From the IMG/VR virus record IMGVR_UViG_3300042430_000472, positions 1 to 38,434 of that record: 38,434 nt of DNA; one strand, 5' to 3'. The stretch is from a virus. Below, piece by piece: positions 1 through 38,434 of the stretch. Below the pieces are notes generated by a model. It was given only the letters and a program-made list of their open reading frames with translations. It did not search any database and was not told where the DNA came from. The position numbers and the translations under genes were made by a program. Every line of letters begins with the position of its first letter. Within the stretch, counting starts at the first letter, position 1.

Positions 1-127
1 GTCACATCGACGTTGCAGAATGGGGTGATGATGGCAAGCCAGAGAAGGTCTATTACGGCCCTCTGCTTGCTGGTGAATTGAACCGCATCCAGCGCAAGCA
101 TCCTAACTTTTTAAGTTCCACATCATT
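1..127. repeat. terminal direct repeat, left copy (circular contig overlap)
   Basis: The first 127 bases are identical to the last 127 bases of the window. The length equals a common assembler k-mer, so this is most simply the unremoved overlap of a circular assembly rather than a physical terminal repeat. The tail chaperone gene reads straight through the join, which supports closure. Confidence 0.95.
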
Positions 128-296
128 TGATGCAATGGTCGATCTAATCATTCTTAAAGCTGAGAATGGTCAAGGCGAAAAGCTGTTTACGCTTGAGGAT
201 AAACCCATCCTGATGCGTGAAGAAGTGTCTGTGATTTCGACGGTTGCCGCTGCATTTATGAGCGGTGAAAGCGTCGAGGAGCAGGAAAAAAACTAA
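3..296 (+). CDS. tail assembly chaperone G-like, 3' part
   Basis: This is the 3' portion of a gene that begins at 38265 and crosses the circular join; the full zero-frame product is 112 residues. It lies between the tail tube genes and the tape measure gene, the position of lambda gpG. Such chaperones coat the tape measure protein during tail assembly and are not in the virion. The protein is acidic and helical in character, ending in a Glu-rich tail. It stops just after an A AAA AAC heptamer, and a second frame continues to 460, the G/G-T arrangement. The family is assigned from position, size and the frameshift rather than from strong sequence similarity. Confidence 0.85.
   Translation, partial: HIDVAEWGDDGKPEKVYYGPLLAGELNRIQRKHPNFLSSTSFDAMVDLIILKAENGQGEKLFTLEDKPILMREEVSVISTVAAAFMSGESVEEQEKN
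287..293 (+). promoter_or_regulatory. programmed -1 frameshift slippery site (A AAA AAC)
   Basis: In the zero frame of the chaperone gene the codons are GAA AAA AAC TAA, so the heptamer A AAA AAC sits directly before the stop. Tandem slippage by -1 re-pairs both tRNAs on AAA and enters an open frame that runs to the TGA at 458-460. This is a canonical X XXY YYZ site and its place matches the G/G-T genes of lambda-like tails. I did not find an obvious downstream pseudoknot by eye. Confidence 0.85.
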
Positions 297-460
297 GAAA
301 CGATCCGTTCAGGTATAACCTTCTTACCTTGGCGGATCGGCTTGGCAAAACCATTGCAGAGATTGAACTTATTTCAATTGAAGAGTATAATGAATGGGTC
401 GCTTATTTTAACCTGAGCGAAGAAAGGCAAAAGCGTGGCGGCCCAAGACCAAAGAATTGA
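293..460 (+). CDS. T-domain extension of the G-T tail chaperone (frameshift product)
   Basis: After -1 slippage, 55 more codons are read, giving a fusion of about 167 residues. The extension contains LLTLADRLGKTIAEIELIS and EEYNEWVAYF, typical of the T part of phage tail assembly chaperones, which contacts the tube protein and tape measure. There is no start codon with a ribosome site in this frame, so it should be made only as a fusion. Its end overlaps the first 26 bases of the tape measure gene, which starts on GTG inside it. Confidence 0.82.
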   Translation, partial: LRNDPFRYNLLTLADRLGKTIAEIELISIEEYNEWVAYFNLSEERQKRGGPRPKN

Positions 461-2318
461 GTTTCTGTTTGCTGCTCAGGTTTCTGGGCAGGCTGAACTT
501 AAAAAGCTTACTGACGCCGTTGACAGTCTTCGTAAGGAAATGGAGGCGCTTAAAGCCGCTAATGGTGGTGTTGGCGCAGCAACGCAGCAGTTCACAAGGT
601 CTATAGGCAATGCAAGCAGCCACGTTCAAGCATATCAAAAGCACTTAGATGCTCAAGCCAAGGCGATGCGGAATCATCGCCAAGGTACGCAGCAACTTGG
701 TATGCAGTTCAATGACTTGGGTACGTCTATTTCTACTGGTGCAAGCCCAATACAGGCGTTCAATCAACAGATAGGGCAAATTGGTTACGCCATGTCCATG
801 ATGGGCGGCAAAATGGGTGCAGTTGGCTCATTCCTTGCTGGTCCTTGGGGTGCTGCGATTACAATCGCCACAATGGTGCTTGCCCCGTTGATAGAGGGTC
901 TGTTTAAGACAGGTGATGCCGCTAAAAAAGCTGCCGAAGAAACAGAAAGGCTTGAAAAGCACGAAAGAACATTGGCTGGGATTGCCAGTGATCTTGTTGT
1001 TGCCCGCGCCCGCATTGACCAAGCAATGGGCAAAAATGTAGATAGCTATTTAGTTGGACAGCGGGAGTTAGTCAATTTAGCAAGGATTGACATCGCGTCT
1101 GCAAAAGAGTCGATTAGGGCTGCTAAATTGCGGCTTGAAGCCGCGAGAGCAAATATTGCAGCCAACAAAACAATGCAGACAATGGGTACTGGTCTTCGCG
1201 CTCCCGGTATTTCAATTCTTGGCAGAGTAAGGGAATATTTCCAAGATAATGAAGGAAAAATTCAAAAAGAAAATGAAGATTTAAGTGCAATTGAAGTTTC
1301 AATGCGAAAGCTGGAACTTAGCCTAAATAGTAGCCGTGGCGACAGTATGGAGCGAGCTAATTCCATAGCTGATAAAAATGCACAAAAGGGCTTGGCTGCT
1401 GCACGAAGGGCTGAAGCTGAAGCCGAAAGAATTGCAAAAGAAGCTGAAGCTGCGCGTGAAAAAGAAGCAAACTCAATTCAATCCTTCATGGACAAAATCG
1501 GCAAAGTGGGAATGAAGGAAATTCCTGCTTATCAGCGCGATATTGCCATGTTGGAAAAAGATTTCTTTGAACTGTCCAAGGTTGGACAGGCTGCGACCAT
1601 TGCGCCCTTTAAGGCTGCGGTGGAATCCATTGAGATGGCGCACTACAGCGATATGCTCAAGGCTGATGCCGAAAACGCCGAAAAGATGTTAAATGATCTT
1701 CCTGATTTTGTTCCATCTTTCACCAAAGAAATGGAAGATATTATATCTAGGGCAGATGAAATGGATAAGTCGTTTGAAGCAATCGGAAACACAGTCAGCG
1801 ATGCCTTTAAGGGTATGTTGACTGGCGCTATGTCTTGGAAAGACGGAATGCGCAGCCTTATCGGAGCCGTCATTGATGAATTGTGGAAGCTGTTTGTTGT
1901 TCAGCAAATTGTTGGCCTTATTAGTGGCGCACTTCGTGGCGGAACTGCGGCCCCTAGTGCTTCTACCGCCAGTCAAAGCATCGGTATGAGTACTCCAGGC
2001 AATTTTAAGCCACTTACATTAAGGGCGAGAGGTGGCCCTGTATCCAATAAAACCCCATACATGGTTGGAGAGCAAGGACCGGAACTATTTGTTCCTAGTG
2101 GTAATGGCACAATCATTCCCAACAACAACATGCGTGGCGGTGGCGGCGGCAGCAGCTTTAACATCAGCGTAGATGCCCGTGGCTCAAACGATCCAGCCGC
2201 AGTTCGCGCTCAGGTACAGCAGGGTATCCTTGAGGCTGCTCCTGCAATTATCGCAGCGGCAGAGTCACGCACAATGGCTAGTATGCGTAGGCCGCGACTT
2301 GGTGGAGTTATGCAATAA
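435..2318 (+). CDS. tail tape measure protein
   Basis: A 627-residue protein that sets tail length and is ejected with the DNA. A hydrophobic Gly/Ala-rich segment at about residues 120-157 could insert in the host membrane. Alanine- and glutamate-rich coiled-coil stretches lie near residues 165-250 and 310-350. The C-terminal part carries the common tape-measure ending with RARGGPVSN and MVGEQGPELFVPS near 530, followed by a Gly run. At about 0.15 nm per residue the tail would be roughly 90-95 nm, an inference. The start is GTG with GAAAGG a suitable distance upstream, overlapping the chaperone fusion. Its stop shares one base with the next start (TAATG). Confidence 0.92.
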   Translation: MAAQDQRIEFLFAAQVSGQAELKKLTDAVDSLRKEMEALKAANGGVGAATQQFTRSIGNASSHVQAYQKHLDAQAKAMRNHRQGTQQLGMQFNDLGTSISTGASPIQAFNQQIGQIGYAMSMMGGKMGAVGSFLAGPWGAAITIATMVLAPLIEGLFKTGDAAKKAAEETERLEKHERTLAGIASDLVVARARIDQAMGKNVDSYLVGQRELVNLARIDIASAKESIRAAKLRLEAARANIAANKTMQTMGTGLRAPGISILGRVREYFQDNEGKIQKENEDLSAIEVSMRKLELSLNSSRGDSMERANSIADKNAQKGLAAARRAEAEAERIAKEAEAAREKEANSIQSFMDKIGKVGMKEIPAYQRDIAMLEKDFFELSKVGQAATIAPFKAAVESIEMAHYSDMLKADAENAEKMLNDLPDFVPSFTKEMEDIISRADEMDKSFEAIGNTVSDAFKGMLTGAMSWKDGMRSLIGAVIDELWKLFVVQQIVGLISGALRGGTAAPSASTASQSIGMSTPGNFKPLTLRARGGPVSNKTPYMVGEQGPELFVPSGNGTIIPNNNMRGGGGGSSFNISVDARGSNDPAAVRAQVQQGILEAAPAIIAAAESRTMASMRRPRLGGVMQ

Positions 2319-2908
2319 TGGCAACAATCACATATCCTTCAACGCCAAGGCCGCAAGGAATGGCATGGCGGCTGGTTATGCCAGCACAGACCAACGTATC
2401 TGATTGGACAGGACGGCGTCAGACGCTTGCCTCTGGCCGTGGCTGGTGGGAAGCCCAGATTACCTTCCCTCCAATCGTAGGCACACTTAGCATCAATGCT
2501 TGGCGCTCTTTCATTGCCAAATCGCGTGGTGCGGCAAACGACTTTCAGGTTCCCGTCGATCCTGTTGCGCAGTCGGCTGCAACAGCAACCCCACTGGTGA
2601 ACGGTGCTGCTCAGACAGGCCGGACGCTAAACACTGATGGCTGGCCTCTGTCCACTACCGTCTTACAGGCGGGTCAGTTCGTGACCATTAACAACCAGCT
2701 TTTGCAGTTGACTGAGAACGTAACATCCAACGGCTCTGGCGTGGCTGTGCTGACGTTCGAGCCACCTGTCAGGGTTTCGCCCTCGGACAATGCTGCGATT
2801 GAATACAAGAATCCGTTTTGCCTAATGTATTTGGTGGAGGAGCCAACACTTTCAGTTGAGACAGGTTATGTGTATAGCCTCTCGCTGAACTTACGGGAGT
2901 CCTTCTAA
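2318..2908 (+). CDS. minor tail protein (distal tail candidate)
   Basis: A 196-residue protein directly after the tape measure, joined to both neighbours by TAATG overlaps. It has beta-rich character with Trp-rich segments (GRGWWEAQITFPP) and ends in VYSLSLNLRESF, consistent with a strand-exchange tail-tip subunit. In lambda-like and gene-transfer-agent tails this slot holds the distal tail or tip protein that joins tube to hub. I do not recognise a named family with certainty, so the role is inferred from position. Confidence 0.6.
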   Translation: MATITYPSTPRPQGMAWRLVMPAQTNVSDWTGRRQTLASGRGWWEAQITFPPIVGTLSINAWRSFIAKSRGAANDFQVPVDPVAQSAATATPLVNGAAQTGRTLNTDGWPLSTTVLQAGQFVTINNQLLQLTENVTSNGSGVAVLTFEPPVRVSPSDNAAIEYKNPFCLMYLVEEPTLSVETGYVYSLSLNLRESF

Positions 2909-3540
2909 TGGTTGATGCAACCACACAGGCTGCGCTTGAAGCTACAGTCGTCAACTGGCGCGTTCTAATATACGCTGACTTTTTGGGCGATGTCTTGCGC
3001 GGCACAAGCGGACTTTACAACAAAACAATATCAGGATCAGGTGATTCTGAACTGGATGGAACTTACGACAGTTTTAGCCACGATCTGATTAATGTATCGC
3101 CCGTGAAGCACAACGAATCTGGTTCTGATACTGTAACAATCTCAATGAGCGGCCTTGTTGTCAACAATGCTGATTTCTTGGCTATAATTGGTGATAAAAC
3201 CAAATGGCAGGGTCGTACTGCGCGTCTTTGGTTTTATTGCGTTGACCAGAACGAAAACCAAGTTGGTTCTATTATACCTTACTATACAGGATACATGAAC
3301 GAAGTTGGTATTGCGGGTGACTCTGGTAGCCAAGCGGTGAGCCTGACAATAGAAAACTATTTGGCTAGTATTGCTGGCGCACAAAACAAAACTTATCTTA
3401 TCCAGAACATTTTTGATGCTGGCGATCTTAGCGGAGAAGCTTCTGTTTCTGCTGCAAACGGCATGGCTGAAGCTGGTAGCTATAACTACGGTGGCGGCGG
3501 CGCTGGCGAAAACGATTATGGGATGTCGAATTTCAGATGA
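2908..3540 (+). CDS. tail tip / hub-associated protein
   Basis: A 210-residue protein in the slot between the distal-tail candidate and the DUF6950-like protein. The N-terminal part (VNWRVLIYADFLGD, later PYYTGYMNEVGI and VSLTIENYLA) resembles baseplate hub proteins of the DUF2163 kind in gene transfer agents. The C-terminus is Gly-rich (NYGGGGAGENDYG) and likely flexible. The four tail-tip genes here follow the order tape measure, Dit-like, hub-like, peptidase-like, large hub. The family call is tentative; the structural role is well supported by synteny. Confidence 0.6.
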   Translation: MVDATTQAALEATVVNWRVLIYADFLGDVLRGTSGLYNKTISGSGDSELDGTYDSFSHDLINVSPVKHNESGSDTVTISMSGLVVNNADFLAIIGDKTKWQGRTARLWFYCVDQNENQVGSIIPYYTGYMNEVGIAGDSGSQAVSLTIENYLASIAGAQNKTYLIQNIFDAGDLSGEASVSAANGMAEAGSYNYGGGGAGENDYGMSNFR

Positions 3541-3935
3541 GAATATCTGCTTGGGAAGAAGCTTTAGCTGACTACATTGCCATCAAAAGGCATGAGCCGT
3601 TTGAGTATGGCATAAATGACTGCTGCCTGTTCGCCGCAGGGGCGGTTGAGGCCATAACTGGTGAAGACCCTATGTCTGAGTTCCGTGGCCAATATGATAG
3701 CCTTAAAACTAGCCTGAAGGCTATTAAGGATATTGGTGCAGGAACCCTTGAAGCGACTATGGATGGCAAGTTCCCAGAGGTGGCAATAGGCCATGCGCAG
3801 CGTGGAGACTTGGCTTTCTTTGATGACAGCGTTGGTGTAGTAATGGGTGGCTTCGCTTACTTCGTTTCGGACGATGGGCTGGAGCGGATACCACGCGATA
3901 TGTGGGATAAATGCTGGAGTGTAGGCCGTGGGTAA
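3537..3935 (+). CDS. DUF6950 / NlpC-P60-like tail tip protein
   Basis: A 132-residue protein overlapping the upstream gene by 4 bases and the downstream hub by 8. The segment FEYGINDCCLFAAGAVEAITG resembles the catalytic Cys motif of NlpC/P60 cell-wall peptidases. The region GDLAFFDDSVGVVMGG matches the place where the His of a true peptidase would sit, but no His is present there. It ends in CWSVGRG. This fits DUF6950-type proteins, thought to be papain-fold relatives at the tail tip. Enzyme activity is doubtful because the His is missing; a structural role in the tip or lost wall-penetration enzyme is equally possible. Confidence 0.6.
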   Translation: MRISAWEEALADYIAIKRHEPFEYGINDCCLFAAGAVEAITGEDPMSEFRGQYDSLKTSLKAIKDIGAGTLEATMDGKFPEVAIGHAQRGDLAFFDDSVGVVMGGFAYFVSDDGLERIPRDMWDKCWSVGRG

Positions 3936-6900
3936 AGTTCTTAAAGGCGTTGCGATTGCTGCTGCATTTGTTGCTCTGGCATATGCTACGGGTGGACTTT
4001 CCGTTGTGGCGGCTGGTACTGCTGGAGCGGCCACCGTAGCTGGCGTTACTTTTACTACTACCTTCTTAGGAGGTATGCTTGTTTCAATGGCGGCTGCGTC
4101 AATTTTAACTGGCATATCGCAGCAGTTCCTTGGCGCGAAGATGCCAAAGACGCAGCTATCTCGCCTAAACGTCAGCCTTGATCCATCCACGCCACGCAAA
4201 GTTGTGTTCGGCACAACGGCAATGCCTCTCGACCTTCGGTATCACGAATCCAGCGGTACAGATCAAGAATATGTTGATTATATTATTGCTGTTGCGGCTC
4301 ATAAAGTTGCGTCTATTACGGAAATATGGTTTGAAGAAAAGCAAGCATGGACACTCGCTGGCGGTGTTACAGGAACTTACTCTGGTTATCTGACTGTTGC
4401 TGTTCGAACTGAGGGAACGGCTGCTAACTACATTTCAATTAACGGTGGTGGCAAATGGGGTTCGACCCGTCGCCTTACTGGCTGCGCTTATTTGCATCTT
4501 CGCATTAAGCGAACTGGTCTTACCAAAAAAGCAGAGAGTCCACTGGTAAGTGGCTTGCCCAGCCGCGTAACTGTTATTGGCGACGGCGCTTTGCTTTACG
4601 ATCCACGCAAAGATAGCACAGTACCCGGTGGTTCTGGCTCACACCGCGCCACAGATCAAAGCACTTGGGGCGCATACACCAATGCGGATGACACCGATAA
4701 TCCTGCCCTACAACTGCTATGGTGGATGCTGGGCTGGGAGATCAATGGTAAGTTATCTGTTGGTTGCGGGATACCATATAATCGCATTGATATGGCATCT
4801 TTTATTACTGCCGCTAACATCTGCGATGAAAACGTAACATTGGCGATAGGTGGGACACAAAAGCGTTACCGCTCCAGTGGCACGGCATCCGACAGCGATG
4901 ATCGATCAGACATAATAAACAACTTGCTTATCTCAATGAATGGCACACTTCGTGATAATGGGGGTAAGTTGACCGTAACAGCAATGAAGAATGATCTTGC
5001 TGACTATGTTCTGACCTTCAATGAAAACGACATGCTGGGCAGTTTTGATTGGCAACAGACCCGTGGCCTAACTGAGAATTATAATATTATCCGTGGCCGT
5101 TATGTCGATCCATCAGCAAACAGCCTTTACCAAATGGTGGATTACCCAGAAATAGGCTTTGCCGCTTCAGACGGTATTGAGCGGGTTATGTCGGTTGATC
5201 TTCCATATGTCGAAGATGGACGCCGCGCTCAACGCCTTGCCAAACAGATATTGCAGCGCAATCAGTATCGCGGCATGTTCTCTACAACCTTTAACGCCAA
5301 AGCATTGGGTTGTCAGGTCGGTGATGTTGTCCGCATAAACCTTGAGGCATTGGGCTGGTCGAACAAACTATTCCGCGTTGTGAGCCAAGAGATTCGCTTT
5401 GACGGTCAAGTGCCAATGGCATTGATCGAAGAGAATGCGGCTATCTATGCGTGGGATGCTGATGATGTTGCGCCTATAACGCCAACTGCTCCTACGATCT
5501 ATGATCCGCTCAACAGCCCATTCATTCTTGGCATTGAGCAGACATTCGATCTAATCGCAAAGCTTGACGATGATGGAATCATAACCATCGATGAGAAAAT
5601 CCGTATTCTCATACCGAAGGCTGCTGAACTAGAAAGCTCATATCAGGCGCTGTTTTCAATAGCGACCACACGGGCTATTTCGACAACGAATGTCAACGCA
5701 AAGAGGACCGCTTGGCTCAATCTGCTTGCTGCTATTACGCCAGATTGGGATGACACAACCGAAGATTCACCAGTTGTTCGTAACAGTTTAGACACTGCTT
5801 TGCAGGAATATGTAAACGAACTTGAGTTGCTGAATAAGGCTGTAGCGGAATACACCACACGAAACGTCAACAGGGGCGAGTGGTCAGGCTCGTCTGTGTC
5901 ATACATTGTTGGCGATTTTGTGCAGCGCAACGGATCAAGTTATTCCGTAATCATTGCCCATACATCAACGGCTCTTAACGGCCCTCCTGGAGCAAACTGG
6001 GCGCTACTGGCTTCGCAAGGCACTGACGGCGCTCCTGGCGCAGACGGTGCTGACGGTGCTGACGGCGCTGACGGCGCTCCTGGCGCTCCTGGCGCGGACG
6101 GAACTCCAGCAATAACTGGCTACCTTACCAGCGAGGCTGTTCAGCTATTTGCTTATGCCAATGGCGGTGTTGTTTCCTATACACCAGCATCCGGCAGCTT
6201 TAAGGTTTTCAGCGGCAATACGGACGTAAGCTCATCGTTTGCGCTTTCGACCCTGAGCAACCCACAGGCGCTGACCGTTGGGTATGTCGGACGTACCTAT
6301 TCGGTCACGGCTGGCTTTGATGCTAACGAGGATACAGCCAGCCTTACGATCCGCGCCACCGGATCAGGAACCTATACTGGCGTAACAATCGACAAGGTGT
6401 TCTCGCTGTCTAAGGCAAAGGGCGGTTATGAAATCGTTGCGACATTGCCAACAACCAACCTATTTGAAGGCCGTGTCGTATTTTTAACTACTGACGACAA
6501 ACTGTATCGCTACACTGGATCGGCGTGGACAGCGGCAGTTCCTGCGGTTGATATTAGTGGAACTTTGGCTGACGCACAGATTGCAGCCCTAGCGGCGTCT
6601 AAGATTACAGGACAGCTATCAGATAGCCAGTTGGCCGCGATAGCTGCCGCCAAATTGACGGGTCAGATTACCGGAACTCAGATCACTGATGGGGCCATAT
6701 CAACTGCAAAATTGATGGCTGGCTCTGTTACATCAAATGAAATTGCGGCAAATACGATTGTCGCTGCTGATATTGCGTCCGGCACTATTACTGCCACGCA
6801 AATTGCTGCGGCAACAATCACGGGTGCAAAGATTGCGGCTGGTACAATTGCAGCGGGTAACATCGCGGCTAACACTATTACGGCAAACGAAATCGCTGCG

Positions 6901-7128
6901 AACACAATCACTGCCACACAGATTGCAAGCAACGCTATAACTGCGGATGAAATAGCGGCTGGTGCGGTAACGGCAGCGAAGATTGGCGTTACAGAACTCT
7001 CTGCCATCACAGCAACCGTTGGGACACTGCGGACGGCTACCACTGGGGCGAGGCTTGAGATTGCAAGCAATCAGATCAGGGTGTATGATTCCAGCAACGT
7101 GCTGCGCGTTCGTTTGGGGATTTGGTAA
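3928..7128 (+). CDS. large tail tip attachment / hub protein (J-like)
   Basis: A 1066-residue protein starting at GTG. Residues about 7-65 contain two hydrophobic, Ala/Gly-rich stretches. The middle (about 90-530) is the conserved hub region, with SVDLPYVEDGRRAQRLAKQI and VGDVVRINLEALGW, like phage tail proteins that form the baseplate hub and receptor-binding base. A collagen-like run of Gly-Ala-Pro/Asp triplets lies near residues 700-727. The C-terminal third holds many repeats of the form ITANEIAANTITATQIA, expected to form a trimeric beta or coiled stalk. It ends in a small fibre-like domain. Together this is a lambda gpJ or GTA hub equivalent, the likely host-range determinant. No catalytic residues are visible. 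Confidence 0.8.
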   Translation: MGKVLKGVAIAAAFVALAYATGGLSVVAAGTAGAATVAGVTFTTTFLGGMLVSMAAASILTGISQQFLGAKMPKTQLSRLNVSLDPSTPRKVVFGTTAMPLDLRYHESSGTDQEYVDYIIAVAAHKVASITEIWFEEKQAWTLAGGVTGTYSGYLTVAVRTEGTAANYISINGGGKWGSTRRLTGCAYLHLRIKRTGLTKKAESPLVSGLPSRVTVIGDGALLYDPRKDSTVPGGSGSHRATDQSTWGAYTNADDTDNPALQLLWWMLGWEINGKLSVGCGIPYNRIDMASFITAANICDENVTLAIGGTQKRYRSSGTASDSDDRSDIINNLLISMNGTLRDNGGKLTVTAMKNDLADYVLTFNENDMLGSFDWQQTRGLTENYNIIRGRYVDPSANSLYQMVDYPEIGFAASDGIERVMSVDLPYVEDGRRAQRLAKQILQRNQYRGMFSTTFNAKALGCQVGDVVRINLEALGWSNKLFRVVSQEIRFDGQVPMALIEENAAIYAWDADDVAPITPTAPTIYDPLNSPFILGIEQTFDLIAKLDDDGIITIDEKIRILIPKAAELESSYQALFSIATTRAISTTNVNAKRTAWLNLLAAITPDWDDTTEDSPVVRNSLDTALQEYVNELELLNKAVAEYTTRNVNRGEWSGSSVSYIVGDFVQRNGSSYSVIIAHTSTALNGPPGANWALLASQGTDGAPGADGADGADGADGAPGAPGADGTPAITGYLTSEAVQLFAYANGGVVSYTPASGSFKVFSGNTDVSSSFALSTLSNPQALTVGYVGRTYSVTAGFDANEDTASLTIRATGSGTYTGVTIDKVFSLSKAKGGYEIVATLPTTNLFEGRVVFLTTDDKLYRYTGSAWTAAVPAVDISGTLADAQIAALAASKITGQLSDSQLAAIAAAKLTGQITGTQITDGAISTAKLMAGSVTSNEIAANTIVAADIASGTITATQIAAATITGAKIAAGTIAAGNIAANTITANEIAANTITATQIASNAITADEIAAGAVTAAKIGVTELSAITATVGTLRTATTGARLEIASNQIRVYDSSNVLRVRLGIW

Positions 7129-7418
7129 TGCCACAGGGGCTGCAAGTTTTTGATGCCTCTGGCAACATTCTTTTAGATACATCAACCATAGTGATGAAGA
7201 GGATGATTTCTTATCCGGTAACTGTAACCAGCACATCACCCAACACTATAGCTTTGAGTGTTCCTGCAACAAACACGGTTTTGGGTGCTATTGCAGTTCC
7301 GGTTTCGACAGGAGCGGCATCGGAAGTGATAGGAATAGAGTTAAGCGGCTCTAATCTTATTTGGACTGCGCGGGTAAACAATGGATTAAATTATAGTTTG
7401 GATGTGTTGATAGCATGA
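7128..7418 (+). CDS. small tail-tip accessory protein
   Basis: A 96-residue protein. I chose ATG at 7128, which overlaps the hub stop as TAATG, over a TTG two codons upstream. It opens with GLQVFDASGNILLDTST, the opening of a family of small beta-rich proteins often found after J-like genes in phages, and is otherwise a run of Ser/Thr/Val-rich strands. The next gene begins with a similar motif (FEAYDDTGKLQLTTEAV), so the two are probably distant relatives. A tail-tip accessory role is inferred from place only. Confidence 0.5.
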   Translation: MPQGLQVFDASGNILLDTSTIVMKRMISYPVTVTSTSPNTIALSVPATNTVLGAIAVPVSTGAASEVIGIELSGSNLIWTARVNNGLNYSLDVLIA

Positions 7419-8074
7419 CTGCTCTTTTTGAAGCCTATGATGATACAGGGAAATTGCAGCTTACTACGGAAGCTGTGACTTACTATGTATCCAACTCCTA
7501 CTCTGTAACCACTACCAGTATGGGTGGCGGTGGTTATGGTCAGGTAATTATTAGCATCCCTAATTCAACTGATCTGGTTGCCTTCAGGTGTACAAATGGC
7601 ATTAACATTTCAGGATACCGTGAGTTATCAAACTACAGGTTTATTACTCAGACACCAGTCTGCACTATTCAAATAAAAATACTTAGCCTTGCAAGAAACC
7701 TAAGCCCCACCGCAGACAGCTTTGGTATGCAATTGTTTGCGCCAGATGGCACACTTCAATTCTCAGCAGCTAGGAACATGTCGTTTTTCTTGGATAGCGT
7801 ATCTGTTTTTGGTGAAGATGGAATTGGGGATGTTGGGGAAACTATGACCTTCGCTTCCGGCGTCAATCCCTATGTGGTTATCGCTGGTACTGAATATACA
7901 GGTTATACTGGCTGGGACGAGTTTGACAGCTTCCAACGCATAATTAATGTTGCTTATATGAACGCTACTACAATAGGCGTGGAAAGCGTGACCATAAATG
8001 ATTGGCCCAGCTTGCCTGGTGGAAGTGGCGGATATGGCGTTGGCGGAACTTATAATGTTCTAGCGGTGTCGTGA
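7415..8074 (+). CDS. tail-tip accessory protein, unknown
   Basis: A 219-residue protein translationally coupled to the previous gene by an ATGA overlap. The N-terminus shares the F-x-A-Y/S-D-D/A-x-G-K/N-x-x-L pattern of its upstream neighbour. The protein is rich in Tyr, Ser, Thr and Gly and predicted beta, with no membrane segment or catalytic motif. It ends with a Gly-rich segment (LPGGSGGYGVGG). Placed between the hub and the fibres it is likely a virion component, but the function is unknown. Confidence 0.5.
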   Translation: MTALFEAYDDTGKLQLTTEAVTYYVSNSYSVTTTSMGGGGYGQVIISIPNSTDLVAFRCTNGINISGYRELSNYRFITQTPVCTIQIKILSLARNLSPTADSFGMQLFAPDGTLQFSAARNMSFFLDSVSVFGEDGIGDVGETMTFASGVNPYVVIAGTEYTGYTGWDEFDSFQRIINVAYMNATTIGVESVTINDWPSLPGGSGGYGVGGTYNVLAVS

Positions 8075-8117
8075 ATACTCAGTTGGCATCTAAGCCATAA
8101 AATGATAGGAAGAAGTT

Positions 8118-8492
8118 ATGGCCTACATCTATGACCTAACTGACACTTGGAACAATGGCGGGACTTCGTTCAACGGCATCAAGATTAATGTTACAGATAC
8201 CGCAAGTGCGGCTGGGTCGAAATTACTTGATTTGCAGATCAATGCTAATTCTAAGTTGAGCATCAGTAAAACAGGCAAACTAACTTCTTCTGATGTCATA
8301 GAAAGCACTACTGGTGGCTTCAAATTTCCAGACGGTACAACCCAGACCGCAGCAAGCCCTAGAACTTTGGCTGACTTGGATGATGTAGATTTATCAAATC
8401 TTGTTGATGGTAATGTTTTGTGTTACACAGCGTCAGTCAATAAGTGGCAAAATCAGGCGCGTGAAAATCTTGTTGACGGAGGAAACTTCTAA
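8118..8492 (+). CDS. tail fibre-like protein, short
   Basis: A 124-residue protein with a good ribosome site (AGGAAG). It contains the FPDGTTQTAA motif common in phage tail fibres, and LADLDDVDLSNLVDGNVL, also typical of fibre proteins. It ends in LVDGGNF and overlaps the next gene as TAATG. The following fibre also ends in a DGG-x-F motif, suggesting a repeated modular C-terminus. I see it as a fibre base or adaptor; its assembly partner is unknown. Confidence 0.55.
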   Translation: MAYIYDLTDTWNNGGTSFNGIKINVTDTASAAGSKLLDLQINANSKLSISKTGKLTSSDVIESTTGGFKFPDGTTQTAASPRTLADLDDVDLSNLVDGNVLCYTASVNKWQNQARENLVDGGNF

Positions 8493-9850
8493 TGGCTAAT
8501 ACACTGAGAATCAAACGTAGGGCAAGTGGCGGTGCTGGAGCGCCAGCCAGCCTACAGAATGCTGAATTAGCCTTTAACGAAGTTGATAACGTACTTTACT
8601 ACGGTAAGGGAACTGGCGGCGCTGGCGGATCAGCGACAACTGTTGAAGCCATCGGTGGTAGCGGTGCTTATGTCGCACTTACTGGCGCTCAGACCATTGC
8701 TGGGGTTAAAACCTTTTCCAGCACTATTGCTGGGTCGATTAACGGTAACGCCAACACCGCGACAACTCTTGCCACTGCGCGAAACCTGTCTCTCACTGGT
8801 GATGCAACTGCGACCCTAAGCGGATTTAATGGTTCCGCCAACGTCAGCGCAACTCTTACACTGGCCACCTCTGGCGTAACTGCATCAACTTACGGCGCAT
8901 CAACTGCTGTTGGTCAATTTACGGTAGATGCAAAGGGTCGGATTACCGCAGCTTCGGCAGTCAACATTGCCTTTCCTGTAACTTCGGTAAACGGCTCAAC
9001 TGGAGCAGTTACTCTTACAACTAGCAATGTCGCTGAAGGCACAAACCTTTACTACACGGACACTCGCGTCAGGGCTAACCGCCTTGACCAAATGGCAGCG
9101 CCAACGGCAGCAGTAAGCCTTAATAGCCAACGCATCACAAACCTTGCAGAGCCAAGCGCATCGACTGACGCTGCAACTAAGAACTATGTTGATAGCGTAG
9201 CGCAGGGCTTGGATGTTAAGACATCTGTTGTTGCGGCCACAACTGCGAACATCACGCTCACTGCGCCACAAACCATTGACGGCATTTCTGTCATTGCCGG
9301 TGACCGTGTTCTGGTTAAGAACCAAACAACTGCTTCTGCCAACGGTATTTATGTTGTTGCGGCTGGCGCTTGGACACGATCCGTTGACGCCGATACTTGG
9401 GCTGAATTAATCAGCGCATTTGTGTTTGTTGAGCGCGGCACGATCAACGCAGATACTGGTTATGTTTGCACAGTCGATCCGGGCGGTACGCTTAACTCAA
9501 CTAACGTCACATTTGCTCAATTCTCTGGCGCTGGCACATATGTTGCTGGCAACGGTCTTGCGCTTACAGGTAACTCGTTCAGCGTTACTGGCACTTCCAA
9601 CCGCATTTCGGTTAATGGCTCAGGCGTTGACATTGCTTCGACCTATGTTGGCCAAACATCAATCACCACGCTTGGAACGATTGGAACCGGAACGTGGAAT
9701 GGCTCGACCATTGGCATCGCTTATGGCGGCATTGGTCTGACAACTGCTGTTAATGGCTTGTTGAAGGGCAACGGATCAGCTTATTCGGTGGCCGTTGCTG
9801 GAACTGATTATCTTGATCCAAACAGCACGATTGACGGCGGCACATTCTAA
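8492..9850 (+). CDS. tail fibre with Mtd-N-like domain
   Basis: A 452-residue Thr/Ala/Ser/Gly-rich fibre. The N-terminal 50 residues (LRIKRRASGG then LQNAELAFNEVDNVLYYG) resemble the major tropism determinant N-terminal domain, which attaches fibres to the tail. The body contains fibre repeats such as VTSVNGSTGAVTLTTSNVAE, YYTDTRVRANRLDQM and a region ITLTAPQTIDGISVIAGDRV seen in many phage fibres. It ends in STIDGGTF. No reverse transcriptase or variable-repeat pair is present, so the Mtd-like domain does not signal a diversity-generating element. Confidence 0.75.
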   Translation: MANTLRIKRRASGGAGAPASLQNAELAFNEVDNVLYYGKGTGGAGGSATTVEAIGGSGAYVALTGAQTIAGVKTFSSTIAGSINGNANTATTLATARNLSLTGDATATLSGFNGSANVSATLTLATSGVTASTYGASTAVGQFTVDAKGRITAASAVNIAFPVTSVNGSTGAVTLTTSNVAEGTNLYYTDTRVRANRLDQMAAPTAAVSLNSQRITNLAEPSASTDAATKNYVDSVAQGLDVKTSVVAATTANITLTAPQTIDGISVIAGDRVLVKNQTTASANGIYVVAAGAWTRSVDADTWAELISAFVFVERGTINADTGYVCTVDPGGTLNSTNVTFAQFSGAGTYVAGNGLALTGNSFSVTGTSNRISVNGSGVDIASTYVGQTSITTLGTIGTGTWNGSTIGIAYGGIGLTTAVNGLLKGNGSAYSVAVAGTDYLDPNSTIDGGTF

Positions 9851-9890
9851 AAAATACCACCCAGCTATATAGCAGATAAGGGAAAGCCAC

Positions 9891-12800
9891 ATGGCAAATA
9901 AGGTAAAGATCAAAAGGTCGGCAGTATCTGGGAAAGTCCCATTGGCTGCCGATCTTGAGCTTGGCGAACTTGCGATTAATACGTTCGACGGCAAGCTTTA
10001 CACCAAGAAAGACAATGGCACGGCGTCCGTTATTGAGATCGGCGCTAGTGGTGGTGGATCAGGGACGGTAACATCTGTAGCTGCTTCTGGCGGCACTACT
10101 GGTCTGACGTTCACCGGATCACCAATCACTACAACCGGCACTTTGACGCTTGGCGGCACTCTGGCTGTAGCTAATGGTGGCACGGGTGCGACTACCGCAA
10201 CTACCGCCCGTTCAAACCTTGGCGCTGCCGCATCTGGCGCTAATGCTGACATTACATCAATGACAGCCATTACAGGCGGAATCTCATCGCCTGACTTTGT
10301 GCAGTTTGATACCACGGCGACTGTCACCCCTGCCGCTGGACGCCTATATTTCAACGACGGTGAAGGTGGTCTGTCCTACATGCTCAAGGGCGGCAATGTC
10401 GTTCAAGAGGTAGGGCAATCGCAACAAGTGCTGGTTTATAACGGCACAGGCGCGACCTTGAATAAAGGCCAGGTGGTTTACAGCAATGGCGCACAGGGCC
10501 AACGCCCTACGGTTGCGCTTGCATTGGCCACAAGTGACGCGACATCTGCGCGAACGCTTGGTATTGTCGCTGAGAGCATTGCTAATGGCGCAGAGGGCTG
10601 GGTCACTAGCCTTGGCATCATTGAGAATATCGACACATCGGCATTTACTGCTGGCGCACAGCTTTATCTGTCAGGATCGACTGCTGGTGGTTTGACCGCA
10701 ACTAAGCCTGTTGCTCCGATCCACATGGTCTATGTTGCGCGTTGTATCAAAAGCAATGCTTCATCTGGCCGTCTGTTTGTTACTGTTCAAAACGGCTATG
10801 AGCTTGATGAACTTCACGATGTTTCTGCTGTATCTCCAGCAAACAATGACGGCATATTTTATAACACATCAACAAGCTTGTGGGAAAAGAAGTCGATTGT
10901 AACGGCGCTTGGTTATACGCCATATAATGCCACAAACCCAAGCGGCTATATTACGAGCAGTGGTTCAATTACTGGCAACGCATCTACGGCGACAACGCTG
11001 CAAACTGCGCGGACGCTTACTATCGGCAGCACTGGCAAGACCTTTAATGGCTCTGCTAACGTGGCTTGGACTACATCTGAAATTGGCGCTGAATTTCAGC
11101 AAACTTTAGGTATCCCACGCAACAACTTAGGCGACCCCACAGTCCGTGAAGCGGCACTATTTGACGCGCAGTTTACCAACAAAACTGAACTTTATGACAT
11201 AAATAACCTATGGTTTGAAACCTCCGCAGACAACGTAACTTGGACGGCGCTTGCTGGTGTTACGGATACCATGAAGCGGGCATTCCTAACTGGAGATGCT
11301 GGCACTGTCATTAACATTGCATATGGCACGGCCTACTTCCGCATTCGCATGAGGGCAACGAGCTACGTTTATCTTAATGCGCTTTATGCTTATTGGTCCG
11401 GCCAAGGACATAGCACGCAAGTGCAAATGTTTAAAAAACATGATAGCGGCGCGTGGACGCAGCACACGAACTCAACCGCCCTTGTTAACTCATGGCCTGG
11501 TCATTTATACTTACCTTTCAGCACGATACCATGGAACTCTACCGCTACACTTGGCACTCACTGGCATGAAATATATGCCTTGTTCATTCCAACTTGGAAC
11601 GCGACTTATCCCACCAACAGCATCGCTCTTTATCGCGGTCAATTTTGGGGTGGCTATCCTTCTGGAAAGCGCAATATATACAGCACTAATGAATTGGGCG
11701 GCGTCACCTTCCCTAACACGGTCACTGCCACAGGTATTACAGGGCCGCTAACGGGCAACGCGACTACCGCTACTACCCTGCAAACGGCTCGCACAATCAA
11801 CGGCGTATCCTTTAACGGTTCTGCCGACATAACAGTTGCGGATGGAACAAAGTTGCCTCTTTCTGGCGGCACCATGACTGGAGCCATTACGTTTGCTGGC
11901 GCACAGACATGGCCTACATTCAACCAAAACACCACAGGCACAGCAGCAAACGTCACTGGAACTGTGGCTATAGCAAATGGCGGAACAGGATCGACGACTG
12001 CGGGTGCTGCCCGTACAGCCCTTGGCGCGACCACCATCGGCGCAAATGTTTTCACGCTAACTAACCCAAGCGCAATTACGTTTCCACGCTTCAACGCTGA
12101 CAATACTGTGTCCGCTCTGGATGCAGCGACTTTCCGTTCAGCTATCGGTGCTGGAACTAGCTCTACTACAGGCACGGTCACATCAGTTGGTGGAACAGGG
12201 ACTGTAAATGGCCTGACGCTTACTGGTAGTGTCACAACATCTGGAAACTTGACCCTTGGCGGTACGCTTTCTGGCATTAACCTTGCAACACAGGTTACAG
12301 GGACACTGCCTGTTGCTAATGGCGGCACTGGCGCTGCCACGCTTGCAGCTAACAACGTCTTGCTGGGCAATGGTACAAGCACAATCCAAGCTGTTGCTCC
12401 TGGTACTTCAGGCAATGTTCTTACCAGTAATGGCACAACATGGGTATCTTCTGCTGCGGCTGGCGGATCGGTGGCTTACCCACAGAACATCCAAAGCGGC
12501 AACTACACGCTCGTTCTGGCTGACGCTGGTAAGCACATCTATTCCGCCAACACTGGCGCACAGACCCTTACAATCCCAACGAATGCGTCGGTGGCGTTTC
12601 CTGTCGGCTCGTTGATTACGATTGTGAACATGGGTTCCAATAAAATCTTATTATCAGCTTCTGGTGTGTCGGTTATTCCTAACGGCAGTATCACTGCCTT
12701 ACCATCGGCGCAGATACCATCTGGAACATCGGTTCAGTTATTAAAGACGGCTACTAATACTTGGAACGCAACCTTTGGCACTGTTGCTGCCAATACAGTA

Positions 12801-13580
12801 ACCGCAAGCTACCTCGTCATTGCTGGCGGCGCTAGTGGTGGTCGGAGTAACGGTGGCGGTGGTGGTGCTGGCGGATACCTTGAAAGCACGACAACACTAA
12901 GCGCAGGAACTACTTACACCATAACCGTCGGCGGTGGAGGCGCGGCTGTTTCGACCGCAACTCTAAGGGGTAACGACGGCAACAGTTCCTCGCTGTCTGG
13001 CACTGGGGTAAGCGTAACAACAACTGGCGGTGGTGGTGGCGGCTCACAAGGCGGGACTGCGGCAGGACGCAACGGTGGTTCTGGCGGTGGTGGTGCTTAC
13101 CCAAGCGGCGCGGGTGGAACACCTACATCTGTTCAAGGTTTTGCTGGCGGCTTAGGCGCGACTGCAAGCGGAAATGGTGGTGGCGGCGGCGGTGCGAACG
13201 GTGTAGGTAGGGCTGCGGATGCGGCAAGCCTCCCATGTTGGGGTGGTGGCGGCAAATCTTCTTCAATTACAGGAACGGCAGTATCACGCGGCGGTGGCGG
13301 GGGTGGCGGTGGTCTTGACAGGTCCGGCGCTGGCACAAGTGGCGGAGGCAATGGGGCCTATACTTCCAATGCAGAAGCCGGAACAGCCAACACTGGCGGA
13401 GGTGGTGGCGGCGGAAGCAGTGGCCTTGGCACAAGTAGCGGCGCTGGCGGCTCTGGTGTTGTCATCCTTTCAATCCCGACTGCCGAATATTCTGGTGTAA
13501 CAACTGGTTCTCCAACGGTTACGACAAGCGGCTCTAACACAATTCTGCAATTCAATTCATCGGGAAGCTACACAGCATGA
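9891..13580 (+). CDS. long tail fibre with Gly-rich adhesin tip
   Basis: A 1229-residue fibre with a strong ribosome site (AAGGGA). The N-terminus (KVKIKRSAVSG, LELGELAINTFDGKLYTKK) is a second Mtd-N-like attachment domain, related to that of the gene before. The shaft carries repeated TLGGTLAVANGGTGATTA-type blocks (at about residues 85, 695 and 810) and a carbohydrate-binding-like insertion near 405-590. The last 250 residues (from about 975, SYLVIAGGASGG) are extremely Gly-rich, with GGGGGAGGY and AGGSGVVILSIP, the pattern of Gly-rich phage adhesins that fold as packed polyglycine-II helices. It is the probable receptor-binding fibre. Its stop overlaps the next start (ATGA). Confidence 0.78.
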   Translation: MANKVKIKRSAVSGKVPLAADLELGELAINTFDGKLYTKKDNGTASVIEIGASGGGSGTVTSVAASGGTTGLTFTGSPITTTGTLTLGGTLAVANGGTGATTATTARSNLGAAASGANADITSMTAITGGISSPDFVQFDTTATVTPAAGRLYFNDGEGGLSYMLKGGNVVQEVGQSQQVLVYNGTGATLNKGQVVYSNGAQGQRPTVALALATSDATSARTLGIVAESIANGAEGWVTSLGIIENIDTSAFTAGAQLYLSGSTAGGLTATKPVAPIHMVYVARCIKSNASSGRLFVTVQNGYELDELHDVSAVSPANNDGIFYNTSTSLWEKKSIVTALGYTPYNATNPSGYITSSGSITGNASTATTLQTARTLTIGSTGKTFNGSANVAWTTSEIGAEFQQTLGIPRNNLGDPTVREAALFDAQFTNKTELYDINNLWFETSADNVTWTALAGVTDTMKRAFLTGDAGTVINIAYGTAYFRIRMRATSYVYLNALYAYWSGQGHSTQVQMFKKHDSGAWTQHTNSTALVNSWPGHLYLPFSTIPWNSTATLGTHWHEIYALFIPTWNATYPTNSIALYRGQFWGGYPSGKRNIYSTNELGGVTFPNTVTATGITGPLTGNATTATTLQTARTINGVSFNGSADITVADGTKLPLSGGTMTGAITFAGAQTWPTFNQNTTGTAANVTGTVAIANGGTGSTTAGAARTALGATTIGANVFTLTNPSAITFPRFNADNTVSALDAATFRSAIGAGTSSTTGTVTSVGGTGTVNGLTLTGSVTTSGNLTLGGTLSGINLATQVTGTLPVANGGTGAATLAANNVLLGNGTSTIQAVAPGTSGNVLTSNGTTWVSSAAAGGSVAYPQNIQSGNYTLVLADAGKHIYSANTGAQTLTIPTNASVAFPVGSLITIVNMGSNKILLSASGVSVIPNGSITALPSAQIPSGTSVQLLKTATNTWNATFGTVAANTVTASYLVIAGGASGGRSNGGGGGAGGYLESTTTLSAGTTYTITVGGGGAAVSTATLRGNDGNSSSLSGTGVSVTTTGGGGGGSQGGTAAGRNGGSGGGGAYPSGAGGTPTSVQGFAGGLGATASGNGGGGGGANGVGRAADAASLPCWGGGGKSSSITGTAVSRGGGGGGGGLDRSGAGTSGGGNGAYTSNAEAGTANTGGGGGGGSSGLGTSSGAGGSGVVILSIPTAEYSGVTTGSPTVTTSGSNTILQFNSSGSYTA

Positions 13581-13939
13581 GCCATTTTGCAAAAGTAGAA
13601 GGCGGCATCGTCACTGAAGTTCTGGTCATTGAGCAGGACGTTATCGATACAGGTTTGTTCGGTGATCCTGCGCTATTTGTGCAGACATCATACAACACCT
13701 ATGGCGGTCAGCATCCAGAAGGCCGTCCGCTGCGTATGAATTACGCTGGCGTCGGTTACACATACGACGCGGATCGTGATGCGTTTATTGCGCCACAGCC
13801 TTTCGCCTCATGGACGCTTAACGAAGACACTTGTCTTTGGGATGCGCCGTCACCGTATCCTACAGACGGCAAGCCGTATCAATGGGACGAAGCCACATTG
13901 GCTTGGGTAGAAATAACACTACCCAGCGAAGTCAAATAG
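13577..13939 (+). CDS. tail fibre-associated protein (possible fibre chaperone)
   Basis: A 120-residue protein coupled to the long fibre by an ATGA overlap. The sequence HFAKVEGGIVTEVLVIEQDV, then FVQTSYNTYGG and NYAGVGYTYDADRDAFI, is a family I recognise from many aquatic phages, always beside tail fibre genes. It may be a fibre assembly chaperone or a fibre-tip domain encoded separately. Trp and Tyr are abundant in the second half (PYQWDEATLAWVEI). Function is inferred from place. Confidence 0.6.
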   Translation: MSHFAKVEGGIVTEVLVIEQDVIDTGLFGDPALFVQTSYNTYGGQHPEGRPLRMNYAGVGYTYDADRDAFIAPQPFASWTLNEDTCLWDAPSPYPTDGKPYQWDEATLAWVEITLPSEVK

Positions 13940-13982
13940 TGTTAAATAATTTTTCAAACATACCTCTATCTTGGGGCATACA

Positions 13983-14183
13983 ATGAGCGTTCATTCAATA
14001 CTTAATCACTTGGGGGACAACGTGAAGCATATCGCTGATGGTTTAGCCGTAGCGGCTGCTTTTGGTACTTTGGTGCAGTTCCTGCCACCATTGGCTTCCC
14101 TTTTGACGATAGTTTGGATGTCACTTAGAATTTATGATTGGCTGGAAGCAAGGTTCTCAGGGGGACACTTGCCAAGAGATTAG
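13983..14183 (+). CDS. small membrane protein, holin candidate
   Basis: A 66-residue protein. ATG at 13983 is preferred over an in-frame TTG 12 bases upstream; TTGGGG lies just before it. A hydrophobic region covers about residues 20-52 (LAVAAAFGTLVQFLPPLASL then LTIVWMSLRIYDWLEARF), perhaps two short helices around a Pro-Pro turn. Similar small proteins with LPP and RIYE/D-W near the end are found before lysis genes in other phages. It may be the holin that triggers lysis, but a second two-helix candidate lies next to the endolysin, so this one could be an antiholin or unrelated. Confidence 0.5.
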   Translation: MSVHSILNHLGDNVKHIADGLAVAAAFGTLVQFLPPLASLLTIVWMSLRIYDWLEARFSGGHLPRD

Positions 14184-14191
14184 GGTGTTTA

Positions 14192-15367
14192 ATGACTCCA
14201 TTAAAAATAGACGAGAACCTGTACCAATATTGTACGCCTCGTCAGAGGGAAACCCTTGAAGCCATAGATCGTCTTGGCAGTGCCAGGGCCGCGTCCGTTG
14301 AATTGGGCATGAACATTGGCGGCGCAAGCGAAACCTATCTTGCCGTCAAGAAAAAGGCGGCAAAGAAGGGATATGCCCCAGAGCATGACTTCACTCGGCC
14401 AGTGCCGGATGGATATGTAGCCAAGGGCGTCAGCACCTACTACAACAAGGAAGGCAAGCCAGCCGGACAATGGGTAAAGGCGTCACTAAGCCATCAGGCT
14501 CTGGTAGACGCCATGCGAGAGGCTATAGACGGCTTCAAGGACGAGATACTGCCAGCCAGTGTTATCGTCGCCCCAGAAGGCTCTGAGGAGCATCTGTGCA
14601 ATCTTTACACCTTCACTGATTACCACCTTGGCATGTTGGCGTGGCACAAAGAGGGCGGTAGCGATTGGAGTATTGCCATAGCTGAAAAAACGATTCTGGC
14701 TGCGCTGGTACAGATGGTCAATCAAAGCCCAAATGCACACACAGCAGTACTCAATATCCAGGGCGATTTTCTGCATACCGACGGCAAGACGCCTGTCACG
14801 CCAGCTTCAAAGCACGTTCTGGATGCTGATAGCCGATTCCCTAAGATACGCCGCTCCGCGATCCGGATTATCCGCTCACTGGTGGCGATCTGTTTGCAGC
14901 GCCATCAAGAGGTGCGCTTGATTATCGCTGAAGGCAATCATGACGAGGAAAGCGCAGGATGGCTGTCAGACCTGTTCGCTGTGCATTACGAAGAAGAGCC
15001 TCGCGTTACTGTCAATGACAGCGTGTTGCCATTCTATGTCTTTGAATGGGGCAGCACCATGCTGGGCATCCATCACGGCCATAAGGTCAAGAACGAGTCC
15101 CTCCCGCTGCTGTTTGCGGCACAGTTCCCGCAAGAGTGGGGCCGCACTACCCGGCGCGAGATACATTGCGGACATCGCCACCACAGGGACGAAAAAGAAT
15201 ATAACGGCGTAACGGTGGTGCAACATCCAACTCTAGCTGCTAGGGACGCTTACGCTGCCCGTGGCGGATGGATTGCGGATCGTGCCGCATGGGCTATAAC
15301 CTACCATAAGAAGTACGGCGCTGTAGGGCGTGTAATGATTACAACTGAAATGCTGGAGATAACATGA
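14192..15367 (+). CDS. calcineurin-like metallophosphoesterase with N-terminal HTH
   Basis: A 391-residue protein. All five motifs of the metallophosphoesterase fold are visible: D143-x-H145, G191-D192, G248-N249-H250-D251, H294-H295-G296-H297 and G327-H328-R329-H330. These ligate two metal ions and hydrolyse a phosphodiester. Residues about 10-55 (YCTPRQRETLEAIDRLGS) look like a helix-turn-helix, so the substrate may be DNA. Family members occur near lysis or packaging genes in many phages without a settled role. I chose ATG at 14192, after GATTAGGGTG, over a TTG 18 codons upstream inside the previous gene. ATGA overlap with the next gene. Confidence 0.8.
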   Translation: MTPLKIDENLYQYCTPRQRETLEAIDRLGSARAASVELGMNIGGASETYLAVKKKAAKKGYAPEHDFTRPVPDGYVAKGVSTYYNKEGKPAGQWVKASLSHQALVDAMREAIDGFKDEILPASVIVAPEGSEEHLCNLYTFTDYHLGMLAWHKEGGSDWSIAIAEKTILAALVQMVNQSPNAHTAVLNIQGDFLHTDGKTPVTPASKHVLDADSRFPKIRRSAIRIIRSLVAICLQRHQEVRLIIAEGNHDEESAGWLSDLFAVHYEEEPRVTVNDSVLPFYVFEWGSTMLGIHHGHKVKNESLPLLFAAQFPQEWGRTTRREIHCGHRHHRDEKEYNGVTVVQHPTLAARDAYAARGGWIADRAAWAITYHKKYGAVGRVMITTEMLEIT

Positions 15368-15579
15368 CTGACGCAATAAACCCACCGCACTACCAAGATC
15401 ACCCATCGGGCGTTGAGTGCATCCAGATCACGGAACATATGAATTTCTGCCTTGGCAATGCCATCAAATATATTTGGAGGGCAGGACTTAAAAATAATGC
15501 TATAGAGGACTTGAGAAAAGCGCGGTGGTATATTGACCGCGAGATAGCAAGGATAGATCATGAGCAATTTTCCGATTAA
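15364..15579 (+). CDS. DUF3310 protein
   Basis: A 71-residue protein with the DUF3310 signature: an N-terminal NPPHYQ, G-x-E-C-I-Q-I, then GNAIKYIWRAGLKN and DLRKARWYIDREI. In several phages this domain stands alone or is fused to nucleotide kinase-like proteins; its biochemical role is unsettled but it is tied to nucleotide metabolism. It is coupled upstream by ATGA and overlaps the start of the endolysin gene by 20 bases, so it is an odd early-type gene set in the late lysis cluster. Confidence 0.8.
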   Translation: MTDAINPPHYQDHPSGVECIQITEHMNFCLGNAIKYIWRAGLKNNAIEDLRKARWYIDREIARIDHEQFSD

Positions 15580-16024
15580 GCGCATTGTGGTCCACTGCAC
15601 CGCAACCCGTGAGGGCCAAGATGTAAGTGCGGCCACAATCAAGGGCTGGCATCTAAAGCAGGGCTGGTCGGATATTGGCTATCACTATGTGGTGCGGCTG
15701 GATGGCCGGGTCGAGAAAGGTCGCCCTGACACTGCCGTTGGTTCGCATGTAAAAGGCTGGAACAAGGGCAGCATCGCCATTGTTTATGTCGGCGGTTTGG
15801 ACAACGACGGTAAGGCCAAGGACACGCGGACGCCAGCGCAGAAGAAGGCGCTAAAGGAAATCATCACCCGCATGAGGGCGTTGCACAAGAACGCACCAGT
15901 TATGGGCCACCGCGATCTGTCGCCTGACAAGGATGGCGATGGCGTGGTCGAGAAGCATGAGTGGCTAAAGGAATGCCCCTGCTTCGATATGCCAGCGTGG
16001 TTTGCTCAGGGGATGCCAATATGA
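15560..16024 (+). CDS. endolysin, T7-lysozyme-type N-acetylmuramoyl-L-alanine amidase
   Basis: A 154-residue amidase_2 enzyme that cuts the amide bond between muramic acid and the peptide stem. Expected residues are present: Zn ligands H12 (IVVHCTA), H117 (VMGHRDLSPD) and C139 (KECPCFD), and catalytic Y41 (DIGYHYVV) and K137, matching Y46 and K128 of T7 lysozyme. Length matches T7 lysozyme (about 150). There is no signal peptide, so it needs a holin. It overlaps the next, two-helix membrane gene as ATGA. Confidence 0.9.
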   Translation: MSNFPIKRIVVHCTATREGQDVSAATIKGWHLKQGWSDIGYHYVVRLDGRVEKGRPDTAVGSHVKGWNKGSIAIVYVGGLDNDGKAKDTRTPAQKKALKEIITRMRALHKNAPVMGHRDLSPDKDGDGVVEKHEWLKECPCFDMPAWFAQGMPI

Positions 16025-16275
16025 TTAGCTTGCTGTGGACACCAAACGGACGCAGGGCCGCTGCATTTGGAGCCTTGCTTGGCGGCTGCGTCATTATGAC
16101 GATCTTCGCGGCTGTTGGCGTGTGGTTAGTGTCGGGAAACGCCGCGTACACCTTCTACCTAGCACTGGCTGCTCATGCGCAGATTATGCTTGGCCTGACT
16201 GCGTTTACTGCACTGTTTGTGAAAAGAAGCATAAAGGCTGGCAAAGATGGAATTGAGATAACTGATGCTAACTAA
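16021..16275 (+). CDS. two-helix membrane protein, likely holin
   Basis: An 84-residue protein starting at the ATG that overlaps the endolysin stop. Two clear membrane helices cover about residues 14-36 (FGALLGGCVIMTIFAAVGVW) and 41-65 (TFYLALAAHAQIMLGLTAFT). Both ends carry charges (KRSIKAGKDGIEITD at the C-terminus). Size, two helices and its position between endolysin and spanins fit a class II-like holin that opens the inner membrane for the amidase. It overlaps the Rz start by 11 bases. Confidence 0.65.
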   Translation: MISLLWTPNGRRAAAFGALLGGCVIMTIFAAVGVWLVSGNAAYTFYLALAAHAQIMLGLTAFTALFVKRSIKAGKDGIEITDAN

Positions 16276-16762
16276 ATTTGTTCCGTATCTAAAGTTCGCG
16301 CCATACGCAGGGATTGCCCTGTTCGCTATAATGGCCGCTGTGCAGTACGGCAACGCTCGGCACTGGCAGAAGCAATATGCTGCCTCTGAAAAGGTCGTGG
16401 CGCAGTATGAGGCCGCACAGGTCGCGGCCCAGGAATTAAACAAGGCAAAGGTCGCTCAGATCGAGCGCCAATATGCCGCCATATCAGAAAAGGCAGAATC
16501 CGATTATGAAAGACGTATTGCTGATAACCGCTTGGCTCTGTCTGAGTGGATGCGTAAACAAGCCAATAAAGGTAATACCGGAAGCACCGGAGCAAGCGAA
16601 GCCGCCCCAGTGTCCGGTAAAGTTGTGTCAGGAGCCGAAACGGCCATCGTTCCTGTTGCCGATCTCGAAATAGTCGCTGACGCCTACGCGCAGTTGGATG
16701 CGTTACGGGCTTGGGCGCTTGAGGTCGGTAAGGTTACGGACAATCTCCGCAGCCCTCTTTGA
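16265..16762 (+). CDS. i-spanin (Rz-like)
   Basis: A 165-residue protein with one N-terminal membrane helix at about residues 9-28 (KFAPYAGIALFAIMAAVQYG) followed by a long periplasmic coiled coil (about 33-100) rich in Ala, Gln, Glu and Lys. This is the Rz plan: an inner-membrane subunit that spans the periplasm and joins an outer-membrane lipoprotein to fuse the membranes at the last step of lysis. A complete Rz1-like frame is nested inside it. Its last 60 bases overlap the end of the leftward operon on the other strand. Confidence 0.82.
   Translation: MLTKFVPYLKFAPYAGIALFAIMAAVQYGNARHWQKQYAASEKVVAQYEAAQVAAQELNKAKVAQIERQYAAISEKAESDYERRIADNRLALSEWMRKQANKGNTGSTGASEAAPVSGKVVSGAETAIVPVADLEIVADAYAQLDALRAWALEVGKVTDNLRSPL
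16506..16673 (+). CDS. o-spanin (Rz1-like lipoprotein), embedded in Rz
   Basis: A 55-residue frame lying entirely inside the Rz gene in the +1 frame. The signal peptide MKDVLLITAWLCLSGC ends in a lipobox L13-S14-G15-C16, so the mature lipoprotein would be 40 residues, short and Pro-rich (VIPEAPEQAKPPQCP), as in lambda Rz1. It would sit in the outer membrane and bind Rz across the periplasm. The ATG is preceded by only a weak purine-rich region, so translation may be coupled to Rz. The embedded layout is known from lambda-like phages. Confidence 0.82.
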   Translation: MKDVLLITAWLCLSGCVNKPIKVIPEAPEQAKPPQCPVKLCQEPKRPSFLLPISK

Positions 16763-16942
16763 CGTTATGATTTGATAGGTATGCCACTGACCTTCACTCC
16801 ATAACAAGTTTCCGCTTGTCTTGGCGTCATCCTCTAACGCCTTGGCTGCTGCTTCTATGCCAGCGTCATAACCTGACTGCCATTCGGTGGCAGTTTCATT
16901 GGTCAGTTGCTCTATTGATTGGCGCAATCGCTCATTAATCAT
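16703..16942 (-). CDS. small protein, unknown (last gene of leftward operon)
   Basis: A 79-residue protein, ATG chosen because it overlaps the previous stop as ATGA. It opens with INERLRQSIEQLTNETATEW and contains YDAGIEAAAKALEDDAK, a pattern of helical small phage proteins. No catalytic motif is seen. Its 3' end overlaps the Rz gene by 60 bases in convergent orientation, so transcripts from the two sides are complementary there. Function unknown. Confidence 0.55.
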   Translation of the reverse strand: MINERLRQSIEQLTNETATEWQSGYDAGIEAAAKALEDDAKTSGNLLWSEGQWHTYQIITSKRAAEIVRNLTDLKRPSP

Positions 16943-17292
16943 TGCCCCTTCTCCCGTATCTCCCAACCACGGGCGTCCAGTGCGTCGCGGAATTTTTCGG
17001 CGTCTGTTAAAAAGCTTTCCGAAAGATACCAACCCATTTTTTTCATCGCCTCAACCAGCGGGTCAGGCTTGGGCTTGGGGATGATGAAGCGTCCAAGGGT
17101 TTGCCAAATGACTTCCCCGTGAATAAAGGCTTCAGCCGCATCGCTCACCTCCTGCTTGAAGTCAGCAAGTTCCCGCTTTAATTGCAAGATAGTTCCACGA
17201 TTCTGGGCGCAGGCGCGGCAAGTGAGTGGGTCGCCCACAGGCTGACCACCGGAGCGGCTTCCGTCAATGTGAACTTTGCCATACTCGGTCAT
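16939..17292 (-). CDS. small helical protein with CxxC, unknown
   Basis: A 117-residue protein, with ATG overlapping the upstream stop (ATGA). It has a C-x-x-C near residue 26 (DPLTCRACAQNRG), then a helical stretch likely to form a coiled coil (ILQLKRELADFKQEVSD), then EAMKKMGWYLSESFLTDAEKF. The order CxxC plus coiled coil is common in small phage proteins of unknown use. Coupled at both ends to its neighbours. Confidence 0.55.
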   Translation of the reverse strand: MTEYGKVHIDGSRSGGQPVGDPLTCRACAQNRGTILQLKRELADFKQEVSDAAEAFIHGEVIWQTLGRFIIPKPKPDPLVEAMKKMGWYLSESFLTDAEKFRDALDARGWEIREKGQ

Positions 17293-17420
17293 TTGCTTTG
17301 TTCCTGTTCCCTGCGGCGTTCTGCAAACGTCTTTCCGTCTGCACCGCGCAAAGGCCATGCGCTGTCGGATGATACACGGTGGCTTTTGCCCATAGGGGCT
17401 GCTTGTGCTGGCTTAATCAT
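17289..17420 (-). CDS. very small protein, unknown
   Basis: A 43-residue frame (MIKPAQAAPMGKSHR through a basic C-terminus FAERRREQEQSK). The start is chosen at the ATG that overlaps the end of the upstream gene by 8 bases, and its stop overlaps the next start as ATGA. This tight coupling on both sides is the main support. No domain is recognised. Confidence 0.42.
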   Translation of the reverse strand: MIKPAQAAPMGKSHRVSSDSAWPLRGADGKTFAERRREQEQSK

Positions 17421-17601
17421 CTGCCAATACCTCCGGTGCTGGCTGCAAGCCTTCCATAAACTTGGCCCAGACTGCCAAAGCGCCAACCATGAACGGGCCA
17501 TCGTCCTGCTCACCATTTCTGATCTGGCGAATAAATTCCACGTTGCCATGCGTCATCTCAACACGATCTGCGACTATGTTTCTAAGTTCATTAAGTGTCA
17601 T
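17413..17601 (-). CDS. small acidic protein, unknown
   Basis: A 62-residue protein with a good ribosome site (CAAAGG, nine bases before ATG). It starts MTLNELRNIVADRVEM and is helical and acidic (QIRNGEQDDGPF). It begins one base after the stop of the gene upstream. No family recognised. Part of the run of small genes at the distal end of the leftward operon. Confidence 0.5.
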   Translation of the reverse strand: MTLNELRNIVADRVEMTHGNVEFIRQIRNGEQDDGPFMVGALAVWAKFMEGLQPAPEVLADD

Positions 17602-17602
17602 A

Positions 17603-17920
17603 TCAAAATACCTTTGCTAGTTTCTGTTCCCAATGGCGCTTATCTTCGCCAGTTGTTCGCGCTGCATGATATTTGAACAGCGCAATCGCTAGTGGATCGT
17701 AACCACGGCCATCATGTGTGGAGACAGGCGGCGTCAGAGGAAGCGCGTCATCATCAGTATTCCTGCGCCTACTTGTAGCCGGAAAATAAGTGAGCGCATG
17801 GGTCAAATCGCTCATTTTATACGAAGTACCATAGTCCCGATTGATGTGCGCTAACACGGCGCTTCTGTCGGAAATATAGCTACAAAGATGGCGTACTTTA
17901 TGTCGTATATCAGGTCGCAT
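17603..17920 (-). CDS. small basic protein, unknown
   Basis: A 105-residue protein; the ATG at 17920 is preferred since it overlaps the nuclease gene by 11 bases, whereas upstream starts lie deep inside that gene. The N-terminal half (RPDIRHKVRHLCSYISDRSA then INRDYGTSYKMSDLTHALTY) resembles a helix-turn-helix reading, suggesting DNA binding. The C-terminal half holds GRGYDPLAIALFKYHA. Next to the VRR-NUC gene it may act on DNA, but this is inference. Confidence 0.5.
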   Translation of the reverse strand: MRPDIRHKVRHLCSYISDRSAVLAHINRDYGTSYKMSDLTHALTYFPATSRRRNTDDDALPLTPPVSTHDGRGYDPLAIALFKYHAARTTGEDKRHWEQKLAKVF

Positions 17921-18266
17921 TTTTATAATCCTTAATATAATCAGATATTTGTATCTTGGCGTCTTCAGCGCCAGCACAAATAAAGCACACATAACCTACA
18001 GACGCAAGATAATTTATCCAGTCTTTTTGCTCTGTAGATAATCTGCCGCCTTTGACCCGTTTCATTTCGATCCACAGCTTGAGCGCAGGGATGAAAAGGT
18101 CAGGGACACCAGGGGCAACACCTTCGACCTTCAACTTGGCTGCAACTGCCTTTGATCGAAGGCCACCGTTCGGAATCGCAAATATCCGCATTGGTCGGTA
18201 GGTCTGGCGGAACCACATTACAACTTCGCGCTGTTCCTCATGCTCTGTTGGTATTCTATAGGTCAA
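17910..18266 (-). CDS. VRR-NUC domain nuclease
   Basis: A 118-residue single-domain nuclease of the VRR-NUC branch of PD-(D/E)XK enzymes. Visible motifs are an N-terminal E10-E11, IPNGGLRSKAVAAKLKVEG, G53-V54-P55-D56, E67-M-K69 and Q80. Phage stand-alone VRR-NUC proteins cut branched DNA such as Holliday-type junctions, which fits the helicase and recombination neighbours. I chose a TTG start at 18266: it overlaps the upstream stop as TTGA and has GGGAGG six to seven bases before it. The alternative is ATG at 18281, which includes that GGGAGG as codons and lacks its own ribosome site. Confidence 0.85.
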   Translation of the reverse strand: MTYRIPTEHEEQREVVMWFRQTYRPMRIFAIPNGGLRSKAVAAKLKVEGVAPGVPDLFIPALKLWIEMKRVKGGRLSTEQKDWINYLASVGYVCFICAGAEDAKIQISDYIKDYKNAT

Positions 18267-18457
18267 AATGGAACCTCCCATGACCAAGCGGCACACTGCC
18301 CTTGGCTATTAACGAAATCGGCTGGCGGATACATGTTAAAGGCAAAGCACTTTCCGTCCCCTGCAAAGTGGTCACAAGTGTGGCAACATTTAGGCGGACC
18401 TGCGTTCATCCATTGCTCATACTGCACCAAGAAATCCGGCTTAGGCAAACGCTTCAT
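18263..18457 (-). CDS. small Cys-rich protein (zinc-binding candidate)
   Basis: A 64-residue protein with cysteines at 24, 25, 28, 37 and 55 (PPKCCHTCDHFAGDGKCFAF, then GQCAAW), plausible ligands for one zinc. It overlaps the end of the helicase gene by 17 bases and is coupled to the VRR-NUC gene. Similar one-zinc proteins are frequent between phage replication genes; a second unrelated-looking one lies at 25214. The partner and role are unknown. Confidence 0.6.
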   Translation of the reverse strand: MKRLPKPDFLVQYEQWMNAGPPKCCHTCDHFAGDGKCFAFNMYPPADFVNSQGQCAAWSWEVPF

Positions 18458-20045
18458 TATTCCATTCCCTTCTTAAAACCCTATGATATTTACCGTCGCG
18501 CTTATAGCTAATGACAATCGGCGGGTGAGCATCGTTCAGGCGCTGCGCCCAATCCTCAAGCAAACTTACGCCATCAAATGTTGCCCCTGCGCTTTGCGCT
18601 ATCTTGACCAACTGCGTTATGGCCTTTTGTCCGGCATATCCCTCATGCGTCACAGGCAAATATTCAGTCACACTCGGATCAGTCAACTCGCCATAATATG
18701 ACACAGCAAGCATGTCCTTGCCACTGGTTTTGCTGGTGTGCTTGCGCCACAGCCATTCGGTGACCACCATCTCTGTTCCGGACACGCCCATGATGTCATC
18801 ATTGTGCAGCTTCAGAACTGGCTTTTCCGGCTCAGGAAACGCCATCCCGCAAGCCGGACATTCTTTGGCACTAATGGCGACCAGTTCGTCACAGTTATCG
18901 CAGACCTTGACCGGAGCCTCACCCGCCCCTCGCCCCTCCTCACCCTTGCGCTGTGGCGGGGTGACATCGATGATTGGCCCATGCGTCCGCACAACTCCAG
19001 CGAAGTCTAGCACCAAGCAATGATCTGTATGCTCCTTTAGCCTCATGCCGCGACCAGCCATCTGGACATACAGGCTGGCGCTCATAGTGGGGCGCAGCAT
19101 CGCAATCAGATCGATGTTCGGCGCGTCAAAGCCCGTGGTCAGAACATTGGCGTTGGTCAGCGCCCGTATCCGACCAGCCTTAAAGTCAGCCAGTATCTTT
19201 TCCCTATCTTCCTTTGGCGTTTCCCCTGTCACACATGCCGCACTGATGCCTTCGCGCCTGAGCGATTCGGCTATGGCGTGGGCATGGTGGACGCCAGTGC
19301 AGAAGAACAGCCAAGACTTGCGACCCTCGGCCAAGGCAATCACTTCCCTGACAACGGCATCGTTGTTCTCGTCGGTATCGACGGCAGCTTGCAGTTCGCT
19401 CTCAATGAACTCTCCGCCGCGCTTGTGGACGCCTGACAGATCGTAATTAGTCTTGGTGACCTTGGAACTAAGCGGGGCAAGAAATCCCTTCTGGATCAGT
19501 TCTTCAATGGTCACTGGGTCGAGCAAATCATCAAAGATGGCTGGCTTATCCGTAATCAGCCCATGCCCCAGACGATATGGCGTTGCCGTCAGCCCAACCA
19601 CTCGCATGGATGGATTGATAACCAGTAACGCATCCAGAAATGCGCGGTACATGCCAATTGCCTTGTGGTTGACCAAGTGGCACTCATCAATGATGCAAAT
19701 GTCGATGTGTCCTACGCGGCTGGCCTTGCTCCAGATCGACTGAATGCCAGCAAATGTTATTGGTTCGCCAAGCTGCTTCCTGCGCATCCCAGCCGAATAT
19801 ATGCCCATAGGCGCACCCGGCCAATGCTGGCGCATCTTCTCAGCGTTCTGTTCGATCAGTTCCTTTACATGGGTCAGCATCATAATTTTAGTGTCAGGCC
19901 AATTCTGCACAGCATTCTTACAAAATGCAGCAACAATATGACTCTTGCCTGATCCTGTCGGCAGCACCAAACATGGGTTGCCTTTGTTGTTGCCCATCCA
20001 CTTATATAGATCATCTATGGCGCGTTGTTGGTATGGTCGCAGCAT
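18441..20045 (-). CDS. SF2 DEAD/DEAH-box helicase with zinc ribbon
   Basis: A 534-residue ATP-dependent helicase of superfamily 2. Motifs: RPYQQRA at the start, Walker A PTGSGKS (29-35), DECH (120-123), TAT (153-155), TTGFDAPN (303-310) and QMAGRGMR (328-335). After the two RecA-like lobes comes a zinc ribbon (C382, C385, C396, C399) and a C-terminal domain of about 130 residues with HTSKTSGKDMLAVSYYG, perhaps for DNA binding. This kind of helicase is common in phage replication operons and may remodel forks or recombination intermediates. Its start shares one base with the stop of the nuclease gene upstream. Confidence 0.9.
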   Translation of the reverse strand: MLRPYQQRAIDDLYKWMGNNKGNPCLVLPTGSGKSHIVAAFCKNAVQNWPDTKIMMLTHVKELIEQNAEKMRQHWPGAPMGIYSAGMRRKQLGEPITFAGIQSIWSKASRVGHIDICIIDECHLVNHKAIGMYRAFLDALLVINPSMRVVGLTATPYRLGHGLITDKPAIFDDLLDPVTIEELIQKGFLAPLSSKVTKTNYDLSGVHKRGGEFIESELQAAVDTDENNDAVVREVIALAEGRKSWLFFCTGVHHAHAIAESLRREGISAACVTGETPKEDREKILADFKAGRIRALTNANVLTTGFDAPNIDLIAMLRPTMSASLYVQMAGRGMRLKEHTDHCLVLDFAGVVRTHGPIIDVTPPQRKGEEGRGAGEAPVKVCDNCDELVAISAKECPACGMAFPEPEKPVLKLHNDDIMGVSGTEMVVTEWLWRKHTSKTSGKDMLAVSYYGELTDPSVTEYLPVTHEGYAGQKAITQLVKIAQSAGATFDGVSLLEDWAQRLNDAHPPIVISYKRDGKYHRVLRREWNNEAFA

Positions 20046-21055
20046 CAGCCCACCACTTCCGCGTCAGGAAACATCGCCTTAATCGACAGAACGACCTGAT
20101 CGTCCAGCGCCTCTGCGTTGGCGATAATCTCGCGGCTCTTGTAACCGCCCTTGCCATTTACGATCCACTTGTCGCCAATCTTCCACTTGACGCTGTGACC
20201 ATCGTCTGAGCCTTCCATAGGCCAATGCACCATGTCTGGATGCAGGATGTGGTCATCGCAGCCTTCGTGCTGGAAATCCTCTGGGATGGCGTCGGCTTCA
20301 TGACGCTCACAACGGAATGTGGAATCCGCCATTGCAGTGCTGTGCGCACAGGTGCGGCAGTTGACACGCTTGGTCGGCTCCTGCTTGTGGCAGAAGCTGT
20401 GTGCCGGACAGAACTTGCACTGATACCAGCTAGGGTCGGCACTGCACGGCTCAGGCATACGATCCGACATGGCGATACGCTTGCCGCGTATAATCGCGTC
20501 CTCGGCCACCTTTTTGTCGTATTTTACACGCTCGGTGTAGATGCGGTCATCGTCCTTGCAGACCGCCAAATAGAGGGCGCGGTTAATGCTGGTCCCGTGC
20601 ATATAAACTTGCATCTGGATAAAGTGCATGGGCTTGGACTTCTCCACGCCGTTCTTGACCATGTCATCAAATGATTTCTTCGAGTGCGTCTTAAATTCAG
20701 CCACATGACGCGCCTTGGGAGCCTCTGGGACGCCCTTTTCGATCACGCCGTCAAGACTGCCGCTGACATGGTTGCCAAAGTCTACGCGCCTCTGGCTGGA
20801 GCGAATGTCGATACCAATGTTGCGAAGGTCACGAATGATGGTGTCTTCCTCGCTGTGTCCACGACGGAACAGGCGCAGGATGCGGCCATCGAAATCCTCA
20901 ACCACTGCCCAGCGAAAGTTAATCCAAAGCCACCTGTCGCAATGGTGTCCCAAGAGGCTAACGCCCATGTGAGGGCGTGGCTTAGACTTTTTGCTTGCGT
21001 GGTATTGATCTATCATCGTTGCGATGGTATTAACTGGGTCGGGCAACTTGCTCAT
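20045..21055 (-). CDS. PD-(D/E)XK nuclease, RecB/Cas4-like, with Cys clusters
   Basis: A 336-residue protein with a RecB-type nuclease core: D102 (SGSLDGVIEKG), E120-F-K122 (HVAEFKTHSKKSF) and a following Q147/Q149 (HFIQMQVYMHG). One Cys before the core (C39, GHHCDRWLW) and three after it (C213, C216, C222, QCKFCPAHSFC) match the four ligands of Cas4/AddB iron-sulphur clusters. A second group (C233, C236, C249, C266) may bind zinc. It is likely a single-strand or end-resection exonuclease for recombination. A strong ribosome site (GGAAAGGAG) precedes it, after a 59-base gap that holds a hairpin. Confidence 0.82.
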   Translation of the reverse strand: MSKLPDPVNTIATMIDQYHASKKSKPRPHMGVSLLGHHCDRWLWINFRWAVVEDFDGRILRLFRRGHSEEDTIIRDLRNIGIDIRSSQRRVDFGNHVSGSLDGVIEKGVPEAPKARHVAEFKTHSKKSFDDMVKNGVEKSKPMHFIQMQVYMHGTSINRALYLAVCKDDDRIYTERVKYDKKVAEDAIIRGKRIAMSDRMPEPCSADPSWYQCKFCPAHSFCHKQEPTKRVNCRTCAHSTAMADSTFRCERHEADAIPEDFQHEGCDDHILHPDMVHWPMEGSDDGHSVKWKIGDKWIVNGKGGYKSREIIANAEALDDQVVLSIKAMFPDAEVVG

Positions 21056-21081
21056 TGTGTTATCTCCTTTCCTACAAGCTT

Positions 21082-21112
21082 CCCCCGCCCTAGTGATAGA
21101 GCGGGGGTTTTT
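21082..21112 (+). terminator. Rho-independent terminator facing rightward, inside leftward operon
   Basis: CCCCCGC (21082-21088) pairs with GCGGGGG (21101-21107) and is followed on the plus strand by TTTTT. On the minus strand, the direction of the genes, no U-run follows the stem. It would therefore stop rightward, antisense transcription, while in the operon mRNA it is an intercistronic hairpin between the DUF669 and nuclease genes. Confidence 0.65.
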
Positions 21113-21114
21113 GT

Positions 21115-21600
21115 TTACTTAGCCCAAGGTGGCTTTGCGCCGCCGACAGATGCGGTAGGTTCTGGAGCAGAGGTAGATGTTACCTGTGGCAATGCGCCGG
21201 ATGCTGACTTAAAGCCGCTAACTTCATTACGGGCATCGTAACCATTTTCGGCTGGCCGAATCTTTACGCGGATGCAGATGCTGCCGCCGACCAGTTCGTC
21301 AGTGTCTTGGATTTTAGCCAAGCCGACAGCCCTCATGATTTCACCAAGTTGCTGGCGACCAATGGCTTCCGCCTTCTCGCTCTGGTTGCGGACGTTGACT
21401 GTGCCAAAAACCACACGGCCCTGCTGCGTCGGACCAGTGATGTCATAGCGCATGTCAATCTTTTGACCTGTGCCAGCCTTGGTGTTGTTCAATTCCGCCT
21501 TGGTGATAGTGGCGTTGTACCAGCCCTCTGGAATCAGATCATACGAACGATCCGAAACAGGAAGGCTGTCTGTCGAAAATGTTTCACCTAAAAATGCCAT
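21115..21600 (-). CDS. DUF669 protein, single-strand DNA-binding candidate
   Basis: A 161-residue protein with the DUF669 pattern: LPEGWYNATITKAELNNTKA-like opening, then GQKIDMRYDI, QGRVVFGTVNVRNQSEKA and a C-terminal acidic-to-Pro tail ending GGAKPPWAK. DUF669 genes almost always lie next to a phage AAA/RecA-like ATPase, as here, and are thought to serve as the phage single-strand-binding protein in recombination and replication. It has an AAGGA ribosome site three codons upstream and follows the 124-residue gene by three bases. Confidence 0.8.
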   Translation of the reverse strand: MAFLGETFSTDSLPVSDRSYDLIPEGWYNATITKAELNNTKAGTGQKIDMRYDITGPTQQGRVVFGTVNVRNQSEKAEAIGRQQLGEIMRAVGLAKIQDTDELVGGSICIRVKIRPAENGYDARNEVSGFKSASGALPQVTSTSAPEPTASVGGAKPPWAK

Positions 21601-21603
21601 GTC

Positions 21604-21978
21604 TTAATCCTTTTTAACGATAGTGAATGATGGACGCCCTGGTGTTGAAGTAATTGCGTCCAGTAGCGGGGTAGTGATTGCTGGGTCGGTTGACTTCCAG
21701 ACTGCCGCATTGATCTCCGGCTTCCACCGGAAGAGGCATTCTAGATGCGCCATCAACCCATGCTCTATCGCAATCTCTTGCAGCTTATCGCTGTTGATCC
21801 TGCGATTGATGCGGCCTTCGATCTTGACCTTGTAGCCGTCGGCCTCAAAGTTGGCCGTCTTGTCGAGGTTGGATGGGACGTTAAACTGCGCCACCATCTG
21901 ATCCTCAAGTTCACGGCGCTCTGCCGTTGCTTCAGCCTCTCTGGCTTTGGCATCCTGCCATTGTTGGTAGATGTTCAT
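21604..21978 (-). CDS. protein between AAA ATPase and DUF669, unknown
   Basis: A 124-residue protein starting at the ATG that shares a base with the upstream stop (TGATG). The first third is a helix rich in Ala and Glu (QDAKAREAEATAERRELEDQ), the rest contains GYKVKIEGRINRRINSDKLQ and CLFRWKPEINAAVWKS. This pattern recurs in phages next to ATPase and DUF669 genes, where it is usually annotated hypothetical. A role as a recombination cofactor is likely from context only. Confidence 0.6.
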   Translation of the reverse strand: MNIYQQWQDAKAREAEATAERRELEDQMVAQFNVPSNLDKTANFEADGYKVKIEGRINRRINSDKLQEIAIEHGLMAHLECLFRWKPEINAAVWKSTDPAITTPLLDAITSTPGRPSFTIVKKD

Positions 21979-22655
21979 CACGACACACCTCCAATCTTGC
22001 GAATAATCTCCCCAAGGTCAGGCGATTCCCAAGCATCAAGTTTGCCTGAGCGATCCTTAGCCAGCCACAGACCATCGCTGTCGCACATAATGGCACGTTG
22101 AGCATTGCCATCCGCATCGCGCTCAACACGCAAAGCCAAGACTTCGTCGAAGAAGTAGGGCAGACCCTGCGTCAAGGACTTCCCTGGCATTGATGGGTTG
22201 TAAAGCAACTTGCCCATCTCGTCGGTGGACTTTTCCAGCTTGGCACTCATGTAGACATGCTTGTTCGGCAAATCACGAAACGCACGGATCAGTTCCTGCA
22301 TGACGGTGTTGAGTTCGCCGTAAGCAGCGCGACCATCCTTGTTGGTGCGCAGTTCATGTTGAAGGACAACCTCGGCTACTTCACTGATACTGTCGAGTGC
22401 AACGCTTTCAAAGCCAGCGGCTTCTTCGCTGTCCTTGGCCCACGCATACGCCTCGCGTAAATCTTCCATGTTCTTAATTTCAATATAAGCAAGGTCAGCG
22501 TCTTGGATGGACAGTAGCCCACCTTCAGCCGACAGAACCACAGGGTTAGGCAGTGTGCGGATAAGAGATGTCTTACCAGCGCCAGCCTGACCGTATACAA
22601 GCAGCTTAACACCATTGGCGGTTAGACCTCCGGTCTTCTTTAGATTAATAGCCAT
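21978..22655 (-). CDS. RecA-like AAA_24 ATPase (Sak4-like recombinase)
   Basis: A 225-residue ATPase, first gene of the leftward operon. Walker A is G22-QAGAG-K28-T29 in LLVYGQAGAGKTSLIRTLPN; Walker B is FESVALDSISE with D88. The length and order fit phage AAA_24/Sak4 proteins, which are short RecA/Rad51 relatives that anneal single strands with the help of a DUF669-type partner. An AAAGGAGCC ribosome site precedes the ATG at 22655; longer frames upstream run into the control region. The promoter must lie in the 116-base gap shared with the divergent HTH gene. Confidence 0.85.
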   Translation of the reverse strand: MAINLKKTGGLTANGVKLLVYGQAGAGKTSLIRTLPNPVVLSAEGGLLSIQDADLAYIEIKNMEDLREAYAWAKDSEEAAGFESVALDSISEVAEVVLQHELRTNKDGRAAYGELNTVMQELIRAFRDLPNKHVYMSAKLEKSTDEMGKLLYNPSMPGKSLTQGLPYFFDEVLALRVERDADGNAQRAIMCDSDGLWLAKDRSGKLDAWESPDLGEIIRKIGGVS

Positions 22656-22771
22656 TGAAGGCTCCTTTCGTTTCAGCACAATTCGGACAATCCAGTTAGT
22701 GCGTAGAAATGCCTTTACAGCCAAATTTTGATATGTAAAGGAGAAAAATAACATTAAAAAGGAGATAGTCA
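22656..22771. promoter_or_regulatory. divergent control region of the two early operons
   Basis: The gap separates the leftward recombination operon and the rightward HTH-primase operon, so it must hold at least one promoter in each direction. A TTGATA (22728-22733) with TAACAT-like bases about 15 bases later is a weak rightward candidate; I see no convincing leftward hexamers. It contains the dyad described separately and one copy of GGACAA (22685-22690), the motif clustered after the primase gene. Confidence 0.6.
22712..22741. promoter_or_regulatory. operator-like inverted repeat CCTTTACA-N14-TGTAAAGG
   Basis: A perfect 8-base dyad, CCTTTACA at 22712-22719 and TGTAAAGG at 22734-22741. Half-site centres are 22 bases apart, two helical turns, as for a dimeric HTH repressor. 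It lies between the divergent genes and upstream of the ribosome site of the HTH gene, so autoregulation by that protein is likely. Confidence 0.6.
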
Positions 22772-22948
22772 GTGGTTGAAATAAACTGGATTAAAGAAGG
22801 GCTGTTAGATAGACGCCCAAAGGTTGTGGCGGAACGCACTGGTCTGCATGTCAACACCGTTACCCGCATAAGGGATGGTAAAGAAGATAACCCCAAGATA
22901 GACACGCTTAATAGGTTGGCGCGTTATCTGATTGGGGAAGGGGAATAA
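22772..22948 (+). CDS. small HTH regulator (Cro/XRE-like)
   Basis: A 58-residue protein starting at GTG behind a strong AAAAAGGAG site. Residues about 12-50 read as a helix-turn-helix: RRPKVVAERTGLHVNTVTR then IRDGKEDNPKIDTLNRLARY, the usual Cro/XRE spacing with Gly in the turn. It stands first in the rightward early operon, shares its stop with the primase start (TAATG) and faces an operator-like dyad 30 bases upstream. It is the best candidate for the early switch of this phage. No catalytic or oligomerisation extension is present. Confidence 0.78.
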   Translation: MVEINWIKEGLLDRRPKVVAERTGLHVNTVTRIRDGKEDNPKIDTLNRLARYLIGEGE

Positions 22949-24966
22949 TGGCTGATCTAACAAACATCTTGGGCGGCTCATGGTCACCGCCAGCAGAGAT
23001 TAAAACAGACCCACCGGAACTACAGCTTCGTGATGCCATAGAGAATAGTGGCATGACACCGCCAAAGGACATTGTCCTTGACGGCAAGATGCACCGCTTC
23101 AACTCCGGAACCAAGGGCAAGGGCGGACACGACAAGTCCGGCTGGTACATTGCCTATGGCGATGGGGTTCCCGCTGGCCGCTTTGGCTGCTGGAGGGCTG
23201 GCATGGAAATGACATGGAGGGCGGACGTTGGCCGTAAGCTGACGCCATCCGAAGAGATGGCAAATGTCCGGCGCATGTCAGAGGCTAAGGCCGCACGGGA
23301 CATCGAACTAGCTAAATCGCGGGAGGTGGCATCGAACACCGTCGAGAAGATTTGGTCAGAGGCAACCGCTGCTCATCCAGATCACCCATATCTTTCCCGC
23401 AAAGGCATTGGCGTCAATGGCGCGAGGGTCACAGGCGACGGACGGCTGGTTGTTCCCCTGTTTAGTCCCAATGGCAAATTATCCTCGCTGCAATATATAG
23501 ATCGTGAGGGTGGCAAGCTGTATCATGCAGGGGGCCAAACAGGTGGCTGCTCTTGGCTGGTCGGCACAATGGACGAAGCTGGCGTTTTGTATGTGGCCGA
23601 AGGTTTTGCCACAGCAGCCACTATCCATCAGGTAACAGGTCGCCCATGCCTTGTGGCCTATTCTGCGTCAAACCTTGTTCCTGTAACTGGTGAGGCGCGG
23701 GACAAATACGGCCCAACCCAAGAGATCGTCATTGTGGCGGACAATGATGCGTCCAACACAGGTCAGAAATATGCTGACCAAGCATCAGCCAAGTTTGGTG
23801 CGCGGACCATAATGCCACCCTTCCAGGGCGATGCGAACGACTATGTGGCGTCTGGGGGCGACCTTTCGGTGCTTCTGATTCCGCCTGTTTCGGATTGGCT
23901 TATCCCAGCCGACGAGTTCTGCACTAAGCCAGCCCCCATCAAGTGGATGGTCAAGAACTGGATACAGGATGATGCCCTTATCATGATCCACGGGCCGTCA
24001 GGCGGGGGCAAGACCTTCGTGGCGCTTGATTGGTGTCTGCACATTGCCTCCAAACTGACCAATTGGAACGGACACAGGGTTAAGAACGGCACGGTGGTCT
24101 ATCTGGCTGGTGAGGGGCATCACGGTCTGCGTTCGCGTATCTCGGCATGGAAACAGCACCACGGCGTATCAAGCGTCAATATGTGGCTGTCCAAGGCTGG
24201 CTGCGATCTGAACACGCCTGAAGGCTACATGAAGGTCGTAGAGGCCATCAGGGCGCTACCGCATCCGCCCAGTGTCATTGTGGTCGATACTCTGCACAGG
24301 TTCCTGTCAGGCGACGAGAACAGCGCACAGGATGCCAAAACAATGATTGATGCCTGTGCTGCGCTTATGCGTGAGTTCGGTTGCAGCATCATCCTTGTCC
24401 ATCACACTGGCGTGTCAGATGAGGCCCAGCACCGGGCGCGTGGATCGTCAGCTTGGAAGGGCGCTCTTGAAATCGAAATCAGTGTTGTCCCAGCCAGGGG
24501 CGATGGTCCCATCCAGATCGTACAGCGTAAGTCCAAGGATGCCGAAGAGGCAAAGCCTGTCTATGCTGTACTGAAACTTGTACAGATCAACGGCTGGTTC
24601 GATGAGGATGGTGATCAAGTGTCCAGTGCGGTTATAGTGCAAACTGAGGCTCCGCCTGAAACACGCAAAGAGGCGAAGCACACAAGAGACTTTAAGATAT
24701 TTGACAGTGCTTGGCATAAGGCGGGAAGGGAAGTCAGGGATGATATGCCCTACCTAAGTAAGTCTGCACTCAAAGAATATCTGATGGAAAAGAAGATTGC
24801 CACGACTGAGCAAAGTGCAACTAAAATGGTTCAGGAGGGTCAGACCAATAGGCTGATTGGAAACCTCATTGTGAGCGAAATGATTACCCCTCATGAGCAT
24901 GGTTGGGTCGTAATTTGTCCCGAAAATGGCTCAGCAATGATGACTTCACGAAAAGACTATAAATAG
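22948..24966 (+). CDS. primase-helicase (Toprim plus RepA-like AAA ATPase)
   Basis: A 672-residue fusion. The N-terminal part resembles phage primase leader regions (FNSGTKGKGGHDKSGWYIAY). The Toprim domain has E218 (LYVAEGFATAAT) and D265-N-D267 (IVIVADNDASN). The second half is a RepA/RecA-type hexameric helicase: Walker A GPSGGGKT (349-356), Walker B VIVVD447 and the sensor-like VHHTG at 484-488. A helical C-terminus may bind a partner. It would start and unwind the replication fork in one polypeptide, as T7 gp4 does. It is coupled to the HTH gene and is followed directly by a repeat-rich spacer. Confidence 0.88.
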   Translation: MADLTNILGGSWSPPAEIKTDPPELQLRDAIENSGMTPPKDIVLDGKMHRFNSGTKGKGGHDKSGWYIAYGDGVPAGRFGCWRAGMEMTWRADVGRKLTPSEEMANVRRMSEAKAARDIELAKSREVASNTVEKIWSEATAAHPDHPYLSRKGIGVNGARVTGDGRLVVPLFSPNGKLSSLQYIDREGGKLYHAGGQTGGCSWLVGTMDEAGVLYVAEGFATAATIHQVTGRPCLVAYSASNLVPVTGEARDKYGPTQEIVIVADNDASNTGQKYADQASAKFGARTIMPPFQGDANDYVASGGDLSVLLIPPVSDWLIPADEFCTKPAPIKWMVKNWIQDDALIMIHGPSGGGKTFVALDWCLHIASKLTNWNGHRVKNGTVVYLAGEGHHGLRSRISAWKQHHGVSSVNMWLSKAGCDLNTPEGYMKVVEAIRALPHPPSVIVVDTLHRFLSGDENSAQDAKTMIDACAALMREFGCSIILVHHTGVSDEAQHRARGSSAWKGALEIEISVVPARGDGPIQIVQRKSKDAEEAKPVYAVLKLVQINGWFDEDGDQVSSAVIVQTEAPPETRKEAKHTRDFKIFDSAWHKAGREVRDDMPYLSKSALKEYLMEKKIATTEQSATKMVQEGQTNRLIGNLIVSEMITPHEHGWVVICPENGSAMMTSRKDYK

Positions 24967-24970
24967 GGGG

Positions 24971-25155
24971 GTGGACAAGGTGGACAATTGAGGACAATTG
25001 GAGAATTGTCCAGTTAAAGTGACGCTTTTCTGCGGGTTTTAGATAGGGGTGGACAAGAAGGTGGACAAGGTGGGGGCAAGGTAGGCAGTACTGGACAGAC
25101 AGGACAACACACCTATAGGTGTTGTCCAATTGTCCACCTGTCCTGCGGGGTGTCC
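24971..25155. repeat. GGACA repeat field after the primase gene (iteron/operator candidate)
   Basis: The 247-base gap after the primase gene holds twelve GGACA/TGTCC motifs in 183 bases. Seven are direct (24973, 24982, 24992, 25051, 25063, 25093, 25102) and five inverted (25007, 25123, 25131, 25139, 25151). Two pairs form strong hairpins: GGACAATT/AATTGTCC (24992-25011, 8 bp, 4-base loop) and GGACAACAC/GTGTTGTCC (25102-25127). Most direct copies are GTGGACAA. No convincing gene fits here. Arrays of this kind beside a replication gene suggest an origin with iterons or a multi-site operator. Confidence 0.65.
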
Positions 25156-25213
25156 TGACCACTTGTCATTGGACCTCTGGTGATATAGAATTAGGTATGC
25201 GGAAAGGAAGATT

Positions 25214-25402
25214 ATGAGTAAGAGTAATGATGAGTCTTGTGGGCAGTGCTTGTTCTTTCAGGGAAGCCCTTCTGGCTCTCATGGATTTTGCAAACGATTT
25301 CCACCTGTGTTCACGAACATGGATGCAGAAGGTCGAGCCAAGTTTTTCAATCCAGTGACCTCACCGTTCAATTGGTGTGGTGAGTTCGAGGACACAGACT
25401 GA
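25214..25402 (+). CDS. small Cys protein (zinc-binding candidate)
   Basis: A 62-residue protein behind a good ribosome site (GGAAAGGAAG). Cysteines at 9, 12, 26 and 54 (ESCGQCLFFQG, GFCKRFPPVF, NWCGEF) would ligate one metal. I recognise this pattern, C-x2-C, then G-x-C-x-R-x-P-P, then a final W-C-G-E, from many phage and prophage proteins of unknown function. Its stop overlaps the next start (TGATG). Confidence 0.6.
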   Translation: MSKSNDESCGQCLFFQGSPSGSHGFCKRFPPVFTNMDAEGRAKFFNPVTSPFNWCGEFEDTD

Positions 25403-26142
25403 TGTTAGCAATGAAACTCGACACCAGCGACTTGGATCGTAAGTTTGCTCTCCTGTTGGAGATGCCGCGAACGATTGAAAAGGCTATTGTCGGCGCAATG
25501 ACCGACACGGTCAAAGAAGTTCATGCTGCTCAGATACAGGAAATGAAGCTGTCGCTTCACATGCCTACACCTTGGATTCAAAGGGGTCTGAAGATGTCTT
25601 TACCATATGGTAAGGATTTTATGGGCAAGAGCGCCAGGTATGGTCAAACGCTTGCCAATTCCGGTACGTTCTTTGAAGAAGGGCCAACTGGAGCAAACCC
25701 TAATGGCGTTATTCGTCCACACATTAAAGGTGGACCTCGAAAATTAAAGGCGTCTGAATATCGCATACAGTCAGTTAGCCGTGGTGCTGGGCCTTATACC
25801 ATTATGGGTAGATCATACCCAAAGAACATGCACGGGAACATCCCAGCGTCTGTTTATAGCCGCATGGTGTCTGATCTTGGCGCTGTGCCTACAGCAATGC
25901 CGAAGGCTGAGAATAACCAGGCTAAAGCAGCTAAGTTCTTTTTGATGAAGCGCGAAGATGGGCAGGAGTTTATTGCGGAGCGCGTTGGCAAAAATGATTT
26001 GCGCACAGTCCTGATATTCACTAACACTGCACCAAATTATAAACAGCGTTATGATTATTATGGCGTTGGCAGGGAACAGGTAGCTTATTCGCTGCCTCGC
26101 CATTTTGACCGAATATTAATGAGATATATGAGTAAGCTGTAG
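25402..26142 (+). CDS. unknown protein, weakly minor-tail-protein-Z-like
   Basis: A 246-residue basic protein, coupled by TGATG to the small Cys protein. The start may be the ATG here or the ATG three codons on (MKLDTSDLD). The N-terminal helix (MPRTIEKAIVGAMTDTVKEV) followed by TPWIQRGLKMSL, and a C-terminal helix (YSLPRHFDRILMRYMSKL), recall lambda gpZ-type tail completion or related virion proteins. If so it is a structural gene placed among early genes, away from the head-tail cluster. The resemblance is weak and a different function is possible. Confidence 0.45.
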   Translation: MLAMKLDTSDLDRKFALLLEMPRTIEKAIVGAMTDTVKEVHAAQIQEMKLSLHMPTPWIQRGLKMSLPYGKDFMGKSARYGQTLANSGTFFEEGPTGANPNGVIRPHIKGGPRKLKASEYRIQSVSRGAGPYTIMGRSYPKNMHGNIPASVYSRMVSDLGAVPTAMPKAENNQAKAAKFFLMKREDGQEFIAERVGKNDLRTVLIFTNTAPNYKQRYDYYGVGREQVAYSLPRHFDRILMRYMSKL

Positions 26143-26150
26143 GATATAAC

Positions 26151-26339
26151 ATGAACGATAATCTAGAACATGAAGGGCCAAAGCATTTGTTTGCTACGGA
26201 CCTGTTGAACTCTCTTATGATCCTGTTGGACAATGCTGCCAAAGAAGGATTGGATCGCCGGGATGATGAGGGATTGATTTACGATTGGGCATTCTGGTCT
26301 GGCGAATGCGCCAAGGCGCTGGGCGTAAAGAAAATTTAG
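26151..26339 (+). CDS. small acidic protein, unknown
   Basis: A 62-residue protein with an AGGAT ribosome site, eight bases after the previous stop. It is helical (FATDLLNSLMILLDNAAKEG) and acidic in the middle (RRDDEGLIYDWAFWSGECAK). No family recognised. It is the last gene before the 325-base control region of the GP88 module. Confidence 0.5.
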   Translation: MNDNLEHEGPKHLFATDLLNSLMILLDNAAKEGLDRRDDEGLIYDWAFWSGECAKALGVKKI

Positions 26340-26344
26340 CCCAG

Positions 26345-26411
26345 AAATCGTATGCCCCCAAATTTTGGCCCATAAATCGTATGGGGGGGTCAGGCTCCAT
26401 AAATCGTATGG
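26345..26411. repeat. three AAATCGTATG direct repeats
   Basis: AAATCGTATG occurs at 26345, 26374 and 26401, spaced 29 and 27 bases. The second lies in a dyad CCCATA-aatcg-TATGGG (26369-26385) and the third in CCATA-aatcg-TATGG (26397-26411). G-runs follow copies two and three. The set looks like tandem binding sites. Confidence 0.6.
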
Positions 26412-26461
26412 GGGTATGGGGTCGATTTTGGCCGTTCCCCGTCTGTTCCCGTTTCGCTGAC

Positions 26462-26495
26462 GCAATAATGTTGCTTTGACCTGCAACAATGTTGC
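26462..26495. promoter_or_regulatory. paired palindromic operators GCAAYAATGTTGC
   Basis: GCAATAATGTTGC (26462-26474) and the perfect palindrome GCAACAATGTTGC (26483-26495) lie 21 bases apart, two turns on the same DNA face. A TTGACC lies between them (26476-26481). This spacing fits two repressor dimers bound side by side. The XRE-like protein encoded at 27893 is a candidate binder. Confidence 0.5.
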
Positions 26496-26548
26496 CAGCG
26501 CAATAGGCGCGGCAATCCGTCAATTTTAGGCTTTATATATATGGGGGC

Positions 26549-26614
26549 AACGTCGCGCCGTCGTGCCGTCAAAATAATTTTGATCCCGCGTCATTTTTAT
26601 GTTGACGCGACGTT
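26549..26614. repeat. nested inverted repeats upstream of the GP88 module
   Basis: AACGTCGCG (26549-26557) and CGCGACGTT (26606-26614) form a 9-base inverted repeat. Nested inside it is the perfect palindrome TCAAAAT-A-ATTTTGA (26569-26583). The two symmetric elements could form a cruciform or a folded RNA leader, or be binding sites. Confidence 0.55.
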
Positions 26615-26630
26615 ATGTCGTGTTTATTGC
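26602..26630 (+). promoter_or_regulatory. possible promoter of the small membrane protein gene
   Basis: TTGACG (26602-26607) is followed after 17 bases by TATTGC (26625-26630), a fair -35 and a poor -10. It sits 35 bases before the ATG of the first gene in the module and overlaps one arm of the nested inverted repeat. Confidence 0.3.
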
Positions 26631-26664
26631 GGCGATATTGATTTTAAAAATGGGAGTAAATTTT

Positions 26665-26832
26665 ATGTCTAACGTAAATATCGGCTTGATTGTGATTGCA
26701 ATTTTCTTAGCAATTTTTGGCGCGGCATTAATTGTTGGACCGGCCCTTGTGGCTGGCAATGTTGTGTTGGCTATATTGTGCGCTTGCATGTTCGGCATGT
26801 GGGCAGGCGTTTTTATTATTGAACAAAAATAA
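26665..26832 (+). CDS. small two-helix membrane protein
   Basis: A 55-residue hydrophobic protein. ATG at 26665 follows a GGGAG site; a longer frame upstream would run through the control region. Two membrane helices cover about residues 6-26 (IGLIVIAIFLAIFGAALIVG) and 32-52 (AGNVVLAILCACMFGMWAGV). It opens the GP88 module. Candidate roles include superinfection exclusion or host membrane modification, but nothing in the sequence decides. Confidence 0.55.
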   Translation: MSNVNIGLIVIAIFLAIFGAALIVGPALVAGNVVLAILCACMFGMWAGVFIIEQK

Positions 26833-26863
26833 CGTTTAATTTTTTAGTATAGGATATTTTCTA

Positions 26864-27724
26864 ATGCTTCATTTTATCAATCAACCGTTTGCATATAATA
26901 ATGCTTTTCCCGAAACGTCCCTTGCCTTTGATATATCGGCCCTATCGCTTGATATCCAATTGCAAATATTGGGCAATGAACAAAACCGTTCACTATTTTC
27001 GCGCTTGCCTGAAAAATTGCTTGGTATCGATACCAACGCCAAAACAATTAAGGGCGAAAAATATGGGATAAAAACGGCGATCTTATACCTTATGCCAGCA
27101 ATGGGAAGCGGCGTTAACTTGTGCGCTAATGCCGTTATTGCCGGTTGCGTCAAGCCTTGCTTATTCACCGCAGGGCGCGGCGCTATGTCTAACGTTATGC
27201 TATCGCGGTTGCGTAAGACATTATATTTCAATCAATATCGCGATCTTTTTATGCATCAATTGCATAATGAATTAATTCGTGAACGGGCAAAGGCAAAGCG
27301 CAAAGGCTATAAGCTTATAGTTAGGCTTAATGGGACAAGCGATATCCGTTGGGAAAATATCGCCGTTTCGGGATATGCTAACATTATGCAAGCCCTGCCA
27401 GATATAATCTATTATGATTATACCAAGCTTGCTAACCGCCGCAATATTCCAGCCAATTATGATCTAACGTTTAGCTATAGCGGCGTTGAAGCTTATCGGC
27501 CTTTTGTCGCTAAGGCCGTCGCTAATGGTGAACGGATCGCCGTTGTGTTTCGCAACCGCGCAATTGTGGAAGCAATGCTAGCCAATGGCGAAACGTTTTT
27601 AGGCCTTCCCGTTGTGGACGGTGACGATAGCGACATAAGACACCTTGATCCAAAGGGCGTTATTGTGGCGCTATATGCAAAGGGCAAGGCCCGTAAAGAT
27701 CAATCTGGTTTTGTTGTGGGATAA
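26864..27724 (+). CDS. GP88-family protein
   Basis: A 286-residue member of the phage GP88 family. Signature parts are TIKGEKYGIKTAILYLMPA, a Cys motif C87-x7-C95-x3-C99 (GVNLCANAVIAGCVKPCLFT) followed by AGRG, RLNGTSDIRWE (154-164), YYDYTK (183-188), NYDLTFSYSG and VVDGDDSDIRHLDPKG (250-265). No activity has been proven to my knowledge. The Cys triplet could hold a metal. All 8 Gln codons are CAA and all 11 Glu codons GAA, unlike the neighbouring operons, so the gene looks foreign. It has an AGGA ribosome site and shares its stop with the next start (TAATG). Confidence 0.8.
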   Translation: MLHFINQPFAYNNAFPETSLAFDISALSLDIQLQILGNEQNRSLFSRLPEKLLGIDTNAKTIKGEKYGIKTAILYLMPAMGSGVNLCANAVIAGCVKPCLFTAGRGAMSNVMLSRLRKTLYFNQYRDLFMHQLHNELIRERAKAKRKGYKLIVRLNGTSDIRWENIAVSGYANIMQALPDIIYYDYTKLANRRNIPANYDLTFSYSGVEAYRPFVAKAVANGERIAVVFRNRAIVEAMLANGETFLGLPVVDGDDSDIRHLDPKGVIVALYAKGKARKDQSGFVVG

Positions 27725-27903
27725 TGGCAATGAACAATTGGACAGCATGGGCAATATTAGCGGACGGTCAAAAGATTGCTTGGCCTAACCTTAGACAAGC
27801 GCAAGCAAAATGGCGCTTTGACTTTATCAAGCGCGGCATGTTGTGGCGCGGTATAGACGTTAAGAAATGCGGCTATCATATAGGGCTTGATCATGAAAGT
27901 TAA
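27724..27903 (+). CDS. small basic protein, unknown
   Basis: A 59-residue protein whose ATG overlaps the GP88 stop. It reads MAMNNWTAWAILADGQKIAW and later RFDFIKRGMLWRGIDVKKCG, a Trp-rich basic small domain without a recognised family. Its end overlaps the start of the XRE gene by 11 bases. The tight coupling to GP88 suggests shared function. Confidence 0.5.
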   Translation: MAMNNWTAWAILADGQKIAWPNLRQAQAKWRFDFIKRGMLWRGIDVKKCGYHIGLDHES

Positions 27904-28048
27904 GGCATGGCGCAAGGCCCGCGCACCAATGACTCAGGAACAAGCGGCACAAGCCTTGGGATTGTCAGTCAGGCAATACCAGCGACTTGAGGCAGGGCAT
28001 AGCAAGCTATCTGGTAGCGTTGCAAGATTAATGGAATTAATATCATGA
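27893..28048 (+). CDS. tiny XRE-family HTH protein
   Basis: A 51-residue protein made almost only of an XRE helix-turn-helix: PMTQEQAAQALGLSVRQYQR followed by LEAGHSKLSGSVARLMELIS. The LGLS turn and the R-x-Y-Q-R-L-E recognition helix are typical. It lies inside the GP88 module, overlapping its neighbours at both ends (ATGA with the next). It may regulate the module through the palindromes before 26665. It differs clearly from the HTH protein encoded at 22772. Confidence 0.78.
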   Translation: MKVKAWRKARAPMTQEQAAQALGLSVRQYQRLEAGHSKLSGSVARLMELIS

Positions 28049-28230
28049 GCAATAACCATATAATAATTGAAACTAACCTAACGCCTGAGCAAGCGGATCA
28101 GATAAGCAAGCTTGCGCGGCAAGTTAGGCAAGGGCAAGCCAAGCTTAACGCCTATATCAGGGAACAAAACAAGCCGCACCTTGTGGCTAGGCGTTGGCTT
28201 AAAATGCAATTGATCCGTTGGCTAAAATAG
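28045..28230 (+). CDS. small protein, unknown (end of GP88 module)
   Basis: A 61-residue protein, ATGA-coupled to the XRE gene. It has an acidic start (IIIETNLTPEQADQISKLAR) and a basic end (ARRWLKMQLIRWLK), mostly helical. This may be an antitoxin-like or DNA-binding tail protein, but no family is recognised. A terminator begins 28 bases after its stop. Confidence 0.5.
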   Translation: MSNNHIIIETNLTPEQADQISKLARQVRQGQAKLNAYIREQNKPHLVARRWLKMQLIRWLK

Positions 28231-28257
28231 CCGCTATCATATAATCAAAACAACATA

Positions 28258-28285
28258 GGGCCGCCATTGCGCGGCCCTTTTCTTT
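28258..28285 (+). terminator. Rho-independent terminator of the GP88 module
   Basis: GGGCCGC (28258-28264) and GCGGCCC (28271-28277) form a 7-bp stem with loop CATTGC, followed by TTTTCTTT. This is a strong intrinsic terminator for rightward transcription. Confidence 0.85.
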
Positions 28286-28312
28286 GCCTATCGCATAGGC
28301 TTGCCAGCCGTT

Positions 28313-28334
28313 GCCCGCCATTGTGCGGGCTTTT
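28313..28334 (+). terminator. second rightward terminator
   Basis: GCCCGC (28313-28318) and GCGGGC (28325-28330) form a 6-bp stem with loop CATTGT, followed by TTTT. Its loop is nearly that of the first terminator 50 bases upstream, so the pair may have arisen by duplication. Confidence 0.75.
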
Positions 28335-28615
28335 AGCGTTTATGCTATAGGGCCATTTTAAGGCCGTTTCAGGCTATGCTGTTGCCTTTAGCTATATAGG
28401 TAGCAAGGCCTCTAATATTGACGCCATAGCGTCTATTTATGGGCGGCTATGGGCTATGCCAGCGCGGCATGAAAAGTAGGTTCTTCCAGCCAGACGCCCC
28501 GTGCGGGTGATTGGAAGCCCAAATTTTTCGCAGAGAGAGCAATTTCCGAACCTGATCTTTTGTGACAAAATTGCCGCAACTTGCGTTTTGCTTTTCGGGT
28601 GATTATGATAGGCTT
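28335..28615. other. hairpin-rich spacer before packaging genes, no gene seen
   Basis: This 281-base stretch has no supported gene. It contains further short dyads: GGCC-attttaa-GGCC, GACGC-cata-GCGTC (28420-28433) and an outer TTCCA/TGGAA pair (28484-28488, 28512-28516) around a CCCCGTGCGGG core. It precedes the HNH and terminase genes, where a cos site usually lies, so the packaging site may be here, but I cannot identify the cut. Confidence 0.45.
28581..28609 (+). promoter_or_regulatory. possible late promoter upstream of HNH gene
   Basis: TTGCGT (28581-28586), 17 bases, TATGAT (28604-28609). The -10 is good and the -35 moderate. A transcript would start about at the ATG of the HNH gene, giving a leaderless mRNA, in keeping with the weak ribosome site of that gene. 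Confidence 0.35.
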
Positions 28616-29437
28616 ATGGAAAGTAAAAAATGCTCTCAATGTCGCCAAATACAGCCACTTTCTTGCTTTGCGTTGCGTTCAAGGCGGGGCAAAACTGGAG
28701 TTCTTGTCAATCCATCTTCATGGTGTCGGGAATGTGAAAAAATTAAAGGCCGTGAATCAATGCGTAAAATGCGATCTACACCTGGGGGATTAGAGAGAGC
28801 GCGTTTGGCGACCCAAAGACATAGAGAAAAGATTGGCGGAAGGGCGGAGGCTCGTGCCAGACAGAGAGTTATCTTTGATGGCGTAGAAATGACGCACAGA
28901 GAACGTGCGGAAATTAGGGCGCAGCGCAAAATGGACGCGCATCAGGAAAGGCAGATGCTAAAGCAAAAAAGAAAAGCAGAACGCGAAGCAATTAAGGCTG
29001 AGTCCCTAAAGTCTAAGCCGTGGAATGCGCCGGGGTTAAGCAGTGCTGAGAAATTTAGGATTCGCTATGCACTCGATAGTGAGTTTAATATAAAAGAGAG
29101 ACTTCGCTCTGCTATGAGGCGAAAGAGACAAGGTTATAAAATGGGGGATTTAATAAGGGATGCAATTAAAAGGAACGGTGCATCTGCAAAGTTTGAAGAT
29201 TTTGTAGGATATTCTACTCAGCAATTAAAGACGCACCTTGAGGCTCAATTCACCAAAGGCATGGATTGGGAAAAGTTCCGCCTTGGTGAAATTCATATCG
29301 ATCACATTGTACCTATCTCTTCTTTTGACCTATCTAATCCAGATGAATTAAAGAGGGCTTGGGCCATTACCAACCTTATGCCGCTTTGGGCAAAAGATAA
29401 TATCATTAAGTCTAGTAAGCGCATTTATCTGATTTGA
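28616..29437 (+). CDS. HNH endonuclease with N-terminal zinc ribbon
   Basis: A 273-residue protein. The N-terminus has a zinc ribbon (C6, C9, C37, C40; KKCSQCRQIQPLSCF and WCREC). The centre is a long basic helical stretch (about 60-150). The C-terminus holds the HNH core H227-I-D229-H230 (HIDHIVPISSFDL), N253 (ITNLMPLW) and D261-N262-x2-K265. HNH enzymes next to terminase genes take part in cos-type packaging in several phages, but this one also resembles free-standing homing HNH enzymes. ATG at 28616 is preferred over a TTG-type upstream start; its ribosome site is weak. Confidence 0.8.
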   Translation: MESKKCSQCRQIQPLSCFALRSRRGKTGVLVNPSSWCRECEKIKGRESMRKMRSTPGGLERARLATQRHREKIGGRAEARARQRVIFDGVEMTHRERAEIRAQRKMDAHQERQMLKQKRKAEREAIKAESLKSKPWNAPGLSSAEKFRIRYALDSEFNIKERLRSAMRRKRQGYKMGDLIRDAIKRNGASAKFEDFVGYSTQQLKTHLEAQFTKGMDWEKFRLGEIHIDHIVPISSFDLSNPDELKRAWAITNLMPLWAKDNIIKSSKRIYLI

Positions 29438-29455
29438 TTTGGTTTTGTGTTTTTC

Positions 29456-29476
29456 GGCAATTTGCCAGCATAATAT
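29456..29476 (+). promoter_or_regulatory. palindrome and TAATAT box before small terminase
   Basis: GGCAA-T-TTGCC (29456-29466) lies just before TAATAT (29471-29476), a good -10 without a matching -35. It may be a promoter or binding site for the terminase genes. Weak evidence. Confidence 0.3.
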
Positions 29477-29498
29477 TTTTGAGGTATTTACAGACCTG

Positions 29499-29927
29499 AT
29501 GGAAAAAAAGAACTCAACTGGCGGCGTTATCATTGGCTCGTCCTATGACGAAGCCCGTACCCGTAAGGTGAACGCAGAGGCTGAGATTGCTGAACTGGAA
29601 CTCGCCAAGATTCGCGGCACTTTGTGCATGACCAATGATGTGGTGGCGGCTTGGGAGAGCGTCCTTCACGCCTGTAAGGCCAAGTTTCTGGCGCTGCCCA
29701 CTAAAGTCGCGCCAATTTTAGCCACAGAGACAGATGTTGTTGTCGCCAAGGATTATTTGGAGAACGCAATCCGCGAGGCGCTGACCGAATTGTCTAACTA
29801 CCAGCCAAGCATCGACCCTGTCCGCACCGGATCGGTGACGCAGGAGGCCACAGAGGAAACGGCGGTTGTCGAGCAGCCAAAGCGCAAGGTTGGTCGCCCC
29901 AAAAAGGGTCGAACGATAATCGTATGA
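29499..29927 (+). CDS. terminase small subunit (Nu1-like)
   Basis: A 142-residue protein. ATG at 29499 is preferred over an upstream GTG-type frame. It holds the conserved Nu1-like stretch YDEARTRKVNAEAEIAELEL then KIRGTLCMTNDVVAAWESVL and KAKFLALPTKVAP, and ends in a basic tail (KRKVGRPKKGR). The subunit recognises the packaging site and recruits the large subunit. The N-terminal HTH of longer Nu1 proteins is missing or reduced, so site recognition may rest on the basic tail or the HNH neighbour. It overlaps the large subunit gene as ATGA. Confidence 0.8.
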   Translation: MEKKNSTGGVIIGSSYDEARTRKVNAEAEIAELELAKIRGTLCMTNDVVAAWESVLHACKAKFLALPTKVAPILATETDVVVAKDYLENAIREALTELSNYQPSIDPVRTGSVTQEATEETAVVEQPKRKVGRPKKGRTIIV

Positions 29928-31780
29928 TCGAACAAGCCACCAGACAGGCCGCACTAGAGTTAATGGCGAAGGCCATGCACCAGATGACGCCACCTCCGCG
30001 CATGAGTGTGGCGCAGTGGGCTGACCACGAACGAAGGCTGGACTCGCAGAGCAGTTCGGAGCCTGGTCGATGGGTCACGGCGAGGGCTGAGTATCAGCGC
30101 GGGATCATGGACGCCTGTTCGGACCCGCTCGTCAAAGAGGTTGTGGTGATGTGCGGTGCGCAGCTTGGCAAGTCTGAGATGTTGCTGAACACCATTGGCT
30201 ATCACATGGCCCACGATCCAGCGCCAATCCTAATGATGCAGCCAACCGTGGATATGGCTCAGTCGTTCTCGAAGGACCGCGTCACTGCGGGTCTTCTCCG
30301 TTCAACCCCTTGCCTTCGGGACAAGGTCAAAGACAGTAAGGCTAAAGATGCAAACAATACTACTCTCCATAAAGTTTTTCCCGGTGGTGCTTTATCTCTT
30401 GTTGGCGCTAACTCTCCTAGTTCCCTTGCTTCTCGTCCGATTCGTGTTGTTCTTTGCGATGAAGTTGATCGATATCCTCCTTCTGCTGGGGAAGAAGGTG
30501 ACCCTATATCTCTTGCCAAACGAAGAGCAGCCACCTTCTGGAACAGGAAGATCATTCTAGTATCCACGCCGACAAATAGGGGCGGGAGCCGGATCGAGTC
30601 CGCCTACACTGAAAGTGACCAGCGCAAGTTCATGGTTCCGTGCCATGATTGCGGCCATAAACAGGTTTTGGCGTGGTCAAACGTGACTTGGACCGACGAT
30701 AATCCCAGCACGGGGGCATATCACTGCTCCGAATGTGGGTCGGTCTGGTCCGATACGGATCGGCACAGGGCTGTTCGCAATGGTGAATGGGTGGCTTTTG
30801 CGCCGTTCAACGGTGTGGCAGGGTTCCACCTCAACGCACTTTACTCGCCTTGGTCGGTGCTATCTGACGCCATCGAAGAGTTTCTGGCGGCTCGGAAGAA
30901 CCCAATGCGGCTTAAAACCTTTGTAAACACCTTCCTTGGTGAGACATGGGAAGATGCTGGCGAGGGCGTTGATGATTATGCTGTGGCCCAGCGCAAGGAA
31001 GATTACGAAGGCATCCCTGATGAGGTTGTGCTGCTTACGGCTGGAGCCGACGTTCAGGATGACCGCGTCGAGGTAGAGATTGTGGGCTGGGGCGCTGGCG
31101 AAGAAAGCTGGCAAGTCGATTACCATGTGATTTACGGCGATCCGTCTACCACACAGCTATGGCACAAGGTCGATGAGGTCTTGCTGGCAACCTATGAGCA
31201 TCCGTGCGGTGAGCCAATGCTGGTCCGCGCCACTTGTATTGATACTGGCGGACACCACACACGCGCCGTTTACAACTATGCCAAGACTAGGGCCGGACAC
31301 AGAGTGTTCGCCATCAAGGGTGTTGGCGGCGAGGGCAAGCCGATTGTCGGGCGTCCGTCCAAGAACAACATTGGCAGGGTTCCGCTCTACCCCATTGGCG
31401 TTGATACTGCGAAGGAAGTGCATTACTCGCGCCTCAAGATGGATGAGGCTGGCCCAGGCTATTGTCACTTCCCAGCCAAGCGGGATGACGAATACTTTAA
31501 GCAGTTGACTGCCGAAAAGCAGATGATCCGATACCACAAAGGCTTTCCGTCGCGGGTCTGGGTTAAAACGCGAACAAGAAACGAGGCTTTAGACGTTAGA
31601 GTGTACGCAATTGCGGCACTTACAATCCTAAATGTAAATATGGATAGCGTGGCTCGTAAGTTTTATGCTAACATGGAAAAGCATAAATTGCCAAATGCGG
31701 AAGAAGCTGATAAACCCCATCCTTTAGCGGGTGGTAAAAAAGCTGTCCGCAGGGGTGGCTTTGCTAACAACTGGCGCTGA
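29924..31780 (+). CDS. terminase large subunit (GpA-like)
   Basis: A 618-residue packaging motor and nuclease of the lambda GpA family. Walker A is C77-GAQLG-K83-S84 and Walker B VVLCD179-E180. A zinc ribbon follows (C240, C243, C268, C271; PCHDCGHKQ and CSECG). The nuclease half shows the first acidic residue in TAGADVQDD (D376) and a second in CIDTGG (D440). The length matches the family (about 640). GpA-type enzymes usually cut at cos sites, so cohesive ends are expected. Confidence 0.93.
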   Translation: MIEQATRQAALELMAKAMHQMTPPPRMSVAQWADHERRLDSQSSSEPGRWVTARAEYQRGIMDACSDPLVKEVVVMCGAQLGKSEMLLNTIGYHMAHDPAPILMMQPTVDMAQSFSKDRVTAGLLRSTPCLRDKVKDSKAKDANNTTLHKVFPGGALSLVGANSPSSLASRPIRVVLCDEVDRYPPSAGEEGDPISLAKRRAATFWNRKIILVSTPTNRGGSRIESAYTESDQRKFMVPCHDCGHKQVLAWSNVTWTDDNPSTGAYHCSECGSVWSDTDRHRAVRNGEWVAFAPFNGVAGFHLNALYSPWSVLSDAIEEFLAARKNPMRLKTFVNTFLGETWEDAGEGVDDYAVAQRKEDYEGIPDEVVLLTAGADVQDDRVEVEIVGWGAGEESWQVDYHVIYGDPSTTQLWHKVDEVLLATYEHPCGEPMLVRATCIDTGGHHTRAVYNYAKTRAGHRVFAIKGVGGEGKPIVGRPSKNNIGRVPLYPIGVDTAKEVHYSRLKMDEAGPGYCHFPAKRDDEYFKQLTAEKQMIRYHKGFPSRVWVKTRTRNEALDVRVYAIAALTILNVNMDSVARKFYANMEKHKLPNAEEADKPHPLAGGKKAVRRGGFANNWR

Positions 31781-31786
31781 GGGATA

Positions 31787-32374
31787 ATGGCTAATCTTTT
31801 TGACGAGAACGAAGCACCAGAAGGCGAACCACTGAAAATCGTTGTTGGCGATTTTATTCAGTGGAAGAAATCGTCGCTTGCAGAGACATATCCTCCTGCA
31901 CTTTACTCTGCCAACTATGTTGCGCGGATCACCGCTGGTGGCACAAGTGAGATACAAATAGCAGCTACTGAAACAAGTAAATACTATTTGTTTACGGTTA
32001 GCAGCGCAACATCCGCTGCTTTTGTTTCAGGCTTTTACCATTGGCAACTTGAAGTTACGCAAACGTCAAGCGGCAACCGGATTGTGGTTGAGCGTGGCGA
32101 GTTTGAATTGGTTCAAGACCTTGACAACAATGGCGCTGATCCACGCAGCCATGCTGAGATTATGCTGGACAAGATTCAGTCTCTTCTACAGGGCCGCGCC
32201 GACAAGGATGTATCTTCTTACTCCATTCAGGGTCGATCCATTGCCAAGATGTCCATTGTGGACTTGTTGCAATGGCGTGATTATTATCGCAAGGAAGTTT
32301 TAAAGGAGCGGCGCGATAACGCTATTGCTCTTGGAAAGCCGACCAAGACCACGATGAAGGTACGTTTCCTATGA
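31787..32374 (+). CDS. head protein between terminase and portal (W-like C-terminus)
   Basis: A 195-residue protein in the slot of lambda gpW. The N-terminal 110 residues are beta-rich (LKIVVGDFIQWKKSSLAE, FYHWQLEVTQTSSGN), like a small Ig- or domain-of-capsid fold. The C-terminal part (DKIQSLLQGRADKDVSSYSI, then SIVDLLQWRDYYRKEVLKER) resembles the gpW connector helix pair that repeats the phrase of a helix followed by L-x-x-W/Y-R. It is likely a head-tail connector or head vertex protein. ATGA overlap with the portal gene. Confidence 0.6.
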   Translation: MANLFDENEAPEGEPLKIVVGDFIQWKKSSLAETYPPALYSANYVARITAGGTSEIQIAATETSKYYLFTVSSATSAAFVSGFYHWQLEVTQTSSGNRIVVERGEFELVQDLDNNGADPRSHAEIMLDKIQSLLQGRADKDVSSYSIQGRSIAKMSIVDLLQWRDYYRKEVLKERRDNAIALGKPTKTTMKVRFL

Positions 32375-33846
32375 GTTTGTGGCGTGAAGCACTGGGCTTG
32401 CCCCAGAAAAAGAACAAGGTAGCGAAGCGTAATTATCACGCTGCGAACACAGGTCGGCTATTTGCCGACTTTATGGCATCTAGTCGTAGCCCTGATAGCG
32501 AATTGCGCCCTGACCTTGTCCTGATGCGCAACCGTTCGCGTGAACTGGCGCGGAACGATGTCTATGTTAAGCGTTTCCTGAACTTGCTGAAGACCAACGT
32601 GGTTGGTGAAAAGGGCATGACCCTGCAAGTTAAGGCGCGGAATACTAACGGATCATTGGATGCCATCGGCAACCAAATTATCGAAGACAGCTTCTACCAG
32701 TTTGCTCTAAAGGGCAATTGCACAGCAGATGGTCGCCTAAGCTGGATCGATTTGCAGAAGTATGTGATGGAAGCCACCGCTCGTGATGGCGAAGCATTCT
32801 TGCAGATTGTCCGCAACCGTTCGTTTATTCACGGCATTGCATTTCATCCTATCGAATCTGACCAGATTGATGAGCAGAAGAACGAAAAACTGCGTAACGG
32901 ACGCGAAATCCGCATGGGCATTGAGGTTGATGAGATGCAGCGGCCCGTTGCTTACTGGGTGAAGAAGCGTCACCCCGGCGACTCTGAATTTTCTGCAATA
33001 TCTATGAATGTTTCAGATCGTATTGACGCTAAGAATATTATTCACGTTTACGATCCGCTTCGCGCTGGTCAGACACGGGGTGAGCCTTGGATGTCACCAG
33101 CTATAAGCCAGTTGAAGATGCTGAATGCTCACCGTGAGGCTGAGTTGGTCGCCTCGCGTATGGCTGCGTCCAAGATGGGCTTCTTTACCTCAGACACTGG
33201 CGAAGATGCCCCAGCCGACGATTACGACAATACTGTCCCGATCATCGATGCTGAACCCGGCACATTCCACCAGTTGCCAAACGGCGTTGATTTTAAGCCG
33301 TTCGACCCGTCGCATCCAGCCACTGCCTTTTCTGATTTCCAGAAGGGCATCATTCGCGGTATCGCGTCTGGCCTTGGCGTATCTTACGCTGCGCTGTCGA
33401 ACGATTTGGAAGGGACATCCTACAGTTCCATCCGTCAGGGTGCATTGGAAGAGCGCGATTCTTACAAGATGATGCAGCAGTTTCTGATGGAGCATTTTGT
33501 CATCCCTGCTTACAACACTTGGTTACGTCACGTTATGGAGTTCGGTTTGATACCAATTCCGGTATCACGCTTTGACAAGTTTGCCTCTGCATCAAGTTTC
33601 CGTCCACGCGGCTGGCAGTGGGTCGATCCGCAGAAGGAAATCAACGCAGCCGTCACAGCTATGCACAATGGCGTTATGTCTATGCAGGATGTTGCTGGTC
33701 AGTATGGCCGTGATGTTGAAGAAACATTTAGCCAGTGGCAGCGTGACAAAGAAATGGCGGATGCCTTTGGCTTAGAACTAGCATTCTTCCCGTTTGGCGG
33801 GAACGAGGCAACTAAGGGTATAGACGAAGAAGAACCGATTGATTGA
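32371..33846 (+). CDS. portal protein (lambda gpB family)
   Basis: A 491-residue portal of the lambda family, forming the 12-subunit ring through which DNA enters and leaves. Typical parts are RNRSRELARNDVYVKRFLNL near 53-72, NVVGEKGMTLQVK, DGEAFLQIVR, HVYDPLRAGQTRGEPWMSPA and SYSSIRQGALEERDSYKMMQ. It has the normal length. The start is coupled to the upstream gene by ATGA. The C-terminus is acidic (GIDEEEPID). Confidence 0.92.
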   Translation: MSLWREALGLPQKKNKVAKRNYHAANTGRLFADFMASSRSPDSELRPDLVLMRNRSRELARNDVYVKRFLNLLKTNVVGEKGMTLQVKARNTNGSLDAIGNQIIEDSFYQFALKGNCTADGRLSWIDLQKYVMEATARDGEAFLQIVRNRSFIHGIAFHPIESDQIDEQKNEKLRNGREIRMGIEVDEMQRPVAYWVKKRHPGDSEFSAISMNVSDRIDAKNIIHVYDPLRAGQTRGEPWMSPAISQLKMLNAHREAELVASRMAASKMGFFTSDTGEDAPADDYDNTVPIIDAEPGTFHQLPNGVDFKPFDPSHPATAFSDFQKGIIRGIASGLGVSYAALSNDLEGTSYSSIRQGALEERDSYKMMQQFLMEHFVIPAYNTWLRHVMEFGLIPIPVSRFDKFASASSFRPRGWQWVDPQKEINAAVTAMHNGVMSMQDVAGQYGRDVEETFSQWQRDKEMADAFGLELAFFPFGGNEATKGIDEEEPID

Positions 33847-33899
33847 TTGTTGCGTAATTTGGTGTTATTGTTTCGCTGAAACGCTTTTTGGAGCAACTT

Positions 33900-35777
33900 A
33901 TGTCAGAAGTTGAAGATGTCGTAGAAACAGAGGCTGTCGAAGCTGAAGTTGCCGTAGAGGTTGAGGCCGTAGAGGCTGAAATCGTTGAAGAAGCGACTGA
34001 GGAAGAGCGCAAGTCTCCGGTAGAAGTGCTTCACCGCGCCATCCACATGCAGCCAAAAGCGATCTCGGAAGAGAAGCGCACTGTTGAGATTGCCGTATCT
34101 TCTGAACTGGCGGTTGACCGCTCGTTTGGTCGTGAAATACTGGTCCACGAAAGCCAAGCCATTGATATGGGCTTTGTTGCTTCGGGCCGTGCGCCACTGC
34201 TTCTGGACCATGATCCAGAGCGTCAGATTGGCGTTATTGAATCCGTGGAACTCTCTGAGGACCGTGTTCTTCGAGCCAAAGTCAGGTTCGGGCGCTCGGC
34301 ACTTGCTCAGGAAGTTTTTCAGGACGTTGTCGATGGTATCCGGTCGAATGTGTCGGTTGGCTATCGCGTCAACAAAATGGAGCGGTCAACGACGAATAAA
34401 GATGAATATCTTGTTCGTTCTTGGTCGCCCCTTGAGGTATCTGTCGTTTCTATCCCTGCTGACCCGTCAGTTGGCGTGGGTCGTAGCGCGGCTGCTCTCG
34501 AACCCAAACCTACCATTGAACCATCCATCAAGAAGGAAGTCAAAATGACTGACGAAGTAAACTTGGATGCGGTTCGGGCCGAAGCTGCTGAAGCTGCTGC
34601 CAAGAACGCATCTGCAATCATCGAACTCGCCGCTCGTCACAACAAGCGTGACCTTGGCGATGCCGCCCTCCGTTCGGGCAAGAGCATTGAGCAATTCCGT
34701 GGTGAACTGCTTGACGTAATTGGTTCGGACACGCCGCTTGCAAACGAAAACATTGGTCTGACGAAAAAAGAAATCCGTCAGTTCTCGGTTGTTCGTGCAA
34801 TTGCTGCTCTCGCAAACCCAAGTGACCGTCGCTTGCGCGAAGCTGCTGCATTCGAGTTTGAAGTCTCGGAAGCTGCTGCACAGCGTTATGGCCGTGGCGC
34901 ACAGGGCGTTATGCTCCCAACCGACATTCTCGGCGTCTGGAAGCGTGACCTGAACACCAGCGATGACAACGAACTGGTAGCAACGAATTTGCTTGCTAAC
35001 GAGTTCATTGACGTTCTGCGTAACTCCTCGTCCGTAATGCAAGCTGGTGCGCGTATGCTCCCTGGTCTGCAAGGCAACGTAGCAATCCCTAAAAAGACTG
35101 CCGCTGCTTCGTCGGGCTGGATCAGCACTGAAGGTGGCGCTGCCAGTGAATCTGAGGCAACTTTCGGCACAGTGTCGTTGGCTCCAAAGAACATTGGTGC
35201 ATTCACCGACATGACCCGTCAGTTGATCCTCCAATCGACTCCTGCCATTGAGCAGTTGGTCCGTGACGATTTGACACAGGCTCTGGCCTTGGCAATCGAC
35301 AAGGGCGCATTGGAAGGTTCGGGATCGTCCGGTCAGCCAACAGGTATCTTGAACACCTCCGGTGTCAACAAGCCAACCGCGTTTGCTGCTGCTGTACCAA
35401 CCTTTGCTGAAATGGTTGCTTTGGAAACTGCTGTTGCAGAAGACAATGCTTTGTTCGGTAACTTGGCTTACATCACGGACGCAGCCACTTACGGTGGTCT
35501 GAAGACGAAGAGCAAGGACACTGGTTCGGGCATGTTTGTTCTGGAGAACGGTCAAGCTAACGGTTACAACGTAATCCGCACTCAGCAGTCAACTGCTGGT
35601 AACGTTTACTTTGGTAACTTTGCTGACTGCTTGATCGGCATGTGGGGTGGCCTCGACCTAACGGTTGATCCATACACCGCATCGACAAGCGGAACTGTTC
35701 GCATTGTTGCGCTTCAAACTGTTGACGTTGCAGTACGTCACGCAGTTTCGTTCGCATACAACAACGACACGGTATAA
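33900..35777 (+). CDS. prohead protease fused to HK97-fold major capsid protein
   Basis: A 625-residue fusion starting at ATG behind GGAG; a TTG four codons upstream is less likely. The first 35 residues are acidic (VEAEVAVEVEAVEAEIVEEA). Residues about 40-190 are an S78-type prohead protease with catalytic H104 (LLLDHDPERQIG) and S152 (SNVSVGYRV). After a short scaffold-like helix (NLDAVRAEAAEAAAKNASA) the HK97 capsid fold follows, with QGVMLPTDIL, GWISTEGGAASESEATFGTV and LDLTVDPYTAST. The protease probably cuts itself from the capsid subunit. An internal ATG (34545) has its own ribosome site. Confidence 0.88.
   Translation: MSEVEDVVETEAVEAEVAVEVEAVEAEIVEEATEEERKSPVEVLHRAIHMQPKAISEEKRTVEIAVSSELAVDRSFGREILVHESQAIDMGFVASGRAPLLLDHDPERQIGVIESVELSEDRVLRAKVRFGRSALAQEVFQDVVDGIRSNVSVGYRVNKMERSTTNKDEYLVRSWSPLEVSVVSIPADPSVGVGRSAAALEPKPTIEPSIKKEVKMTDEVNLDAVRAEAAEAAAKNASAIIELAARHNKRDLGDAALRSGKSIEQFRGELLDVIGSDTPLANENIGLTKKEIRQFSVVRAIAALANPSDRRLREAAAFEFEVSEAAAQRYGRGAQGVMLPTDILGVWKRDLNTSDDNELVATNLLANEFIDVLRNSSSVMQAGARMLPGLQGNVAIPKKTAAASSGWISTEGGAASESEATFGTVSLAPKNIGAFTDMTRQLILQSTPAIEQLVRDDLTQALALAIDKGALEGSGSSGQPTGILNTSGVNKPTAFAAAVPTFAEMVALETAVAEDNALFGNLAYITDAATYGGLKTKSKDTGSGMFVLENGQANGYNVIRTQQSTAGNVYFGNFADCLIGMWGGLDLTVDPYTASTSGTVRIVALQTVDVAVRHAVSFAYNNDTV
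34533..34547 (+). promoter_or_regulatory. internal ribosome site and ATG for capsid protein alone
   Basis: AAGGAAG (34533-34539) stands five bases before an in-frame ATG at 34545, at the border between protease and capsid domains. Translation here would give a 410-residue capsid protein with the delta-like helix but no protease, so one gene could set the ratio of the two products. Confidence 0.6.
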
Positions 35778-35785
35778 GAAATGTT

Positions 35786-35818
35786 GAGGGCTGATATTTG
35801 GAAGTCGTATCAGCCCTC
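35786..35818 (+). terminator. hairpin after the capsid gene (attenuator)
   Basis: GAGGGCTGAT (35786-35795) and ATCAGCCCTC (35809-35818) form a perfect 10-bp stem with a 13-base loop, followed by GACTTCTTT, a poor U-run. It lies in the gap after the capsid stop. It may act as a partial terminator or protect the capsid mRNA end, to make more capsid than downstream connector proteins. Confidence 0.6.
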
Positions 35819-35837
35819 GACTTCTTTGGAGAATGCT

Positions 35838-36044
35838 ATGCAATACAAGTGCATCCGTGGCGTAATAACATCGCAAGGCCCACTAAGCGTGGGTGATGTT
35901 GCTACCCTTCCACATGGCGAAGCCTTGGTGCTTATCGCTCAAAAGAAGATTGTAATCTTTGAAGAGGCTGTCCGCGTAGCTGAAGCCCCAAAGGTTGAGC
36001 ATCGCGATCCTGTCATTAAGCGTAGTCCTAAGAATGGGCGTTGA
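35838..36044 (+). CDS. small head protein, unknown
   Basis: A 68-residue protein. ATG at 35838 follows GGAG; an upstream ATG at 35781 would place the hairpin inside the gene and is rejected. It opens MQYKCIRGVITSQGPLSVGD and contains ATLPHGEALVLIAQKKIV, a small beta-barrel-like pattern, with a Lys-rich end. Position after the capsid gene suggests a head decoration or completion role. It overlaps the next gene by 11 bases. Confidence 0.55.
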   Translation: MQYKCIRGVITSQGPLSVGDVATLPHGEALVLIAQKKIVIFEEAVRVAEAPKVEHRDPVIKRSPKNGR

Positions 36045-36345
36045 GAGCGCAGATGATATTCTCGACTTTTTTGAGGTCGATGATTTTGCAGATACTGCCA
36101 CTTACACAAGAGTAGGTGGCAGTGCTGTTTCTGTGAACGGCATATTTGATGCCCCTCAAGCCAGCCGTGGCGCAACAGACCTAATGGACATTACGATTCC
36201 ATCGCCGCAGTTTGTTTGCCGCACTGCTGACGTACCTTTGGCCGCTGACGGGGATGAAATCATCATTCGCTCTGTCGCCTATAACGTGCGGGTTGTTTTA
36301 ACTGATGGAACTGGCGTAAGTACCCTTATTCTCGAAAAGGTATAA
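36034..36345 (+). CDS. head-tail joining protein (FII-like)
   Basis: A 103-residue protein, ATG chosen inside a longer frame. Features match lambda gpFII: an acidic N-terminal helix (ADDILDFFEVDDFAD), VNGIFDAPQ, SPQFVCRTADVPL, DGDEIIIRSVAYNVRVV and DGTGVSTLILEKV. gpFII sits at the head-tail interface and lets the tail dock. It follows the small head protein and precedes the two tail terminator genes, the same order as lambda FII-Z-U. Confidence 0.7.
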   Translation: MGVESADDILDFFEVDDFADTATYTRVGGSAVSVNGIFDAPQASRGATDLMDITIPSPQFVCRTADVPLAADGDEIIIRSVAYNVRVVLTDGTGVSTLILEKV

Positions 36346-36346
36346 C

Positions 36347-36862
36347 ATGAGCCACGTTCGGCAACAGATCAGAGATTATGCTGCCGACTTGTTGGTTAGA
36401 TTTATCTATGATAGGTTCGGGATTGTAATATTAGATCGTTTTAATGTGGGCCTTAAAGAGAGGCAACCACTTCAGATACTTAATACAGGAACGCTTTACA
36501 AATTCCGTCGTTACGCTCTTGATGAAGAGCGTCTTCCCGTTCTTCTTGTTTATACGACAAATGACATAACTAACTTGTCTGGTATCGGAAATCGAACACT
36601 TTTTCACAGCCTTGAACTCAGAGTTGATGTTATAAATAAGGGATCAAGCATTAATATTTTTGAAAACATCGAGCAATTTTGTGCGGAACTTAATAATGCA
36701 ATTGAAGAGGACTATCAGTTAGGAGGTCTTGTCAAAAGTTGTATATTGTCGCAATCTGAATTTGATGTTAAAACGTCTGGCGAAAAAGCCATTGGGGTTG
36801 GCACAATGATTTTTGATGCTCGTTATATGACCGCAGTAGATGAATGCAGGGTATCAATCTAA
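36347..36862 (+). CDS. tail terminator-like protein, copy 1 (U-like)
   Basis: A 171-residue protein with AAAAGG before ATG. It starts MSHVRQQIRDYAADLLVRF, contains YKFRRYALDEERLPVLLVYT and QLGGLVKSCILSQSEFDVK, and matches the place and size of lambda gpU, the ring that ends tail growth. The next gene is a clear paralogue: YK-x-R-x-YALD-x-x-x-LP-x-x-VYT, I/V-x-x-KGSS, QL-x-GLVKSCILS and GEK-x-x-x are shared. It carries an insertion near residues 20-50 that the second copy lacks. Confidence 0.7.
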   Translation: MSHVRQQIRDYAADLLVRFIYDRFGIVILDRFNVGLKERQPLQILNTGTLYKFRRYALDEERLPVLLVYTTNDITNLSGIGNRTLFHSLELRVDVINKGSSINIFENIEQFCAELNNAIEEDYQLGGLVKSCILSQSEFDVKTSGEKAIGVGTMIFDARYMTAVDECRVSI

Positions 36863-37305
36863 TGTCACACATTAATAACCAAATACGCGATAGGCTTTTT
36901 GAAATCATAAATGATTTAGCCTTTTTTTCTGGTCGCGTTTATAAGATGCGCTCTTATGCATTGGATGATGCAAAATTACCAGCCGCTGTTGTGTATACAA
37001 ACAGTCAGAATAGTTCGCTTGCAACTATCGGCACAATGACGCTCATGGCTTCTCTTGAAGTTATTGTTGAGGTATTTATCAAGGGTTCAAGCGGCACTGT
37101 TGTAAACGAAATTGATGATGCTTGCGCTTTGATAGAAAATGCAATTGGCGCTGATTTCCAATTATCTGGATTGGTAAAATCCTGCATTTTGTCTAGATCA
37201 GACATCAATATTAATGTTGAGGGCGAAAAGCCAGTTGCTAATGCGCGGTTGTCTTACTCTGTTCAATATGTTACATCATTGGCTGACTTGGAGACTGCGC
37301 GATGA
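36862..37305 (+). CDS. tail terminator-like protein, copy 2 (U-like paralogue)
   Basis: A 147-residue protein starting at the ATG that shares a base with the previous stop. It begins MSHINNQIRDRLFEIINDLA and runs through YKMRSYALDDAKLPAAVVYT, FIKGSSGTV, QLSGLVKSCILSRSDINI and GEKPVANARLSYSVQYVT, collinear with copy 1. By eye about 40% of aligned residues are the same, so the duplication is old. One copy may terminate the tail and the other serve at the neck, or both form a mixed ring. Confidence 0.7.
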   Translation: MSHINNQIRDRLFEIINDLAFFSGRVYKMRSYALDDAKLPAAVVYTNSQNSSLATIGTMTLMASLEVIVEVFIKGSSGTVVNEIDDACALIENAIGADFQLSGLVKSCILSRSDININVEGEKPVANARLSYSVQYVTSLADLETAR

Positions 37306-37448
37306 AGATGGTTAAGGTATATAACAAAACTGGCGATGAAATACTTGCCTGTGAGTGTGATCTAGAGCAATATCAGTCTAACGGCTGGGATGTTAAGAAG
37401 GCTGCAAAGCCAAAGGTTCAAGCAGAGAAAGTAGAGGAGTCTGAGTAA
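37302..37448 (+). CDS. small protein, unknown
   Basis: A 48-residue protein coupled by ATGA to the second U-like gene and by TAATG to the first tail tube gene. It reads MKMVKVYNKTGDEILACECD then LEQYQSNGWDVKKAAKPK and ends acidic. Small proteins with a GW and a Lys/Glu tail in this slot occur in other phages, with no known role. The tight coupling on both sides supports it as a real gene. Confidence 0.6.
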   Translation: MKMVKVYNKTGDEILACECDLEQYQSNGWDVKKAAKPKVQAEKVEESE

Positions 37449-37846
37449 TGGCTACGCACACTGGTTCAGAAGGCACTGTTCGCGTTGGACTTAATGCCAT
37501 TGCAGAGATTCGTTCTTATTCTGTCGAAGAAACGGCTGATACAGTCGAAGATTCAAGCATGGGCGACGCATACCGCACTTTTAAAACCACGCTGAAGGGC
37601 TGGTCAGGATCGGTTGACGTATTCTGGGATGAGACTGACACCAATGGTCAGGTTGCTATGACCGTAGGCACAGAAGTAACCATTAACTTCTTCCCTGAAG
37701 GTGCAACGGCTGGTCAAACTGAAAAGTATTACTCTGGCACAGCTATTGTCACTGGTCGCACTGTTACTGGTAGCTTTGACGGCATGGTCGAATCCACAAT
37801 CACGCTTCAAGGCACTGGTGCTTTGACGCTGTCCACCTTGGCGTAA
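37448..37846 (+). CDS. major tail tube protein, copy 1
   Basis: A 132-residue beta-rich protein, THTGSEGTVRVG then YSVEETADTVEDSSMGDAYR, TTLKGWSGSVDVFWDE and SFDGMVESTITLQGTGALTL. This is a known tail tube family: hexameric rings stack to form the tube. The gene just after is a close copy. The two proteins are nearly the same over the first 63 residues and differ in the middle (residues 64-95) and at the end. The ATG overlaps the previous stop as TAATG. Confidence 0.82.
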   Translation: MATHTGSEGTVRVGLNAIAEIRSYSVEETADTVEDSSMGDAYRTFKTTLKGWSGSVDVFWDETDTNGQVAMTVGTEVTINFFPEGATAGQTEKYYSGTAIVTGRTVTGSFDGMVESTITLQGTGALTLSTLA

Positions 37847-37856
37847 GGACACTTAA

Positions 37857-38249
37857 ATGGCTACTCACACTGGTTCTGAAGGCACTGTTCGCGTTGGCGC
37901 AACTAATGCTGTTCTTGAAATTCGCTCTTATTCGGTTGAAGAAACTGCCGATACAGTCGAAGACTCAAGCATGGGCGACGCATATAGAAGTTTTAAGACC
38001 ACTTTAAAGGGTTGGTCAGGATCGGTTGATGTGTTCTGGGACGAGTTGGACACCACGGGTCAGGGCGCATTGGTTCCCGGTTCCGAAGTCAACGTTCGCT
38101 TCTACCCAGAAGGCACGACGACGGGCGATGTTTATTACACAGGTCAAGCCATTGTTACTGGCAAGACTATCACAGGCAGCTTCGATGGTATGGTGGAATC
38201 CACTATCACTGTTCAAGGAACAGGGGCTTTGACCAGCGCGGCTGTATAA
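37857..38249 (+). CDS. major tail tube protein, copy 2 (tandem paralogue)
   Basis: A 130-residue copy of the preceding tube protein, with its own AAGGA ribosome site 8 bases before ATG. Shared stretches include THTGSEGTVRVG, SYSVEETADTVEDSSMGDAY and SFDGMVESTIT; by eye about three quarters of residues are identical. Differences cluster in the segment after VDVFWDE (LDTTGQGALVPGSEVNVRFY against TDTNGQVAMTVGTEVTINFF). Both frames are intact, so both proteins should be made. It precedes the G/G-T chaperone gene, the standard place of the tube gene. Confidence 0.82.
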   Translation: MATHTGSEGTVRVGATNAVLEIRSYSVEETADTVEDSSMGDAYRSFKTTLKGWSGSVDVFWDELDTTGQGALVPGSEVNVRFYPEGTTTGDVYYTGQAIVTGKTITGSFDGMVESTITVQGTGALTSAAV

Positions 38250-38264
38250 TTAAAGGATATTAAT

Positions 38265-38434
38265 ATGAGTATTGCCAAGCGTATCGCAGAGCGAACATCG
38301 AATAAGCGTCACATCGACGTTGCAGAATGGGGTGATGATGGCAAGCCAGAGAAGGTCTATTACGGCCCTCTGCTTGCTGGTGAATTGAACCGCATCCAGC
38401 GCAAGCATCCTAACTTTTTAAGTTCCACATCATT
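38265..38434 (+). CDS. tail assembly chaperone G-like, 5' part
   Basis: The 5' portion of the chaperone gene that continues at the start of the window. An AAAGGA site stands 8 bases before ATG. It begins MSIAKRIAERTSNKRHIDVA then EWGDDGKPEKVYYGPL. The zero-frame product is 112 residues and the frameshift product about 167. It follows the second tail tube gene by 15 bases, the order tube, G, G-T, tape measure. Confidence 0.85.
   Translation, partial: MSIAKRIAERTSNKRHIDVAEWGDDGKPEKVYYGPLLAGELNRIQRKHPNFLSSTS
38308..38434. repeat. terminal direct repeat, right copy
   Basis: Exact copy of the first 127 bases, lying inside the chaperone gene. One copy should be removed when closing the circle, giving 38,307 bp. 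Confidence 0.95.

Follow-up and report, generated by a model that had tools for sequence, protein, structure and literature searches.

The window, the whole stretch of 38,434 nucleotides that was analysed (virus record IMGVR_UViG_3300042430_000472), ends with a copy of its own start. This direct terminal repeat of 127 bp identifies it as a closed circular siphophage genome of about 38.3 kb, and on the circle the tail cluster at the right end runs on into the chaperone and tape-measure genes at the window start. From head to tail, the order is a capsid-protease fusion, an 87-amino-acid gene, the Hc1 stopper, two terminator-like genes (U1 and U2), a gene of 48 codons (x48), two tail tube genes (T1 and T2), a chaperone, the tape measure and the distal tail protein. 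The features needed here, all on the plus strand, are the following.

36037 to 36345 (start provisional), plus strand: Hc1 stopper or head-closure protein, lambda gpFII-like (phrog_82 head closure Hc1, E 1.7e-19; Pfam Phage_attach, E 2.5e-17)
36347 to 36862, plus strand: U1, derived tail-terminator paralog, 171 aa (phrog_4204; terminator fold in the AF2 model; own clade)
36404 to 36475, plus strand: insertion in U1 of about 24 residues, at about residues 20-43 (column table of 35 U1 sequences)
36862 to 37305, plus strand: U2, tail terminator, 147 aa (phrog_4204, E 2.7e-20; own clade)
37302 to 37448, plus strand: x48, 48-aa gene (open reading frame; no family match)
37448 to 37846, plus strand: T1, tail tube paralog, 132 aa (phrog_1407; T1 clade; fixed differences)
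37857 to 38249, plus strand: T2, tail tube paralog, 130 aa (phrog_1407; AF2 and Foldseek; T2 clade)
38265 to 38434, plus strand: tail assembly chaperone-like gene, 112 aa, crossing the circle junction and ending near window base 296 (position and joined translation; relatives annotated 'tail assembly chaperone')
435 to 2318, plus strand: tape measure protein, 627 aa (phrog_1538, E 1.1e-17)

All five open reading frames from U1 to T2 are intact. The U1-U2-x48-T1 run is coupled through TAATG, ATGA and TAATG overlaps, and T2 has an AAGGA site of its own. A preliminary description of this DNA had reported the five genes, and the intact frames and separate coupling or ribosome sites of the four U and tube genes, just so, and its estimates by eye of about 40% identity for the U pair and about 75% for the tube pair came close to the measured 38% and 79%. 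Chance or an assembly artefact was ruled out as the source of the two-plus-two layout, which is found in 34 distinct loci. The small x48 product has no significant match in family searches (PHROG, Pfam); the gene was recognised in 53 of 53 two-tube loci, compared with 18 of 114 loci with one terminator and one tube. Upstream of the cluster, at 33888-35777 of the window, the major capsid protein and its maturation protease share one open reading frame (S78 peptidase and HK97-type capsid), for which the listed start is a TTG with an in-frame ATG a few codons downstream.

Both tube proteins match the major tail family phrog_1407 (T1, E 2.5e-15; T2, E 1e-14), and their 79% identity to each other (E 1e-71) is unevenly spread, with 94% in the first 63 residues, which had already been described as nearly the same, and 64% in the remainder. 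In a tube tree from which the ambiguous single-tube row L175 was omitted, the T1 copies make one clade (support 96/97) and the T2 copies another (99/89). Synonymous divergence (dS) between T1 and T2 of the same genome has reached saturation, or is undefined, in 33 of the 53 genomes, and T1-T2 identity at fourfold sites is, in nearly every bin, no higher within genomes than between them (differences of at most 0.07, mostly downward), so that the copies must be old. A comparison of fourfold-degenerate sites within and between genomes detected no gene conversion between T1 and T2, and these identities and the saturated dS led to the rejection of gene conversion and of a recent duplication. The tube doubling is not recent, and the likeness of the first halves is a matter of constraint. 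Both genes have a dN/dS of about 0.08-0.09, like single-copy tubes, and T1 and T2 are told apart by residues near-fixed across 53 genomes (A/L 20, N/T 67, N/R 81, E/D 91, K/V 92 and L/V 130, with L20 and R81 on the T2 side) and by a 2-aa insertion in T1 after residue 90 in T2 numbering. Judged from these sequence comparisons, T1 and T2 are old tube paralogs that have both been selectively maintained.

Two relatives stand outside this pattern. One locus (L245:6001-6797) has two tube genes that both fall outside the main T1 and T2 clades; an AU test did not reject their joining those clades (p-AU 0.27 and 0.25), the 2-aa insertion is found in the T1 of this locus too, and the pair may have branched off early after the same duplication or may stem from a second one. 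In the other (L175:6584-6979), the sole tube gene of the block mixes T2-like residues with T1-like or ancestral ones. Since some single-tube relatives have the same residues at its 'T1-like' sites, it may be an early single copy of the T2 line rather than a T1/T2 hybrid, with a recombinant or an assembly chimera as the alternatives.

The nearest solved tube by sequence is that of Roseophage vB_DshS-R4C (E 4.8e-14, 28% identity), and the AF2 model of T2 (pLDDT 88) also finds it by Foldseek (8gtb, E 1.6e-8, TM 0.78). By sequence family for both proteins, and by a fold with the long stacking loop for the T2 model, T1 and T2 belong with the tail tubes; Met39 of the stacking loop (R4C M38) is nearly invariant, and the T2 model matches injection-system tube proteins as well. 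The published subunit contacts of the R4C tube (PMC10276861) were carried over to T1 and T2 through the sequence alignment, and all that follows from them depends on this single homologous structure at 28% identity. At the seven inter-ring contact sites, T1/T2 divergence is 0.001 against a mean of 0.133, a value reached or undercut in 0.03 of circular shifts and in 0.00-0.01 of them when neighbouring residues are included. Acidic residues facing the lumen are common to T1 and T2, although this is a weak test. At the intra-ring contacts, some of which are divergent sites (T2 residues 70, 73 and 128), T1/T2 differences showed no significant enrichment (0.23-0.38 of circular shifts were as high), so mixed rings are not specifically favoured. 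The simplest reading of the R4C structure is that T1 and T2 would be able to stack on each other, and that they differ at the periphery, the N-terminal hairpin and the C-terminus.

The terminators are a much less similar pair (38% identity, E 2e-34), and a 24-residue gap in their alignment arises because U1 has an insertion. Both match the tail-terminator family phrog_4204 (U1, E 9e-14; U2, E 3e-20), and each forms its own clade in the U tree (U1 100/100, U2 100/99), on stems of 0.99 for U1 and 0.27 for U2. U2 is closer than U1 to the single-copy terminators of relatives. The N-terminal 'VRQ' of the single terminators is kept in U1, and the C-terminal DxETxR end is better kept in U2. The AF2 model of U1, of moderate quality (pLDDT 74.5), has the terminator fold, with the R4C terminator 8gtf as the top Foldseek match, together with lambda gpU (3fzb) and 8iyd (E <= 6e-7); U1 is thus placed in the terminator (gpU) family by sequence and predicted fold, and U2 by sequence family. 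The U1 insertion lies between helix 1 and strand 1. Its most conserved stretch is the motif FIYDRFGIVIxDRF, and R23, F24, I26 and R31 are invariant in 35 of 35 sequences. In the model it is a low-confidence loop (residues 31-50 at pLDDT 42-50), and this poor modelling suggests a possible partner-binding element. With a dN/dS of about 0.10, U1 is, on the evidence of its alignment and tree, a terminator that has diverged fast and carries the conserved insertion of about 24 residues. Variable or decayed second copies, which the preliminary description named among the signs against two tube and cap systems, are not what the relatives carry: all tube and terminator copies have low dN/dS values, indicating purifying selection. 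A single terminator with a U1-like insertion is present at L042:540-1049, where the body is 93% like the single terminator of L028 and the extra DNA amounts to about 66 bases; if that contig is right, the insertion alone is no bar to work as a sole terminator.

Relatives were collected in six scans of viral contigs that gave several hundred loci, from which 168 distinct complete blocks were counted (104 in an earlier pass). One terminator and one tube are found in 114 of these, two of each in 34, one terminator with two tubes in 19, and two terminators with one tube in a single locus, the counts being those of best-match samples and not an estimate of prevalence. In bacterial genomes only three distant loci were found, and the two tested in full both have the single layout. 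When terminator number is traced on a concatenated tube tree, at least six changes are needed, three of them forced by well-supported branches. The loci L045 and L047 have tubes that are 98-99% identical and share kilobases of similar flank, yet one has a single terminator and the other two, with both junctions inside a U gene; conversely, the terminators of L172 and L175 are 96% identical, but L172 has two tubes and L175 one. These exchanges argue against matched tube-plus-cap pairs and for module exchange. Co-change of the stopper with terminator number was limited to a few lineage-linked sites, at which L045 and L047 are identical. As far as the gene trees and junctions tell, the tube doubling and the terminator doubling are separate events in separate modules, and recombination moves the terminator cassette from genome to genome. 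The preliminary description had proposed looking in relatives for co-occurrence of the two doublings, and the combinations proved to be uncoupled. Its idea that two versions of tube and cap are used survives in part, since old, maintained paralogs make two tube types the most economical reading, and falls in the matched pairing.

Comparison with known phages shows which of this is familiar. R4C, which supplies both the closest solved tube and the top fold match of U1 (the stopper-terminator structure 8gtf), differs from the window phage in having a single terminator and a tube of 20 rings made from a single protein. The closest cultured relatives of the cluster are the Roseobacter phages CRP-811, CRP-821, CRP-823 and CRP-831, with tubes 61-64% identical; CRP-811 and CRP-823 have the gene order of the window from the capsid through the chaperone and tape measure, but the Roseobacter relatives in culture have a single terminator and a single tube, with x48 absent between them. 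No cultured phage among those identified shares the layout of the window. In the record of CRP-822 the tube gene (L130:4001-4394) is in two open reading frames, while that of CRP-823 is intact, either through a sequencing error or in reality. Lambda gpU and T5 p142 are of the same fold family as U1 and U2, but those phages have one terminator, and the conserved insertion is an addition of U1. SPP1 co-assembles gp17.1 and gp17.1* in one tube (PMC8718954), in a 3:1 ratio and from one gene with a frameshift extension (an FN3 domain), whereas T1 and T2 are complete separate open reading frames of near-equal length with no added domain.

Tandem tube paralogs as such are already present among cultured phages. 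In the actinophage major tail family phrog_2645 (Camille, Damascus and kin) they were counted at 480 places in 243 records of cultured phages, chiefly phages of Arthrobacter, Gordonia and Streptomyces, but this is another tube family: in the family search the window tube proteins matched phrog_1407 and phrog_10528, with no match to phrog_2645. Camille has three tube copies, of which neighbours are about 48% identical, and a single annotated terminator; it is also annotated with a capsid-protease fusion. The passage of a genome note that names 'two major tail proteins' gives no function for them (PMC11080557). The statement that no standard description of the layout exists was thus too broad for the tubes and holds for the terminators, as a full-text search of the open-access literature found no description of a terminator pair or of a heterohexameric tail tube. 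The terminator pair appears to be new to description, and the novelty lies mainly in this pair and in how freely single and double tubes and terminators combine.

The explanation that best fits these results, and which we consider probable, is that two tube subunits and two terminator-fold subunits are used, and that the two doublings are separate and independently inherited. With the same stacking loop and lumen residues, and with a differing hairpin, periphery and C-terminus, T1 and T2 would most likely co-polymerise round the same tape measure to give one tube with two outer or edge chemistries, in mixed rings or in separate runs. U2 would keep the single-terminator role of the relatives and cap the tube. 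U1 would most likely adjoin U2 in the neck, towards the head, as an extra ring or in a mixed hexamer, a placement suggested by gene order, which is an imperfect guide considering that T5 p143 sits elsewhere than its gene order suggests (PMC11784142). Two-tube genomes have one or two terminators, with the terminator cassette swapped by recombination. What the data show is the descent of the genes, their constraint and uncoupling, their sequence families and the predicted folds; that all four proteins are in the virion, and where, we infer. A bolder form of the preferred explanation has two obligate tube subunits whose arrangement is fixed, either as alternating hetero-rings or as two segments, topped by a pair of terminator rings that are stacked or mixed, and phages that freely exchange one- and two-ring neck cassettes; it can be offered only tentatively. 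L175, with one tube of T2-like make-up, indicates that two tubes are not always needed.

Among the rival explanations, it is conceivable, if on balance unlikely, that one tube paralog builds most of the tube and the other only a special ring or a few of them, at the start of the tube on the distal tail protein or at its end beneath the terminator. Some injection systems have two tube genes (PMC7394362), with second tube proteins making special rings, and the match of the T2 model to their tube proteins fits this, as does the fact that both paralogs have changed since the duplication; but the neighbour-ring contact sites are the very ones at which T1 and T2 are alike, and tube doubling does not track terminator number. 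That U1 is no ring component and has taken over the job of a tail completion protein of the lambda gpZ or SPP1 gp16.1 type seems doubtful. U1 does lie between Hc1 and U2, the usual slot of such a gene and the one it holds in T5 (PMC11784142), nothing else between Hc1 and the terminators encodes a tail completion protein, and U1 has diverged fast. Its fold and family are nevertheless those of a terminator, its matches being to terminator or unnamed families and none to a tail completion family, and the single-terminator relatives likewise have no gene in that slot.

As one geometry within the preferred explanation, T1 and T2 might alternate within each ring in a (T1-T2)3 pseudo-hexamer, a two-gene counterpart of T5 pb6, whose duplicated tube domain forms trimeric rings (PMC8718954; PMC11784142). 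The divergent T2 residues at R4C intra-ring contacts would suit such rings, but given the non-significant enrichment there and the lone tube of L175, we think this arrangement improbable. A dosage or redundancy effect, in which second copies merely supply more of the same protein, is disfavoured and very improbable: tube protein is needed in large amounts and T1 hardly differs from T2 in its first half, but near-fixed paralog-specific residues persist over saturated synonymous divergence and U1 has a conserved new element. Two complete tube-and-cap sets, T1 with one U and T2 with the other, can be set aside as strongly disfavoured and scarcely credible, for although 34 of 35 two-terminator loci have two tubes, 19 loci pair two tubes with one terminator, one locus does the reverse, and the repeated changes in terminator number and the L045/L047 comparison point the same way.

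Explanations of tail tube length and symmetry usually assume a single tube protein and a single cap. Natural phages with all four combinations of one or two of each, including near-identical tubes with differing terminator number, offer a ready comparison for the role of an added tube subunit or terminator-fold protein, and give reason to re-examine the second 'major tail protein', so far unexplained, that many cultured actinophages have. Elsewhere in the window, at 9891-13580, a tail-fibre-like open reading frame of 1229 aa contains a 91-nt internal repeat (10155-10245 and 11958-12048) whose two copies are 70% identical.
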